In this document: positions 1 through 64,000 of the stretch, piece by piece | Layout: every line of letters starts with the position of its first letter | Numbering within the stretch: the stretch's first letter is position 1 | NCBI RefSeq assembly: GCF_026625745.1 | Contig: NZ_CP113061.1 | Location: forward strand, 372,001 to 436,000 | Source of the DNA: Asticcacaulis sp. SL142 | Lineage (GTDB): Bacteria > Pseudomonadota > Alphaproteobacteria > Caulobacterales > Caulobacteraceae | Reading direction: 5' to 3' | Length of the DNA: 64,000 bases | Position numbers and translations under genes: made by a program | Notes under the pieces: generated by a model | Database searches by the model: none | Told to the model about the DNA's origin: nothing | The model's input: only the letters and a program-made list of their open reading frames with translations

Positions 1-1202
1 CGGCTTTCGACCTGACGCGAGAGCTGCGACAGGGCGATGACCGGGATTTGCAGTTCCTTGGCCAGCGATTTCAGGCCCATGGTGATGGTCGAGACTTCCT
101 GAACACGGTTCATGGTCGCCCCGGTTTCACCCAGCGTTACAAGCTGAAGGTAGTCAACGATCAGGCAGTCAAGGCCCGCCGTGCGTTTCAGCCGACGCGC
201 TCGGGCGGTCAGCTTGGCCAGAGAAATACCGCCGGTGTCATCGATATAGAGCGGAAAAGACGCGATATCCATGGCCGCGTCTTTGAGGCGGGCGAATTCA
301 GATGCATCAATTTCACCTTTGCGCAGGCGGTCGCCGGACACGCCCGACGCATCGGCCAGAAGACGGGTCGCCAACTGATCCGCTGACATTTCAAGCGAAT
401 AAAAAGCCACAACCCCGCCATCGACGGTTTTGCGCTCTCCGTCGGGCTGCATTTCCATGCGGTATTTTTTGGCGACGTTCATGGCGATGTTGGTGGCCAG
501 CGCCGTCTTACCCATCGATGGACGACCCGCCAGAATGATCAGGTCGGATTTGTGCAGGCCGCCGATTTTCTTATCCATATCAATGAGGCCTGTGGATATC
601 CCCGACAGGCCGCCGTCACGGTGGAAGGCTTCTTCGGCATGTTCCAGTGCGCCGGAGACCGCTTCGCCAAAGGTCTTAAAGCCGGTTGAGGAGGTGCCTT
701 TTTCAGCCATGTCATAGAGGCGGGCTTCGGCGGCTTCGATCTGATCGCGGGCGTTTTGTTCGTCGATGGCGGCCTTGGCGATTTCACCGCCCAGACGGAT
801 CAGGTCACGGCGCAGGGCCAGATCATAGATGATGCGGGCATAATCTGAGGCATTGGCTGCCGGTGGGGCGCGATCGACCAGATCGGCCAGATAGCGGATG
901 CCGCCCAGATCCTGAAAAGCCTGATCGTTTTTGAATTTATCAACTAAAACAAGGGGATCGGCCAGGTGCCCGACACGGATATTGTCTTCGATCACCCCAA
1001 ACAGCTTGGCATGAAACGGCTCATAGAAATGCCGACCCTGCAGGCCGTCATAGAGCCGCTCATAGGCCCCGTTGTCGAACATCAGACACCCCAGAAGCGC
1101 CTGTTCGGCATCAAGGTTGTGCGGCATGGTTGAGATCGCGCCGACAGTATCGGCGGACTGATCGATCGGCGGGTAAGCGAGGGCTAAAATATCTGAAGAC
1201 AT
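1..1202 (-). CDS. dnaB: Replicative DNA helicase DnaB (3' end beyond window)
   Basis: About 400 codons are visible; the C-terminus lies outside the left edge. DnaB is the hexameric 5'-3' helicase that unwinds DNA at the fork and contacts primase. The N-terminal helical domain (PHNLDAEQALLGCLM, about residues 27-41) is followed by the RecA-like domain with Walker A GRPSMGKT near residue 225 and the Walker B-type LIVDYLQLV near residue 350. The chosen start is the ATG giving MSSDILALAYPP. The gene lies downstream of rpsF-rpsR-rplI on the same strand, a common alphaproteobacterial order. A terminator sits between rplI and dnaB, so dnaB probably has its own promoter in the 1203-1345 gap. Confidence 0.95.
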   Translation of the reverse strand, partial: MSSDILALAYPPIDQSADTVGAISTMPHNLDAEQALLGCLMFDNGAYERLYDGLQGRHFYEPFHAKLFGVIEDNIRVGHLADPLVLVDKFKNDQAFQDLGGIRYLADLVDRAPPAANASDYARIIYDLALRRDLIRLGGEIAKAAIDEQNARDQIEAAEARLYDMAEKGTSSTGFKTFGEAVSGALEHAEEAFHRDGGLSGISTGLIDMDKKIGGLHKSDLIILAGRPSMGKTALATNIAMNVAKKYRMEMQPDGERKTVDGGVVAFYSLEMSADQLATRLLADASGVSGDRLRKGEIDASEFARLKDAAMDIASFPLYIDDTGGISLAKLTARARRLKRTAGLDCLIVDYLQLVTLGETGATMNRVQEVSTITMGLKSLAKELQIPVIALSQLSRQVES

Positions 1203-1345
1203 GGTACGCATCTAACTGGGGGTGGCCTGCACCGGCATTAACTTTTTGAGACGATAGCACCCCCATCCACCGGGCGACTTTCCACAGCCTGTTAGTCATG
1301 GGGATAAGCGTCGATTCGATTTTGCTGCGGATTTTGTCCCAGAAT

Positions 1346-1380
1346 ATAAAAAACCCCTGAAACCGCAAGGCTTCAGGGGT
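1346..1380 (-). terminator. Rho-independent terminator after rplI
   Basis: On the minus strand a 9-bp stem (ACCCCTGAA paired with TTCAGGGGT) closes a short loop and is followed by a run of T. It lies just past the rplI stop and separates the ribosomal-protein operon from dnaB. Confidence 0.85.
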
Positions 1381-1406
1381 GATTTAGTACGTCTTAGACC
1401 TAAGAC

Positions 1407-1994
1407 TTAAGCGTCGTAATCGGCGTCGGCACCAGCCTGACCGGCACCGCCTTCGATCATGTCGGCCGCAGCGGCTTCATCAGCCAGACGGTCTTCTTCA
1501 AATTGCGCAGCGATGACGTTTTCGCCAGCGGCCTGACGCTCGGCCTCATCAGCCGAACGCGCAATATTGACGGTGACGGTGATCGACACTTCGGAGTGCA
1601 GGCGCACCTTGATCGCATGGATACCCAGAGTCTTGATCGGGGTATCGAGGCTGATCTGGCTGCGCTCGACCTTACCGCCGTTTTCGGCGATGGCATCAGC
1701 CACGTCGCGGGCGGTGACCGAACCATAAAGCTGACCGGTTTCGCCAGCCTGACGGATCAGGATGTATTGCGAACCATCAAGCTCAGAGCCTTGCTTTTCA
1801 GCAGCGGCCTTGGCAGCGGCGTTACGGGCAACGATCTGTTCCTTTTGGGCCTCAAAGACCTTCAGGTTGGCAGAGGTGGCGCGCAGAGCCTTGTGGCGGG
1901 GGAGGAGGAAGTTACGGGCAAAACCGTCCTTAACGGCGACAACGTCACCGATATGGCCAAGGTTTTCAACGCGTTCCAGCAGAACTACTTTCAT
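1407..1994 (-). CDS. rplI: 50S ribosomal protein L9
   Basis: L9 binds domain V of 23S rRNA and spans from the L1-stalk base outward. The protein begins with the L9 signature (MKVVLLERVENLGHIGDVV...KDGFARNFLLP), then has the long connecting helix (residues about 40-75) and the C-terminal domain. At 195 aa it is longer than the roughly 150 aa of E. coli L9. The extra length is an acidic, alanine- and glycine-rich tail (about residues 160-195), as seen in other alphaproteobacteria. It is third in the rpsF-rpsR-rplI operon, 12 bp behind rpsR. Confidence 0.97.
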   Translation of the reverse strand: MKVVLLERVENLGHIGDVVAVKDGFARNFLLPRHKALRATSANLKVFEAQKEQIVARNAAAKAAAEKQGSELDGSQYILIRQAGETGQLYGSVTARDVADAIAENGGKVERSQISLDTPIKTLGIHAIKVRLHSEVSITVTVNIARSADEAERQAAGENVIAAQFEEDRLADEAAAADMIEGGAGQAGADADYDA

Positions 1995-2006
1995 GTGGGG
2001 CGCTCC

Positions 2007-2282
2007 TTACTTCACAACGTAGGGCAGCAGGGCAAGGAAGCGGGCGCGCTTGATGGCCTTGGCCAGTTCACGTTGCTTCTTTTGCGATACCGCGGTGATA
2101 CGCGAAGGGACGATCTTGCCACGCTCAGAGATATAGCGTTGCATCAGCTTAACGTCTTTGTAGTCGATCTTCGGCGCGTTTTCACCCGAGAACGGGCAAA
2201 CCTTGCGGCGGCGGAAGAACGGACGGCGGGCCGGAGCGTTGCCGACGGGCGTGCCGATAGTTGGGTTGGTATCATCAGACAT
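2007..2282 (-). CDS. rpsR: 30S ribosomal protein S18
   Basis: S18 pairs with S6 on the 30S platform. The 91-aa protein carries the typical core: CPFSGENAP, the segment from [19 protein letters not shown], and the basic [20 protein letters not shown]. The N-terminal 20 residues are a low-complexity extension. It lies between rpsF (13-bp gap) and rplI (12-bp gap), so it is co-transcribed with both. Confidence 0.97.
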
Positions 2283-2295
2283 CTGTCAAGCTCCC

Positions 2296-2676
2296 TTATT
2301 CTGCGAATTCGCCGGCCGGGGCGCGGTCAGAACGCTCAGGGCGCTCCGGACGGTCACGACGGGACAGGACGGGCGACAGTTCGAGGTCAAGTTCCTCGAC
2401 GCGAATGGTCAGGAAGCGGATGACGTCTTCGTTGATCGACAACTGACGTTCCATTTCCTTGACGGCAGGCGCCGGTGCGTCGATCGCCAGCAGCGAGTAA
2501 TGCGCTTTGCGGTTCTTTTTGACGCGGTAGGTCAGGTTGCGAAGACCCCAGTATTCGATCTTAGCGACGGAACCGCCACCTTCTTCGATAAAAGCTTTCA
2601 GGGTGTCGTTGAGAGCTTCCGCCTGCTGAGGCGAAATATCTTGTCGTGCCATGACGACATGTTCGTAATAGGCCAT
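2296..2676 (-). CDS. rpsF: 30S ribosomal protein S6
   Basis: S6 forms the heterodimer with S18 that binds helix 22-23 of 16S rRNA. The first 95 residues are a clear S6 fold ([15 protein letters not shown] start, then [17 protein letters not shown] and [21 protein letters not shown]). The last 30 residues are a basic/acidic tail ([13 protein letters not shown]). An AGAGGA ribosome-binding site precedes the ATG. First gene of rpsF-rpsR-rplI, with a structured leader upstream that probably feeds back on S6:S18. Confidence 0.97.
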
Positions 2677-2696
2677 ATCTATCCTCTTCCGTAGGG

Positions 2697-2740
2697 GCGA
2701 GGGGTGGCACGCAGGGCGGACGGAAGGTTCCGCCCCTCGC
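2697..2740 (-). promoter_or_regulatory. Putative S6:S18 autoregulatory leader hairpin upstream of rpsF
   Basis: Between about 20 and 65 nt upstream of the rpsF start, the minus-strand transcript can form a perfect 8-bp stem (GCGAGGGG with CCCCTCGC). Inside it lies a second small hairpin (CGGAA-CC-TTCCG) plus unpaired G/C-rich sequence. S6:S18 leaders that mimic the h22 binding site are known upstream of rpsF in many bacteria. I see the stem and position directly; assigning it to that RNA family is inference. Confidence 0.5.
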
Positions 2741-2828
2741 GACGGTTCATAGCCGCATACGGCTTATGACCACCTCTCAGGGAGCGCGGGCTTTACTGCA
2801 TAAGGCTCGGTTTGGCAAGGTAAAACCT

Positions 2829-2851
2829 CCAAACTCAAATTTTGAGTTTGG
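2829..2851. repeat. Perfect 11-bp-arm palindrome between peroxiredoxin and rpsF genes
   Basis: CCAAACTCAAA and TTTGAGTTTGG flank a single T. The element lies 55 bp past the stop of the exported peroxiredoxin and upstream of the rpsF leader. Only a short pyrimidine run follows on the minus strand, so it could be a weak terminator or an operator-like site. Confidence 0.5.
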
Positions 2852-2905
2852 CAAGGGCGACCGCCCGCCGCCGCCTTTGCAGCGAAACTGACTTAAAACA
2901 ACCGC

Positions 2906-3442
2906 TTATTTTTTCAGTTTCTGAGCGGCTTCCAGCATCTTCATCGGATGGGATACACCGTCACCGGCTTGGTGTACGGCGGCTACCTTATGATCGGGGG
3001 TAATCAGATAGGACACGCGCGCCGCCATATTCACGGCCGCCATCTTAGTATCATAGGCCTTGGCAACCTTGGCGTCCGTGTCTGCCGCGACCGGGAATTT
3101 GCCCTGACAGTCAGCCTTGGAAAACTCGGTCACTTTCTGGATGGTGTCGGTAGACACGCCGAGTACCGTGACATTGAGCGCTTTGAACTTCGCCATATTG
3201 TCGGCAAAGGTGCGCGCTTCCAGTGAGCAAGTGCCGGTAAAGGCCTTGGGGTAGAAATAGACCACCACGGGGCCTTTTTTCAGGTGGTCTTTCAGGGAGA
3301 ACGCGCTGACCTTACCGTTTGTAGCGGTTTGCAGCTTGAAGTCAGGCGCTTTGTCGCCCGCCTTAAGGGCCGCTAAAGCCGGTGAGGCTGAGGCCGCGGC
3401 GATAAGGATCGCTATCAGGGCAGCGGGGCGCAATTTGGACAT
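2906..3442 (-). CDS. Exported peroxiredoxin (AhpC/TSA-Bcp type)
   Basis: 178 aa with a Sec signal peptide (about residues 1-24, hydrophobic stretch ending SPALA). The thioredoxin-fold peroxiredoxin domain has the peroxidatic motif PKAFTGTC (PxxxTxxC, Cys near residue 76). A second Cys lies near residue 115 (KADCQGKFP). It should reduce hydroperoxides in the periplasm; which thiol system recycles it cannot be seen here. A GAGGAG ribosome-binding site precedes the ATG. Stand-alone minus-strand gene. A second, cytoplasmic family member (bcp) lies near the right end of the window. Confidence 0.9.
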   Translation of the reverse strand: MSKLRPAALIAILIAAASASPALAALKAGDKAPDFKLQTATNGKVSAFSLKDHLKKGPVVVYFYPKAFTGTCSLEARTFADNMAKFKALNVTVLGVSTDTIQKVTEFSKADCQGKFPVAADTDAKVAKAYDTKMAAVNMAARVSYLITPDHKVAAVHQAGDGVSHPMKMLEAAQKLKK

Positions 3443-3548
3443 GGAAAACTCCTCATGAGGTCGTCTGACAATAATAAATACGTTGCCGACGACATTTGGG
3501 TTACATTTAATCGCAATTTTGAAGTTTCAGATAGCTTTTTATCAGCGC

Positions 3549-4187
3549 TTATCTGGCTGTGGAAAATGCCAGCCAGATGGCGGTCACCGCCAGCAAGCCT
3601 GACAGGGCGCGCCGGATTTTTACCATACGGGCCTCATTGGCGAGGAACGATCCGGCCTGTGTGCCGGTAATGACGATGACCGCATGGATAGCTGTGGCGA
3701 TGGCCACATAGATCAGTGTCAGGGTGAGGCTTTGCGGCAAGGTTTCGCGGCCGGGATCAATAAACTGGGGCAGGGTCGCTATATAAAAGACGGCGGCCTT
3801 GGGGTTAAGCAGGTTGGTGATCAGACCACGCCGGAAATAGGTCGCTCCGGTGGATTTGGTATCGGTAATATGCGGCGAGGTCTCATTCGCTGAGCGCCAT
3901 CCGTCCCATGCCAGCCATAAGAGATAAAGAACGCCGGCCCAGCGCAGGGCCTGATATGCGCTGTCGTTCGACTGGATAAACACCGCAAGCCCCGTCGCCG
4001 CCAACAGACCGGCCAGCAACAGACCCAAAGCTATGCCAAAGATCAACGCAAACCCTGCGGCCCGCCCGCGCGACAGAGCGGTTATGGCTATGTAGCCCAT
4101 GTTCGGCCCTGGGGTCAGTTCAATCAAAAGGGCGGTAAACGCAAAGGCGGCAAGGTTCAGCATCGGTGTATCCGTAAGATGCGGCAC
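3549..4187 (-). CDS. LysE/RhtB family amino-acid exporter
   Basis: 212 aa, highly hydrophobic, about six membrane segments. The family motif ELTPGPNMGYIA sits after the first helix, and RGLITNLLNPKAAVFYIATLPQFI lies mid-protein, both hallmarks of LysE/RhtB transporters that export amino acids or homoserine lactones. The substrate cannot be told from sequence. It is divergent from fabD across a 122-bp gap that must hold both promoters. Confidence 0.88.
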   Translation of the reverse strand: MPHLTDTPMLNLAAFAFTALLIELTPGPNMGYIAITALSRGRAAGFALIFGIALGLLLAGLLAATGLAVFIQSNDSAYQALRWAGVLYLLWLAWDGWRSANETSPHITDTKSTGATYFRRGLITNLLNPKAAVFYIATLPQFIDPGRETLPQSLTLTLIYVAIATAIHAVIVITGTQAGSFLANEARMVKIRRALSGLLAVTAIWLAFSTAR

Positions 4188-4309
4188 TATGTCCCGAAAC
4201 CGCCATTTGGGAAAGCCGATGTGTGGGTTTGCCTTTTTGCTTGCTCCGTCCGTTTATTTGACCTAACCCAAGGCCCCACAAACAGACTCTAAAACGGGCC
4301 TTATTATTC

Positions 4310-5251
4310 ATGACACTTGCCTTTGTATTTCCCGGTCAGGGCAGCCAGACCGTCGGCATGGGATCAGATCTTGCCGATAACTTTCAGGCCGCGCGCGAGG
4401 TTTTCGCTGAGGTCGATGACGCTTTGGGGCAAAAGCTGTCCCAATTGATGCGTGAAGGGCCTGAAAGCGATCTGACCCTGACCGAAAATGCCCAGCCAGC
4501 CCTGATGGCTGTCTCTATGGCGGTGGTGCGCGTGCTGAAAGCTGATTTTGGCGTGGATATTTCCAAGGCCGCGTTCGTGGCGGGGCACTCTTTGGGCGAA
4601 TATTCGGCCCTTGCCGCAGCAGAGGCCTTTAGCCTGACCGATGCGGCCCGTCTTTTGAAGCTGCGCGGTCAGGCCATGCAGCGTGCCGTGCCGGTCGGCG
4701 TCGGGGCCATGGCGGCTTTGATCGGCAAGGCTGATCTCGAACTGGCTGAAGCGGCCTGTCAGGCCGGATCGTCGGCGGGCGTGGTGGTGGTCGCCAATGA
4801 CAACAATGCCGGTCAGATTGTGATATCGGGTGCCAAGGCGGCTGTGGAACTGGCCATCGAAAAAGCCAAGGAACTGGGCGCCAAGGCGATGCTGCTCAAT
4901 GTGTCGGCACCATTCCATTGTCCGCTGATGCAACCGGCTGCCGATGAAATGCAGATAGCACTTGGCAAGGTCACGATCGTGCAACCAAAATCGACTCTGG
5001 TCGCCAATGTCACCGCCCGCCCGGTCAGCGATGTGGCACAGATCGCACCTTTGCTGGTTGAGCAGGTTACGGGCCGGGTGCGCTGGCGCGAAAGCGTACA
5101 GTGGCTGGCTGGTGAGGGGGCGGTGACGCAGTTTGCGGAACTGGGCGCAGGCAAGGTTTTGACCGGCATGATTAAGCGCATTGCCCCTGACGCGACCGCC
5201 GTAGCGCTCAACACTGCTGCCGATTTTGAAGCCTTTGCGGCTTCGCTTTAA
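4310..5251 (+). CDS. fabD: Malonyl-CoA:ACP transacylase
   Basis: FabD moves the malonyl group from malonyl-CoA to holo-ACP, supplying the extender unit for type II fatty-acid synthesis. 313 aa. Visible are the N-terminal PGQGSQTVGMG, the nucleophile elbow GHSLGEYSA (Ser near 95) and SAPFHCPLM with the catalytic His near 203. First gene of fabD-fabG-acpP-fabF. The ribosome-binding site before the ATG is weak. Confidence 0.97.
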   Translation: MTLAFVFPGQGSQTVGMGSDLADNFQAAREVFAEVDDALGQKLSQLMREGPESDLTLTENAQPALMAVSMAVVRVLKADFGVDISKAAFVAGHSLGEYSALAAAEAFSLTDAARLLKLRGQAMQRAVPVGVGAMAALIGKADLELAEAACQAGSSAGVVVVANDNNAGQIVISGAKAAVELAIEKAKELGAKAMLLNVSAPFHCPLMQPAADEMQIALGKVTIVQPKSTLVANVTARPVSDVAQIAPLLVEQVTGRVRWRESVQWLAGEGAVTQFAELGAGKVLTGMIKRIAPDATAVALNTAADFEAFAASL

Positions 5252-5269
5252 AATTTTGTGAGGAACCGC

Positions 5270-6010
5270 ATGTTTGATCTGTCTAACAAAACCGCGCTGG
5301 TCACCGGCGCTACGGGCGGCCTTGGGGCCTCAATTGCTAAAGCTTTGCATAGCCAGGGCGCTAATGTGGTGCTGTCCGGCACCCGTGAGGCCGTTTTGCA
5401 GGAACTGGCGTCTGAACTGGACGAGCGCGCCTTTGTGGCGGCGTGCAATCTGTCTGATTCTGCCGAAGTTGATGGCCTGATGGCCAAGGCCGAAGCGGCC
5501 GCCGGAGCACCGGTCGATATACTGATCTCCAATGCCGGTCTGACGCGCGATGGCCTGTTGATGCGCATGAAGGACGAGGACTGGGAGACGGTTATAAAGG
5601 TGAACCTGGAAGCCTATTTCCGTCTGTCGCGTTCGGCCATGAAGGGCATGATGAAGCGCCGCTTTGGCCGTATCATCGGCATTGCCTCGGTGGTGGGCGT
5701 GACCGGCAATCCGGGCCAAGCCAACTATGCGGCGTCCAAGGCCGGTATGATCGGCTTTTCCAAGGCCTTGGCTCAGGAAGTGGCTTCGCGTAATATTACG
5801 GTCAATACGGTCGCCCCTGGCTTTATCGCCTCTCCGATGACGGATGTTTTGAATGACACGCAGCGCGACGCGATTCTGACCAAAATTCCCGCCGGAAAGC
5901 TGGGCGAGGGCAGCGATATTGCCGCGGCCTGCGTCTATCTGGCCAGTGAGGAGGCCGGTTACGTCACCGGCCAGACCCTGCACGTCAACGGCGGTATGGC
6001 GATGATTTAG
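5270..6010 (+). CDS. fabG: 3-oxoacyl-[ACP] reductase
   Basis: NADPH-dependent reduction of 3-oxoacyl-ACP. SDR fold: cofactor motif TGATGGLG (residues about 12-19), SNAG near 87, and the YAASK active site with the preceding Ser (ASVVGVTG). The start is the ATG at 5270 (MFDLSNKTALVTG), because a GTGAGGA ribosome-binding site sits 6 bp upstream. A GTG four codons earlier is part of that site. It lies 18 bp behind fabD. 246 aa, normal for the family. Confidence 0.97.
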   Translation: MFDLSNKTALVTGATGGLGASIAKALHSQGANVVLSGTREAVLQELASELDERAFVAACNLSDSAEVDGLMAKAEAAAGAPVDILISNAGLTRDGLLMRMKDEDWETVIKVNLEAYFRLSRSAMKGMMKRRFGRIIGIASVVGVTGNPGQANYAASKAGMIGFSKALAQEVASRNITVNTVAPGFIASPMTDVLNDTQRDAILTKIPAGKLGEGSDIAAACVYLASEEAGYVTGQTLHVNGGMAMI

Positions 6011-6057
6011 GCGGTGTTTAACCGCCTATTTCATCAAAAGCTTTTGCATGGCAAAAG
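6010..6057 (+). terminator. Two hairpins after fabG
   Basis: GGCGGT-GTTTA-ACCGCC at 6010-6026 overlaps the fabG stop codon's last base. A second hairpin, CTTTTGC-ATG-GCAAAAG, follows at 6041-6057. Neither has a long T run, so termination may be partial or processing-related. They separate fabG from the independently promoted acpP. Confidence 0.45.
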
Positions 6058-6086
6058 AGTGTGGTAGGCAGCGCAGTTAAATTTGC

Positions 6087-6116
6087 TTGAATCCTTACCC
6101 CATGTATGGCTACAAG
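6087..6116 (+). promoter_or_regulatory. Candidate housekeeping promoter for acpP
   Basis: TTGAAT, a 16-bp spacer, then GCTACAAG resemble the Caulobacter housekeeping pattern TTGACG / GCTANAWC. They lie 75 bp upstream of the acpP start in an otherwise non-coding gap. Pattern-based call only. Confidence 0.4.
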
Positions 6117-6190
6117 CAACGCCTAGAATCTTAGTTAAGTTTCTGAAAGGGCCCCCGCGGCCAAGTTTTTAAACCTCTAGAGGGCCTAAA

Positions 6191-6430
6191 ATGTCTGAAG
6201 TTCTTGAACGTGTTCGTAAGATCGTAATCGACCATCTGGATGCCGATCCGGACAAGGTCACGGATAAGGCGAGCTTTATCGACGATCTGGAAGCCGACAG
6301 CCTCGACATCGTCGAGCTGGTCATGGCTTTCGAAGAAGAGTTCGACATCGAAATTCCTGACGATTCCGCTGAGCACATCCTTACGGTCGGTGATGCGGTG
6401 AGCTATATTCAGGAAAAGCTCTCCGCTTAA
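6191..6430 (+). CDS. acpP: Acyl carrier protein
   Basis: 79-aa acidic four-helix protein that carries acyl chains on 4'-phosphopantetheine. The attachment Ser is in the DSL motif of [16 protein letters not shown] (Ser near residue 38). Length and charge are typical. It stands between fabG and fabF with its own probable promoter, in keeping with the high ACP level cells need. The 180-bp upstream gap contains hairpins and a promoter candidate. Confidence 0.98.
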
Positions 6431-6526
6431 TCCTGTTAAGGTGAAATAGGGCGCGGCTCTGCTTAGGTGCAGGGCCGCGTCATGTCTATCGGGCATGGCT
6501 TTGCCCAAAGTTCTAAGGATACGCAT

Positions 6527-7810
6527 ATGGCTCGTCGCGTCGTGATTACTGGCGTTGGTCTGTTGACCCCGCTGGGGCATGGGACCGAAATTTCGTGGAA
6601 GCGTCTGCTGGAAGGCAAATCCGGCGCAGGCCCGATCACCGCTTTTGATACGACCGATTATGCCTGCACTGTCGCCTGTGAAATACCTACCGTAGATGGT
6701 CGCGGTGGTGGTGGCCCGGACATCGAAGGCTCTTTTGATGCCTCGAAAGTCCTGTCCAACAAAGAGCGCCGCAAGGTTGACGATTTTATCCTGTATGCGA
6801 TTGCCGCCGCCGATGAAGCGCTGAGCGATGCCAACTGGCACCCTGAAACCGAAGAGGATCAGGTCCGCACCGGCGTGATGATCGGCTCCGGCATTGGGGG
6901 GCTGGGCGTTATCGCCGCCACCGCGCTGGAGCTTAAGGAAAAAGGCCCCAAGCGGATTTCGCCGTTCTTTATTCCGTCATCCCTGATCAATCTGGCGTCG
7001 GGGCAGGTGTCGATCCGTTACGGCCTTAAGGGGCCGAACCATTCGGTCGTCACGGCCTGCGCCACGGGTGCCCATGCCATTGGTGATGCGGCCCGACTTA
7101 TCAAATATGGCGATGCCGATGTCATGGTGGCCGGTGGCGCTGAATCGGCCATTGTGCCGGTGGGCATTGCCGGTTTCATTGCCTGCCGCGCTCTGTGTAC
7201 CGCCTTTAACGATGCGCCGGAAAAGGCCTCGCGTCCCTATGACAAAGACCGCGATGGCTTTGTGATGGGGGAGGGCGCGGGTATTCTGGTGCTCGAAGAA
7301 TATGAACATGCTAAGGCGCGCGGTGCCAAGATCTATGCCGAGGTGTTGGGCTATGGCCTTTCGGGCGACGCCTATCACATCACCGCCCCGTCCGAAGATG
7401 GTGATGGCGGTTTCCGGGCCATGTCCCTGGCACTCAAAGATGCGGGAATTTCAGCTACCGAAATCGACTATGTCAATTCGCACGGCACATCGACTATGGC
7501 TGATGGCATTGAGTTGAAAGCGATCGAGAAATTCCTGGGTGAACGCGCGGCCACGGGCACTGTGTCGTCGACCAAATCAGCGATCGGCCACCTGTTGGGT
7601 GCTGCCGGTGCGGTCGAGGCCGCGTTCTGTGCGCTGGCCATCCGCGATCAGATCGCCCCGCCGACCATCAACCTCGACAATCCGGATGTTGAAACCCCCA
7701 TCGATCTGGTGCCCAATAAGGCCAAGCCTATGAAGATCGATAAGGTTATGTCAAACTCCTTTGGATTCGGGGGCACTAACGCCGCGCTCATTCTGGGTAA
7801 GGTCGACTAA
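6527..7810 (+). CDS. fabF: 3-oxoacyl-[ACP] synthase II
   Basis: Condenses malonyl-ACP with acyl-ACP during chain elongation. The Cys-His-His triad is intact: CATGAHAIG (Cys near 175), NSHGTST (His near 315) and KSAIGHLLGAAG (His near 350). The C-terminal NSFGFGGTNAALIL is present. The start is the ATG at 6527 (MARRVVITGVG), with AAGGA 8 bp upstream. An in-frame ATG 20 codons earlier has no ribosome-binding site and adds no conserved sequence. 427 aa. Confidence 0.97.
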   Translation: MARRVVITGVGLLTPLGHGTEISWKRLLEGKSGAGPITAFDTTDYACTVACEIPTVDGRGGGGPDIEGSFDASKVLSNKERRKVDDFILYAIAAADEALSDANWHPETEEDQVRTGVMIGSGIGGLGVIAATALELKEKGPKRISPFFIPSSLINLASGQVSIRYGLKGPNHSVVTACATGAHAIGDAARLIKYGDADVMVAGGAESAIVPVGIAGFIACRALCTAFNDAPEKASRPYDKDRDGFVMGEGAGILVLEEYEHAKARGAKIYAEVLGYGLSGDAYHITAPSEDGDGGFRAMSLALKDAGISATEIDYVNSHGTSTMADGIELKAIEKFLGERAATGTVSSTKSAIGHLLGAAGAVEAAFCALAIRDQIAPPTINLDNPDVETPIDLVPNKAKPMKIDKVMSNSFGFGGTNAALILGKVD

Positions 7811-7812
7811 CC

Positions 7813-8871
7813 ATGACGAAAAAAGGCAGGCCGGCCAAACCGCGTAAGACCAAGCGTTTGATTGCGCCGGTTGCGGGCCTGTTGTCGGGTTTGTTTCTGC
7901 TGTTTCTGGCCGTGCTGCTGGGCGTCTATGCTCAGGCGTTCGGGCCGGGACCGGTGGCGCGTGACAATGCTGAGCTGACCTCGGTGTCGCTCAAGCAGGG
8001 TATGGGCGTTATCGCCATTGCCAAAACGCTCAAAAGTGCGGGCGTTATCCGCTCCGAGACGGCCTTTCGTCTGGCCGCCAAGGTCAGCGGCCGCGATAAT
8101 GCCATGCGCGCGGGCACCTATGAATTTGACAGCCGCCAGCCCTTGTTCAGTGTCCTGAAACAGATTCAGGACGGCAAGGTCGTGCAGCACTTCGTCACCA
8201 TCCCCGAAGGCCGCACCTCGGCTCAGGCCGTGCGGATTCTCATGGCGGTTGAGGCGTTGAAAGGCGATGTCGACATCCCGCCCGAAGGTTCAATCTTGCC
8301 GGAGACCTATCAGTATGAACCCGGTGAAACCCGTCAGGCCGTGCTTGACCGGATGCTGGATGCGGGCCGTAAAACTTTGAACGATCTGTGGGCCAAGCGT
8401 CAGTCGGGCCTGCCGATCAATACACCTGAAGAAGCGCTGATACTGGCGTCTGTGGTCGAAAAAGAAACCGGTATTGCGACTGAGCGCCCGCGCGTCGCCG
8501 CTGTTTTTGTCAATCGTCTGCGCAAAGGTATGCGGCTGGAGTCTGATCCGACCGTGGTTTACGGCGTCTCCAAAGGTGAACCGCTGGGCAGAGGTCTGCG
8601 CCGCTCGGAACTGGATACGGCGACACCGTGGAACACCTATCTGATTTCGCGTCTGCCGATCACGCCGATTGCCAATCCGGGCAAAGCATCTATTGAGGCC
8701 GTGCTTAATCCGGCTCAGACCAATGATATATTCTTTGTCGCCGATGGCACGGGCGGGCATGTGTTTGCCGAAACCTATGATCAGCATCTGGTCAATGTCG
8801 CCAACTGGCGCAAGATCGAGAACCAGCCGCGCGATTCCGCCGTTACGGCCCTGAGCAGCAAAGCCAACTAA
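7813..8871 (+). CDS. mltG: Endolytic murein transglycosylase MltG
   Basis: Cleaves nascent glycan strands in the inner membrane and so sets strand length. 352 aa: basic cytoplasmic start, one membrane helix (about residues 20-42), LysM-like region, then the YceG catalytic domain. The catalytic Glu lies in ASVVEKETG (about residue 217), and the conserved LESDPTVVYG and TPWNTYLISRLPITPIANPG follow. It begins 2 bp after the fabF stop; fabF-mltG linkage is common in proteobacteria. Confidence 0.95.
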   Translation: MTKKGRPAKPRKTKRLIAPVAGLLSGLFLLFLAVLLGVYAQAFGPGPVARDNAELTSVSLKQGMGVIAIAKTLKSAGVIRSETAFRLAAKVSGRDNAMRAGTYEFDSRQPLFSVLKQIQDGKVVQHFVTIPEGRTSAQAVRILMAVEALKGDVDIPPEGSILPETYQYEPGETRQAVLDRMLDAGRKTLNDLWAKRQSGLPINTPEEALILASVVEKETGIATERPRVAAVFVNRLRKGMRLESDPTVVYGVSKGEPLGRGLRRSELDTATPWNTYLISRLPITPIANPGKASIEAVLNPAQTNDIFFVADGTGGHVFAETYDQHLVNVANWRKIENQPRDSAVTALSSKAN

Positions 8872-8885
8872 AAAGGATTTTGCGC

Positions 8886-9782
8886 ATGGCGCTTTATAGC
8901 ATGACTGGCTTTGCCAGACGCGATGGCCGCCATAGCGATGATTTGGGTGAAACGCGCTGGACGATTGAGGTGCGCTCCGTCAATGGCCGCAGCCTTGATG
9001 TCAAATGCCGCTACCCGGCGGGCTATGAGCATCTCGACCGGCTGGCCAAAGAACTATGTAAGGTTAAGTTTCAGCGTGGACAGATTGCTGTGAATTTTCA
9101 GATCATCACAGATGCCCTCAGAGCCGTGGTGACTATCAATGAATCAATGATTGATTTCTATCTTCGGGCTGGCGATGGCCTGATCAAAAGTGGCCGCGTC
9201 GAGCCGCCGCGCTGGGATGGATTATTATCTCTGCGCGGGGTGTTGGAAACGGCGGCGGATGACGATACGGTTGATGAGGGACGGGCGTTTGAGGCCAGTC
9301 TGATTGACGATCTGAATAACGTGCTTGAAGACCTGAAAGCCGCGCGTGGCCATGAGGGCGAGGCGCTGCTGCATATCCTCAACCACCATCTGGAAACCCT
9401 AACCATTTCGCGCCATAACGCCGAGGCGCTCGCTGGACAACAGTTGACGCATATCCGCGAACGCTTTGAGCGTCGCCTGACGGAGATTATGGGCGACACG
9501 GCTGAGTTTCAGGATCGTATCCTGCAGGAAGCGGCCGTGCTCGGCGTCAAGGCTGATGTCACCGAAGAACTGGACCGTTTGCGGGCCCATATTGAGGCGG
9601 CCCATGCCTTATTGGGGGCCGATACATCACAGGGACGCAAGCTCGATTTTCTGGCGCAGGAATTTATGCGCGAAGCCAATACTTTGTGTTCCAAATCGAC
9701 CCTGACCGAACTTACAGCTATTGGCTTGAATTTAAAATCAACGATTGATCAGTTTCGCGAGCAAATCCAGAATGTTGAATAA
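8886..9782 (+). CDS. yicC: YicC family endoribonuclease
   Basis: Starts MALYSMTGFARRDG, the diagnostic YicC N-terminus, and ends in the DUF1732 region (FLAQEFMREANTLCSKS, then TAIGLNLKSTIDQFREQIQNVE). 298 aa. E. coli YicC is a ring-shaped endoribonuclease involved in small-RNA turnover; the role here is by homology. The start is the ATG at 8886, preceded by AAAAGGA. The end overlaps the gmk start by 11 bp, a pairing often conserved and suggesting translational coupling. Confidence 0.92.
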   Translation: MALYSMTGFARRDGRHSDDLGETRWTIEVRSVNGRSLDVKCRYPAGYEHLDRLAKELCKVKFQRGQIAVNFQIITDALRAVVTINESMIDFYLRAGDGLIKSGRVEPPRWDGLLSLRGVLETAADDDTVDEGRAFEASLIDDLNNVLEDLKAARGHEGEALLHILNHHLETLTISRHNAEALAGQQLTHIRERFERRLTEIMGDTAEFQDRILQEAAVLGVKADVTEELDRLRAHIEAAHALLGADTSQGRKLDFLAQEFMREANTLCSKSTLTELTAIGLNLKSTIDQFREQIQNVE

Positions 9783-10413
9783 TCCCCGCATCCGTCGTGG
9801 CCTTATGCTGATCGTCGTCGCCCCGTCAGGCGCGGGTAAAACGTCCCTGTGTCGACGATTGATGGCTGATCACGAAGATCTGGATTTGTCGATTTCGGTG
9901 ACTACTCGTGCCCCACGTCCGGGCGAAGAGGATGGTCGCGAATACCATTTCATTGATGATACGCGCATGGATGAACTGGTCGCAAATGATGCGTTGCTTG
10001 AGACCGCTTCGGTCCACGACCACCGCTACGGTACGCCGCGTGAGCCGGTCGATAAGGCGCTGTCACAAGGTAAAAACGTCCTGTTTGATATTGACTGGCA
10101 AGGGGCGCAGCGTATTTCGGTCAAAGCCCCGTCGGATGTCGTGCGGGTATTCATCCTGCCGCCGTCAATGTCTGAACTTAAGCGCCGGCTGGTGGCGCGC
10201 GCTCAGGACGGCATGGATGTCATTGAGCGCCGCCTAAGCCGCGCCAAGGGCGAAATCGCCCATTGGGCCGAATATGACTATGTCATTCTCAATGATGATT
10301 TTGATCGGTCCTATGCCGAACTGGCGCACATCTATCATGCCGAAGCGGCCCGCCGGTCGCGCGGTTTGTGGATTGCACCGTTTGTCGATGAACTCATGTC
10401 GGAGCCTCTATAG
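9772..10413 (+). CDS. gmk: Guanylate kinase
   Basis: GMP + ATP to GDP + ADP, feeding GTP, dGTP and (p)ppGpp pools. 213 aa. P-loop APSGAGKTS near residue 17, GMP-binding TTRAPRPGEEDGREYHF, and IDWQGAQ are all present. The ATG at 9772 lies inside the end of yicC. An ATT nine codons earlier is in frame, but no conserved sequence precedes MLNNPRIRRGLML. The last 6 bp overlap the convergent rsmA stop. Confidence 0.96.
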   Translation: MLNNPRIRRGLMLIVVAPSGAGKTSLCRRLMADHEDLDLSISVTTRAPRPGEEDGREYHFIDDTRMDELVANDALLETASVHDHRYGTPREPVDKALSQGKNVLFDIDWQGAQRISVKAPSDVVRVFILPPSMSELKRRLVARAQDGMDVIERRLSRAKGEIAHWAEYDYVILNDDFDRSYAELAHIYHAEAARRSRGLWIAPFVDELMSEPL

Positions 10414-11247
10414 CAGGCGTGCCAGTGTCAGAAAGCGCTCTGGAGATACCGTCTCGGCGCGGGCGGTCGGATCGATCCCGGCTTTTTCCAGCAAAGCTTC
10501 ACCGCCCAACGGTTTAAGCGAGGCGCGCAACATCTTGCGACGCTGGCCAAAGGCGGCGGCGGTGACTTTTTCCAGGTTTCTGATCAGTTGCGTATCCGGC
10601 CGGTTGGCCTTGGGCTTCAGTTTCACCACGGCGCTGTCGACCTTGGGCGGCGGGGTAAAGGCGCGGGCAGGCAGGTCCATCAGCTTTTCACAATCACAGA
10701 GCACCTGCGCAATGACCGATAAACGGCCATAGTCATTATCATCGACCGGGGCCACGACGCGCAGGGCGACCTCAAGCTGAAACATCAGGGTCATGCTGAG
10801 TGGCTGCCACGGGCCGGTCAGCCACTTTATCAAAAGTGGTGTGCCGACATTATAGGGCAGGTTGGACACCAGATGGGCGGCCTCACCCAGATCTCGTTCG
10901 GCCAGCAAGGCGCGTTCATCGGCCTTAACCGCATCGGCTTCGATCACGTCAAAGCGTGGACCGTAGGTATCATTAAGCTCCGTCAAAAGCTCGATAAAGC
11001 GGGCGTCTTTTTCGATGGCTAGCACCGATCGGGCCTCAGATTCCAGCAGGGCGCGGGTAAGGCCTCCGGGGCCGGGGCCGACCTCAATCACCACATCACC
11101 GTCAAACGGACCACCTAACCGCACAATCTTGCGCGTTATGTTGAGGTCGAGCAGGAAGTGCTGGCCGAAGCTTTTCTTGGCCATCAGTCCATGCTGTTCA
11201 AGGCTTTCGCGCAAACTCGGTAACTCATTTTGCGTTTTAGGCGTCAT
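10408..11247 (-). CDS. rsmA: 16S rRNA dimethyladenosine transferase
   Basis: SAM-dependent N6-dimethylation of the two adjacent adenines in the 3'-terminal 16S helix, a late 30S assembly step. 279 aa. Motifs: KKSFGQHFLLD (residues about 24-34), the SAM loop EVGPGPGGLT, and the catalytic NLPYNVGTPL. Last gene of the minus-strand lptF-lptG-lptD-surA-pdxA-rsmA run; its start overlaps the pdxA end by 11 bp. The surA-pdxA-rsmA order is conserved in proteobacteria. Confidence 0.97.
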   Translation of the reverse strand: MTPKTQNELPSLRESLEQHGLMAKKSFGQHFLLDLNITRKIVRLGGPFDGDVVIEVGPGPGGLTRALLESEARSVLAIEKDARFIELLTELNDTYGPRFDVIEADAVKADERALLAERDLGEAAHLVSNLPYNVGTPLLIKWLTGPWQPLSMTLMFQLEVALRVVAPVDDNDYGRLSVIAQVLCDCEKLMDLPARAFTPPPKVDSAVVKLKPKANRPDTQLIRNLEKVTAAAFGQRRKMLRASLKPLGGEALLEKAGIDPTARAETVSPERFLTLARLL

Positions 11248-12211
11248 GGCGCTTCATACTCAAATCGTGGGCGGTACGGATAGCCGCAATCAGGCTGTCG
11301 GGGCGGGCAATGCCCTGGCCCGCAATCCCAAAGCCGGTGCCGTGGTCAGGTGAAGTGCGCACAATTGGCAGACCCAGCGTAATATTAACACCGCCCCAAA
11401 AATCGAGCGTCTTGAGCGGGATCAGGCCCTGATCATGGTAGAGGCAGATACAGGCGTCATAGGTCAGGCGGGCTACATCGTGGAACAGGCTATCGGCGGG
11501 AAAGGGGCCTTTGATATCGATGCCCTGTGCCTGTAAATCCGCGATCACCGGCTTAAGCAGGTCGATTTCTTCGCGGCCGATGGCGCCATCCTCGCCCGCA
11601 TGGGGGTTGAGGCCCGCCATGACCAGACGCGGCGATGTAATCCCAAAATCAGTTTTCAGAGCCTGATGGGTGACGCGCACTGTATGGGTCAGATCATCGG
11701 CGTTCAGGCGCTTTTTTACATCGCAAAGCGGGATGTGGATCGTCGCCAGCACTACCCGCAAATCCTTGGCCGTCAGCATCATAATAGGGCCGCGCGCACC
11801 GTCATATGGCGCGGCAGCGGTAAGGTTGCCCAGATACTCAGTATGGCCGGGAAAACTGAACCCCGTGGCATAAAGCACGGATTTGGCAATGGGGGCCGTG
11901 ATCAGCCCGCGCGCCGCACCTTCAAGACAAAGCGTCACCGCCTCTTCGATCCAGCGCACAATATGCGGGCCGTGCAGGCTGTCGGGGTGGCCCGGAATGG
12001 CGGGGGCGGTCAGGGGGCGGTCAAGCACCGGCAGGCTGGCCGCAAACACTTTGTGGGCGTCAGATATGTCCTGAATCACGGCGACATCAGCCCCGCTGAC
12101 TTTGAGGGCCGCGGCATCACCAACCACGCAAAAACAAAGCTCAGGAACCCGTTTTAAGGCCTCCCAAGCTTTGAGAATAATCTCAGGGCCGATACCGCAC
12201 GGGTCGCCCAT
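11237..12211 (-). CDS. pdxA: 4-hydroxythreonine-4-phosphate dehydrogenase (probable upstream non-ATG start)
   Basis: NAD-dependent oxidation in DXP-dependent pyridoxal phosphate synthesis. Metal-binding histidines are visible in the HTEYLGNL, LNPHAGEDG and CICLYHDQGLIPLK contexts. The only ATG in the frame gives MGDPCGIGPEI, which cuts off the first beta strand. The in-frame codons just upstream (12212-12235) encode ILKPLVIT, matching the usual PdxA start (PLALTMGDP type). No ATG, GTG or TTG lies between there and the in-frame stop at 12248-12250. An AAAGGA site is well placed for ATC (12236-12238) or ATT (12233-12235). Translation probably begins there; coordinates are given from the ATG. 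Confidence 0.93.
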   Translation of the reverse strand: MGDPCGIGPEIILKAWEALKRVPELCFCVVGDAAALKVSGADVAVIQDISDAHKVFAASLPVLDRPLTAPAIPGHPDSLHGPHIVRWIEEAVTLCLEGAARGLITAPIAKSVLYATGFSFPGHTEYLGNLTAAAPYDGARGPIMMLTAKDLRVVLATIHIPLCDVKKRLNADDLTHTVRVTHQALKTDFGITSPRLVMAGLNPHAGEDGAIGREEIDLLKPVIADLQAQGIDIKGPFPADSLFHDVARLTYDACICLYHDQGLIPLKTLDFWGGVNITLGLPIVRTSPDHGTGFGIAGQGIARPDSLIAAIRTAHDLSMKRHDA

Positions 12212-12254
12212 AGTGATAACAAGCGGTTTGAGAATGATCTCAATCCTTTAAAAC

Positions 12255-13619
12255 TTATTTGTTTTCAATGGTCGCCTGATTGCGGACATCGCGCAGATAT
12301 CGGCGACCCAGCATCGACAGGCGTTGATTGACGAGGCGGTCTTCAATCTGCTCACGCGTGGGGGCGTTCTCACCCGCCAGGCGCTTGTCGCAGACGACCA
12401 GGACGTTCATATTGACATCATTACGCATCGGTGCGGTCATTTGGCCGACATTGAGCGGCTTCAAGGCGGCGGCATAGTCGTCACGCAGTTCGCTTAAGGG
12501 AGTTTCCCCAAGGTCGGTCACCACGACATTGCCGTCAATGGTCGTATCCGTCAGGGCACCACAGCCTTTTTGGCTGTTGCGGAACGATTCCAAGGCCTTT
12601 TGCGCAGCTTCAACCCGTGAGGCGGGGGCGTCTGCACCCAGCGATATAGCGGCCTGTTTCAGCGCCATCACCGAGTCAGAATTGCCATCGGTTTTTTCAC
12701 GCAGATAATAGATATAGACCCCTTCGTCCGTGGTGATGGGCTGGGTCATCTGACCGCCGCTCATGGTTTGCAGGACGGTTTCGATCTTGGGATCGATCGT
12801 GCCGGAAATCAGCCAGCCGGCATCACCGCCATTAGCCGCAGACGGGGCGTTGGAAAACTGACGCGCGACGCTCTGGAACGGTGCCGCGCCGGAAGCAATT
12901 TGTTGAAACAGTTGCTGGGCTCCGGCCTGGGCCTCAGCCACACCCCCGGCCAGATTGGGGTCGAGAAAGATTTCAGCGACCAGATATTGCGGTTTTTGAC
13001 TATCGGCCGTGATCTTGGCCATGTACGAATCTACCTGATCCTTACCGACGCGGGCCATGTACGAATCTACCTGATCCTTACCGACGCGGGCCTTGGAATT
13101 AAAACGGCCACCGACCAGACGCTGCCAGCCGGTTTCGGCGCGGATCTGATTTCGCAGGGTTTCCGGATCAACGCCTGCCCGTTGCAGTTCGGCCACCAAC
13201 TGGTCGTAGCTCAGATTGCTCTGGGCCGCCATGCGGGTGATTTCGTCAGTGATCTCGGCATCTTCAACCTTCAGATCCCAGCGCTTGGCTTCCTGAAGTT
13301 CGAGGCGTTCGTCAATCAGGCTGCGTAGTGCCTGCTGCTGAAAGGCTTCATAGTTTTGCTCGGTAACCTGAACGCCGGAGGTCACGATGAGCAACAGCAT
13401 ACGTTGGCGAAGATCGTAGGATGATATCAGTTCATCATTAACTACGGCGATAATGCCTTCGCGCAGGGACGGACGCTGTGCCGGAGCGGGTTGAGCCGGT
13501 GCCGGTTGCGCCTGTGGTGTCTCGGCCTGAGCCATGACGGCTGGGGCGGCACTCACCATCATCAAGCCTGCGCTCATAGCCAGAGCAGTCGTCTTAAACA
13601 TCATTTTTTTCAGGCTCAT
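12255..13619 (-). CDS. surA: Periplasmic chaperone / peptidyl-prolyl isomerase SurA
   Basis: Escorts unfolded outer-membrane proteins to the BAM complex. Signal peptide about residues 1-31 (from MSLKKMMFKTT, ending AVMAQ), a Pro/Ala/Gln-rich linker, then the SurA N-terminal domain (EGIIAVVNDELISSYDL) and parvulin domain (YLVAEIFLDPN, GGDAGWLISGTIDP). A 36-bp tandem duplication gives ARVGKDQVDSYM twice just before the parvulin domain. The start is uncertain: ATGs lie up to 19 codons upstream, none with a clear ribosome-binding site. Next to lptD, as in many Gram-negatives, which fits a role in LptD assembly. Confidence 0.93.
   Translation of the reverse strand: MSLKKMMFKTTALAMSAGLMMVSAAPAVMAQAETPQAQPAPAQPAPAQRPSLREGIIAVVNDELISSYDLRQRMLLLIVTSGVQVTEQNYEAFQQQALRSLIDERLELQEAKRWDLKVEDAEITDEITRMAAQSNLSYDQLVAELQRAGVDPETLRNQIRAETGWQRLVGGRFNSKARVGKDQVDSYMARVGKDQVDSYMAKITADSQKPQYLVAEIFLDPNLAGGVAEAQAGAQQLFQQIASGAAPFQSVARQFSNAPSAANGGDAGWLISGTIDPKIETVLQTMSGGQMTQPITTDEGVYIYYLREKTDGNSDSVMALKQAAISLGADAPASRVEAAQKALESFRNSQKGCGALTDTTIDGNVVVTDLGETPLSELRDDYAAALKPLNVGQMTAPMRNDVNMNVLVVCDKRLAGENAPTREQIEDRLVNQRLSMLGRRYLRDVRNQATIENK
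13017..13092. repeat. 36-bp tandem direct repeat inside surA
   Basis: Two identical 36-bp units (13017-13052 and 13053-13088) are followed by a 4-bp partial third copy. The length is a multiple of three, so the frame stays open and 12 residues are duplicated. Full identity implies a recent event or an assembly artefact. Confidence 0.97.
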
Positions 13620-13720
13620 GATCATCAGTCGGGTTGTATCCGCACGGCAGGCAAAAGGCATGGGCAGTCTTCTCATGGTGACCGATAGCGTAGTTGGTCA
13701 TGAATGTGAAGCCACGGCCA

Positions 13721-16207
13721 TCAGCGAATATCATTAAAGTCTGAACCTGATGACCCTAATATGGCAAGGTTAAGGCGCAAAGATATTCCGCTTGACGCTT
13801 TTCCATTGGTGTTGCCCAAAATCGCCGTTTCGTCGCGCTCATAGACGACTTCGACCCAGGTGCAGTCGTCACGATAAATGGCGCTGATTTCAGACCGACG
13901 CCAGGAATCGGTTTTCAGATCGCGGTTGATCCGCATCGACGCACCCCAGTTCTTGGTGAAGAAATGGCGGGCGTAAAGCTGAACATCCTCGTAGCGGTTA
14001 CCTTCAAAACTCGTAACTACCGTGTTGGTCGTGTTCCATTGGACGGCGGTGTTGTCGACGATGTAGCGAACCGTGGCGACCGTGTTGGGGCGGTTGACAG
14101 TAAAGCCGACTTCGCCGCGGCGGATGCCACCGTCCTCAGAATCCAGACGCAGCTTGGAATAACCGTAATAGCCGCCGTCGCCGGTTTTGAAGTCAGAGGT
14201 CACCACCCAGTCAGATGAGGTTTTGGCAAGGCCCGACGGATCGTAAGACACTTTGACGCCTGCGGGAGAGGTGGCGGTCAAAAGATAAGTGTCTTCGACT
14301 TCGTTGCGGAAGGTGCGCCCGACCAGGGTTTTGAGGGTGGTGCCACTATCAAGCTGAACCTGAGCCTTTAGGCCAAGGCTGGCGCGGGCACCGCCTTCGT
14401 AAAGGTCATAACCCGGTGATTTATTGGCCTTGAACAGGGTGGTTTCGTCATATTCAAAAACCTGACTATCCTCATTAGGGATCAGGCTCGACGATTTGGA
14501 TTTGGGTGACACCGCCAGTTGGGCGATCGGCGTCAGCACCACGTCAAAGCCATCGAATTTACGAATCATCGGGTAGCTGAGGTCGAGACCGGCGGTCGCC
14601 AGACTGCGCGAAACATTGGCGCTGCTGCCGGTCGAATCAAGGCCGTCGATGCGGTATTGATCATGGCGTGCCGACAGGAAGGGGGCGGCCTTTATGCCAT
14701 GGTTGGTCACGAAATCCCGGCGCCATTCCGCCCCCAGTGTCAGACGGGCCGAATCGTAACCGTTAGTGCCGTCGGAATCGTCAGGCGCAATCGGATCGCC
14801 AACATAATCTTCGCGGAACAGGGCCACGCCGGATGCGTTGAACTTGAAGCGGCCACCGGCGAATTCGTTGATCGGGTTCCACTGAGCCTCGATCACGGGG
14901 GCCACCAGCGGATAGCGCTTGTTTGAGCCTGCCACCGGTCGGTTGCTGGAGGTACCAATGTCCTGCAAGGCGGCAATGCGCAGGTTCTGGAAGGTCGCCA
15001 TGGTCGCCGATAAAAACGCGGTATCAGTCTGACGGGTCAGGTTGACCTGACTGATGAGCTGACGCGATCCAGGCGTAAAGACGCCGCGATATTCGTAGAC
15101 ATCACCGACCTTATAGCGTTCAAAGAAGTTCGCGCTGCCGGAATCGGACACGCGCTCAGCCGTGAAGCTCCAGCGCCAGTCCGGGTTAATCTTGAAGGCA
15201 CCGTCCGCCAGAATGTAAGAGCGGTCGGCTTTCTCACCCCACTTATTGCCGTAGTTATCGAAGAAGGCCTCACGAGTGTAACCGGCGCGGACCGTGACAT
15301 CGCCGGAATAGAACCGCCGCCGCCAGGTCGTGTTCAGCAGCGGGGCCACTTTTTCATTGAACTGCGGCGAGATAACCAGGTCCTGATAGGGAGAAATGAC
15401 CCACAGATAGGGCTGCTCATAGGACATACCGCGCCGTTGTGACGAGCCGATCTTGGGCATCAACAGGCCTGATGAGGCCTTAGCGCTGGGGTCGGCGTGC
15501 CACAGGATCGGGGTATAAAACAGCGGTACGCCGCGCATCTTGAAGATGGCGTTTTTATAGATCACGACGTTGCGTTTTTTATTTTGAATGATTTCGCCGG
15601 CCTGAAACGACCAGGTCGGTCCCTTGGTGGGCTCACCGGGCTTCACGCAGATTTCACACGGCGTATAAAGCGCGTTGTTTAGGACGTTGGTGTCCTCATC
15701 GCGTCGTTCGACCCGCTCAGCAAATATCTTGGTATTGTCGGGCTGGACCGAGGCGAAATTGGTGCCATAACCGGCGGTCAGGTCTTCGTTGACCTCCAGT
15801 GTGTCGGCATATTGGGTCGAGCCATCAGGATTGATCATGACGGCATTACCCCGCGCCAGGGTCTTACCCGTCGTTTTGTCGTAGCGCACTTCGTCAGCAC
15901 GGATGATACGGCCATGATGGCGGACTTCGACATTGCCTCGGGCGACGATGACATTTTCGCTTTCAGTCACCACTTCGTCGGCCTCGACATAGGCCCCGTC
16001 CTGCGGCAGGCCGTCTTCGCCAACAACATAGGGTTCAGCCGGTGTGGTCACGGGACGCTCAGACGGTGCGCTTTTCAGCAGCGGGGAGGCTTCCGGCGTT
16101 GCGACGTTCTGAGCGTTGGCGGTGCTGCCCAGCACACCCGCCGCCAGCAGCGGGCTTATGCCAACCGTCAGGAAATAAACGAATTTTTTCAGCGCGGGCT
16201 TGTGCAT
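13721..16207 (-). CDS. lptD: LPS assembly outer-membrane protein LptD
   Basis: Beta-barrel translocon that, with LptE, inserts LPS in the outer leaflet. From the ATG at 16207 the protein is 828 aa with signal peptide MHKPALKKFVYFLTVG...STANAQ. A periplasmic LptA/OstA-like beta-jellyroll follows (EADEVV...ARGNVEV, RADEVRYDKTTGKTLARG). The large barrel domain runs from about residue 230. Cysteines in CEIC and in DDCTWVEVVY near the C-terminus suit the inter-domain disulfides known for LptD. A longer in-frame start adds 28 residues without a ribosome-binding site. Confidence 0.94.
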   Translation of the reverse strand: MHKPALKKFVYFLTVGISPLLAAGVLGSTANAQNVATPEASPLLKSAPSERPVTTPAEPYVVGEDGLPQDGAYVEADEVVTESENVIVARGNVEVRHHGRIIRADEVRYDKTTGKTLARGNAVMINPDGSTQYADTLEVNEDLTAGYGTNFASVQPDNTKIFAERVERRDEDTNVLNNALYTPCEICVKPGEPTKGPTWSFQAGEIIQNKKRNVVIYKNAIFKMRGVPLFYTPILWHADPSAKASSGLLMPKIGSSQRRGMSYEQPYLWVISPYQDLVISPQFNEKVAPLLNTTWRRRFYSGDVTVRAGYTREAFFDNYGNKWGEKADRSYILADGAFKINPDWRWSFTAERVSDSGSANFFERYKVGDVYEYRGVFTPGSRQLISQVNLTRQTDTAFLSATMATFQNLRIAALQDIGTSSNRPVAGSNKRYPLVAPVIEAQWNPINEFAGGRFKFNASGVALFREDYVGDPIAPDDSDGTNGYDSARLTLGAEWRRDFVTNHGIKAAPFLSARHDQYRIDGLDSTGSSANVSRSLATAGLDLSYPMIRKFDGFDVVLTPIAQLAVSPKSKSSSLIPNEDSQVFEYDETTLFKANKSPGYDLYEGGARASLGLKAQVQLDSGTTLKTLVGRTFRNEVEDTYLLTATSPAGVKVSYDPSGLAKTSSDWVVTSDFKTGDGGYYGYSKLRLDSEDGGIRRGEVGFTVNRPNTVATVRYIVDNTAVQWNTTNTVVTSFEGNRYEDVQLYARHFFTKNWGASMRINRDLKTDSWRRSEISAIYRDDCTWVEVVYERDETAILGNTNGKASSGISLRLNLAILGSSGSDFNDIR

Positions 16208-16367
16208 GTCGGACGCTAAGGCGTTACCTTTCAGGCTGTCGGCGCGGCGCTTAAAGACGCGAAAGGCCGTGGAATTACGGATACTCGGCATAGAGAAATA
16301 TGATCAACAGGAACTTAATATTTAAAGCGCAAAGCGTGACAAGGCAATATGGCCTGATTACGGCAGC

Positions 16368-17510
16368 TTATCCGTCTTCAGTGTAAACCAGCAACGACAT
16401 GGCCGCCAGAAGGGCAATAATCGGGGTCGCCCAGCCCGCCATAAACGCTGGAATGACTTCGGCCTTACCCATGGCTGAGCAAAGCTGGTTAAAGAAAAAG
16501 ACTGCAAACCCCAGACTGACGCCGTATATCGCCAGTTTCGCCATACCACCCAAACGCATCAGCCGCAGCGAAAACACCGCCCCCAGCGCGGACATGGCCG
16601 CAAACATCAGCGGTGTCGCCAGCAATTGATGCAGCCTCAGACGATACGACGTGGCAGAAAAGCCTGAGCGTTCAATCTCGGCAATAGTGGGCGCCAGCGA
16701 CCAGAACGGTGTCGATTGGGCGGAGATATATTTCTCAAACGCCGTCTGTGGGTTCAAATTAGAATCGATCGACAAGACATTGTAAAACAAGGCAGGTTCC
16801 CCCGCTGAGGCTTCGCGGGCGTTCTTTAGGTCCCACATGCCGGGGCGCAGAATGGCTTCGCGGGCATCGATGCGCTTGGTGAAGCTGGGCACGCCGGTCG
16901 AGTCAATATTATAGACCCAGAAGGTCGCATCAATCAGGTGGCCGATGCTTTTTTGTGAGGCTGCCCGGATAACGGTCTGGGTCTTACCCTCAGTATCGCC
17001 TTGACGCAGATAAATGTCGCCTTCTCTGGCCATGGCGGTGCCTTCGATACGGGCGCGCACCCGCTCATAGTTATCGGACAAATATGTCGCCAACGGATTA
17101 AGCGCGGTAACCGTAATCACGCCGATCATGAAGGCGGTGACCGATGCCGGGGTCACGAACCGCCAGGCTGACATGCCGGCGGCCCGCATGGCGATCAGTT
17201 CTGAGCGGCGGTTCAGGTTCACAAAGGCGGCCAAGGTGCCAAACAAAAAGGCGAACGGCAGCAGAACCAAGATGACATTGGGTGATTTCAGCAGCATCAG
17301 GCCCAAAATCTGAAGGCTCGATAATTCCGTTCTGACGCCGAGAGATTTTGAAATTTCCACAAAATCGATCAGGAAAATAATGCTGGAAATTACCGCCAGC
17401 GCGACACCCGCCATGATGATGCAGCGCATCATGACGTAGTTTTCCAGTCGCCCGCGCTTAATGGGGTTAAGGTAGCGCAGCCAGTTCATGCCGATCATGC
17501 CCGTACTCAT
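16368..17510 (-). CDS. lptG: LPS export ABC transporter permease LptG
   Basis: Inner-membrane half-permease that, with LptF and LptB, extracts LPS. 380 aa: cytoplasmic N-terminus, membrane helices at about residues 30-60, 75-100, 115-135 and 290-375, and a periplasmic beta-jellyroll between. The start overlaps the lptF stop by an ATGA, so the two are translationally coupled and made in equal amounts. lptG is followed by lptD, uniting LPS export genes in one operon. Confidence 0.93.
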   Translation of the reverse strand: MSTGMIGMNWLRYLNPIKRGRLENYVMMRCIIMAGVALAVISSIIFLIDFVEISKSLGVRTELSSLQILGLMLLKSPNVILVLLPFAFLFGTLAAFVNLNRRSELIAMRAAGMSAWRFVTPASVTAFMIGVITVTALNPLATYLSDNYERVRARIEGTAMAREGDIYLRQGDTEGKTQTVIRAASQKSIGHLIDATFWVYNIDSTGVPSFTKRIDAREAILRPGMWDLKNAREASAGEPALFYNVLSIDSNLNPQTAFEKYISAQSTPFWSLAPTIAEIERSGFSATSYRLRLHQLLATPLMFAAMSALGAVFSLRLMRLGGMAKLAIYGVSLGFAVFFFNQLCSAMGKAEVIPAFMAGWATPIIALLAAMSLLVYTEDG

Positions 17511-18658
17511 CGCGATTGGCCTCCCGATGAAAGCGGTGTTAGTTCAAACAGTTGTATTGATGACTTAGTACCCTTGACCCGGTCGTTTTTATAAATCGCT
17601 TTGGCGCACAGGAAGATCAACGTCAGCGGTATTACATATTGCATGAAGTTCATGCCCGCTGAATTATTGCAGGCGGCTTCAACCCCAAAGCCCAATATAC
17701 GCACCCCGGCGGCAATGGATGAGACGATCATAATCCGCTTGGTGTAGCCTGAGCGGCTGAACCGGCCACCCAAGACCCCTAGGGTCGCCAGCAGGACAAA
17801 GGCGATATTGTAGAGCGGCGAGGCGAGGCGGCTGTGACCTTCAGCAAACAGCTTTTTCCAGTTACCGCGTTCCCAGCCCATCGCCATGTTGGGATAAAAT
17901 AATTCGTGCATCCAGCGGTCAGATTCCTTGTAATGCAGGAAATCATCTGAAGAGAAATAGTTCGTGATATCAAACGCATATTCTTCGAACGTCAGGTGGT
18001 TCAACACACCTTTGTCCGAGACCTGCTGCATCGAGCCTTTGCGCATGACAAGGCTTGAGGTGCCGTCTTTGCGCAGGATGCGGCCCTCCTTGGCGCTGTA
18101 GGTGCGGTCCATGCCGTCGCCGCCGGGGGTGCGGATAAATATCTGGCGCAGCAGCCCGTTCTGGTCGATGCGCTGCACATAGATGGTCAGACCCGACTGT
18201 GTGGTCGAGAAATCGCCTTCCCGGATCAGGGATGACGCCAGATCGGTTTTGACATTGTAAAGCTCCTGCCGCATCAGGCGCGAGGCGGCGGGTTGAATAA
18301 ACAGATTCATCGCCAGACTCAGCATGGTGATATAGACGCCGAGGCGTAAGATCGGCGAGGCGATCCGCCACAGGCTCATGCCAGAGGCATAGCACGCTAC
18401 GATTTCATGCTCATTATGCAGCCGGTTGAGCGACACCAGTGTGCCGACGAAAATCGCGATCGGAAATACCAGGCTGGTAAGCTGAGGTAGGGCCAGAAAG
18501 CTGATTTTCAACAGCACCCACGCGCTTTGCCCCCGCTCAACGATGACGTCGAGCTGGTTGAGGCTTTGCGACAACATAGCCACCGCCGTGAGCGCCAGAA
18601 TGGCGGCGATCACAGGGAACCTTAGTTGACGGGAAATGTACCGTTCAACGGTGCGCAT
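17507..18658 (-). CDS. lptF: LPS export ABC transporter permease LptF
   Basis: Partner permease of LptG. The start is the ATG at 18658 (MRTVERYISRQLRFPVIAAILAL), because the family begins this way; an upstream in-frame ATG adds an unrelated 36 residues. 383 aa: helices near residues 15-35, 60-80 and 100-125, the periplasmic jellyroll (IREGDFSTTQSGLTIYVQRID), then three C-terminal helices. First gene of the minus-strand operon. Its promoter must lie in the 272-bp gap shared with pepA. Confidence 0.93.
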   Translation of the reverse strand: MRTVERYISRQLRFPVIAAILALTAVAMLSQSLNQLDVIVERGQSAWVLLKISFLALPQLTSLVFPIAIFVGTLVSLNRLHNEHEIVACYASGMSLWRIASPILRLGVYITMLSLAMNLFIQPAASRLMRQELYNVKTDLASSLIREGDFSTTQSGLTIYVQRIDQNGLLRQIFIRTPGGDGMDRTYSAKEGRILRKDGTSSLVMRKGSMQQVSDKGVLNHLTFEEYAFDITNYFSSDDFLHYKESDRWMHELFYPNMAMGWERGNWKKLFAEGHSRLASPLYNIAFVLLATLGVLGGRFSRSGYTKRIMIVSSIAAGVRILGFGVEAACNNSAGMNFMQYVIPLTLIFLCAKAIYKNDRVKGTKSSIQLFELTPLSSGGQSR

Positions 18659-18810
18659 CGGGTGGGGATATCCGGATAAAATGTTTGATGAGACTAAAAG
18701 CTTTAAAACAGACGCTTTTTTGACGACTTCGGACACTAATATCAAGCTGAAAACCAAAAAACGCACCCAAAACCTGAGCTTGCCTGATTATCGTCAGGTA
18801 AGGAGCATTT

Positions 18811-18855
18811 ATGCACGAAAAAACACTTAACCTTTGCGGGCGTTTGTGGGCATAA
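18811..18855 (+). CDS. Possible 14-aa leader peptide upstream of pepA
   Basis: A strong AAGGAG lies 5 bp before an ATG opening MHEKTLNLCGRLWA and a TAA. A short ACCCT-N6-AGGGT hairpin follows the stop, and the pepA start is 75 bp downstream. Ribosome-binding-site strength and spacing are better than for many real genes in the window. The peptide contains single Cys and Trp codons but no run of regulatory codons, so any attenuation role is speculative. Confidence 0.3.
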   Translation: MHEKTLNLCGRLWA

Positions 18856-18930
18856 ACCCTCACATAAGGGTGTTAGAGCGCAGATGCCGCGCTGTTTTAC
18901 GCCCAGATTCTGGATACCGGAGTACATATA

Positions 18931-20406
18931 ATGCACATTCAACTGGCCACCCAATATCCCGAAAACCATGCCTTGGCCGTGCTGATCGGTGATGGCGATG
19001 CGCTGAGCGCCGGGGCTGAAAAACTTAATACTATCTCTTCGGGCTATATTCTGGGCAGTCTGAAAAAGCTCGGTTTCAAATCCGCCAAAGGCAAGGTGCA
19101 GATTTTAAGTGCCCTGCCGGATCAACCCTACACGGCGCTGGCCGTACTGGCGGCGGGCGATCTGGCGGGCCTCAAGGGGGCTGATGTTGAGTCGGTGGTC
19201 GCCAGCCTTTATCACGCCACCAAATCGGCGGGCTTTGCGGATCTGGCGATTGATATGGGTGGTTTTCCGGCTGAGCAGGTCGCCCATGCCATGTTTGCCC
19301 TGACTCTGGCCAGCTACCGGTTTGATAAATATTTTGGTGCCGCCAAGCTTGAAAAGGCCCCGACACTTAAATCTGTGACCCTGATCTGTGATGATGTGGC
19401 CGAAGTTGAGGCCGCCTTTGCGCCGCTGAAAGCCATTGCTGACGGTGTGATTGTAGCGCGTGATCTGGTCTCGGAGCCCGCCAATGTGCTTTACCCGCAA
19501 TCCTATGCTGACCGCATCAAGGGCTTTGAAGCTCTGGGCCTGAAGGTTGAAGTGCTGGGTGAAGAGGAGATGACAAAGCTCGGTATGTTCTCGCTTTTGG
19601 GCGTGGGTTTAGGCTCGCGCAAAGAGTCTAAGCTGGTGGTCATGCAATGGCTGGGCGCGGACGACAAAGCCGCTCAACCGGTGGCTTTTGTCGGCAAGGG
19701 CGTCACCTTCGATACCGGCGGCATTTCGATCAAGCCCGCCGAAGGCATGGAAGACATGAAGTGGGACATGGGCGGATCGGCCACGGTCGTCGGCACTATG
19801 GTAGCACTTGCTGGCCGCAAGGCCAAGGTCAATGCGATCGGGGTCGTAGGCCTTGTCGAAAACATGCCGGATGGCAATGCCCAGCGCCCCGGCGATGTGG
19901 TCACGGCCATGTCCGGCACGACCATTGAGGTCATCAATACCGATGCCGAAGGCCGCCTCGTTCTGGCTGATGCGCTGTGGTATACTCAGGATCGCTTCAA
20001 ACCGCAGTTCATGATTGATCTGGCGACTTTGACAGGGGCTATGATCATAGCCTTGGGCATGGATTATGCCGGTGTTTTCAGCAATAACGATGATTTAGCT
20101 GAGAAAATAGCTGAGGCGTCGAAGTCGGTGTCGGAAAACACCTGGCGGATGCCATTGCCGACCCAGTATGAAAAGCAAATCGATTCCAAGATCGCCGACA
20201 TTCGTAATATCGGCGGGCGTCCGGGCGGTTCGATTACCGCGGCTCTGTTCCTGCAACGCTTCGTCAATAATGTACCGTGGGCGCACCTCGATATCGCGCC
20301 GACCGCCTGGACCAATGAACAGCGCCTGCCGACCGTGCCGGAAGGCGCCACCGGCTGGGGTGTCCGCACGCTCGATGCGCTGGTTAAGGCGCATTACGAA
20401 GTCTAA
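18931..20406 (+). CDS. pepA: Leucyl aminopeptidase (M17)
   Basis: Cytosolic, hexameric, two-metal aminopeptidase that trims N-terminal residues. 491 aa with an N-terminal macro-like domain (residues 1-160) and the catalytic domain. Metal and active-site motifs: GKGVTFDTGGISIKPAEGM (Lys and Asp ligands), MGGSATV, and the M17 signature NTDAEGRL. GGAG lies 8 bp before the ATG. It is followed 3 bp later by holC, the classic pepA-holC pairing in proteobacteria. Divergent from lptF, again a conserved arrangement. Confidence 0.97.
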   Translation: MHIQLATQYPENHALAVLIGDGDALSAGAEKLNTISSGYILGSLKKLGFKSAKGKVQILSALPDQPYTALAVLAAGDLAGLKGADVESVVASLYHATKSAGFADLAIDMGGFPAEQVAHAMFALTLASYRFDKYFGAAKLEKAPTLKSVTLICDDVAEVEAAFAPLKAIADGVIVARDLVSEPANVLYPQSYADRIKGFEALGLKVEVLGEEEMTKLGMFSLLGVGLGSRKESKLVVMQWLGADDKAAQPVAFVGKGVTFDTGGISIKPAEGMEDMKWDMGGSATVVGTMVALAGRKAKVNAIGVVGLVENMPDGNAQRPGDVVTAMSGTTIEVINTDAEGRLVLADALWYTQDRFKPQFMIDLATLTGAMIIALGMDYAGVFSNNDDLAEKIAEASKSVSENTWRMPLPTQYEKQIDSKIADIRNIGGRPGGSITAALFLQRFVNNVPWAHLDIAPTAWTNEQRLPTVPEGATGWGVRTLDALVKAHYEV

Positions 20407-20409
20407 TTA

Positions 20410-20859
20410 ATGACAGAAGTTTGGTTCTATCATCTGGAAACCACGGCGCTTAAGGCGGCGCTGCCCGATTTGCTGGAAAAAACCTTGCAACGCGGGTGGC
20501 GCGCCTATGTGTTGGGGCAGGATGATGATCTGCTGGAGGAACTGAACACGCACCTGTGGGCGTACCGCGATGAGGCGTTTCTTGGCCACGGTCTGGAAAC
20601 CGCAGAGTTCGCGGATCGTCAGCCGATTTTACTGGGTAAGTCAGGTGGCCGGGCCAACAAGGCTGAGGTATTATTTTCGGTCACGCCCGACGATCTGCCG
20701 GACTTGACGGCATATCAGCGCTGCCTGATTGTGTTTGAAGGCCGCGATGACGCCCATATCGGGTGGGCGCGGGCGCAGTGGAAGCAGTTGAAAACGCAGA
20801 ATTTTGACATGGCCTACTGGAAACAGAATGATCTGGGCCGCTGGGAGAAGATGCAATGA
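20410..20859 (+). CDS. holC: DNA polymerase III chi subunit
   Basis: 149 aa matching the chi family: EVWFYHLETTALKAALPDLLEK, RGWRAYVLGQDDDLLEELNTHLW, and a central VLFSVTPDDLP. Chi links the clamp loader to SSB at the lagging strand. Three bases behind pepA; its stop overlaps the next gene by ATGA. Confidence 0.93.
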   Translation: MTEVWFYHLETTALKAALPDLLEKTLQRGWRAYVLGQDDDLLEELNTHLWAYRDEAFLGHGLETAEFADRQPILLGKSGGRANKAEVLFSVTPDDLPDLTAYQRCLIVFEGRDDAHIGWARAQWKQLKTQNFDMAYWKQNDLGRWEKMQ

Positions 20860-21212
20860 CACTCAAACTGAAAATCATTATGACTGCGGCGGCATTTGCG
20901 TTGGTGTCCTGTGCCAGTCCGTCACCTGCGCCGGCTCCCGCACCTGTGCCCAACCAGACCATGAAGCCGATCCCTAATCCGCCTGAGTCTAAACCGGAGC
21001 GTCCGCGCGCCAATAATGATGATCAGTGTGGCGCCAAGCCGCTACAGTATCTGATCGGTAAGCCGCGTACCGAAATACCGGTGCCCGTCCACCCTTCAAA
21101 GCGCCGTGTGCTGTGTTCAACCTGTGCCGCGACCATGGATTACCGTGAAGACCGTCAGACGATTACCTTTGATGTGAATACCGGGATCATCCAATCCATA
21201 CGCTGCGGGTAA
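20856..21212 (+). CDS. Peptidase inhibitor I78 family lipoprotein
   Basis: 118 aa with a lipoprotein signal (lipobox ALVSC, Cys near residue 19) and a Pro/Ala-rich tether. A C-terminal I78 domain follows (CGAKPLQYLIGKP near residue 60, then MDYREDRQTITFDVNTGIIQSIRCG). I78 proteins are small inhibitors of serine peptidases; a membrane-tethered form would act in the periplasm. An ATGA overlap couples it to holC. Two extra cysteines (LCSTCA) sit in the domain middle. The target is unknown; the S46 peptidase 2.7 kb away is only a conceivable partner. Confidence 0.85.
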   Translation: MTLKLKIIMTAAAFALVSCASPSPAPAPAPVPNQTMKPIPNPPESKPERPRANNDDQCGAKPLQYLIGKPRTEIPVPVHPSKRRVLCSTCAATMDYREDRQTITFDVNTGIIQSIRCG

Positions 21213-21251
21213 AATTTTCATCTTTGACCCATTAGGGCGTCGGTCTCGCTT

Positions 21252-21272
21252 GCGGGTATTTTGAATACCCGC
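21252..21272. terminator. Hairpin between convergent I78 and ABC-F genes
   Basis: GCGGGTATT-TTG-AATACCCGC, a perfect 9-bp stem, lies within the 112-bp convergent gap. A weaker outer inverted repeat (CTTTGACCCA / TGGGCTCAAAG) encloses it. There is no T tract, so its strength as a terminator is uncertain. Confidence 0.5.
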
Positions 21273-21324
21273 GGGCGCTTACCTCCTGCTACTGGGCTCA
21301 AAGCTGTCAATTTTACAGTCAGTA

Positions 21325-23220
21325 TTAAATTCCCGCTTCGGCCTTGGCGGTTTCATAGGTTTCGGCGGCGATCATCCATTTGGATTCTAACGCCACCATA
21401 TCTTCTTCGAGCTTAGCTTTTTCTTTTCCGTAAGATATGGCCTTGGCCTGATCTTTTACATAAAGATCGGCATCACCCAGCTTAAGATCCAGCAGCTTGA
21501 TTTTATTGCTGATGGTCTCAATCTGGCGCTCCAGCTCATCGGCAGTTTTCTTGAGCGGGGCGATGGCATTGCGGGCGGCCGCGGCGGCTTTACGCGCGTC
21601 TTTTGAATTGACCCCGGCCTGTTTTTTCTCAACCGGTTCATCGCCTTGCGTGGCGGTTTTGGCGCGCTCAATGACTAGCTTGGAATATTCATCCATCGTC
21701 CCGGTATAGGGCTTTACTGTACCGTCATTGACCAGCCACAGCCGGTCAGCAACCATTTCGATCAGCGAGCGGTCGTGGGTGATGATCAACACAGCGCCTT
21801 CGTAGTCGTTAAGCGCCTCTAACAACGCGCGGCGCGAATCGATATCCAGGTGGTTGGTCGGCTCATCGAGGATCAGCAGGTGCGGGGCATCCATCGCCAC
21901 CATATTCAGCAGCAGGCGGGCGCGTTCACCCCCGGACAGATCCTTACACTTGGTCTCAACCTTGTCGACGCGCATACCGAATGAGCCCAATCGCGCACGT
22001 CGCTTGGATTCTGTCTCATCCGGTCTCGCACGGCGCATCATCTCCAGTGGCGTGTCTTCGGGATCAAGCGCTTCGATCTGATGCTGATGGAACCAGCCGA
22101 CGGTCAGGCGACGGTCACGCCAGTGGGTGCCGTGCTTTTCTTTCAACGCGCCGGCGATCATCTTGGCGAAGGTCGATTTACCGGCGCCATTGACGCCCAA
22201 AATACCGATCCGGTCATCGAGATCGAGCCGCAGGGTAATATCGCGCAGGATGATTTTGTCATCATAGCCGACGCTGACCTCTTCCAGGCGCAGGATTGGC
22301 GGCGCCAGCGGTTTTTCCGGCGAAGGCAGAATGAACGGGGCGACCCGATCCTCAATCGTATCGGCAATCGGCGGCAGTTTTTCCAGCCGCTTCATGCGCG
22401 ACTGGGCCTGCGCAGCCTTTGACGCCTTGGCGCGGAAACGATCCACAAAGCTTTGCAGATGGGCGCGTTCGGCTTCCTGCTTGACGCGGCTGGCGGCTTG
22501 CAGGCGGGCTTTTTCGGCGCGCATCCGCTCGAAATCGTCATAGCCGCCGGTATAAAGTTCGAGCTTTTGACCGGCGACATGGACGATGGCATCGACGGAT
22601 TCGTTCAACAGGTCGCGGTCGTGGGAAATGATCAGGGCCGCATTGGGATAGCGTTTCAGACGCGCCTCAAGCCACAGGGCACCTTCGAGATCGAGATAGT
22701 TGGTCGGCTCATCTAGCAGCAGCAGATCGGGCTCGGCCAGCAGCGCCCCGGCAAGGGCCGCCCGCATTCGCCAGCCACCTGAGAAGGCTGCGATTGGGCG
22801 CGTCAGATCGGCGGTCGAAAAGCCCAGCCCCGCCAGAATTTCCGCGGCCCGCGACGGCGCACGATCGGCGCTAACCGCATAAAGATCGGCGTGAATTTCA
22901 GCCTGATGGATCGGGTCGGCGGTTTCCAGCGCTTTCAGCAGGTTTTCGCGACGGGTATCGATCGACAAAACTGCATCAATCAGATGCTGCGGGGAGGCGG
23001 CCATTTCCTGCTCAACGGATGCCACGCGCCAGGCCTTGGGCGTGGTGATGTCACCGCCGCCGGCCTGATAATGACCCTGGATCAGCTTAAACAGGGTCGA
23101 TTTGCCCACGCCGTTCAATCCCACCAGACCGGCCTTGGTCCCCGGCGTCAGGGTCAGGGTAGCGCCGTCAAAAAAACGGCGCCCGTAGGCGTCAAAAGTC
23201 AGGTTAGTGATCTGCAACAT
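21325..23220 (-). CDS. ABC-F family ATPase
   Basis: 631 aa with two ABC cassettes and no membrane segment. Cassette 1 has Walker A GLNGVGKST near residue 35 and FSGGWRMR...LLLLDEPTNYLDL near 145-175. Cassette 2 has GVNGAGKST near 345 and LSGGERAR...LLILDEPTNHLDI near 430-460. Between them lies the P-site-reaching linker (about 240-300). The tail (540-631) is a Lys/Glu-rich coiled coil. ABC-F proteins act on the ribosome; this is closest to the YheS/Uup housekeeping type. I see no reason to call it a resistance determinant. Confidence 0.92.
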   Translation of the reverse strand: MLQITNLTFDAYGRRFFDGATLTLTPGTKAGLVGLNGVGKSTLFKLIQGHYQAGGGDITTPKAWRVASVEQEMAASPQHLIDAVLSIDTRRENLLKALETADPIHQAEIHADLYAVSADRAPSRAAEILAGLGFSTADLTRPIAAFSGGWRMRAALAGALLAEPDLLLLDEPTNYLDLEGALWLEARLKRYPNAALIISHDRDLLNESVDAIVHVAGQKLELYTGGYDDFERMRAEKARLQAASRVKQEAERAHLQSFVDRFRAKASKAAQAQSRMKRLEKLPPIADTIEDRVAPFILPSPEKPLAPPILRLEEVSVGYDDKIILRDITLRLDLDDRIGILGVNGAGKSTFAKMIAGALKEKHGTHWRDRRLTVGWFHQHQIEALDPEDTPLEMMRRARPDETESKRRARLGSFGMRVDKVETKCKDLSGGERARLLLNMVAMDAPHLLILDEPTNHLDIDSRRALLEALNDYEGAVLIITHDRSLIEMVADRLWLVNDGTVKPYTGTMDEYSKLVIERAKTATQGDEPVEKKQAGVNSKDARKAAAAARNAIAPLKKTADELERQIETISNKIKLLDLKLGDADLYVKDQAKAISYGKEKAKLEEDMVALESKWMIAAETYETAKAEAGI

Positions 23221-23249
23221 AAAACGGATACTTAAACAGGTTATAGGGC

Positions 23250-23278
23250 TTGGCGAACGAGGCTTGCATCGCTATAAG
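23250..23278 (+). promoter_or_regulatory. Candidate promoter for ndk
   Basis: TTGGCG, a 15-bp spacer and GCTATAAG resemble the Caulobacter housekeeping pattern, 50 bp upstream of the ndk ATG. Pattern-based only. Confidence 0.35.
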
Positions 23279-23328
23279 CCACGCAATTCTAAACGCCAAA
23301 CGAATTTGGCCCAAAACGGAACCTACAT

Positions 23329-23745
23329 ATGTCACGCACCTTTTCTATCCTTAAGCCCGACGCCACCCGCCGCAACCTGACCGGCAAGATCAACGCCGTC
23401 ATCGAAGAGGCTGGTCTGCGCATTGTGGCGCAAAAGCGCGTTAAGCTGTCGACGGCTCAGGCTGAAGCTTTCTACGGCGTGCACAAAGAGCGTCCGTTCT
23501 TTGGTGAACTGGTCGGTCAAATGACGGCGGAACCGGTTGTGGTTCAAGTTCTGGAAGCTGACGACGCTGTGCCAAAGTACCGCGAAGTCATGGGCGCCAC
23601 CAACCCTGAGCAGGCCGCTGACGGCACGATCCGCAAGCTGTTTGCTCTGTCGATTGGTGAAAACTCGGTCCACGGTTCGGATTCGGATGAGAACGCCGCG
23701 ATTGAAATCGCGCAGTTCTTTACGGACGCTGAAATCGTTGGCTAA
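23329..23745 (+). CDS. ndk: Nucleoside diphosphate kinase
   Basis: Balances NTP and dNTP pools by phosphotransfer from ATP through a phospho-histidine. 138 aa. The N-terminal [13 protein letters not shown], catalytic His in [12 protein letters not shown] (His near residue 116) and the ending EIAQFF are typical. Single gene with its own likely promoter. It terminates in a three-hairpin cassette shared with the convergent S46 peptidase gene. Confidence 0.98.
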
Positions 23746-23877
23746 TAGTTCCAGGGTTTGGGGCCAATGGCCCCAAGACTTGTCTATTCAATAAAAAACC
23801 CCTGCCAAAGTGGCAGGGGTTTTTTATTGAACAAATTAAGGTTTGTGGGGTCACAGACCCCACGCCCCGGAACTATT
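23746..23877. repeat. Three-hairpin intergenic cassette, copy 1
   Basis: Fills the gap between convergent ndk and the S46 peptidase gene. It has a left hairpin (TTGGGGCC-AAT-GGCCCCAA, 23758-23776), a central bidirectional terminator, and a right hairpin (GTGGGGTC-ACA-GACCCCAC). Outer arms also pair (TAGTTCC at the ndk side, GGAACTA at the other), reaching the stop-codon region of both genes. The 24-nt left block and 31-nt right block are identical to those of the copy at 36002-36122. Confidence 0.9.
23787..23831. terminator. Bidirectional terminator between ndk and S46 peptidase genes
   Basis: A perfect 21-bp stem with the 3-nt loop AAG. The arm bases are A-rich on one side and T-rich on the other (AAAAAACCCC / GGGGTTTTTT), so either transcript ends in a U tract. 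Confidence 0.92.
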
Positions 23878-25933
23878 TCCCCGTCAATTCCGCCAGCAGC
23901 GCCTTACGGTCATAAACCGTCTTTAACGCCTCCGCGATGGCCGAAGACGACACCACGACCGTGCGGTTGACCGTCCCGTCATAGTAATAGGCCCCGCCCA
24001 AAGAGTGGATATTGCCGTCAAACGCCGCCCCAATCACTTCGCCCTTAGCGTTGATGACCGGAGAACCGGAATTGCCGCCGATGATGTCATTGGTGGTCAC
24101 ATAGTTGAATACCTTAGACTTATCGACCTTGGGCTCGGCCGCTTTCCATGATGCTGCCAGTTCATAAGGCTCAAGTCCGGTGGCGCGCTCATAGAGCCCC
24201 GCGATATCGGTAAACGGCGTCACCTTAACCCCGCGATGCTCCCAGCCGGTGACCTTGCCGTAGGACAGGCGAAGCGAGAAGGTCGCGTCCGGATAGGTCG
24301 AAGTACCGTAAGCCTTGAAACGGATCTTGGCGATTTTTTCTGACGCAATGCGGGTCGGGCCGGTCACACGCGCTTCATATTGCTTGCGAATGGCAAGTGC
24401 TTCGTCGTCGATTTTCAGCGCCCATTGGATCATAGGGTCATCAGACGCATGAACCGCGGCCAAGCCGCCATCCATCAGTTGTTTGCGATAGGCAATATCG
24501 GTCAGTTTTGTGCCATCAATCAGGCGCTTGGCCAGAGCCTCTGGCGATTCCTTACCCAGCAAAAGCTTGGTCACAGGTGAATCGGCGGTCAGATATTCGC
24601 GGGCTTTCAACAGACGGAACTCAAGCTGAATCTGATCGAGCGGCTTTTCAACCGGCGAGGGGTTAAGCAAGCGCTTTTCCAGCGCGGGCAGGCGGGTGTC
24701 GGCAAACTCCGGCAGGCGTTCAGTTGACGGTTTTGGCTTTTCCTTGGCCAGGCGTACAATCGTGCGGGCCGTGGCAAACAAGGACGAACTGGTCGGTGCA
24801 GACTCCAGGAAAAAATACGGGAAATAGAGATCGCCCACCTCTTTTTGAGCCGCAGCAATATCGGCCCACGGATCACCAAAGGCGGCCTTGTCCTCAGCCG
24901 TCATGCCAGCCTTCAACGCGGCTTCCTCGGCGCGCTTGGCATCCATCACGGCAGGGTTATTCAGAGCCAGTTGCTGGCCGTAAAAGACCTTGAAACCGTT
25001 CTCAAGCGAGGTCAGGACATCTGTGCCGATGCGCTTGTTTTCCGGGCTTTGGGCCATGAACTGAATGATCCGCCCGCGCAGTTCCGAACGCTGAAGCTGA
25101 GATACCGGAATCATCAGATCGCGGTTGGTCTCAAGCTGGGCCACCGTCATCAGGCGTTGGGTTGATCCCGGATTGCCCGCGACGAAGGTGACATCATTTT
25201 CCTTGGGCGCATTCGGGTTAAATTTCAGGTGGTTCGGCGTTTTAACGACCTTGCCGTTTTCATAGACGCGCAGAAACGCGGCATCAAGGTTATAGCGCGG
25301 GAAGTTGAAATTATCCGGATCGCCGCCGAAGAAGCCGGACTTATATTCCGGATAGAACACCAGCCGCACGTCTGAATAGCGGCGGTACTTATAGAGCTTA
25401 TATTCGCCGCCTTGATAAAAGCTGATGACCTGACAGCGAATGGTCTGATCGGTGCCGCACCCGGCTTTTTCCAGTTCCGACGCCTTGGCGTTCATCGCTT
25501 TGACGAAGGCCTCGCCGGTCAGGCCTGTCGTTGCGGCGTTGATCTCTTTGGTCACGTCGCTGATGCCGGTCAGGATTTCCGCTGATTGACCGGGGCAGGT
25601 CTTTTCTTCGGTGCGGGCCGCGGTGAAAAAGCCGTTCTGGGTATAGTCATTTTCAGGCGATGACAAATCCTGCGCGCAAGCGATGACGCAGTGAGCATTG
25701 GTCAGCACCAGCCCTTCGGAGGAAACGACTGAGGCCGAACAGTTCGATAACCGTACGGCGGCTGACTGGATGTGATTAAGCCATTTGGCGTCGATCTTGG
25801 TGCCGTAGGTTTCATTGACCTTAGCGGCAGGGAAGTTGTCGAAGGTCCACATGCCTTCTTCGGCCTGCGCACCAGAGGCGGCCATGAGGGTGAAGGCGGT
25901 GGTGGCGGCAAGCGCCAGCTTAAATCGAGCCAT
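23873..25933 (-). CDS. S46 family dipeptidyl-peptidase
   Basis: 686 aa with a signal peptide (MARFKLALAATTAFTLMAASGAQA). Chymotrypsin-like halves carry the His in LVLTNAHC (about residue 76) and the Ser in GGNSGSPV (about residue 624). The Asp lies in FGGDPDNFNFPRYNLD or nearby. S46 enzymes (DPP7/DPP11) remove dipeptides in the periplasm. The residue 18 after the catalytic Ser, where DPP11 has Arg and DPP7 has Gly, is Gly here (FDGN). That favours DPP7-type hydrophobic preference. Stand-alone gene with a 3' end inside the hairpin cassette. Confidence 0.92.
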   Translation of the reverse strand: MARFKLALAATTAFTLMAASGAQAEEGMWTFDNFPAAKVNETYGTKIDAKWLNHIQSAAVRLSNCSASVVSSEGLVLTNAHCVIACAQDLSSPENDYTQNGFFTAARTEEKTCPGQSAEILTGISDVTKEINAATTGLTGEAFVKAMNAKASELEKAGCGTDQTIRCQVISFYQGGEYKLYKYRRYSDVRLVFYPEYKSGFFGGDPDNFNFPRYNLDAAFLRVYENGKVVKTPNHLKFNPNAPKENDVTFVAGNPGSTQRLMTVAQLETNRDLMIPVSQLQRSELRGRIIQFMAQSPENKRIGTDVLTSLENGFKVFYGQQLALNNPAVMDAKRAEEAALKAGMTAEDKAAFGDPWADIAAAQKEVGDLYFPYFFLESAPTSSSLFATARTIVRLAKEKPKPSTERLPEFADTRLPALEKRLLNPSPVEKPLDQIQLEFRLLKAREYLTADSPVTKLLLGKESPEALAKRLIDGTKLTDIAYRKQLMDGGLAAVHASDDPMIQWALKIDDEALAIRKQYEARVTGPTRIASEKIAKIRFKAYGTSTYPDATFSLRLSYGKVTGWEHRGVKVTPFTDIAGLYERATGLEPYELAASWKAAEPKVDKSKVFNYVTTNDIIGGNSGSPVINAKGEVIGAAFDGNIHSLGGAYYYDGTVNRTVVVSSSAIAEALKTVYDRKALLAELTGK

Positions 25934-26037
25934 TATCAGCAGTCCATGCAGTTACAATTGCCAGAATTGATACCGAATGTGCCGCGTGTGGCAACCGCTT
26001 TATGTTAATTATGAAACTTTTTTAACAAGCGCGGAGA

Positions 26038-26616
26038 TTAACCCGCATAGACGCGGCGCACGGCGGCGGGGTACAGCTTATGCTCCTCGATCAGCACGCG
26101 GGCGGCCAGATCATCGGGTGTGTCGCCCTTAAGGATCGGCACCTGTGCCTGAAGGATGATATCGCCGTCATCCACGCCTTCGGATACCCAGTGAACTGTG
26201 CAGCCACCAAAGCCGTCACCGGCGGCAATGGCGCGTTCATGGGTGTGCAGACCCTTATATTTCGGCAGCAGAGACGGGTGGATATTGATCATCTTACCCG
26301 CCCATTGCCCGACCAGATAAGGCGTCAGGATGCGCATATAGCCAGCCAGACAGATCAGTTCGATGCCCGCGGCTTTGAGAGCTGTATCAATCTCGCGCTC
26401 ATGAGCTTCGCGGTCCTTGCCGTAGGGCTTATGATCGACAGCCAGCGTGGCAATGCCTTGGGATTCCGCCCACTCAAGACCCGCCGCCATCGGATCGTTG
26501 GACACCACCAGCGTAAACTCGATCGGAAAATCGGCGGCGCGTGAGGCTTCGACCAGCGCCATCATGTTAGAGCCGCGACCGGAAATAAAGATCGCGGCTT
26601 TGGGCTTCGAGGTCAT
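26038..26616 (-). CDS. purN: Phosphoribosylglycinamide formyltransferase
   Basis: Third step of purine synthesis, using 10-formyl-THF. 192 aa. P-loop-like GRGSNMMAL at the start, the catalytic region INIHPSLLPKYKGLHTHERA with Asn and His, and the Asp in DDGDII are present. It begins directly after the purM stop with no gap, so purM-purN form one operon. Confidence 0.97.
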   Translation of the reverse strand: MTSKPKAAIFISGRGSNMMALVEASRAADFPIEFTLVVSNDPMAAGLEWAESQGIATLAVDHKPYGKDREAHEREIDTALKAAGIELICLAGYMRILTPYLVGQWAGKMINIHPSLLPKYKGLHTHERAIAAGDGFGGCTVHWVSEGVDDGDIILQAQVPILKGDTPDDLAARVLIEEHKLYPAAVRRVYAG

Positions 26617-27657
26617 TTACGCGTCCGCCAGTTGACCGCAGACAAAGGCATCTTCACCGGCATTCAACAGGGCCGCCAAAACCGCATCGGCATTGGCTGG
26701 GTCGACATAAAGCACAAACCCGATACCGCAGTTGAAGGTCCGCAGCATCTCATGATGCTCGATGCCGCCGGTTTCCATCAGCCAGCTAAAGACCGGCGGG
26801 AACCCCCATGAGCTATAATCAAAATCGGCCACCAAACCTTCGCGGATAGCGCGACCGGGGTTCTCAATCAGGCCGCCGCCGGTAATGTGCGCGCCGCCCT
26901 TGATCAGGCCCGCTTTCATCAGGGGCAGGACGGATTTGATATAGATTTTGGTCGGCTCCAGCAGGGCCTGCGCCAGTGTCAGGTCCTTGGCGAACGGGGC
27001 CGGAGACGACCACGACAGACCAGCCACCTCAATGACCTTGCGCACCAGCGAGTAACCGTTGGAGTGCGGGCCTGATGAGCCCAGGGCGATGATGACATCT
27101 CCGGCTTTTTGGGTGTCAAGCTTTGGCAAAACCTTATCACGATCGACCGCGCCGACGCTGAAACCGGCCAGATCATAATCGTTTTCGCCGTACATGCCGG
27201 GCATTTCCGCCGTCTCACCACCGACCAGCGCACAGCCCGCGCGCTTGCAGCCTTCAGCGATACCGGCCACCACACGGCGGGCGGTATCGACATCGAGTTT
27301 AGACGTGGCGTAATAATCAAGGAACATCAGCGGTTCCGCACCCTGCGCCAGCAGGTCGTTAACGCACATGGCGACAAGGTCGATGCCGACCGTATCATGG
27401 CGGTGGGTTTCGATGGCGATCTTAAGCTTGGTACCGACGCCATCGGTGGTTGTCACCAGCAAAGGATCATCGTAACCGGCAGCTTTCAGGTCGAACAAGG
27501 CGCCAAATCCGCCCAGACTGGCTTCGGCACCAGAGCGGCGCGTGGCCTTAGCCAGAGGCTTGATGGCGTCGACAAGGGCTTCGCCTGCATCAATATCCAC
27601 GCCCGACTGTGCGTATGTAAGACCGTTCGTGTGTGTCTTATTCGCCGGTTCCGACAT
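26617..27657 (-). CDS. purM: Phosphoribosylformylglycinamidine cyclo-ligase
   Basis: ATP-dependent ring closure to AIR in purine synthesis. 346 aa. The PurM/SelD-type signatures TTDGVGTKL near residue 68 and [11 protein letters not shown] near residue 140 are present. The start [26 protein letters not shown] is typical. Transcribed with purN; divergent from rnd across 67 bp. Confidence 0.97.
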
Positions 27658-27724
27658 AAAAACTTACCTTCGATTCTATTATAGGGCTTGCCTAAAGCCC
27701 ATTGCGGTTTGCTATAGCTACAAA

Positions 27725-28873
27725 ATGAGTCCAATTACAAACACTGATGAGCTTATTAGCTTCTGTGAGCTGATTTCCAAAGCGCCATTTATCACGGTTG
27801 ATACCGAATTTATGCGCGAAACCACCTATTGGCCGAAGCTGTGCCTGATTCAGGCGGCCAGTGCCGATCATGCCGCGATCATTGATCCGCTGGCGAAAGA
27901 CCTGGACCTTCAGCCGTTTCTGGATGTGCTGGCCAATCCGAACATACTCAAAGTGTTTCACGCCTGCCGTCAGGACATTGAAATCTTTTATAATCTGGGT
28001 GTTTTGCCAGCCCCTGTGTTTGATACACAGGTGGCAGCCATGGCGGCAGGGTATGGCGATCAGGTCGCTTATGATTCGCTGGTGCGGCAGGTGTTAAAGG
28101 TCGAAATCGACAAGGGGTCGCGCTTTACCGACTGGTCGCGCCGCCCCTTAAGTGAGCAGCAACTGACCTATGCGCTAGGCGATGTCACCCATCTGGCCAA
28201 GGTCTACCCCAAGCTCAAAACGTCACTGGAAAAGGTTGAGCGATTCGAATGGGTGTCTGAGGAAATGAAGGGTCTGATCGATCCGTCACTCTATAATACC
28301 GATCCGCTCGATGCATGGAAGCGGTTGCGGCCACGTAAATCGTCATCCAAATATCTGGCGGTGTTTGCTCAGACGGCGGCGTGGCGGGAACGCACAGCGC
28401 AGGAGCGGGATCAGCCGCGTGGTCGTATTCTGAAAGACGAGGGCATTGACGAAATCGCCACCCAACTGCCGACCGATCCGGCGGCCTTTGACCGGATGCG
28501 CTCGACCCCCAAAGGCTTTGGCGCGTCGAAATTCGGGGTTGAGCTGATCGAGATCATTCAGGCGGCGATCAAAGAGCCTGAAAAATTCGCGCCCAAGATG
28601 GATAAGTCGGCCCCTCCGGTTCAGGTGCCCGCGTCGGTGGTGGAGTTGCTCAAAGTCCTGCTTCGCATCCGCTGCGAAGAAGAAGGCGTGGCCCCGAAGC
28701 TTATCGCGACCGTTGCCGAACTTGAAAAGATCGCGCTGGATGACAATGCCGATGTGCCGTCCCTGCAAGGGTGGCGTCGCAAGGTGTTTGGTGAAGATGC
28801 GTTGCGGCTTAAGCGCGGTGAACTGGCGCTGGTGCTCAATGGTCCCAAGGTCGAACTGGTCGAACTGGATTAG
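27725..28873 (+). CDS. rnd: Ribonuclease D
   Basis: 3'-5' exoribonuclease of tRNA maturation. The start is the ATG at 27725 (MSPITNTDELISF); the upstream extension would overlap purM and is not family-like. 382 aa. DEDD motifs VDTEFMRETTYWP (Asp, Glu near 25), FHACRQDIEIFYNLG (Asp near 85) and a third Asp motif near 155-160 (YALGDVTHLAKVY) are intact. HRDC domain at about 210-285 (AAWRERTAQERDQPRGRILKD). The 3' end overlaps convergent ppx by 4 bp. Confidence 0.95.
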   Translation: MSPITNTDELISFCELISKAPFITVDTEFMRETTYWPKLCLIQAASADHAAIIDPLAKDLDLQPFLDVLANPNILKVFHACRQDIEIFYNLGVLPAPVFDTQVAAMAAGYGDQVAYDSLVRQVLKVEIDKGSRFTDWSRRPLSEQQLTYALGDVTHLAKVYPKLKTSLEKVERFEWVSEEMKGLIDPSLYNTDPLDAWKRLRPRKSSSKYLAVFAQTAAWRERTAQERDQPRGRILKDEGIDEIATQLPTDPAAFDRMRSTPKGFGASKFGVELIEIIQAAIKEPEKFAPKMDKSAPPVQVPASVVELLKVLLRIRCEEEGVAPKLIATVAELEKIALDDNADVPSLQGWRRKVFGEDALRLKRGELALVLNGPKVELVELD

Positions 28874-30360
28874 TAGCTCTCGGTGCGCAGGCTTAGTTTC
28901 AGCGCGTTCGCCAGAGCGCGGGCGCGTTTGCGGGTTTGTTCGCCCAGCAGCAGGTCATCCCAGCCGGCCTTAGCGCTGACGATCAGGGTTTTGTCGTCTT
29001 GACGAATATGCGCCATTTTCAACAGCGTAGCTGATTTGGCGGACAGATCGCATCCGAGTCTTAAGGTAAGGCCCAGTTGGGTAGCCTGAAGATGGCGTTC
29101 ATCGCCCAGTATCCGGCTGACCAGTACCGGCTCCTTAGTGTAGGCATCACCGCTGTAGCGGGTGTAGAGCGCGCAGGCCAGAAAGACACGCTCGGCGTGG
29201 TTTTGGCCGGGGATAGGGGCGCGCAGCACCTGATCGCAGACCAGATCGGCGCGGTGGTCCGGATGCAGGCGCGCGCCAATATCAGCCAGTTTGGCCGCCG
29301 CCTTGATTAGCTTTTCCGAGGGGCGGTCGACATCGACGCTGTCGTAAAATTCGGTGGCCCAGGCCGCCAGAGCGGGGCCTAAATTTTCGCTGATGCCGTG
29401 GCGGGCGCCGAAATTGGCGCACCCTTCGATCAGCGGATCAAGGCTTTTATAGGCATAGGGCAGGTCATCAAACAACAGACCTTCGCGCAGACCATTGGCC
29501 GAGAAACAGATGGTTTCAATCTCAAAGCACTCAATCAGCCCTTGAAGCACCAGCGCGGCATAGGAGATATTTTCCATGCGCCGTTTGGAAACGCCGGGGA
29601 ATTTCTCAAGCGATGTGGGGGACTGAATGGCCACCAGACGGGCAATGGTCAGGGCGTCACGGGCGGACAGTTCAAACTGCTGAACAATCTGAAGCGGATA
29701 ATTGACCTTCATCATCCAGATCAGGGCCAGATTGCGCCACGCCCCGCCCACCGCATGAAAGGTTTTGGCTCTGAATTGCGATCTTAGGGGATCAAGCTGG
29801 GCGCGGATAAGGGCGTAAGTTTTTTCCACATCCATCGGCTTGGGCGCCCCAAGCGCAAACGGCCCCAGCGGCAGGGTCAGGCCCTTAAAGGTCGATTGCG
29901 GATCAAGATTGATCAGCTCAAGGCTGGAGCCCCCCAGATCACCAACAAAACCCTCGGCCTCCAACTGGCCGCAGCGCACACCCTGACCCGCATAATGGGC
30001 CTCTTCGCGACCGGACAGCGTGCGGATTTTAAAGCCGGTCAGGCGCTCAATCTCATGGGCAAATTCAGGGCCATCGGCGGCGTCACGCATGGCAGCGGTG
30101 GCGACCACATGAACCTTTGATAGCGTATAGGATTCCAGAATGGCCTTGAAGCGTCTCAGGGCAATCAGCGTATCCTTCTTGCCCTGCGGATGCAGACATT
30201 CTGTCTGGCGCAGGTCACGACCCAGCCCGGCCAAAATCTTTTCGTTAAACAACGGCCAGATCGAACGGCCTTCGATCCGGTAGATGACCAGACGAACGGA
30301 GTTCGAGCCGATGTCGATAACGGCGGTGTTATGATTATTTTCTGGAACCAACATGATCAA
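28870..30360 (-). CDS. ppx: Exopolyphosphatase (Ppx/GppA family)
   Basis: Releases phosphate from polyphosphate ends; related GppA acts on pppGpp. 496 aa. ASKHA fold: phosphate-1 loop [15 protein letters not shown] near residue 16 and phosphate-2 loop [10 protein letters not shown] near 140. A C-terminal HD-like helical domain (about 310-480) contains [17 protein letters not shown]. Its start lies 26 bp inside the end of ppk, so synthesis and breakdown of polyphosphate are co-expressed. Confidence 0.92.
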
Positions 30361-32605
30361 AGGCTTGAGGCAAGTCCTTAACCCCGCGACCGCGCCCCGA
30401 TAGTGAAGGGTTGGTCATGAAATAATCGTGAGCCGAGAAGGGGTTATCGAGGTGACTTACATCTATGCGTTTATAGCTGCCGTCAATAGCTAATTGCCAG
30501 CTCTGGGCTTCGTCATTGAAGTTGGCGACCATAATCTGATCCAGAACCTGACGGTGAACCGTCGGGTTTTCAACCGGGATCAGCACTTCGACACGACGAT
30601 CGAGATTACGGCTCATCCAGTCAGCGGAGGATATAAACACTCGCGCCTGATCGGACGGCATGGCGTGACCATTGGCAAAGCAGACAATGCGGGTATGCTC
30701 CAGGAACCGGCCCACAATTGATTTGACGCGGATGTTTTCGGAATAACCCTTCACCCCCGGCCGCAGGCAGCAGATGCCGCGCACGATCAGATCAACCTGA
30801 ACCCCGGCCTGCGAGGCCTGATATAGCTTTTTGATGATGACAGGATCGACCAGCGAATTGAGCTTGGCCCAGATTTGTGCGGGCTTACCCGCGCGCGAAT
30901 TGGCGATTTCCTGATCAATCAGGCTGACAAGGCCTTGTTTTAGAGTCACCGGCGAGAAATAGAGCTTATCCATCTTGTCCGGGCGGGCATAGCCGGTGAT
31001 GAAGTTGAACACCCGCATGGCGTCGCGACCCAGGGCTGGATCGGCGCTAAACAGCGACAGGTCGGTATAGATCTTGGCCGTGATGGGGTGGTAATTTCCG
31101 GTGCCGAAGTGACAATAGGTGCGCAGAGACTCACCTTCGCGGCGGACCACGACCGACAGCTTGGCATGGGTCTTATATTCCACAAACCCGTAGACGACAT
31201 GCACGCCCGCCCGTTCCATAGCGCGTGCCCAGCGCATATTGGCTTCTTCGTCAAAGCGGGCCTTGATTTCGACCAGAGCCGTGACGTTTTTGCCTTGCTC
31301 AGCCGCCTCAATCAGGGCCGCGACAATGGGGCTGTCTTTTGAGGTTCGGTAGAGGGTCTGCTTGATGGCGATGACATTCGGGTCACGCGCGGCTTGCCGC
31401 AGGAACTGCACGACCGCGTCAAAGCTTTCAAACGGGTGGTGAACCAGAATGTCTTTTTCGCGGATGGCGGAAAAGACATCGCCGCCATTGTCACGAATAC
31501 GCTCAGGGAAGCGCGGCTCATATGGTTTGAATTTCAGATCGTTGCGGTCGGCGGGGATAAGTTGCGACAGTTCCGACATCCCAAGGATGCCTTTGACCAC
31601 CACCACATGTTCCGGTTCGGCATGAAGCTGCTCAATGATAAATTCGCGCAGGTCTTCGGGCATGTTGGCGTTGATCTTGACACGCACGACCGAGCCCAGA
31701 CGGCGCTGTTTCAAAAGCGCTTCGAACTCCCGCACCAGATCCTCAGCTTCTTCTTCCATTTCGATGTCGGAGTCGCGGATGATGCGGAACACACCGCGGG
31801 CGTGGATATCAAAGCCCGGAAACAGCTTATCCAGAAACAGCAGCACCAGCCCTTCGAGGGTGATGAACTTGCGCTTGACCGGGCCGGTGCCGCGTCGCGC
31901 GGCGGCCGTGCCGATCTCCCAGAAGCGTTTGACCTGCGTCGGTATCGGCACCAGCGCGTACATGGCCTTATTGTCCGATCGGCGCGTCAGTTTGATGGCG
32001 ATCGAAAAGCCAAGGTTCGGGATAAATGGAAACGGGTGGGCCGGGTCGATCGCCAGAGGCGTCAGAACCGGGAAGACCTGATTATCAAACTGGGTCTCAA
32101 GCCAGGCGGCATCCGTTTTATTGATTTCGCGGTGGTCAATCAGAGCCACACCGGCATGGGTCATCTCTTCACGCAGGCGCGACCAGATCAGTTGCTGCTT
32201 GGCCATCAGGTCAAACGCGGCCTTATTGACCATTTCAAGCTGTTCAGCCGGGGTGTGGCCATCCTGCGACATGACGCGCACGCCTTCGCGCACCTGCCCC
32301 TGAAGGCCCGCGACGCGTACCATGAAAAATTCATCGAGGTTGTTGGCCGAAATCGACAAAAACCTTAAGCGCTCCAGCAGCGGGTGGCGCGGGTTCTCAG
32401 CCTCTTCGATCACCCTCTGATTAAAGGCCAGCCACGACAGTTCGCGGTTGATATAAAGCTCATAACCCAGTGGATCGTCGCTGTTGAGGTCAACGCTTAA
32501 GGTATCATCGGTCCCAAGGGGTTCGATGTCCGCAGGCATAACCGGCGCTGCGGCCTGCGCGCGTGCGGGTGTCTGGGGTTTTTGAACGAGTTCTGCGTCA
32601 GACAT
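30335..32605 (-). CDS. ppk: Polyphosphate kinase 1
   Basis: Reversible ATP-driven polyphosphate synthesis at the membrane. 756 aa. N-terminal and head domains begin at about residue 50 ([33 protein letters not shown]). The catalytic C1 domain has [13 protein letters not shown] and HFGTGNYH, with the phosphorylatable His expected in KTHAKL. C2 carries [13 protein letters not shown] and [20 protein letters not shown]. The first 40 residues are a variable extension. Middle gene of hdaA-ppk-ppx, which ties phosphate storage to replication control. Confidence 0.96.
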
Positions 32606-32646
32606 CTATGGAACCTTAAAGGGTAAAACAGCGCTTATGGTGTAAA

Positions 32647-33330
32647 TTAAAAGTCATCCTGATCAGTTAACCAAGACAAATTTTCGCTTTTTTCGAGAAA
32701 ATCTTTGGCCAAAGTGCGGGTAAAGGCGCGGCCATTGGCATAATCTTCGATTTCTGTGACGATTTTTTGGGCCTTGGGTACAGAGCGTTCCATCCGTCGG
32801 CTGATATAATCAAAAAAATCCGCTGAGGGCGTAATAGCATGATGGGCGAACAGTTTTTTCAAAACCCCGCTCAGTATCACTTCATCCGGCTCCGGAATAT
32901 CGACGACCCGCATGGCCTTTAGCCGCGACGCCAGATCGGGCAGGGCGGTTTGCCAGTTCAAAGGATGGGTTTTCGACAACAATACTAACGGCTGCGCGGT
33001 CTGAAGGCTGTGGTTAAACAGGTGGAACAACAACTCTTCGTCGGCCTGTTCGGCATCATCTACAGCGACGGCGCATTCAGGCAGGCTTGAGGGTTCCATA
33101 TATTGAGTCTCAAGCGCGCTCAGAAACTGCCCATGATTGATATCGGCGAATATGTGGCCCAGATGCGTTTTACCACTGCCGGAGGGGCCAATAAGTATCA
33201 GATGTGGGTTGATCCAGTCTTTGGGCGTGCGCAACAGATCGATCAAACCCTGATTGGTTTCCGACACAATCAGGTCGGTCAGGCCGTAGCTTTCGGGCCG
33301 CTCAAGCTTCAGGGGAATCTGGTGGGACAT
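32647..33330 (-). CDS. hdaA: DnaA-inactivator homologue HdaA
   Basis: DnaA-related AAA+ protein (227 aa) lacking the DnaA DNA-binding domain. It stimulates hydrolysis of DnaA-ATP on the sliding clamp (RIDA). The N-terminal QIPLKL is the clamp-binding motif, Walker A is GPSGSGKTH near residue 50, and Walker B is AVAVDDAE near 95. The ASRL context with an arginine finger candidate lies near 140-145 (DLASRLKAMR). In Caulobacter HdaA prevents over-initiation. 41 bp upstream of ppk, same operon. Confidence 0.93.
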   Translation of the reverse strand: MSHQIPLKLERPESYGLTDLIVSETNQGLIDLLRTPKDWINPHLILIGPSGSGKTHLGHIFADINHGQFLSALETQYMEPSSLPECAVAVDDAEQADEELLFHLFNHSLQTAQPLVLLSKTHPLNWQTALPDLASRLKAMRVVDIPEPDEVILSGVLKKLFAHHAITPSADFFDYISRRMERSVPKAQKIVTEIEDYANGRAFTRTLAKDFLEKSENLSWLTDQDDF

Positions 33331-33411
33331 GGTTGGCTAGAGTTTAGAGCGCTGCGGTGGCGGAGGCAATGGCCGTGCGCCTGTTGATAACGGGGAAAAC
33401 GGGTAGGGCCG

Positions 33412-34041
33412 TTATTTCGTGCCGTACATCCGGTCGCCGGCATCGCCCAGGCCCGGCACGATGTAGCCCTTATCGTTCAGGTGACTGTCGATGGCAGCGG
33501 TAAACACCGGCACGTCCGGATGGGCGGTGGTAAAGTGACGAATACCTTCGGGGGCGGCCAGCAGGCATAGAAACCGGATGTTCCGTGCCCCGCGGGCCTT
33601 GAGTTGGGAGGTAGCGGCAATGGATGAATTGCCGGTGGCCAGCATTGGATCGACCACGATCACTAGCCGCTCAGAAATATCTTCGGGTGCCTTAAAGTAA
33701 TACTCAACCGCCTCAAGCGTATCGTGGTCGCGGTACACGCCGATATGGGCCACGCGCGCGGACGGGACCAGATCGAGCATCCCTTCAAGCAGCCCATTTC
33801 CGGCCCTAAGAATTGAGGCAAACACTAGCTTTTTACCGGCAATTACGGGTGCCTGCATTGCGGCGACCGGCGTCTCAATCGCTTCCAGCGTCATGTTCAG
33901 GTCGCGGGTAATCTCATAGCACATCAGGGTCGAAATTTCGCGAAGCAATTGCCGGAACACCGCCGTCGGAGTGTCTTTGCGCCGCATCAGCGTGAGTTTG
34001 TGCTGCACCAGCGGGTGATCAATCAGGGTAACATCAGCCAT
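33412..34041 (-). CDS. upp: Uracil phosphoribosyltransferase
   Basis: Salvages uracil with PRPP to UMP. The start is the ATG at 34041 ([16 protein letters not shown]) because AAAGGAG sits 7 bp upstream; in-frame ATGs further up are unsupported. 209 aa, the normal length. The PRPP loop [11 protein letters not shown] near residue 130 and the C-terminal [25 protein letters not shown] are intact. Divergent from aspS. Confidence 0.97.
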
Positions 34042-34201
34042 AGCGGTCTCCTTTGCACAAAGACTAGCACGACGGATCGTCTGCGGCATCGCTAATGTGC
34101 GCAAGGGTGAGCGTGCATTAAGGCTTGACAATTCAAGGCGGGTCATGTCCCTACGGCCCTCATAATTTTGTCAGAAACGACCGCTTTTTTCAGAGTTTTC
34201 C

Positions 34202-36001
34202 ATGCACATCTACCGCTCACATACCTGCGGCGCCCTGCGCGCCACCGATGATCAGGCCGCTGTTCGTCTTTCGGGCTGGGTTCACCGCAAGCGCGATCAT
34301 GGGGGCTTGCTGTTCATCGATTTGCGCGACCATTACGGCCTGACGCAATTGGTGTTCGATCCGGCGACACCGGGCTTTGATAAGGTCGAACGCGTGCGCG
34401 CCGAAAGCGTCATTCGCATCGACGGCAAGGTCGTGAAGCGCACCAGCGATACCATCAATGCTAACCTGCCGACCGGCGAAGTCGAAGTGCAGGTCACATC
34501 GGTTGAAATCCTGAGTGAGGCTGCCGAACTGCCGCTGCCGGTGTTTGGTGAGCCGGAATACCCCGAAGAAATCCGCCTGAAAAACCGCTTCCTCGACCTG
34601 CGTCGTGAGACCCTGCATAAGAACATTGTGTTGCGCTCGCGCGTGATCCAGTCGATCCGCAACCGCATGGTCGAGCAGGGCTTTCTTGAGTACCAGACCC
34701 CGATCCTAACGGCCTCATCGCCGGAAGGGGCGCGTGACTTCCTGGTGCCGTCGCGTATGCACCCCGGCAAGTTCTACGCCCTGCCGCAAGCGCCGCAGCA
34801 GTTCAAGCAGTTGCTGATGGTGTCGGGCTTTGACCGCTATTTCCAGATTGCGCCTTGCTTCCGTGACGAAGACCTGCGCGCTGACCGTTCTTTGGAATTC
34901 TACCAACTCGACGTTGAGATGAGTTTTGTGACGCAGGAAGATGTGTTCGCGGCCATTGAGCCGCTGATGCACGGCCTGTTTACCGAGTTTGGCGAAGGTA
35001 AGCGCGTATCAAACTATCCATTCCAGCGCATCCCGTATCGTGAATCGATCGCCAAATATGGTTCCGATAAGCCGGACCTGCGCAACCCCATCGAGATGCA
35101 GGACGTGTCCGAGCATTTCCGAGGTTCGGGCTTTAAGGTGTTTGCGTCGATCCTAGAGGCTGATGCTAAAAACAAGGTCTGGGCAATTCCGGCTAAGACC
35201 GGTGGTTCGCGGGCGTTTTGCGACCGAATGAACTCATGGGCGCAGGGCGAGGGCCAAAAGGGTCTGGGCTATATCTTCTGGCGCACGCCGGAAGGGGCGT
35301 CTGAGGGCATTGAACCGTCGGGCCCGGTGGCTAAGAACATTGGCGACGAGCGTACCGAAGCTCTGCGTGGCCAATTGGGCCTTGACGCGGGTGACGCGGT
35401 ATTCTTTGTCGCGGGTAACCCGGACGAGTTCTATAAGTTTGCAGGGTTGGCGCGGACCAAGGTCGGCACGGATTTAGGGCTGGTTGACGAAGATCAGTTC
35501 CGTTTCTGCTGGATCGTTGATTTTCCGATGTTTGAGTGGAATGACGATGAAAAGAAGGTCGATTTCTCGCACAACCCGTTCTCGATGCCGCAGGGCGAGA
35601 TGGAGGCTTTGCTCACCAAAGACCCGCTCGATATCCTCGCGTATCAATATGACATCGTCTGTAACGGTTATGAACTGTGCTCAGGGGCGATCCGTAACCA
35701 CAAGCAGGACATCATGCTTAAGGCGTTTGAGATCGCGGGCTATGACGAAGCGTTTGTCGAAGCGCAGTTCGGCGGGATGCTCAATGCGTTTAAATATGGC
35801 GCACCTCCGCACGGCGGTCTGGCACCGGGTATCGACCGTATCGTGATGCTGCTGGCCGGCCAGACGGCAATCCGCGAAATCATCGCCTTCCCGCTGAATC
35901 AGCAGGGGCAGGACGTGATGATGTCGGCCCCTTCGGAAGCGCTTGATAAGCAGTTGAAGGAATTGTCGATCCGGACGGCGTTGCCGATCAAGGTTAGCTA
36001 A
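34202..36001 (+). CDS. aspS: Aspartyl-tRNA synthetase (bacterial type, probably non-discriminating)
   Basis: Class II synthetase, 599 aa. OB-fold anticodon-binding domain (1-110), catalytic core with [10 protein letters not shown] and motif 2 [17 protein letters not shown] near 215-230, the bacterial GAD insert (about 290-420), and motif 3 [13 protein letters not shown] near 535. The anticodon loop region reads RDHGG. E. coli, which is tRNA-Asp specific, has RDLGS, while Pseudomonas with His there also charges tRNA-Asn. Non-discrimination is thus likely and would need GatCAB. A TTGACA lies at 34125-34130 upstream. Confidence 0.96.
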
Positions 36002-36122
36002 CTTATGGGGTTTGGGGCCAATGGCCCCAAGTCTTCTAATTCAATAAAAAACCCGGTCATATTGACCGGGTTTTTTATTGAAACAGCAGGTTTGTGGGGT
36101 CACAGACCCCACGCCCCGTAAA
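36002..36122. repeat. Three-hairpin intergenic cassette, copy 2
   Basis: Same architecture as 23746-23877, here between convergent aspS and the pentapeptide gene. It has the left hairpin (36012-36030), a central terminator, and a right hairpin (about 36092-36110). The left and right blocks are identical to copy 1, and only the tip of the central stem differs. Outer arms (GGGG..TGGGG and CCCCACGCCCC) also pair. Confidence 0.9.
36040..36082. terminator. Bidirectional terminator between aspS and the pentapeptide gene
   Basis: A perfect 20-bp stem with loop TAT. The base (TTCAATAAAAAACCC / GGGTTTTTTATTGAA) is identical to copy 1, but the upper stem is GGTCA/TGACC instead of CTGCCA/TGGCAG. Confidence 0.92.
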
Positions 36123-36608
36123 TCAGCATACCGGGATGCGCAAACCCCGCGGCAATTGCGTTTCGCGATCCCCACACGCGCCGTCAAGCTGACGCTGTGT
36201 TAGGCCACGCGCGGAAGACATCTCAGCACCGGAAAAGTTCACGCCCGTCAGAGTGGCGCCTGAGAAGTTCGCGCCCTCAAGATAGGCCCCCACAAAGGTC
36301 GCATTGGTCAGGTTGGCCTTGGCGAAATTAGCATTAGAGAACAACGCGCCAAAGCCGTTCAGATCACGCAGATCGCCACCCGCAAACGACGTGCGGTTAA
36401 ACGACCCCAGGCTTAAGTCCGCTTGACGCAAACGCGCCCCGGCGAAGTTCTTGCCCTTAAGCTCACGATTGCTGAAATCGGCCTGAAACAGGTTGCAGCC
36501 CGCGCACGATGTTCCGCTTTGGGCCCTCCCGATCTGACCGGCATTTTGTGCGGCGACGGGGGAAGCGAGTACGGCCATAACTGCCAATAGCGACAACAAG
36601 CGTTTCAT
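36123..36608 (-). CDS. Exported pentapeptide-repeat protein
   Basis: About 161 aa from MKRLLSLLAVMAVLASPVAAQ, a clear signal peptide. The mature part has about 14 tandem A(D/N)LXX pentapeptides (ANFAKANLTNATFVGAYLEG and around), forming a right-handed quadrilateral beta-helix. Four cysteines: a pair near the start (SCAGCN) and one each near the end (GACGDRE, IPVC), which could form disulfides. No known ligand. In-frame ATG 15 bp upstream also possible. The 3' end adjoins the hairpin cassette. Confidence 0.85.
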   Translation of the reverse strand: MKRLLSLLAVMAVLASPVAAQNAGQIGRAQSGTSCAGCNLFQADFSNRELKGKNFAGARLRQADLSLGSFNRTSFAGGDLRDLNGFGALFSNANFAKANLTNATFVGAYLEGANFSGATLTGVNFSGAEMSSARGLTQRQLDGACGDRETQLPRGLRIPVC

Positions 36609-36661
36609 CTTAAGACACCTCAATCTGTTTCGTCGTGACTAAGCAAGACCGGTGCCAAAAA

Positions 36662-39442
36662 TCAACTGTCAGGCGGTAAATCCATGCCGATATCATCATT
36701 TGACGCTTTTTTGGCGAAGGGTATGACCACCAGATTATCGGTATTGGCCCCGCGCGCAAAACCTTTGGATATCAACTGAGATGCGCGGATGCCTTCGGAG
36801 TCGTTGGTCTGTTCCCCGTCCCCCAGACCATCGGCATTGAGCGCATCCGGATCAGCATTGGCAAGGTCCGTGCGATCAAGGTACGAAATCGCCAGTTCCC
36901 GGAACAGATAATCCAGAATGGAGGTCGATGATTTGATGGAGTCATTGCCGCTGACCGGGCCGGCCGGTTCAAAACGGGTGAACACGAACGCATCGACAAA
37001 TTCATCGAGCGGCACGCCGTACTGCAGGCCGATAGATACGGCGATGGCGAAATTGTTCATCATTGAACGGAAGGCAGCGCCTTCCTTATGCATGTCGATG
37101 AAGATTTCCCCGACGCTGCCATCGTCATATTCACCGGTGTGCAGATAGACCTTATGGCCGCCAACCGAAGCTTTCTGGATATAGCCCTTACGACGATCAG
37201 GCAGCTTTTGGCGCGAGCGGTCACGTTCAACGATCTTTTCCACCACCTTTGCCTGCGCAGGTTCCGGTTGTGGGCGGGCCTCAAGCAGATTACGCTTAGG
37301 CGCATCCTCAATGACCGGAATATCGAGATGGAAATCATCCGGCGGCGTGGTCGGTTGCAGGCTTATGGCGCGCAAATCCATATTGGCCGCCATCGACAAC
37401 AGTTTCAGGCTGTCGGGCAGGTTCTGGCCAAACGGAATATGGATGCGCGCGGCCGACGGCGCGCTTGAGAAACTCTCAAGCTTTTGTCGCATCAATAGCC
37501 GCGCCTTTAAACCGGGGGCCGTAAAGATGGCACGCTGGTTTTCGGTTAAGTTGTCAAAATCAGCTAATGTTTGATGACCAAAGATGAAGGCTTCGGCTTC
37601 GGCGATTTGCGCGGCGGTAAAGCCCATAACGGTTAACAGGTTATAGTCAGGACTTAAAATGTCCTCATCGCTGACGCCCCAGATGTCGCGCACGAAATCC
37701 TTATCGATAGTGTTGAAAACGTCGGTCAGGTTACGGGCGGTCAGAAGTGCCGCCTCAAGCCGCCCAATCTCAAAATCGGTCAAACCCCGCGCCTTAAGCT
37801 GGGGCGGCGACAGATAGGGCGCCTCAAACAGGGAGCGTGCCCCCAAAACATGCCGACGCGCATCGGCCAATGACGCACCCGCCCGTATCAGGCCCGCGAT
37901 GGTGGCCTCAGACAGGGTTTCAATAATCTCACCGTCTTCGGTTTCCAGTACCGACGTCAGACCCGAAAGTGGCTGATCATGCAGGCTAACCCCCAGTCGC
38001 AACGTCAGTTCCGGATCGTCAAACAGGGCCGTGGTCTGAGCGTGGCGCAAACCTGATTTCTTGGCCGTTTTCAACGCGTCCTGAATGAGCGTCAGACTAT
38101 GGGCCTTAAGGTCCGCGTGGCCCTTTAGGCTGGAAATTCGATAGATTTGCTGCGACAGGCTATGTAAAATCTGGTCTTTATCCGCGCTGAAGGTCTTATA
38201 GGCCCCATGCGATGTGGCCAGTTGCGCCGATATGTATAGACTTTGGGCTTGCATGGCGGCCATCAGACCTGCGGCAAAATCAAGCCCATCCGCATCTGCA
38301 GGACTGAGGTTCAAAGCCATCAATAACTCAGACACCCCGCCGATCGTCAGGGCCAGAGGGCGGTCAAAGCAACGCCTCAGCGCGTGGTCCTCGGTCGCAC
38401 TGAAAGCGGTGGCGGTTTCGATATCAAGCGCTAGGGTCCACAACGCCACGCACTGACTAAAGGCGGTAGCGTCAAAGCCCTTATCCGCATCGTAAAAACC
38501 GAACACATTAATCGCGGCCTTGGGCGCGAGCGCCTGTCCGGCCAAGGCTTGCGCATCCAACGGATCAAAGGTCAGATATAACTGCCCGGTTTCCTGAGCG
38601 ACCTGCGCCGCCAGACGCGCGGACGGATCACCGGCCGCGATCAGGGCGCGTGAAGCCAGAGCGATTTTGGGTTCATGCGGGGGGGAATTGGCGTCGATGG
38701 TCTGCTGCGACCAAGGCGGCAAAACGGCATCAGTGGCGGCATTTTGCGCCGATTGAATGGTCAGTGAGATCAAATGATCGCTGGCGCCGAGCTTACGCGC
38801 GGCCTGGGCGGCGCGGGCCAGGGCCGGATTATGGCGCAGGCTTGTGCGGTGGTCACCTTCGGCGCGGGCGATGGCGGTGGTAATCTCGTTCAGCGCGTCG
38901 TGTAAATGGGTGCGGGTGGTGCGTGAAATCTGGTCTGAGCGATAGGCTATCAAAAACTGGCGCAGATCACGGTCGCAGGCCGGATCATCTAGTTGCCAAA
39001 ACTTGGTCTCAGGCGGTTCCGGCACACGGTCACCGGCCAATGGGTGGATGCGATGACCGCTTTTCAGGGATAAGGCTGGCGCGGCATAGCCCAGCAGGAT
39101 GCTGGCGCGCAGTTCACGCAGGAAATGGGCCGCGCTTTGGGAATCTTCGAAATAACCCAGCGCATAGCCCCAGGCCGTCAGACGCTGCGCATACCGCTCG
39201 ACCGCGCCACCCAACGCCAGATCGAACGGATCGTCATGAACGATGCGGTGATCGATATCGGGGGCCAGTTGCGGCTGATCTTCGGGCAGGATATCGGCCC
39301 AGTCCAGCCACGCCTCCAGGCGGACGTTTGACCAGTCGCGCGGCGCTAAAATTTCATCGTAACCGTCGGGCCGTTCGATAAAGCGGTCTTCGAGACTGAT
39401 GTCATAGATCAGGCGGTTGGAAAAATCCGACTCTAAGCGCAT
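36662..39442 (-). CDS. Degenerate NrdJ-like protein with intact TSCPD domain (probable pseudoenzyme)
   Basis: 926 aa. Residues 81-125 ([14 protein letters not shown]...) match the N-terminal WGW-GGYF region of class II (B12-dependent) ribonucleotide reductase. Residues 312-412 ([13 protein letters not shown]...[14 protein letters not shown]...[13 protein letters not shown]) follow the barrel segment with FD-KGFD, LWT and LG-LL motifs. Residues 750-860 ([50 protein letters not shown]) are a highly conserved TSCPD domain. The whole protein has only three cysteines (156, 331, 358). The catalytic Cys motifs, the C-terminal Cys pair and the zinc-finger tail of NrdJ are missing, and it is about 270 aa shorter. 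A regulatory role is possible. Upstream DNA has NrdR- and DnaA-type sites. Confidence 0.8.
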
Positions 39443-39529
39443 GGCGTCGTGTCCCGTTCAATGTGGGCTAGGGGGTAATCTTAGGGCTGCATTAACCACT
39501 TATCAATAAATGTAGTTGGTTTGGTGCTT

Positions 39530-39569
39530 ATATCCACAATATATTGATCGGGTGAGCGGGTGTGGATAA
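39530..39569. promoter_or_regulatory. DnaA-box pair upstream of the NrdJ-like gene
   Basis: A perfect box (TTATCCACA on the minus strand) lies at 39561-39569 and an 8/9 match (ATATCCACA, plus strand) at 39530-39538, facing each other. They are 90-125 bp upstream of the NrdJ-like ATG in the 273-bp divergent gap. Confidence 0.6.
39534..39549. promoter_or_regulatory. NrdR-like box
   Basis: CCACAATATATTGATC matches the NrdR consensus acaCwAtATaTwGtgt at 12 of 16 positions, including the whole CACAATATATTG core. A poorer match lies 33 bp away (39501-39516); NrdR normally binds two boxes about three helical turns apart. Overlaps the weaker DnaA box. Confidence 0.5.
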
Positions 39570-39715
39570 TTGTGGCCACCGGCGCGATGTTAGGAAATTT
39601 CAGGGACTGTGGCTTTACCTCGGCATCGGGGATCACTATAGTAACTGCAAGTTTTTATGATCTGCCGGGTCTGTGATTCACGGGTGTGAATGGGGATTTT
39701 CGGATCAGTTACAGG

Positions 39716-40117
39716 ATGTTTGCCGTGTTAGCTAATATGTTTACCTGGTGGAGCAGTGCTACAATCGGAACCTTATGGACGATTGGCCGTCTGGGCAAAT
39801 TTGTCGGTTCCGATGAGTTCGGCAACAAATACTACGAAGCCCGCGACACCAAGGAAAGCTATGGCGACAAAAAGCGCCGGTTCGTGATCTACAAAGGCTA
39901 TGCCGATGCCTCAAAAATTCCACCCGATTGGCACGGCTGGATGCACTATGTCTACGATACGCCGCCGTCGGATACGCCGCTGCCGCGTAAAAGCTGGGAG
40001 CAGCCGCATTTGCCGAACATGAGCGGCACACCCTTGGCGCAATACCCAAAGGGCTCGCTCAACGCGCAGACCGAACGTCAGAAATCGACCGGCGATTACG
40101 AAGCCTGGAAACCGTAG
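39716..40117 (+). CDS. NDUFA12-family complex I accessory subunit
   Basis: About 133 aa. The conserved block FTWWSSATIGTLWTIGRLGKFVGSDEFGNKYYEAR matches NDUFA12 (B17.2), as does the WHGWMHYVYDTPP motif. This accessory subunit of NADH:ubiquinone oxidoreductase is found in alphaproteobacteria and mitochondria. The start is uncertain: ATG at 39716 or 39737, or an upstream GTG at 39686, none with a good ribosome-binding site. It precedes the DUF2155 gene by 12 bp; the aat-DUF2155-NDUFA12 neighbourhood is conserved in alphaproteobacteria. Confidence 0.9.
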   Translation: MFAVLANMFTWWSSATIGTLWTIGRLGKFVGSDEFGNKYYEARDTKESYGDKKRRFVIYKGYADASKIPPDWHGWMHYVYDTPPSDTPLPRKSWEQPHLPNMSGTPLAQYPKGSLNAQTERQKSTGDYEAWKP

Positions 40118-40129
40118 GCGCAGAGCGAC

Positions 40130-40897
40130 ATGGTCAATAAACCCAAAACCGGTATGTTAAAAACAAGGCTCCTGTGGGGGCTTGTGCCGGTTATGGCTGT
40201 GGCAGGCGTGGCGATTGCCCAGATCCCGCCCGATGAAGAACCGCCCGCACGTCAGGGACGGTATGTCGATTCCCAGAACTACGACCCTGAGCCCTATTAT
40301 GTTGATGGGGTTGAGTTTAAGCCCTATGTCCCGGAAGGCGCGCGCAAGGTGACGAGCCGCACAGACACGCGACCGGTAGCCCCGCAAACACCACCGGCGA
40401 CACGCGGCATCGCCAGTGGTCAGCCTGTGCCGGCAACGTCATCTGATGCGGCTGCGTCGGCGACTGTCGCCGCAGCGCCAAGCTTAAAGGGCGCCGTCGG
40501 GGACGGTGAAGAGGCGTCTGAGACTGTTGAAGCCCCCAAGGTGCCGGCCAAGCGCCAACGTCATGGGGCGGCCATCATACAGGCGCTGGATAAGGTCACG
40601 GCGGAGACCGTGCGCTTTGAGGCGCGGGTCGGCAAACCTGTGCGCTATAAGGGCCTGATCTATACCGTCAAGGCGTGTGAAACGACCACTGACGAAGAGG
40701 CGCAAGGGGACATCATCGCCTATATGGAAGTCCAATCCTCGCCGCAGATCACCGAAACCACTAAGATCATGCCCAAGCCCAGGTCGATTTTTCGCGGCTG
40801 GACCTATGCGTCGTCACCGGGCATTAACGGGCTTCAGCACCCGGTTTATGACGCCTGGGTGATTTCCTGCCGCGCGCCCTTAGTCCGCAAATCCTAG
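40130..40897 (+). CDS. DUF2155 domain protein, exported
   Basis: 255 aa. N-terminal signal-like segment (LLWGLVPVMAVAGVAIAQ), a low-complexity Ala/Pro/Thr region (about 80-135), then DUF2155 (about 140-255). The domain shows AIIQALDKVTAETVRFEARVG, KACETTTDEE, FRGWTYASSPGINGLQHPVYDAWVISC. Two conserved cysteines near the domain ends could form a disulfide. Function unknown; the link with the NDUFA12 gene is widespread in alphaproteobacteria. The 3' end overlaps convergent aat by 18 bp. Confidence 0.88.
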   Translation: MVNKPKTGMLKTRLLWGLVPVMAVAGVAIAQIPPDEEPPARQGRYVDSQNYDPEPYYVDGVEFKPYVPEGARKVTSRTDTRPVAPQTPPATRGIASGQPVPATSSDAAASATVAAAPSLKGAVGDGEEASETVEAPKVPAKRQRHGAAIIQALDKVTAETVRFEARVGKPVRYKGLIYTVKACETTTDEEAQGDIIAYMEVQSSPQITETTKIMPKPRSIFRGWTYASSPGINGLQHPVYDAWVISCRAPLVRKS

Positions 40898-41530
40898 AAC
40901 TTTCAGTGCGGTTCGACCGTCTGTGCGGGCGGGCAGATCGTAAAAGTCGGCTTCAATCGTCAAGGCCTGTTTGAGGCGGGTGTGATAATCATCCCGATCG
41001 ATTTCCTCTGTGCCAAACTGTTTGAGATGATCGGTCTGAAACTGGCAATCCAGCAAGCTGTAACCGCCGCTTTTTAGGCGGGCCACAAGATGGACGAGGG
41101 CGATTTTGGACGCATCCGTGGCGCGTGAGACCATACTTTCGCCAAAGAAGGCCCCGCCGATGGCGACACCATAAAGCCCGCCAACCAGCTGGTTGTCATG
41201 CCAGACCTCAATACTGTGGGCAAGGCCGCGCGCGAACAGGGCCTGATAAAGGCTCTGGATCGGATGACTGATCCAGGTATTTGGTCGGTCATTAGCGCTT
41301 TCGGCGCACAGTTCGATGACCTGACTGAAGGCCGTATCGACGCGCACTTCAAATGGTGTAGTGCGCACTGTGCGTCTTAAGCGAGATGGGATATGGAAGC
41401 CATCAAGCGGCAATATTCCGCGCTTGGGCGGATCAACCAAAAACAGATAGTCGTCATCACGCGCATCCGACATAGGGAATATGCCGTTGCGATAGCTGTC
41501 GATCAGGTCGTCTAAGGTGAAGCTTGGCAC
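40880..41530 (-). CDS. aat: Leucyl/phenylalanyl-tRNA-protein transferase
   Basis: Adds Leu or Phe to N-terminal Arg/Lys, marking proteins for ClpS-ClpAP (N-degron pathway). 216 aa. YRNGIFPMSD near residue 13, LDGFHIPSRLRRTVR, and VAIGGAFFGESMVSRATDASKIALVHL with LLDCQFQTDHLKQFG are diagnostic. It lies 31 bp downstream of accC and is likely co-transcribed with aroQ-accB-accC. Confidence 0.95.
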   Translation of the reverse strand: MPSFTLDDLIDSYRNGIFPMSDARDDDYLFLVDPPKRGILPLDGFHIPSRLRRTVRTTPFEVRVDTAFSQVIELCAESANDRPNTWISHPIQSLYQALFARGLAHSIEVWHDNQLVGGLYGVAIGGAFFGESMVSRATDASKIALVHLVARLKSGGYSLLDCQFQTDHLKQFGTEEIDRDDYHTRLKQALTIEADFYDLPARTDGRTALKVLGFAD

Positions 41531-41561
41531 TTTGCCCCGCTAAAGTACGGGTGCAGGGGCT

Positions 41562-42914
41562 TTACGCCCCTGCTTCCTGAGCCTTGATCCAGTTTTCCAG
41601 CCAGTGAATGTTGTAGTCACCACTTTGGATGTCTTTTTCATTCAGCAGGTCGACAAACAACGGGATCGTTGTGTCTATACCGGCGACCACGATTTCCGAC
41701 AGAGCGCGCTTGAGGCGGGCCAGGGCTTCGGGGCGGTCGCGGCCATGCACGATCAGCTTGCCCACCATCGAGTCATAATAGGGCGGGATCGCATAGCCGT
41801 TATAGATGGCCGAATCCATACGCACGCCTAAGCCGCCGGGGGCGTGATAATCGGTGATCGTGCCGGGTGAGGGCACAAAGGTGCGGGCGTTTTCAGCATT
41901 AACGCGCACCTCGATCGAGTGGCCTTTGATGGTGATGTCGTCCTGCGTGAACGACAACGGCAAACCCGCAGCGATGCGGATCTGCTCACGCACCAGATCA
42001 ACCCCAGTGACAAACTCAGTCACCGGATGCTCGACCTGAAGACGGGTGTTCATCTCGATAAAGAAGAACTCGCCGTCCTCATACAGGAACTCAATCGTAC
42101 CGACGCCGAGATAGCCGATTTTGCGGATAGCATCGACGACGACCTTACCGATTTTGTCGCGGGCAGCATCGTCAATAGCGGGCGAGGGCGCTTCTTCGAG
42201 TACCTTTTGGTGGCGGCGTTGCAGGGAGCAATCACGCTCGCCGAGATGCACGACATTGCCGTGGCTGTCGGCGATAACCTGAATTTCAATGTGACGCGGC
42301 TTCTGGAGGTAGCGCTCCATATAGACCGTGCCATCACCAAAAGCGGCAGCGGCTTCGGATTGCGCGCTCATGACCGCTTCGGACAGGGATTCGCGATCTT
42401 TGGCGACCTTCATGCCGCGACCGCCGCCACCGGCAGCAGCCTTGATGATCAGCGGGAAGCCGATGTGTTCGGCGGCCGCCAGAGCTTCCTCGACCGTGGC
42501 GACGCCACCGTCTGAGCCCGGAACAACCGGGATGCCGGAATCCTTTGAGGCCTGCTTGGCGGTGATCTTATCGCCCATCAGGCGGATATGCTCAGGCTTT
42601 GGGCCAATAAAGGTCATGCCGTGAGCACCGACGATTTCGGCAAAGCGGGCATTTTCCGACAGAAAGCCATAGCCCGGATGGATCGCCTGTGCGCCGGTGA
42701 TTTCGGCCGCGGCAATGATCGACGGGATATTCAGATAGCTTTTGGAGGCTGCGGGCGGGCCGATGCAAACGCTTTCGTCGGCCAGATGGACATGCATGGC
42801 ATGGCGGTCGGCTTCACTGTGCACGGCGACGGTCGCAATGCCCATTTCCTTACACGCACGAATGACGCGAAGGGCGATTTCGCCACGATTGGCAATGAGA
42901 ATCTTATCAAACAT
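41562..42914 (-). CDS. accC: Acetyl-CoA carboxylase, biotin carboxylase subunit
   Basis: ATP-dependent carboxylation of biotin on AccB, the committed step toward malonyl-CoA used by FabD. 450 aa. ATP-grasp fold: [21 protein letters not shown], the glycine-rich [12 protein letters not shown] near residue 160, and active site [18 protein letters not shown] near 290. It lies 7 bp behind accB, as usual. Confidence 0.98.
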
Positions 42915-42921
42915 TTTGTGT

Positions 42922-43401
42922 TTACTCGAACGCGATCAGAGGCGCGCCAAATTCGACGGGTGCGGCATCCGCCACCAGAATTTCGGCCACCACACCGTCC
43001 TTGGGCGACGGGATCGGGTTCATGGTTTTCATGGCTTCGACGATCATGATGGTCTGACCGGCCTTAACACGATCGCCGACCTTGATAAACACCGGCGCGC
43101 CGGGTTGCGGCGACAGGTAAGCCGTGCCGACCATAGGCGAAGATACCACATCCTTGGCGGCAGCTTTGGGGGCCTCAGCGGCGGGTGCGGCAGCCGGGGC
43201 TGCGGCTTGCGGTGCCGCCACGGGTGCGTGCGCCACAGCGTAGGTCGCGGTCGGTGCGGCGGTCAGTTGACGCGCGACGCGGATCTTCAACTCACCCTGT
43301 TCGACTTCGATTTCGGACAGATCCGTTTCCTTGAGGATATCCGCAAGTTTGCGTACCAGACGCGGATCGATGGGGTCGGAGGAACCTTTGGGAGAAGACA
43401 T
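42922..43401 (-). CDS. accB: Biotin carboxyl carrier protein
   Basis: 159 aa. A Pro/Ala-rich linker (about 55-80) leads to the biotinyl domain (85-159), with the biotinylated Lys in [10 protein letters not shown] near residue 125. It carries CO2 between AccC and the carboxyltransferase. Order aroQ-accB-accC is classic. Confidence 0.98.
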
Positions 43402-43427
43402 TTTTTTACCTAAAAGCTTGTTAATTC

Positions 43428-43871
43428 TTATGGTTGTTCAATAAGGCGTAGAACTGCCGATATGGCCAGTTCATAACCAATGGGGCCGAAACCTGCAATC
43501 ACCCCTTTGGCCACATGAGACACATAGGTGTGATGGCGAAACGCTTCGCGCGACGCCGGATTGGACAGGTGACATTCGATGATTGGCACGGTCAGGGTTT
43601 TCAGCGCATCCAGCAACGCCACAGAGGTGTGACCGTAACCGGCAGGATTGATAATGAGTGCCGCCGCATCTGTGCGGGCCTCATGTATCCAGTCGATCAA
43701 CTGACCTTCGTGATTCGATTGAAGGAATATCAGCGTGTAACCGGCTGCCGTCGTCAGGGCTTCACAGGACGCCTTGATGTCGTCAAGGCGAATATACCCA
43801 TAAATTTCCGGCTCCCTGACCCCAAGAAGGTTGAGGTTGGGGCCATTAAGGACATATATGGACTTAGACAT
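43428..43871 (-). CDS. aroQ: Type II 3-dehydroquinate dehydratase
   Basis: Shikimate pathway, forms 3-dehydroshikimate. 147 aa. [17 protein letters not shown] with the catalytic Tyr, [13 protein letters not shown], and [21 protein letters not shown] with the catalytic His are all present. First gene ahead of accB-accC; divergent from thiS. Confidence 0.97.
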
Positions 43872-43984
43872 GACACCGCCAATTGACTGGACGGTTCTTG
43901 TATCGTGTGAAACTCACGTCCACAAGCCGAACATCGGTGAAACGGCGTGAAAAGTGGCCAAAATGGGCCGAAAAGCGGCGAAAA

Positions 43985-44185
43985 ATGGTAAAAATCCTGC
44001 TGAATGGCGAATCCAGAGAGGTTGGCGCGGCGAATATTCTGGCCCTGATCGAAGAGATCGGAATCGAAGCCCGTAAGCTGGCGGTCGAGCAGAATCTCGA
44101 AATCGTGCCACGTTCACAATATCATGAGACGGCTATTCATGACGGCGACCGGATAGAGATCGTCCATTTTGTCGGCGGTGGATAA
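43985..44185 (+). CDS. thiS: Thiamine biosynthesis sulfur carrier ThiS
   Basis: 66-aa ubiquitin-like sulfur carrier ending in Gly-Gly (FVGGG), which is thiocarboxylated and hands sulfur to ThiG. The start is the ATG at 43985 (MVKILLNGESREV), matching family length; the upstream in-frame stretch is Lys/Arg-rich and not conserved. No clear ribosome-binding site, and I find no TPP riboswitch in the 113-bp gap to aroQ. thiG follows. Confidence 0.92.
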   Translation: MVKILLNGESREVGAANILALIEEIGIEARKLAVEQNLEIVPRSQYHETAIHDGDRIEIVHFVGGG

Positions 44186-44192
44186 GGGACTT

Positions 44193-44238
44193 CGCTCAAA
44201 AGTTTCGGCGGCATAAGCCGCCAAATATATTTTGAGCG
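44193..44238. repeat. Nested inverted repeat between thiS and thiG
   Basis: Outer arms CGCTCAAAA / TTTTGAGCG (9 bp) enclose an inner hairpin GGCGGC-ATAA-GCCGCC. It occupies most of the thiS-thiG gap. It could be a partial terminator or a processing/stability element that sets thiS:thiG ratio. Confidence 0.6.
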
Positions 44239-44308
44239 GCTCAATATCGAAAATCTCAAACTCGGGGCGGCCCTTCGTTTGAGACTTGCTTTAATTAAGG
44301 TAGTTATC

Positions 44309-45106
44309 ATGGCTTTGGATCAGATTGTGACGAAAACAGACGACACATGGATCGTGGCGGGGCGGACGTTTTCATCTCGCCTGATCGTCGGCACCGGCAA
44401 GTACAAGGACTATGCCCAGAACGCGGCAGCCGCGCGGGCGTCGGGTGCTGAGATCGTCACGGTCGCCGTCCGCAGGGTCAATCTGACCGATCCGAACCAG
44501 CCGATGCTGATGGATTACGTGAAACAGGACGAGTTCACCTATCTGCCTAACACCGCCGGATGTTTTACCGGCGAAGACGCGGTCAGAACCTTACGTCTGG
44601 CGCGTGAGGCTGGGGGCTGGAACCTGGTCAAGCTTGAGGTGCTGTCCGACCCCAAAACCCTCTATCCCGATATGGAAGAAACCCTGCGGTCGTTAAAACT
44701 GCTGGTCACAGACGGGTTTGACGTCATGGTCTATTGTTCGGACGATCCGGTCTACGCCAAAAAGCTGGAGGAAGCGGGTGCGGTTGCCATAATGCCCTTG
44801 GGCGCGCCGATCGGATCGGGCTTAGGTATCCAGAATAAGGTCACCCTGCGCATTATTATTGAGAACGCCAAAGTGCCGGTGCTGGTCGATGCTGGTGTCG
44901 GTACGGCGTCGGATGCGGCGGTCGGTATGGAACTGGGCTGTGATGCCATCCTGATGAACACCGCCATTGCTGAGGCCAAAGATCCGATCCGCATGGCCGT
45001 GGCCATGAAGCACGCCGTCATTGCCGGTCGCGAAGCCTACCTGGCCGGGCGTATGCCGAAAAAGCTTTATGCCGATCCGTCATCGCCGCTGGCGGGGCTT
45101 ATTTAG
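44309..45106 (+). CDS. thiG: Thiazole synthase
   Basis: Builds the thiazole phosphate of thiamine from DXP, dehydroglycine/iminoglycine and ThiS thiocarboxylate. The start is the ATG at 44309 ([14 protein letters not shown]), with AAGG 8 bp upstream. 265 aa. TIM barrel with the Schiff-base Lys in WNLVKLEVL near residue 109; GTGKYKDYA and [21 protein letters not shown] are typical. The end overlaps the convergent glycosyltransferase by 8 bp. Confidence 0.96.
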
Positions 45107-46262
45107 CCATATCTGTCAGCGCCTCGCGCCATTGCTGGGCGATGGCAGCGGGGACAAAGCGCGACATAGCGGCGGTCATTTGGGCGCGGCGGTCTTGGCG
45201 CTCAGCGTCTGGCATATCGATCAGCCGGATCATGGCGGCGGCGATCTCAGACTCGTTTTCGGCGTCAACACCCAGCGCGCCATCGCCCGCCACTTCTTCG
45301 AGGACGCTATCCTTGGTGACCAGCGGCACCAGACCATAACGAATGGCCTCAGCCACCGGCATCCCAAACCCTTCGAGCAAGCTCGGCAGGACAAAGCCCG
45401 AAGCGTTCTGATACAGCCACGCCAGTTGGGCGTCCGAGACATATTTCAGCATGACCACGCCTTCGGTCTCAAGGGCGGCCTTTTGGACAGCCTCAAACCC
45501 CGGTTCTTTTGAGCCGCACAGCACATAGTTGACGCCGCGTTTGGCGAGGCCCGACTGCGTAAACGCTTTCATCGACCGGATCTGGTTCTTACGGGTGCCC
45601 AAAGCGCCCACGGTGAGCAAAAATGGGCCTTTGACGCCTTCGACCGGCTCCGCCTCGCCGCCGGAGACATCCTGCCGGATGGCGGGATAGATCACCCGTT
45701 CACTGGCCAGTTTGGCACCCGGATAACAGGCGGCAAACGCCTTTTGCGTGGCCTGACTGACGAAGATGACGTGCGGGCCGACCGCGGCAATCTGTTTATA
45801 GATATGGTCGTAAATCGGGCGGGTGTTGGGATCGAACAGATCGGGATGCGTGATCGGGCCGACATCGTGGCAGATGACCGCATCCGCCGCGGTCAGCCGG
45901 GTTGAGGGGATGCTGAACGGGTCCATATGCAGCAGGGGCCGCGCCGGTCGGTGCGGTGGCAACAGCCCGAACGGCCCGCCCAAAGCCTTACCCGTCACCT
46001 GAAGGTGCTGGATGCGGCCCAAAGCCTTACCAAACAGGCGCTGAGGCGGGGTCTTGCTGTGGTAATAACCGTAGTAGGTTTCCCCCAGCAGATCACCGCA
46101 CGCGTCGATAATGTCCTTGCCGATGAAATATTTACCTGTCCGATTATAGATGGACAGGGAAAATTCGACATCGAACAAAGGCGTTGCGGCAGATTGGGTC
46201 AAGATCGGTCCGAGGGTTTGGCGTAAGACGCAATCAATGATTGCTTTCGCTAACCTTACCAT
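45099..46262 (-). CDS. Glycosyltransferase family 4-like protein
   Basis: 387 aa, GT-B fold, no membrane segment. The C-terminal nucleotide-sugar half has [16 protein letters not shown] (phosphate loop region, about 215) and [21 protein letters not shown] (E-x7-E-type motif, about 310). The N-terminal half is less conserved. Donor and acceptor are unknown; it may serve a surface polysaccharide. Not obviously clustered with other polysaccharide genes. 43 bp downstream of the DsbA-like gene on the same strand, possibly co-transcribed. Confidence 0.85.
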
Positions 46263-46305
46263 AGCCGGTCTTAAAAACCACTGAATTGTCGCGGTGCAAC
46301 AAAGC

Positions 46306-47085
46306 CTATTTGGTGGTGAGCTTGGCCCGCTGCGCTTCGATGGCAGTTTTGAGGCCGTTCATATCGGCGCCATTGACGACCACGCCGCCGACGATAAAGG
46401 TCGGCGTGCCATTGATTTCCAGTTGGGTGCCCAGCTTTTCGACGGCGTTAATGTGATCCTGCACCGCTTCGGATTTAGCCTTGGCGGCTATGGTCTGAGC
46501 GTCGAAACCCATCTGAGTCAAAGCCTGTGCGACCTCGGCTTCGGTGGTGAATTTCGATGCCATAAAGGCGTGATGGACTTCGGCGTAGCGGCCGCTGTCC
46601 TTGGTCGCCAGTGCATAAGACGCAAGCGCGCGCGAGGATTCGGCGATGATCGGATACTCCTTCACGACCACCCGCACGTCCTTGTTTTCCGCCAGAAGCT
46701 GCTCGACCTGCGGCGTCGACAACTTACAATAGGCGCAGTTGTAATCGAGGAATTCCACGATGGTGATCGGCCCGTTCGGGTTGCCCATGACCGGATCGCG
46801 GGCATCGCTGTAGAGAGCCTCATGATTGGCCTTAATAGCGATATCAGCGGCTTTTTGCTTTTCCGCGGCCTTAACTTCGTCCAGCTTTTTAATGGTGTCT
46901 TCGAGGATTTTGGGCTGGTTGGCGAGGCCCTGACGCACCTGAAGGCTCTGGACGCCCGGCACCACATAGGGCGCACCGGCCAGAATGACGGCCACAACGC
47001 CCAGCGCTATGGCGATGTTGGGTTTGCTGAACCATGAAGCCACGGATGCGGTGGCGGGTTTCGTCTCAGGAGGCGTGTCGGTCAC
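46306..47085 (-). CDS. DsbA-family thiol:disulfide protein, membrane-anchored
   Basis: 259 aa: short cytoplasmic start, one N-terminal membrane helix (about residues 20-45, IALGVVAVILAGAPYVV). A coiled segment follows (50-95), then a DsbA/BdbD-like thioredoxin domain with active site CAYC near residue 118 and cis-Pro TPTFIVGG near 228. It acts in periplasmic disulfide formation or isomerisation. 12 bp downstream of the M48 peptidase gene, so the two are probably one operon. Confidence 0.9.
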   Translation of the reverse strand: MTDTPPETKPATASVASWFSKPNIAIALGVVAVILAGAPYVVPGVQSLQVRQGLANQPKILEDTIKKLDEVKAAEKQKAADIAIKANHEALYSDARDPVMGNPNGPITIVEFLDYNCAYCKLSTPQVEQLLAENKDVRVVVKEYPIIAESSRALASYALATKDSGRYAEVHHAFMASKFTTEAEVAQALTQMGFDAQTIAAKAKSEAVQDHINAVEKLGTQLEINGTPTFIVGGVVVNGADMNGLKTAIEAQRAKLTTK

Positions 47086-47097
47086 GGGCGGGACTTC

Positions 47098-48498
47098 TTA
47101 TTTTTTGGTTTTTGTAACCTCTTCGACCGGGTCAATGCCCATGGCCGCAGAGGTGGTGATGACGATATCGCGGGCGCGACGGAACTCAGGGGAGTTCTTA
47201 TCGAGATTCTTTTGAGACCATACCGCAAAGGTGCGCGCCTGACGGAAATTGCCGTTGAAGAACTCGGCTTCGGCTGAGGCAAGGCGCGCCTCACCGGCAC
47301 GGCCCAAGCCGTCATAGGCCTGCGCCAAAAGTCGCCAGGCAAAGCTGTTGTCGTCTTCGGCTTGCAGCGACAGTTTAAGCTGCCGGATGGCTTCCTCTGC
47401 GTCGTCCTTAGTGCCGGTCGCAATCAGGGTCTGGCCAAGATTGAGGTGCAGCAAGGGCGCCCCCGGCATTAGTTCAACCGATTTCAAATGGGCGGGCTTG
47501 GATAGTTCCGCCTGACCGGTCTCGAAATAAATCTGGCCCTTAAGCTCCCACAGATAGGGATTATTCGGCTGTTCAGCGAGGAGCTTATCCAGTTCCGTCA
47601 GCGCCTTTTGCACCTCAGTCTGCTTATAATAGGCAATCACGCGGGCATAACGGGCCGGGTAGGACGTATCCGTTTCAGGATATTTCTGAAACACGAACTG
47701 CGCGGGATCAAGAAAGCCTGACAGCTTGGCGCGCACGATGGCAAACTCATTAATCGTCGACTGACTATCCTTGGCATTATAGTGCGACTGCTTTGATACC
47801 AGCGCCCGCAGGGTTTGGATGCGTTCGCGCGACAAAGGGTGGCTGCGGAAATATTTGTAGCGTTCGGCATTGGAGAAGGTTTCCGACTGGCGGAATTTAT
47901 CGAAAAATTCGACCATGCCTTCACCGGACATACCCGCACGCTCTAACGCGGCAATCCCGGCCAGATCAGCCGCCGATTCCTGCGTCTGCATATACCGCAA
48001 AGCGCCCAATGTACCGAAGGTCGAGGATGACCCCAGCAACGCCACCCCCGCATCCGGCGCACCGGCCAGAATACTGATGATGCCAAGGCCCAGCGATATG
48101 GCCATCGGAGTCTTGGCGGCCTGATAGATTTCGTCCGAACGCACGGTATGGCCCGCACTTTGGTGGCCGGCTTCGTGCGCGATAACACCCAAAAGCTGGT
48201 TCGGCGTCTCGGCTTCCATGATCAGGCCGGTGTTCAGGCCGATACGCTGACGTGAGGTGGCAAAGGCGTTGAGATCATTGGAGGCAACAATCAGGAACTG
48301 CACCTGATCGGGGTTTAGATAAGAGGCCTCAAGAACCGTGCGGGATTCTTTTTTCAGGAAGGCTTCGATCTCAGTGTCGCGAATGACGGCCTGAGCCTGA
48401 CCAAGACCGGGCACGCATACGGCCAGCAGCGCGACAGCCGCTATGGCCGCCTTGCCTATGCCTTTAAATGCCTGTGGTGTCATCCTTGCGACCTTCAC
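47098..48498 (-). CDS. M48 family metalloprotease with TPR region (BepA-like)
   Basis: 466 aa with a signal peptide (about residues 1-37). Zinc site HEAGH near residue 108 and the third ligand Glu in QESAADLAGI near 170. C-terminal tetratricopeptide region (about 290-440, PNNPYLWELKGQIYFETGQAELS and on). This layout matches BepA/YfgC, a periplasmic protease-chaperone for outer-membrane proteins including LptD. That assignment is by architecture only. Followed by the DsbA-like gene, and BepA function in E. coli is linked to LptD disulfide maturation. Confidence 0.9.
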   Translation of the reverse strand: MKVARMTPQAFKGIGKAAIAAVALLAVCVPGLGQAQAVIRDTEIEAFLKKESRTVLEASYLNPDQVQFLIVASNDLNAFATSRQRIGLNTGLIMEAETPNQLLGVIAHEAGHQSAGHTVRSDEIYQAAKTPMAISLGLGIISILAGAPDAGVALLGSSSTFGTLGALRYMQTQESAADLAGIAALERAGMSGEGMVEFFDKFRQSETFSNAERYKYFRSHPLSRERIQTLRALVSKQSHYNAKDSQSTINEFAIVRAKLSGFLDPAQFVFQKYPETDTSYPARYARVIAYYKQTEVQKALTELDKLLAEQPNNPYLWELKGQIYFETGQAELSKPAHLKSVELMPGAPLLHLNLGQTLIATGTKDDAEEAIRQLKLSLQAEDDNSFAWRLLAQAYDGLGRAGEARLASAEAEFFNGNFRQARTFAVWSQKNLDKNSPEFRRARDIVITTSAAMGIDPVEEVTKTKK

Positions 48499-48538
48499 CG
48501 AAAACCTGTTGCCCCAGCTTTATCTTAGTCCCTCGCCG

Positions 48539-48611
48539 GGCGGCGGAATCCGCCGCCTTGGCCACCGCCGCAATGGCGGTTGAACGGAATGATTTAAAGC
48601 AAAATCATTCC
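48539..48611. repeat. Three consecutive hairpins upstream of the M48 gene
   Basis: GGCGGCGGA-A-TCCGCCGCC (48539-48557), ACCGCC-GCAAT-GGCGGT (48564-48580) and GGAATGATT-N8-AATCATTCC (48586-48611) lie side by side. The gap is between the M48 gene start and the rne terminator. The middle one recurs near 51819 with two mismatches. Confidence 0.7.
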
Positions 48612-48656
48612 AAACCTAAATTATGATCTATTTGCGGCTAAGTTAAGGGGGCGGCT

Positions 48657-48694
48657 TTAAAAAACTCAGGCGCCGGAGAGGTTTCCGACGCCTG
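48657..48694 (-). terminator. Rho-independent terminator of rne
   Basis: Minus strand: an 11-bp G/C-rich stem (CAGGCGTCGGA / TCCGGCGCCTG, one mismatch) with a 6-nt loop, then a T run. Eleven bases past the rne stop. Confidence 0.88.
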
Positions 48695-48704
48695 AAGTCA
48701 ATGA

Positions 48705-51513
48705 TTATTTGCGCCACCAGCCACGTTTGGGCTTTTCCGGTGGTGTGGTGATTTCCGCCGGATCGACCACGGACGGCGCCGGTTCAAAAGATTGAACCTC
48801 AACCAAAGGCCTCTCCAACACGGATACCGTTGTGTCAACCGGGGCCGGGGCCTCGATTACCTCGGCTTGGTCTGTCGCCTCAGTCATGGGGGCCGTAACC
48901 GTTTCGGTTAAGCTTTCCGCCACCACATCCGTTTTCTTGCGACGGGCGCGGGGCTTACGCGTGGTTTTCCCGGCGTCTTCGGCAGCCACCGGCTCAGGTG
49001 CCACCTCAACAACTTCGGGCGCGACCGCCGGTTCAACTTCGACGGATATAGTCGCGGTATCATCGGCCACGGTCTCAGCCTCAGCCGCAACCGCAACCTT
49101 GCGGGAACGGGTTGGGCGTTTACGGCGAACCGGCGCGTCACTAACCATGTCTTCGGGTACGAGCGACGTCGGTGCCGAACCATCTACCGGCTCAGTCAGG
49201 GCGCGCGGAGCGACCTCAACAGAACCAACCGGCGTGATGACATCCATAGCTGTTGATGACACAGCCTCAGCGGCTGACGACCGGTTGCGGCGATTACGCG
49301 AACGCTCACGTCGGACGTCTTTAGGAACCCCCTCTGGCAAGGGTGTTTGCTGACTATCAGCCGATGAACTCGCCGCGATCGCGTCGGATACCTGCGGGTC
49401 TACGCGTTTTTGCTGCTCATCGAAGGCATCAATCCAGACATAGGGTTCTTCAAGCGACGGCGTGCGAGCGCGCACCCAGCCATAAGGTTCGCGCGGACGG
49501 TTTTCCTGACCCGTGCGACGACCCCCACGACGGCCACGACGGCGACGACGGTTGCGGCGGTCATCACTGTCGCCATCGCTGCCGTCACTATCGTCATCGG
49601 CCTCAGTGTCAGCCGCTTCAGCGGTTTCAGCATCGGCCTCAGCTTCGCCATCCGGTTCGCGGTTGCCGTTTTCACCCTTGCGGCGGCGGCGGCGGTTGCG
49701 GCCACGGCCACGACCATCACGTCCGCCGTCACGGCCATCTTCACGAGACTGCGCACGCTCAGCGGCACCATCATCGTCGGTGTCTTCGCGGGCAATGGCC
49801 TCTTCGTCTTCAGCGTCGAGCTCTTCATCCTCAAACACTTCGTCGGCGGCATCGAGCAGAAGGTCGGCCGCAGGCATAGAACGAACCGGCGGCACGAATT
49901 CAACTTCGTCAGCATGAACGGTGCGTGTGATTTCAAACTCAGCGTGGGAGAGGTGGTTTTCGATTTCGACGGTGACCTTAAGGCCCCATTCCTCACGCAG
50001 CTTGGCCAGATGGCCCTGCTTTTCGTTGAGCACATAAAGCGCCACAGGCTGCGGCAGCTTAATGATGACAGCCCCGGCACCATTTTGCATGGCCTCAAGA
50101 TCAATAGCGCGCATGGCACCCAGTGCCGATGAATCGACTGAGCGGATGCGGCCCGTGCCTTCACAGTGCGGGCAGGGCGAGGTGGTGCCTTCAAGGAAGC
50201 CGGTACGGCGGCGCTGACGCGAAATTTCCATCAGGCCAAAGCCGGAAATCTTACCCATCTGGATGCGGGCACGATCGTTTTCGAGGGCGTCTTTGAGCTT
50301 CTTTTCAACCGCACGGTTGTTTTTCGGCTCATCCATGTCAATGAAGTCGATGACCACCAGGCCGGCCAGATCGCGCAAACGCATCTGACGGGCGGCTTCT
50401 TCGGCCGCTTCGAGGTTGGTCTTGAGCGCGGTATTTTCAATATTGCGCTCTTTGGTCGACTTGCCGGAGTTGACGTCGATAGCGACCAGCGCTTCGGTCT
50501 GGTTGATCACCAGATAACCGCCGGAGCGCAGAGGAACCGTCGGGGAATAAATCTTTTGCAGCATGTCCTCAATGCCATGACGGGCAAAGAGGGGCGCATT
50601 GGCACGGTAAAGCTGAATCTTCTTGGCCTGAGACGGCATGATCATGCGCATGAAGTCGCGCGCCGAGCGGTAACCTTCCTCGCCTTCGACCATGACATGC
50701 TCGAAATCCTTATCGAACAGGTCGCGGATGGCGCGTTTGACCAGATCTTCTTCTTCGTAGATCAGCGACGGCGCATTGGATTTCAGCGTAGTTTCGCGAA
50801 TGTTTTCCCACACGCGCAGCAGATAGTCATAGTCGCGCTTGATTTCCTGCTTGGTGCGCTTGGCCCCGGCAGTGCGGACAATCAGGCCCATGCCCTGCGG
50901 CACGTCAAGGCTTTGGGCGACGACTTTCAGGCGCTTACGGTCGGCTGAGTTGGTGATTTTGCGGCTGATGCCACCACCGCGGGCGGTATTGGGCATCAGT
51001 ACGCAATAGCGTCCGGCCAGCGACATATAGGTGGTGAGCGCTGCCCCCTTATTGGCCGCGTTCTTCCTTGACGACCTGAACCAGCAGGATCTGACGACGC
51101 TTGATGACTTCCTGAATCTTATAGCGCTTGATCAGGTGGGCGCGCAGGCGGCGCTCTTCGTCCGGCAGATCGTCGCCATCGTCTTCGTCTTCGAGATCAT
51201 CATCGTGGTGGTTATTGGCGGCGGCTTGCGCTGCCAGTTCGGCCATGAGCTTTTCACGGTCGGCCACCGGAATTTGGTAATAGTCCGGGTGAATTTCGTT
51301 GAAGGCCAGAAAGCCGTGACGATTGCCACCGTATTCGACAAATGCGGCCTGAAGGCTGGGTTCTACCCGTGTGACCTTGGCCAGATAGATGTTGCCGCGG
51401 AGTTGTTTTCTGGAATGGCTTTCGAAATCAAATTCTTCGACCTGGCTTCCGTTCATTACGACGACGCGAGTCTCTTCCGAGTGGGTCGCGTCGATCAACA
51501 TAGTTTTCGACAT
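48705..51513 (-). pseudogene. rne: Ribonuclease E, split by a one-base frameshift
   Basis: Two frames together make one RNase E. The first (start 51513, MSKTMLIDATHSEETRVVV, GGAG upstream) encodes the S1 domain with an acidic insert and stops at 51049-51051. The second carries the rest of S1 (MSLAGRYCVLMP...GGGISRKI), the 5'-sensor, catalytic Asp motifs AIDVNSGKSTKE and VVIDFIDMDEPK, and the zinc link CPHCEGTG. It continues into a long acidic/Arg-rich scaffold and a C-terminal RGWWRK PNPase-binding motif. Deleting one base at 51054-51055 restores a continuous ERGNKGAALTTYMSLAGRY. RNase E leads mRNA decay and rRNA processing and is usually essential, so a sequencing error is likely. Confidence 0.9.
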
Positions 51514-52089
51514 TAATAGACTCTCCGAAGCGCACAGGCCCTGATGACCCAAGGCTCAAGCCTTTGAGTGTTGTCAGGGGGCGCTTTTGGTTGGGGTGAT
51601 TAAGGCGTGCATATCCATCTGCGGCGCGCTTTCGGGCGCGCTGGTCGTTTAACGACCGGGATGGATTGAATAAGGCACAGCCCATAGGGTGTTATTCCGT
51701 TGTACTTTTGCGTAAACGCCCATACGGGCCTACGCGGAATCTTTTTTAGGGGGCGCTCATTCAGGGATTGAAGGTGATAGCACCTTAAAAATCGCCTGAC
51801 GCTCGCCGGTAGGATGTTCCGCCGCAATAGCGGTTCAACCTTGAAATGTGTGTTTGCCTGACTTTGGTTTAAACCCGGTGCATCCGGATTTTTTGAAAGA
51901 CTGGCGCTATTCATGACCGAAAATTGCCTTAAGTCTCAGCTAAAAGACATTTCGGGTTCATGTGAAGCCACAATGCAACATGGCTCTAAAATCGCATCGT
52001 CGTCAATTATTTTCTTGTGTTAACGCAATGGCTACCCGTGCGGGGTTATAGTCGCTCCAACATAAAAAATAAGATGTGTGGAGTTTTGA
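51514..52089. promoter_or_regulatory. 576-bp divergent region: structured rne leader and amiC promoter
   Basis: No convincing gene. Toward rne it holds several hairpins: AAGGCT-CA-AGCCTT near 51551, GCGCGC-containing repeat near 51626, GGTCGTT-T-AACGACC near 51646, AAGGTG-ATAG-CACCTT near 51770, and a CCGCCGCAATAGCGG hairpin at 51819. rne mRNAs in enterobacteria have long structured 5' leaders for autoregulation; a similar role here is inference. AT-rich sequence near 52000-52080 probably contains the amiC promoter. Confidence 0.5.
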
Positions 52090-53361
52090 ATGATCCGGGT
52101 GCTCAGGCATTTGGTCGGCTATGATTTTCATAAGGCCGTAAAAATAGCGACCGCGTCGGTTCTGGCCGCCGTGATCTGCATCGGTGTGTCCGAAGTGACC
52201 TCCGTGCGAGCGGCCACGGATGCGACCGCTTCCGGCGATGTGGTCAAGGTGCGTCTGGGCGGTGATAAGGCTCAGACCCGGATCGTGCTTGAGCTTAATC
52301 GCGCCGCCAAGGGTAAGCTTTTATCGGCAGATACGGCCTCATCGGCGGTGCTGGATTTGAGCGATGTGCGCATGGATGGCCCATTGAGCGGTGAGGGCCG
52401 GGGTCTGGTTTCCGGCTGGCGTGTTGAAAATCAGGGCGGGGCTGTGCGCCTTAAACTCAGCTATCAAGGGCAGGCTAGGATAGCGCGCCGGTTCATTCTG
52501 CCGCCCGCCGATGGCGTGGGTGTCTATCGCTATGTGATTGATGTGGTGCCTGCTGCGGTCACGCCTCCGGGTGATGAGGCCACGCGCCTTTTGATACCGG
52601 ACACCACCAAAGCCTCTGCGGCGACCCAGTTAAAGGCCGAAGTGCCGCTGCGCCGCTCATTGAAAAAGATTGTGGTCATTGATGCGGGACACGGCGGTAA
52701 AGATTCCGGCGCTTTGGGGGCGTTTTCTTATGAAAAAGACGTCAATCTGGCGGCGGCTAAGGCCTTGAAGGCCAAGCTCGAATCGACCGGGCGCTATAAG
52801 GTCATCATGACGCGTGAAACCGATGGGTTTGTCGATCTGTCGGCACGAGTCCGGATTGCCCGCAGTGCCTATGCCGATCTGTTTATTTCGCTCCATTCCG
52901 ATTCGGGGCCAAACAAAACGACTCGTGGCGCCAGTATCTATACCCTGTCTGATTCGGGCACTGAGCGGGCAGCGCGTAAAGCCTTAGTGCGTGGTGACTG
53001 GTCTTTGGCCGAGCGTCCGGCTGATCAAATGGTCAATCGTATCCTCATTGATCTGACGCAACGCGCCACCAAGAACCGCTCGGCAACCTTTGCTCAGGTC
53101 CTACTCAATAACATTGGCGATACGACGCCCTTGCTGAAAACCAGCCACCGTCAGGCCGGTTTTGTGGTGCTTCTGGCGCCAGATGTGCCTGCGGTTTTGC
53201 TGGAAATGGGCTTTATTACCAATGCGATGGATGAAAAACTTCTCAACGATTTGGCGCAACGTAATCGCATGATGACGTCGGTCGCCAAATCGATTGATCA
53301 GTATTTTGAAAATGATGTGCGCTATGCCTCATTTGTCATGATGCCCAAGTCTGGCCGCTAA
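52090..53361 (+). CDS. amiC: N-acetylmuramoyl-L-alanine amidase (AmiC type)
   Basis: Cleaves stem peptides from glycan strands during daughter-cell separation. 423 aa: signal region (about 1-43), AMIN domain (about 48-150) for septal targeting, and the zinc Amidase_3 domain (195-410). Ligands are in VVIDAGHGGKDSGALG, the Glu in YEKDVN, SLHSDSG, and the catalytic Glu in LEMGFITNAMDE. It stands between rne and a class A PBP, uniting peptidoglycan hydrolysis and synthesis. Confidence 0.94.
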   Translation: MIRVLRHLVGYDFHKAVKIATASVLAAVICIGVSEVTSVRAATDATASGDVVKVRLGGDKAQTRIVLELNRAAKGKLLSADTASSAVLDLSDVRMDGPLSGEGRGLVSGWRVENQGGAVRLKLSYQGQARIARRFILPPADGVGVYRYVIDVVPAAVTPPGDEATRLLIPDTTKASAATQLKAEVPLRRSLKKIVVIDAGHGGKDSGALGAFSYEKDVNLAAAKALKAKLESTGRYKVIMTRETDGFVDLSARVRIARSAYADLFISLHSDSGPNKTTRGASIYTLSDSGTERAARKALVRGDWSLAERPADQMVNRILIDLTQRATKNRSATFAQVLLNNIGDTTPLLKTSHRQAGFVVLLAPDVPAVLLEMGFITNAMDEKLLNDLAQRNRMMTSVAKSIDQYFENDVRYASFVMMPKSGR

Positions 53362-53398
53362 ACCAAAGACGGGGAGCTAAGCTTAAGCTATCAACCCA

Positions 53399-53425
53399 AA
53401 GGCCCTGCGGTTAGCGCGGGGCCTT
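53399..53425 (+). terminator. Hairpin after amiC
   Basis: AAGGCCC / GGGCCTT stem with an inner GCG/CGC pairing, 38 bp past the amiC stop. No T tract; may be a weak or Rho-assisted terminator. Confidence 0.45.
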
Positions 53426-53620
53426 CTCAATGCCCGCAAGCTTGTGGCGGAATTGTCAGGCTGAGGCGCCTTTGACGCCATTCGCGCGAAATGCGATTGC
53501 CTAAGTTGGCAGGTTTGATAAATACGTAGCCTTAATTAAGGTGATCCTGGCTTCAGGCGGGGGGCGTGACGGCGTTTTTGTCAGCCGGCCTTGAACGGTC
53601 AGGATCGGAGGCGCAGCAAG

Positions 53621-56011
53621 TTGAAATCAGCCGAACGATGGTTTGCCATGGCAGGGGTCGTGCTCATGACGGTGATCGCCGTCGCGGGCTTTGCGATCGC
53701 AATCTATGCCGCGTGGCTGTTTCATGACCTGCCCGATGGTACGGAACTGGCGGATTATCGTCCGGCGACCTCGACGCGCGTCTTTGCCTGGGACGGCACC
53801 CTGATCGGGGAATTTGCCAAGGAGCGGCGCATCTATGTGCCCTATGATCGCATCCCGCCGCGTCTGGCGCAGGCCTTTCTGGCCGCCGAAGACCGTAATT
53901 TCTTTGCGCACTCAGGGGTTGATGTCGGCGGCTTAAGCCGAGCGGCTGCCAAAAACGTCGTCAACTTTGCCGAGGGCAATCGCCTTGAAGGCGGCTCGAC
54001 CATAACGCAGCAGGTCGCCAAGAACGTCCTTTTGACCAATGAGCAGACTCTGGGCCGTAAGCTTAAGGAAGTTATTCTGGCCCGTCGGCTTGAAGCCTCG
54101 CTGGATAAGAAGCAAATCCTTGAGCTCTATCTCAACGAAATCTTTCTGGGCTACCGCTCCAACGGGGTCGGCACCGCCGCCTATAACTATTTCGGTAAGT
54201 CGGTTGATGAGTTGTCTTTGAGTGAAATGGCCTATCTGGCCGCCTTGCCCAAGGGACCGTCCAATTACCACCCAACCCGCCGTAAAGAACAGGCCATCGA
54301 CCGCCGCAACTGGATTTTGGGTGAAATGGCCAAGGTCGGCTGGGTTACCCCGGCAGAAGCACTGGCGGCGTCCAAAGAAGACCTTGTGGTGCAGGCAGCC
54401 CCGGCACGCGCCAAATACCGCGATGCTGACTATTTCGTCGGTGAGGTGGAGCGCCGTGCCCAGAATATTTTCGGCGATGAGATTTATTCGAGCGGTTACT
54501 ACCTCAGAACCACGCTTGACCCAAAGCTGCAAACCGTAGCGCGGATCGCGCTGATGGACGGTCTGGAGCAATATGACCGCCGCCACGGCTGGCGCGGCGG
54601 TTGGGACAATATTAAGCTGGAAGACGGCTGGAAGGTTGAGGCTCTGAAACGCGCGGCACCGGCTGAACGCGAAGATTGGCAACATGCCATTGTTGAAAAG
54701 GCGTCTTCGTCTTCGGTCAGCATAATCACCGCGATCGATGGCACGCGTGGACGTCTGGCCGACAATGATGTGATTTGGGCGTTCGCGGGTAAGGGTCTGA
54801 AGTCCGGTGATTTGATCTTCGTGTCTGAACAATCCAAAGGGCTTTTCAGGCTGCATCAGGTGCCTGCGGTCAATGGCGCGCTAGTGGCGGTGGATCCGTG
54901 GACCGGGCGGATCGTGGCTATGGTGGGCGGCTATAGTTACTCTCTGTCGAAATTTAACCGCGCCGTTCAGGCCAAGCGTCAACCGGGTTCCGCCATCAAG
55001 CCGTTTGTCTATGCGGTCGCTCTGGAGAATGAGTTTACGCCCGCGTCGATTGTTATGGATGCGCCTATTTCAATGGCCGGTGCCAATGGCGCGAAATGGT
55101 CTCCGCAAAACTATACCCGCCGTTATTACGGCGCGCAGACCCTGCGCAAGGGCCTCGAATACTCACGCAACGCCATGACCGTGCGGCTGGCACAAAAGGT
55201 CGGCATCAAGACCGTCTCGCAAAAGATCGCCGAATATGGCATTTCCGATAACCTGCCCGCCGTCTTGCCGATAGCACTTGGGGCAGGCGAGACCACGCCC
55301 TATAAACTGACCGCGGCCTATTCGATGTTTGCCAATGGCGGTCGTAAAATTCGCCCGCACCTAATAGAGGTGGTGCAGGACCGTGAGGGCGGTGTGGTCT
55401 ATAAGGCCGAAGCCCGTAAATGCCCCGGCGCCTGTAAGCGCGCCTTTGACGGCACGGAATCGCCTAAGCTGTTGCCTGATGGTTCCCCCGTTATTGACCC
55501 GATAACAGCCTATCAGATCACCTCTTATCTTGAGGGTGTGGTTCAGCGTGGTACAGCCGCACGGGCCTCGGTTCTGGGGCGCCCGATTGCGGGTAAGACC
55601 GGCACCACCAATGAATACCGCAGCGCCTGGTTTGTTGGCTATTCACCCGATTTGGTGGTCGGCGTCTTTGTCGGTTTTGACGATAACCGCTCACTGGGTG
55701 AGGGGGAGACAGGCGGAGCTTCGGCCTTGCCTATCTTCGTCGATTTCATGCAGCAGGCATTGAAGAACAAGCCCGTTAAACCGTTCATGAAGCCCAAGGA
55801 TGCGGTCTTTGTTTCGGTGCGCGGCTATGAAGAAGCGTTCCGGCCGGGTACTGAGCCCAAGCCGGTCGTGACGGCGGCACCTTCCGACATCGAAGGGCCC
55901 AAGCCCTATACCGAGGTTTGGCGCGATGGCCTGACCGAAGAGGTGCCGTCTCAGGACGCCGCTCCTGAGCGCAAGCCCTATGTGGATGAGGCTGAGCCCA
56001 TTCTTTATTAA
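53621..56011 (+). CDS. mrcA: Class A penicillin-binding protein 1A
   Basis: Bifunctional peptidoglycan glycosyltransferase/transpeptidase. A TTG start at 53621 is chosen because GGAGG lies 9 bp upstream; an earlier in-frame TTG at 53591 would place that site inside the gene. About 796 aa: membrane helix (about 8-30), GT51 domain ([26 protein letters not shown]), an OB-like insert, then the transpeptidase with SAIK, SRN and KTGTTN. C-terminal tail is Pro/Glu-rich. The 259-bp gap from amiC contains a hairpin. Confidence 0.94.
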
Positions 56012-56069
56012 CTTGCCTTGAGGACGGCGGGGATGTATCCCGCCCTCTTAATTTCATAAGGATACTGGT

Positions 56070-57192
56070 ATGCGACTGGATGTTGAGGCTCAGGCCCGCG
56101 ACATCGAGCAATCCATTGGATTGCTCAGGAGGCGTCTTTGACTGGGATGTCGCTTTAAGACGTCTCGATGAGTTGAATGCGCGCGTCGAAGACCCGACGC
56201 TGTGGGACAATCCTGAAATGGCGCAGAGCGTCATGCGTGAGCGTACCCGGCTTGGCAATTCTGTGGATGCCGTCAAAAAGCTGGAGCAGGAACTCAAAGA
56301 CGCGCTCGATTACGCTGAACTGGCCGATATGGAAGGCGACGAAGACCTTCTGGAAGAGGCGCGCGCCATGCTGAAGACCCTCAAGGACTATGCGGGCCGT
56401 GCCGAGCTTGAGGCCCTGCTGTCAGGTGAAGCCGATGGCAATGACGCCTATCTCGAAATCAATTCCGGCGCAGGCGGGACGGAATCCTGCGACTGGGCCG
56501 GTATTTTGATGCGAATGTATATGCGCTGGGCGACCGCGCACGGCATGACGGTATCGGTCGAGGAAGAAACGCCGGGTGAGCAGGCGGGCATCAAGTCGGT
56601 GACTCTGACCGTCAAGGGCACTAACGCCTATGGCTGGCTCAAGACCGAAGGCGGGGTGCATCGTCTGGTGCGGATTTCACCGTTCGATTCCAATGCGCGC
56701 CGTCATACCTCATTTGCCTCAGTCTGGGTCTATCCGGTGGTCGATGATGCCATCGTCATCGATATCAACCCGGCGGATGTGCGCACCGATACTTACCGCG
56801 CGTCAGGGGCAGGTGGACAGCACATCAACAAGACCGACTCGGCGGTGCGTTTGACGCACATTCCGACCGGTATTGCCGTTGCCTGTCAGGCCGGACGCTC
56901 TCAGCACGCCAACCGCGATGAAGCCTGGAAGATGCTGCGGGCGCGGCTTTATGAGGTCGAGTTGCAAAAGCGCGAAGCGGCGCAGCAAGCGCTGGAAGAT
57001 CAGAAAACCGATATCGGTTGGGGGCACCAGATCCGATCCTATGTTCTGCACCCCTACCAGATGGTCAAGGATCTGCGCACCGATGTCGAGACTTCGGATT
57101 CGCAAGCTGTGCTGGATGGTGATCTCGATCCCTTCATGGCCGCATCGCTGGCTCAAAGGGTCGGGGCAACGCGAGATGCTGCTGAAGCCTAA
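56070..57192 (+). CDS. prfB: Peptide chain release factor 2, with programmed +1 frameshift
   Basis: Terminates at UGA and UAA. Frame 0 starts at 56070 ([19 protein letters not shown] 7 bp upstream) and meets TGA at 56139-56141 after 23 codons. Skipping one base (join 56070..56138 and 56140..57192) gives 373 aa, continuing [24 protein letters not shown]. The SPF anticodon-like motif ([11 protein letters not shown]) and GGQ ([16 protein letters not shown]) are intact. RF2 controls its own level: when scarce, ribosomes pause at the UGA and shift. 58 bp behind the PBP gene. Confidence 0.96.
56127..56142 (+). promoter_or_regulatory. prfB recoding site
   Basis: AGG AGG CGT CTT TGA C: an internal Shine-Dalgarno (AGGAGG) three bases before the slippery CTT TGA C, the same arrangement as in E. 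coli prfB (AGGGGG TAT CTT TGA C). Confidence 0.95.
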
Positions 57193-57202
57193 ATTTGGAA
57201 TC

Positions 57203-57233
57203 AAAACCCCTGAGATTACATCTCAGGGGTTTT
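57203..57233. terminator. Bidirectional terminator between prfB and the YihY gene
   Basis: A perfect 13-bp stem (AAAACCCCTGAGA / TCTCAGGGGTTTT, loop TTACA) starts 11 bp past the prfB stop. The plus-strand side ends in T runs. The YihY stop codon (57216-57218) falls in its loop, so the YihY coding region supplies one arm. Confidence 0.88.
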
Positions 57234-58133
57234 GGGTATTTTTTTCTTGCGCCGGTATTTGATTGTAATCTGCGAGCCAAAATAGCGGCTGTACACTTGC
57301 GTAAACTCGGCACCGAAAAAGAAAATCTGGGTCGAATAATAGATCCAGACCAGCACAACCATCAGCGATCCGGCGGCGCCGTAGGTAGAGCTGAGGGCGC
57401 TTTGTCCCAGATATATCCCGATTAACAGCTTGCCCACTGAGAACAGCAAGGCGGTGATGACGGCCCCCACCCACACATCCCGCCATTCTATGTGAGCATC
57501 GGGCAGCATCTTGAACGTCATGGCAAACAGGAATGTGGTCACGGCAAATGATATGACCAGGTTGAGTAGGTACAACACAAAAGCGGGCAGCACATCGGCA
57601 AACATCCCGCTAAAAGCCGCCAGCGCTGCCGAAATGACAAGCGATATCAACAGCAAAAACCCAATGCCCACAATCAGGGCAAACGACAGGACGCGTTTTT
57701 TTAAAAACCACGTCCAATGATCATTTTCCTTACTTTCGACATTCCAGATCGCATTTAGAGCGTCCTGTAGCTGAGCAAAAAACCCGGTAGCCGAGATAAT
57801 CAGCGTGGCAAACCCGATCACAGTGGCCACAATGCCGGCGTCCCGGTCTTTGGAGCTGGTCATGATGGTTTCGATAGCCTGCGCCCCGGTGTCGCCAATC
57901 AGGTTTCTTATTTCACCGACAAGCTGAAGACGCACGGAGTCTTCGCCAAACGCCAGCCCGGCTACGGAGACGACGATCAGCAATAGCGGGCCGATCGACA
58001 GGACGCTGTAAAAGGCAAGCGCTGCCCCCAGACGCGGCGCTTTGTCATCCAGCCATTCAAGAAAGGTCTCACGCAGCAATCGCCACATGAATTTAAGGGT
58101 AAGTTCGGGTTTGTCAGATGAAGCTTCAGGCAT
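57216..58133 (-). CDS. YihY/BrkB family inner-membrane protein
   Basis: 305 aa, about six membrane helices (near residues 40-65, 95-120, 140-165, 180-205, 215-240 and 250-275). The family signatures DKAPRLGAALAFYSVLSIGPLLLIVV and GSLMVVLVWIYYSTQIFFFGAEFTQVY are present. Despite old names it is not RNase BN; function is unknown, with suggested roles in envelope or transport. C-terminal basic tail. Convergent with prfB. Confidence 0.9.
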   Translation of the reverse strand: MPEASSDKPELTLKFMWRLLRETFLEWLDDKAPRLGAALAFYSVLSIGPLLLIVVSVAGLAFGEDSVRLQLVGEIRNLIGDTGAQAIETIMTSSKDRDAGIVATVIGFATLIISATGFFAQLQDALNAIWNVESKENDHWTWFLKKRVLSFALIVGIGFLLLISLVISAALAAFSGMFADVLPAFVLYLLNLVISFAVTTFLFAMTFKMLPDAHIEWRDVWVGAVITALLFSVGKLLIGIYLGQSALSSTYGAAGSLMVVLVWIYYSTQIFFFGAEFTQVYSRYFGSQITIKYRRKKKIPKTPEM

Positions 58134-58195
58134 GAGAGTCCGTGATTTAATGTCTCATCATACAGGTGCCGTTGACGATTGTGCGATTAAATCTC

Positions 58196-58234
58196 CATAA
58201 AAAAGACCGCAGGAAAATTAAATTCCCTGCGGTC
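58196..58234 (-). terminator. Rho-independent terminator after the bactofilin gene
   Basis: Minus strand: GACCGCAGGGAA / TTCCTGCGGTC stem with a small A/T loop, then a T run. It ends the M23-bactofilin operon 32 bp past the bactofilin stop. Confidence 0.9.
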
Positions 58235-58265
58235 ATTAATGCATCAATGTCTTAGCGTGGACGGC

Positions 58266-58835
58266 TTAGTAAGACGGCTTAAGGTCTGACAGGGCATTCA
58301 TATCATAGCTGCTCAGCGACGGTGTGCCGTAGTCAGGCGTGGTTGCATACTGGGCGGCTGCGGGTTGAGCCGGGGCTGGGGCCGTATGAACGGTTTCCGG
58401 GCGGGCGCGCGATTGCAGGCAACGGCCGACGAAGTAAGCGCCGACATCAATCGACAACTGTTCATGGGTGATGTCGCCTTCGACATAGGCCGTGGCCGAT
58501 AAGCGAACCTGCTTACCTGAAATGCCGCCGACCACACGGCCGCGGATTTCGATGGTTTCGGCTTCGATCGAACCTTCGACATTGCCCGCTTCGCCAACGA
58601 CCAGATGACCGGCCTTAACGTCGCCGCGTACAGTGCCTTCCAGGTGCAGATCGCCGGAGCCGGTGATGTTGCCTTCGATAATCAGGGTTGATGACAACAC
58701 CGAACCCACCTTAGGGGCAGGAGCTGCCATCGGCGTTGATTTCGATGAATTCATATTGACCGAATTGAGGTCCAGCGGAGGAGCTACAGCCGCTTCGGGT
58801 TGTTGGGCGCGGGTGGGTTTAGTTTTGTTGAACAT
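58266..58835 (-). CDS. bacA: Bactofilin
   Basis: Polymer-forming cytoskeletal protein. 189 aa: N-terminal disordered segment with basic patch (MFNKTKPTRAQQ), a right-handed beta-helix bactofilin domain (about residues 45-140, with repeats such as GSGDLHLEGTVRGDVKAG and EGSIEAETIEIRGRVVGG), and a Pro/Ala/Gln-rich tail. Bactofilins recruit cell-wall enzymes to sites of curvature or stalk growth. The start overlaps the M23 peptidase end by 17 bp, so they are translationally coupled. Confidence 0.94.
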   Translation of the reverse strand: MFNKTKPTRAQQPEAAVAPPLDLNSVNMNSSKSTPMAAPAPKVGSVLSSTLIIEGNITGSGDLHLEGTVRGDVKAGHLVVGEAGNVEGSIEAETIEIRGRVVGGISGKQVRLSATAYVEGDITHEQLSIDVGAYFVGRCLQSRARPETVHTAPAPAQPAAAQYATTPDYGTPSLSSYDMNALSDLKPSY

Positions 58836-59961
58836 AGTCTCCAGCCTTTACAAAGCGTGCAGGGTTTTGAGGACGACCATTGAGCCACACTTCGTAATGA
58901 AGGTGGACGCCGGTCGAGCGACCAGTAGAACCCATAGCGCCTAGTCTTTGACCGACCGCCACACGTTGGCCGGTGCGCACAGATAAAGACTGCATATGGG
59001 CGTAGCGAGTTTTAAATCCATTGCCGTGGTCGATTTCGACCGCGTTCCCGTAGCCACTGCGCACACCCGAAAATGCTACTATGCCGGGAGCCGTTGAGTA
59101 GATGGGGGTAAGGTATGGGCCTGCAAAATCGAGGCCAAGATGGCGATTGGGCCGTCCCGTAAAGGGATCAAAGCGTACGCCAAAGCCCGATGTGGTGCGA
59201 ATATTGTAAGCTGGACGGTTAAAGGGCAGGGCCTCAGATGACTTTTGCAAGCCGCGCATATCATTCAGGTTAATGGCGGCATTGCGTATGCGTGAGGCAA
59301 AACCTTCGTCGACTTCAAGATATTGGGCCAGTTCTTTGGAATCCTTGGCTTCCAGCAGCGGATTGGCGTTTGAGCCGCCCTGCGCATAGGCGGCGGGATT
59401 AAGCCCGGCCAGACGGAAGGCCAGTCTTAATCGTTCGGCGCGGGATTTGGCAAAATTCTCGGCCTTACCCACCATGCGTTCCTGCTCGGCACGGACGGCG
59501 TAAATACGCTCGATAGGCGGCAAGGTCTCATCGACGGGTGCCGGAGACAGGGTGGCAGAAGCGCCCGGTACGTTTTTGAAATCTTTCAGAATATGGATCA
59601 ATGCGCCGTGGCGTTTTTCAACGGTTGACGCCAGTTCATCAAGCGATCCTGATGCCTGCGTCAGTTGCTTGGTGGCGCTGTCGAGGCGGGCCTGACGGTC
59701 GGCCACCCAGCGTTCAGATTGGGCCTTCATCAGACTGATTTGTCGCTCGGAGGCGCTCTCAGACAGGGCAATGAAGATCACGGCGCCTGTGGATATGGCA
59801 AGCCATGTCACCGCGACCGAAGCTAGCACGGTAAACCCAAATTGCTTGCCTGTGCTCAGGACATAGCCACGGGTTTCGCCGTTTGAGCGAATATAGAGAT
59901 GACGCTCTGGAAAGGTTTGTTCCAGCACGTCATGAAGGCGTCCAAAGCTTTTCTTACTCAT
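58819..59961 (-). CDS. M23 endopeptidase coupled to bactofilin (LmdC-like)
   Basis: 380 aa from MSKKSFGRLHD. A cytoplasmic N-terminus of about 45 residues is followed by one membrane helix (about 47-75) and a periplasmic coiled coil (75-130). The C-terminal M23/LytM domain has zinc ligands in HLGLDFAG, YAHMQ and HLHYEVW, so it should be active. The layout matches the Hyphomonas LmdC endopeptidase, which binds its partner bactofilin through the cytoplasmic segment. Symbol withheld because that is by analogy. A CtrA-like site lies 25-40 bp upstream. Confidence 0.9.
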   Translation of the reverse strand: MSKKSFGRLHDVLEQTFPERHLYIRSNGETRGYVLSTGKQFGFTVLASVAVTWLAISTGAVIFIALSESASERQISLMKAQSERWVADRQARLDSATKQLTQASGSLDELASTVEKRHGALIHILKDFKNVPGASATLSPAPVDETLPPIERIYAVRAEQERMVGKAENFAKSRAERLRLAFRLAGLNPAAYAQGGSNANPLLEAKDSKELAQYLEVDEGFASRIRNAAINLNDMRGLQKSSEALPFNRPAYNIRTTSGFGVRFDPFTGRPNRHLGLDFAGPYLTPIYSTAPGIVAFSGVRSGYGNAVEIDHGNGFKTRYAHMQSLSVRTGQRVAVGQRLGAMGSTGRSTGVHLHYEVWLNGRPQNPARFVKAGDYVQQN

Positions 59962-59985
59962 CACCGCCAGCACCCGATAGCTTGG

Positions 59986-60001
59986 TTAACTATGCCTTAA
60001 C
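59986..60001. promoter_or_regulatory. CtrA-type binding site upstream of the M23-bactofilin operon
   Basis: TTAA-CTATGCC-TTAAC, an exact TTAA-N7-TTAAC, the full consensus for the cell-cycle regulator CtrA in Caulobacter. It lies 25 bp upstream of the M23 start codon in a 200-bp non-coding gap. A site this close to the start could activate or block the promoter. Confidence 0.65.
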
Positions 60002-60162
60002 ATCGCCATTGCGCAAGACCATAAATCCGCGTTTCTTTGGCTTTGGATGAAATTTCATCCAAAACCGTCTGAAATTAAGGAATTTATGTCACTTCTGTGA
60101 TGTTTCGTCCCGTTTTGAGAAGGCTGTACCTTGAGTATCAAAATCGGTGCCGCAAAAGGGCG

Positions 60163-60654
60163 TCAGGGCTTGAAGCCTTTCAGGGCCGATAATACCTCGA
60201 TGGCGTGGCCACCCACCTTGACGTTGCGCCAGACTTTGCGCACCCTTCCATCCGGATCGATCAAAAAGGTCGCTCGTTCCGTGCCCATATATTTTTTGCC
60301 GTACAGCGTCTTTTCGGCCCATAGCCCATAGGCTTGAATGGTCTGCGTGCTTTCATCAGCCAACAGTGTAAGATTGAGATCGAACTTATTGATAAAATTG
60401 GCATGTTTTTTGAGGTTGTCTTTTGAAATGCCAAACAGAGCGGTGTTCAGCGCCCCAAACTCATCAGCCAAAGCTGAAAAGTCGCGGGCCTCGATGGTGC
60501 AGCCTTCGGTATTGTCCTTGGGGTAGAAAAACAGCACCACCCACTGGCCTTTGAGGTCGCGCAAACTAACCTCGCCGCCCTTAGATGAGGGCAGAGTGAA
60601 ATCCGGCGCTGTAAAAGGTTCAAATTCGTTTTGATTTATCTGTGCTTTTGCCAT
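60163..60654 (-). CDS. bcp: Thioredoxin-dependent thiol peroxidase (Bcp)
   Basis: Cytoplasmic peroxiredoxin Q. The start is the ATG at 60654 (MAKAQINQNEFEPF); the longer in-frame stretch runs into the divergent promoter region and is not family-like. 163 aa. Peroxidatic motif in FFYPKDNTEGCTIEARDF (Cys near residue 50). The usual resolving Cys five residues later is absent (Glu-Ala-Arg region), so this is a 1-Cys or atypical form. C-terminal RKVWRNVKVGGHA typical. Confidence 0.92.
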   Translation of the reverse strand: MAKAQINQNEFEPFTAPDFTLPSSKGGEVSLRDLKGQWVVLFFYPKDNTEGCTIEARDFSALADEFGALNTALFGISKDNLKKHANFINKFDLNLTLLADESTQTIQAYGLWAEKTLYGKKYMGTERATFLIDPDGRVRKVWRNVKVGGHAIEVLSALKGFKP

Positions 60655-60799
60655 GACATAGCCTTTATGGATGCGTAAGGATGACATAATCGATTCAGGT
60701 ACGTTTGTGTGCCAAATTGGTTCTGCTGACACCCCTAAATCCTTAAAAAATTTTCGCCGCAGGGTTCTGCTGATTACTCGTGAAGTTTCAAGTTTTGTG

Positions 60800-63700
60800 A
60801 TGCCTTTAACCCGCCTTGTGAAAAAGCGCTGGCGGTTAAGTCTTGCCGTTTTGTCGGGCCTGTGCCTGATCGCGGGTGGATTGCGTATATATTCGGCGCC
60901 GGTCAGACTTGATAATTTTAAGCCGATCATTATTTCGCGACTGGAAAATGCCTTGCCGGGACATAAGGCCGATATCGGTCACATGGATCTGGTGTGGTTT
61001 CATGATGCCAATGCGTTGGGGTGGCGTTTTGAAGGGCTGACTATTCGCGACAGTAAGAAGCGTGTCGTGGCGTCGGCTAAATCCCTTGAAGCGGCCCTTG
61101 CGATCGATAGTCTGTTTGCCTTGCATATCGCGCCCGCGCGTCTGACGGCCAGAGATTTTTTTCTGGCGGCGACGGTATCTGAGCGCGGGCGTTATGAATT
61201 GGGATATGAGGCTAAGGGGCAGCCGCAGGCGCGCGGTGGTGTAGCGCTTGATCGGCTGTTCCGTGAACTGGTCGGGCCGGAGAAGCTAGGCTCACCCATC
61301 AGCTATACCCGCCAGTTTGCCCTGCGTCAGGGTCGCCTTGATCTGCGTCAGGTCAATTCCAATCTGGCCTGGTCGGCGGATATTGGCAGTATCGACTATA
61401 CAAAGCATAAAGGCCGTATCCGTGCCAATCTGGGGCTATCGATCAAAAGTGGAAATCAAATATCGAAACTGACGGCGCGGGCCAGTGCGACCGAAGGCCT
61501 GAAAACCGCAGCCATTGAGGCCCAGATCAGCAATCTTATCCCGTCGGCTGTATTTCCGTCGGTAGGCATGACCCGACCGATGGCCGGATTTCATGCGCCG
61601 GTCAACGGCACTGGCACCGTGAAATACAGCGCCCGCCACGGCTTTGAGACGACCGATCTCGATATCTCAGCCGGTAAGGGCTATTACGATTTCGGAAAAT
61701 CCAAACAATCGTTTGAGGCCATGAATGTCGTGGCCACCTATGCCCGCCGCACGAAACGCATCGATTTCAAGCGCTTTCGAGTGGTGTCGCCAATGCTGGA
61801 AGCGGACCTGTTTGGTCATGTCAAGATCTGGCCGTCTGATGCGAAGGTCGGCCGGAAACTTCTGATAGATTTTGATTTCAAGGGGCCAAAGGCGACCGGA
61901 AAACTGGCTGACGATTTTAGGGTTCAGACCTTAAACGATGTACATTTTGTCGGCGCCTATTCGCCGGAAACGGAAGAATTGTTCATCAAGTCCGGCCGCG
62001 GTCGCCTCGACCGGGCAATTGTGACCACCAAAGGGCGGCTTTATGCGGACGATAAGGGACTGGGGGCCAATCTGACGGCCCGAATCGACGGTGATTTTAC
62101 CAAAGAAACCGTCTTTGCGTTTTGGCCCGAAGGTCTGACGCGTGAAATGCGGCTGAACCTGATCGATCGGATTAAGGTTGGCACCTTATCTAACGCTGAT
62201 TTCACCTTGTCAGCACCGCCAGGATATCTGACGGCTGATAATCTGCGCAATGAGGACTTGCGGCTCGATTTTGATTTTCGGGATGCGACGATCGAATTTG
62301 ATCCGCGCCTTAAGGACGGAACGGGCCTCAAGGGCCATGCTGTGCTGATGGGCAGCCGGTTTGATCTGGATGTTGAATCCGGCTGGCTGGATAAGGCGGC
62401 GATCACGGACGGGCAGGTGCTGGTGCCGAGCTTCCACTCCAGTCGCTCAGGCAGAGGCAGCCTGACCCACATCTGGATCAAAGCGCAGGCTGATGCTGTC
62501 GATGTGATCGAAGCGGTTGATCCTATCGCCGGTGGCGATCTGGCGAAGAACGGTCTTAACCGTGAACGTCTTAGCGGTCAGGCGGATGTGCGCGTTGATA
62601 TCCGCTTCCCGACCTTTCAGAACCTGAGTACAGACACGTTTGATCTGACCTTCAATGCCGACCTGACCGATGCGTCCCTGAAGCAGGCCGCGCTGGGGTG
62701 GGATCTGACGGACGCGACGATCCGTGTTGACGGTGATTTGCGCGCTAACCGGATTGTAGCGTCGGGGCCGGGCGTGCTTGGCCCATACCGGGGCGAAATC
62801 GCCTATCACACGGCCTTTGACAAGACCGACCCCAAGGTGACTTTCAAAGGGCAGTTTGATGCTGAGCCGTTCGGCGGTGCGCCGGATAAGCCGGTGCCGA
62901 TTGAAGGCGAGTTCATCCTGACCGGCGGAAGCGATGAGGGCACGCAAGGTTCAGGTCACATACGCTCAGGCATATTTGACGGCGATGTGGCGTGGGAAGG
63001 CACGGATGAACGCCCGAACCATGTAACTATTCGCGGTGAAACGGACGCTAAAGGCATGGCCGCGCAAGGCCTGCCGTTCATTCAGCACCTGGGCCCGAAA
63101 GTGCCCACCCAGGTATCGCTCATCCGGTCCGGCGATATCTGGAGCGGTGAAATTCAGGCGCAGGCGTTCTCCGGGGATCTGGCTTATATCGAGGGCGCAA
63201 AGCCTCGGCTGGTTTATCAGTCTGTGATTACACCGGATGACGCCCGCGATCTGGGGCTGAACGGATTACCGCTGTTTAGAACCCAAAGGCGGCTTAGTCT
63301 TAACATCGGTCTCGACGATCAAACCCGTGAGGCGCTTATCCGGATTGATCAGTTTGAGGCGAAACTCGGTTGGGCCAAGCGCGATGCCAGCGACGATATT
63401 GCGCGCACCCTGACCGCCAAAATTGCGCCGCAGGATTGGGCATCACTTGGGCTGCCCGAAGCCTTTTTCAAGCCGTCGGAAACTATCGATGCCAAGGCTC
63501 AGTGGCTGCAAACCGGGGCGGCCATGAGCGGGCAGATCGATCTGAAAGGCCATATTATCGACTTTACGGTGCCGGACAGTATTGTCGGATCGAACGGTTA
63601 TCAGGCCCAGATACGCACCCGCGTCAATGACGGGCTTTTGACGCTGCTGGGCTATACCCATGATCGTCTGACACTGACGGGGCAGGCCGATGTGGTCACC

Positions 63701-64000
63701 AGTCTTTACCGGCGCGGCGACCGCAACGTAACCGTGGTCAATGTCTATGCTCAGGACGCCGAGCTTAAGGTGTTGGGTAGTGATTGGGTTAAGCCCGCCG
63801 GAGAGGCTGCCGATTTCGCCTTTGAGATTGACGATAAGGGTGCTGGGCAAGGTATGAACATCGCGCGCATCTATGGCAATGGGGCGTCGGTAAAACTGGA
63901 GGGGCGCGCCTCTTTGGATGGCGATGGCAAGATTGAATTTGCTGATTTGTCAGAGGTTTATCTGAAAAACTTAGCGGAGGGTTCAGTCAAATATTATGAG
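60800..64000 (+). CDS. AsmA/YhdP-like envelope protein (3' end beyond window)
   Basis: 1067 codons are open to the right edge. N-terminal membrane anchor (about residues 8-30, RLSLAVLSGLCLIAGGL), then SRLENALPGHKADIGHMDLVW, the start typical of DUF3971/YhdP-type AsmA proteins. The rest is long beta-rich repeats, as in the tube-like bridges that move phospholipid between membranes (TamB, YhdP, YdbH). Which AsmA member it is cannot be fixed without the C-terminus. Start ATG 60800, preceded directly by an in-frame GTG. Divergent from bcp. Confidence 0.8.
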   Translation, partial: MPLTRLVKKRWRLSLAVLSGLCLIAGGLRIYSAPVRLDNFKPIIISRLENALPGHKADIGHMDLVWFHDANALGWRFEGLTIRDSKKRVVASAKSLEAALAIDSLFALHIAPARLTARDFFLAATVSERGRYELGYEAKGQPQARGGVALDRLFRELVGPEKLGSPISYTRQFALRQGRLDLRQVNSNLAWSADIGSIDYTKHKGRIRANLGLSIKSGNQISKLTARASATEGLKTAAIEAQISNLIPSAVFPSVGMTRPMAGFHAPVNGTGTVKYSARHGFETTDLDISAGKGYYDFGKSKQSFEAMNVVATYARRTKRIDFKRFRVVSPMLEADLFGHVKIWPSDAKVGRKLLIDFDFKGPKATGKLADDFRVQTLNDVHFVGAYSPETEELFIKSGRGRLDRAIVTTKGRLYADDKGLGANLTARIDGDFTKETVFAFWPEGLTREMRLNLIDRIKVGTLSNADFTLSAPPGYLTADNLRNEDLRLDFDFRDATIEFDPRLKDGTGLKGHAVLMGSRFDLDVESGWLDKAAITDGQVLVPSFHSSRSGRGSLTHIWIKAQADAVDVIEAVDPIAGGDLAKNGLNRERLSGQADVRVDIRFPTFQNLSTDTFDLTFNADLTDASLKQAALGWDLTDATIRVDGDLRANRIVASGPGVLGPYRGEIAYHTAFDKTDPKVTFKGQFDAEPFGGAPDKPVPIEGEFILTGGSDEGTQGSGHIRSGIFDGDVAWEGTDERPNHVTIRGETDAKGMAAQGLPFIQHLGPKVPTQVSLIRSGDIWSGEIQAQAFSGDLAYIEGAKPRLVYQSVITPDDARDLGLNGLPLFRTQRRLSLNIGLDDQTREALIRIDQFEAKLGWAKRDASDDIARTLTAKIAPQDWASLGLPEAFFKPSETIDAKAQWLQTGAAMSGQIDLKGHIIDFTVPDSIVGSNGYQAQIRTRVNDGLLTLLGYTHDRLTLTGQADVVTSLYRRGDRNVTVVNVYAQDAELKVLGSDWVKPAGEAADFAFEIDDKGAGQGMNIARIYGNGASVKLEGRASLDGDGKIEFADLSEVYLKNLAEGSVKYYE

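Follow-up and report, generated by a model that had tools for sequence, protein, structure and literature searches.

An apparently degraded class II ribonucleotide reductase of Caulobacterales points to an independent function of its TSCPD domain

What does a ribonucleotide reductase (RNR) homolog do once its catalytic residues have gone? The question is raised by the window, the whole 64,000-nucleotide stretch of Asticcacaulis sp. SL142 DNA analyzed here, which lies in a single-contig genome of 3.7 Mb (G000) and encodes a relative of the class II enzyme NrdJ. An earlier note, made from the sequence alone, read this protein as an NrdJ homolog from its N-terminal WGY-GYF region through the barrel to the TSCPD domain, lacking the catalytic cysteines and retained for a noncatalytic role. 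The frame and its parts are as follows.

36662 to 39442, minus strand: putative degraded NrdJ ortholog of 926 aa with an ATG start (frame, Pfam, NCBIfam, and alignment)
36845 to 37213, minus strand: TSCPD (IscU-like) domain, approximately residues 744 to 866, without cysteine (Pfam, conservation, and an AF2 core pLDDT of ~95)
38024 to 38518, minus strand: RNR barrel remnant, residues 309 to 473 (PF02867 match and fold search)
38525 to 38566, minus strand: former finger loop, residues 293 to 306 (canonically [N/S]PCSE...C), with the catalytic Cys and Glu lost (alignment)
39023 to 39028, minus strand: deletion junction at residues 139/140, with ~105 canonical residues gone (alignment)

The barrel (PF02867, residues 309 to 473, 42.5 bits) and TSCPD (PF12637, residues 758 to 851, 39.8 bits) both matched above the Pfam cut-offs, and a WGYALGYF motif begins at residue 91, which bears out the assignment to the NrdJ family. 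The nearest sequences in the PDB were 7b9p and 7b9q, a B12-dependent RNR. The curated NrdJ models scored far below their cut-offs: NF005736 (PRK07562; NCBIfam, alphaproteobacterial NrdJ of 1222 aa) gave 383.6 bits against 1737, aligning residues 309 to 910 with model positions 490 to 1136, and TIGR02504 gave 50.1 bits against 399.95. Cysteines occur solely at residues 156, 331, and 358, as had been counted before, and alignment with canonical NrdJ found none of the four tail cysteines. At the thiyl-radical site, reference C476 is replaced by Leu295 and E478 by Ala297, while of the redox pair C199 is deleted and C487 is replaced by Ala306. The missing stretch, reference positions 169 to 273, includes redox Cys 199 and is the part that we take to hold the specificity-site loops of RNR. 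By its sequence, the gene once encoded a vitamin-B12-dependent enzyme for making DNA building blocks and has since lost the parts on which catalysis depends.

An alignment of 33 canonical NrdJ sequences (1195 to 1369 aa) with 60 degenerate homologs (769 to 1050 aa), the window protein among them, placed these losses in a wider context. The degenerate set was drawn from Caulobacterales homologs of more than 700 aa, frames of 700 aa or less being left out; the rows dropped were duplicates, other genes, or fragments (L001 to L005, L010, and L030 to L032), split or reverse cases (L074, L100, and L102), and duplicate genomes (L104, L105, L107, and L108). The C199, C476, and C487 columns held cysteine in all 33 canonical sequences and in none of the 60 degenerate homologs, and the [N/S]PC-E finger-loop motif was distributed in the same way (33/33 and 0/60), so that the reported absence of catalytic cysteines extends to the whole set. 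Cysteine was found somewhere within reference positions 484 to 490 in 8 of the 60 and within 473 to 479 in none. More than 80% of the 169-to-273 block was missing in 93% of the degenerate homologs, with four rows of family f3 still aligning 46 to 47 residues there. The tail cysteines were retained in 36 of the 60, and the 24 homologs lacking them comprised 23 of the genus of the window plus L080; the earlier statement that the tail is missing is thus correct for the window protein but describes a trait specific to its genus and L080.

Conservation of TSCPD was, as claimed, strong. Its median identity between the window protein and canonical NrdJ was 0.77, against 0.14 to 0.35 for the remaining regions; over the whole set the TSCPD median was 0.78 for degenerate-canonical pairs and 0.84 for canonical-canonical pairs, and outside TSCPD the degenerate-canonical medians were 0.14 to 0.37. 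That so small a domain is kept almost unchanged in many relatives suggests a second, previously undescribed job.

The earlier note called the gene a paralog and envisaged a true reductase elsewhere in the genome. The neighbors that bear on this are listed below; their names, and those of the genes farther out, are putative and do not come from annotation.

36123 to 36623, minus strand: pentapeptide-repeat-like protein, directly downstream of nrdJ (frame list and locus comparison)
39686 to 40117, plus strand: NDUFA12-like gene, the divergent neighbor that marks the nrdJ slot (locus comparison)
34202 to 36001, plus strand: aspS, on the opposite flank of the nrdJ slot (locus comparison)

Outside the genus, the surroundings of the degenerate gene were compared in 32 loci, none longer than 19 kb. 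Its companions there were NDUFA12 (31 loci), the pentapeptide gene (28), and aspS (25), and beyond NDUFA12 mostly DUF2155, aat, accC, accB, and aroQ, the same as in the window. The canonical nrdJ of L106, L107, and L108 adjoins the same NDUFA12 and pentapeptide gene, that of L104 adjoins aspS and the pentapeptide gene, those of L105 and L109 the pentapeptide gene alone, and that of L103 none of these; the window gene itself stands in the order NDUFA12, nrdJ, pentapeptide gene, aspS. The pentapeptide-repeat-like protein has an apparent signal peptide, and similar pentapeptide frames adjoin degenerate and most canonical nrdJ genes. Whole-genome searches, which covered class I and class II RNRs, found no canonical NrdJ or second class II enzyme; the window's TSCPD is the sole one in the genome, and the only other PF02867 locus is one 674-aa frame read as NrdA, with one NrdB found. 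Another reductase is therefore present, as had been expected, in the form of class I NrdA and NrdB and not of canonical NrdJ. Since the gene occupies the nrdJ slot and the genome yielded no further class II enzyme, degradation in place is indicated; by position, the window gene is a degraded NrdJ ortholog, and the paralog reading was ruled out by the single TSCPD, the one NrdA-like PF02867 locus, and the slot.

Across Caulobacterales, the NrdJ model matched all 249 genomes, a figure that is not a count of homologs, as weak matches can be NrdA; 49 genomes scored above the cut-off, and eight further ones, at 1173 to 1728 bits, were near-canonical or partial. NrdB was found in 245 of the 249, and three of the four genomes without it keep a canonical NrdJ. 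The degenerate gene was present without internal stops in all 25 genomes of the genus, the window's own included, being split over contig ends in G014 and G018. The window protein was matched in 139 of 149 family genomes and had no match in 10 (6 of the 133 good ones), and Caulobacter, Phenylobacterium, and Brevundimonas are among the named relatives. The TSCPD profile matched 262 of 387 class genomes and left 125 without a match; these absences, together with those in the family, indicate that the gene is not universally needed. Matches to the NrdJ model were weak (best E from 1e-15 to 1e-32) in G165, G236, and G244 of f4 genus g31 and in G026, G070, and G085 of f1 genus g3, the last three having no match to the window protein. 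Genus g31 and a few g3 genomes seem to be lineages in which the gene has been lost, and as such are useful for spotting partners lost along with it.

Could the gene simply be a vanishing relic that no longer does anything? A barrel without catalytic parts at ~20% identity and the existence of genomes that lack the gene would fit such a reading. However, dN/dS over 16 degenerate pairs was 0.06 to 0.30 for the body (saturated in one pair) and 0 to 0.056 for TSCPD, so that the body is also under constraint, less than TSCPD; TSCPD is conserved about as in canonical enzymes, and the box pairs described below are kept. The intact frames in all 25 genus genomes and the low dN/dS argue that this is neither a chance frame nor a decaying one, and we regard the relic reading as very improbable. 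Of the earlier reading, the noncatalytic character, the selection, and TSCPD as the retained part are all supported. An overlapping gene or RNA was ruled out as the cause of TSCPD conservation, as TSCPD dS was 0.5 to 1.6 times that of the body in 15 of the 16 pairs, the other being saturated. At gathering thresholds, Rfam gave no match anywhere in the window. In a protein tree of 52 rows, all 13 canonical rows fell on one side of one branch; with the largely shared missing block, this fits a single inactivation in Caulobacterales. A 40-row NrdB tree, in which GTDB families were not recovered cleanly, needs three changes, two of them forced by its starred branches.

The predicted structure bears on two further readings. 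In an AF2 model of the full protein (mean pLDDT of 77.6), most of the body was near or above 90 and TSCPD near 50; the best fold match in the PDB, 7b9p, is the class II RNR of Rhodobacter sphaeroides (E of 5.3e-23, TM of 0.54, rmsd of 9.4), with part of the first half of the ten-stranded RNR barrel missing. This modeled RNR-type fold agrees with the original assignment. With its RNR ancestry, a body resembling 7b9p might suggest a nucleotide sensor that uses the old allosteric specificity site, one of the roles floated in the earlier note. That role is unlikely, as positions 169 to 273 are missing and region 191 to 470 is just 16% identical to canonical sequences, and we give it very little credence. 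When TSCPD was modeled with 54 sequences, its core reached a pLDDT near 95 (of the two AF2 alignments, A3 drew on 34 of 80 genome loci and A4 on 53 of 83 nonredundant sequences). A search by sequence found no solved TSCPD structure in the PDB, the one match being at chance level, and a fold search of the PDB gave no significant match. Among the best 50 PDB matches listed, 16 were IscU/SufU-type chains, nonsignificant with a best E of 0.18. These matches, and the IscU-like fold described in the accessible part of PMC9669993, are what could be said for an Fe-S scaffold. Such a scaffold would have Cys ligands in the domain, and the TSCPD of the window has no cysteine, as is the case for all but 2 of the 60 degenerate homologs; the scaffold reading is hardly credible.

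TSCPD also occurs without any barrel. Among the TSCPD matches in the class, 50 low-scoring or odd ones were reexamined. At least nine genomes carried free-standing TSCPD frames of 277 to 301 aa, a count that leaves out G492, G510, G533, and G691 as well as G667, G607, and G686, in which apparently short frames run to contig ends. Five are f87 genomes, each a single contig of 1.2 to 1.3 Mb with loci of 27 to 28% GC, which on size and composition may be SAR11-like; in all five, the free-standing TSCPD lies between NDUFA12 and aspS, and PF02867 is solely NrdA-like. In the four f12 genomes it adjoins NDUFA12; two have only NrdA-like PF02867 matches, G614 has a second, longer match besides the NrdA-like one, and no PF02867 match was found in G677 (93% complete). 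At all nine f87 and f12 loci, TSCPD was 69 to 77% identical to that of the window where AccC was 50 to 59%. Degenerate NrdJ also occurred in three other alphaproteobacterial families (L326, 808 aa; L327, 912 aa; L330, 1085 aa), the losses being called from an alignment with three canonical sequences. All three lack the finger-loop motif, and their TSCPD is 69 to 75% identical to a canonical one. NDUFA12, DUF2155, and aat adjoin L326 and L330 but not L327. L330 still has a cysteine at the C487 column and, being nearly full length, may represent an early stage of degradation. The genome with L327 (G528) has a second partial TSCPD match at a contig end, and in L074 and L100 the degenerate body and TSCPD are on separate neighboring frames. 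The reverse arrangement was found at L102 (8005 to 10710, minus strand), where a barrel with NPCSE and the cysteine tail has TSCPD deleted. Loss of the catalytic motif with retention of TSCPD thus recurs in several lineages, and the reverse occurs once.

The free-standing proteins also speak to a thiol-disulfide shuttle, of the kind that NrdJb provides for NrdJa (PMC4520616, in the text available), now serving the class I reductase. The four tail cysteines of 36 of the 60 degenerate homologs would suit it. However, these are missing from the window protein and from 22 further loci of its genus, and each of the five f87 proteins has a single cysteine with TSCPD still conserved; we think this reading quite improbable.

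Of 61 viral TSCPD loci, 44 had TSCPD in a frame that also matched the barrel, 16 had a TSCPD frame of 194 to 266 aa in a locus that shows no barrel on that strand, and one (L238) had a separate 163-aa TSCPD frame beside a 729-aa barrel frame. A PF02867 search over the full length of 15 contigs with free-standing TSCPD (L221 being outside this set) and of that of L238 matched the contig of L238 alone. L210 (715 to 6352, plus strand) and 14 related viral loci carry a free-standing TSCPD-Zn gene next to one for a DnaB-like helicase; by Pfam, L210 encodes a YqaJ recombinase, an HTH protein, the DnaB helicase, TSCPD, and SSB. PHROGs groups such viral proteins with ribonucleotide reductases, and BFVD contains phage proteins, 136 and 184 aa long, that carry the name reductase.

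These loci supply the main rival reading, in which TSCPD has a direct part in DNA replication or repair, at a helicase, SSB, or the fork. The DnaB-like helicase adjoins TSCPD in 15 of the 15 cassette loci, with TSCPD preceding SSB in the 12 of 15 where SSB was found, and no RNR barrel accompanies TSCPD in the 15 contigs searched whole. Against this, the cassettes represent one viral lineage (their DnaB proteins are 64 to 76% identical to that of L210, and L212 is identical to L210), and most of these contigs are fragments of 4 to 15 kb, so that it is chiefly the four of 34 to 67 kb that say something about the absence of a barrel. L250 has none of the DnaB/SSB-type neighbors, and phages also put nucleotide-metabolism genes beside replication genes. 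The NrdR-type boxes point instead toward dNTP supply, and a direct replication role is in our judgment possible though unlikely.

The putative boxes upstream of the window gene are the following.

39534 to 39549, no strand assigned: NrdR-type box 1, 16.5 bits, GATCAATATATTGTGG in minus-strand orientation (matrix scan)
39503 to 39518, no strand assigned: NrdR-type box 2, CAACTACATTTATTGA, 31 bp from box 1 and weaker, 6.6 bits (matrix scan)

The 16-bp palindromic matrix was seeded with an NrdR consensus and then trained on the upstream regions of 40 nrdB genes, which gave CCACAATATATTGTGG. Published NrdR sites, according to the portion of PMC2892513 available, consist of two boxes ~31 to 32 bp apart, and the window has a predicted pair of palindromic boxes at this spacing, the second of them weak. 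Pairs 30 to 33 bp apart were found at 23 of 23 loci of the genus (related rows, not 23 independent cases), at 20 of 39 other degenerate loci, upstream of 22 of 40 nrdB and 2 of 33 canonical nrdJ genes, and in 0 to 0.7% of shuffles. A neighbor control used real upstream regions from the 32 loci outside the genus at a spacing of 31 or 32: pairs preceded degenerate nrdJ in 11 of 31 cases and NDUFA12, which has the same intergenic region, in 10 of 31, whereas the twelve other neighbor genes had pairs in 0 of 245 and single sites of at least 9 bits in 6 of 245. Upstream scores for the split frames L074 and L100 fall inside the gene body and are meaningless. All 10 f4 degenerate copies are without boxes (below 9 bits), and no box pair was found for any of six free-standing TSCPD genes; the NrdR link is therefore lineage specific. 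The nrdA gene of the genome has one site of 10.2 bits, 9 bases before its start, and no pair. The window's pair (39503 to 39549) lies in the intergenic region common to the NDUFA12-like gene, which could be coregulated through it. Riboswitch control was set aside, no match having been found in seven loci, as was a defense system, for which PADLOC gave no match.

The best explanation, which we moderately favor, is that an NrdJ ortholog was degraded and lost catalysis while TSCPD was kept for a job of its own under an NrdR-type promoter, with a partner in dNTP supply. The starting point is that the known catalytic and redox residues are gone, with conservation of TSCPD nearly at the level of the canonical enzymes. 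Because its box pair resembles that of nrdB, the protein is probably produced together with the class I reductase at low dNTPs. The job of TSCPD would be independent of NrdJ catalysis, and the degenerate barrel may act as a folded carrier that positions or oligomerizes it. Least certainly, TSCPD might bind a dNTP-supply partner, most likely NrdAB, and tune its assembly or activity. A role in dNTP supply by way of NrdAB is a tentative working guess; that TSCPD works without the reductase is well supported, and of this we are considerably confident. Several observations count against the explanation. In L102, the protein has lost TSCPD. Canonical nrdJ genes have pairs in just 2 of 33 cases, the second box of the window is weak, and nrdA has no pair. 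G318, a 92% complete draft, has the degenerate gene and no NrdB match.

The best reading is of a noncatalytic NrdR-regulon protein with TSCPD as its probable working part, acting on dNTP supply or replication. More broadly, we consider it fairly probable that TSCPD forms a self-sufficient module, with a conserved task of its own in Alphaproteobacteria and some of their phages, and that class II reduction is just one setting for it. After death of the reductase the module would often survive, either attached to a pseudo-reductase or as a free-standing protein; in Caulobacteraceae it would have become an accessory under NrdR control that serves class I dNTP synthesis or the replication fork. As judged from sequence comparison, the pseudo-reductase is real and widespread, and it exposes a function of the TSCPD/IscU-like domain that stands apart from the reductase.

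CCNA_01966 is drawn as the Caulobacter NrdJ in a B12 pathway figure (PMC6538847, in the part available). The control genome of Caulobacter vibrioides has TSCPD and an NrdJ-model match below the cut-off only, and in a MAG of C. vibrioides the protein (L112) is 884 aa long and lacks the catalytic motif; because of these homologs, CCNA_01966 is probably not a reductase. A tail domain whose role, according to the available text of PMC9669993, has not been reported is here split from catalysis both ways. This separation in both directions makes the function of TSCPD testable by simple deletion in a tractable group that includes Caulobacter.

Reuse of a dead large RNR subunit has a parallel in the herpesvirus R1 homologs without RNR activity, which are viral and derived from class I and, to our knowledge, have no TSCPD domain. 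For bacteria such as these, the accessible parts of the open-licence literature searched gave no description of a dead NrdJ. A few Alphaproteobacteria have two NrdJ proteins, only one with the cysteine-rich domain (PMC5704485, section 5, as far as available), a case different from a single degraded NrdJ. NrdJb, of the split class II RNR of Pseudomonas aeruginosa, has the IscU-like domain, which also occurs in free-standing relatives, some of them with its cysteine tail (PMC9669993 and PMC4520616, in the portions available); the window protein, in contrast, has no thiol tail, and its genome yielded no barrel of the NrdJa type. The closest system is alphaproteobacterial NrdJ (NF005736/PRK07562), the adenosylcobalamin-dependent class II RNR, with which the window protein has in common the slot, collinear sequence, a predicted RNR-type fold, and TSCPD, but from which it differs in lacking the catalytic, redox, and tail cysteines, the finger-loop motif, and ~105 residues of the first half-barrel. 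The C-terminal domain of class II RNRs is described as IscU-like in PMC9669993, whose available text does not mention it apart from an active reductase; by position and fold it is most likely the TSCPD domain, which is found here without one.
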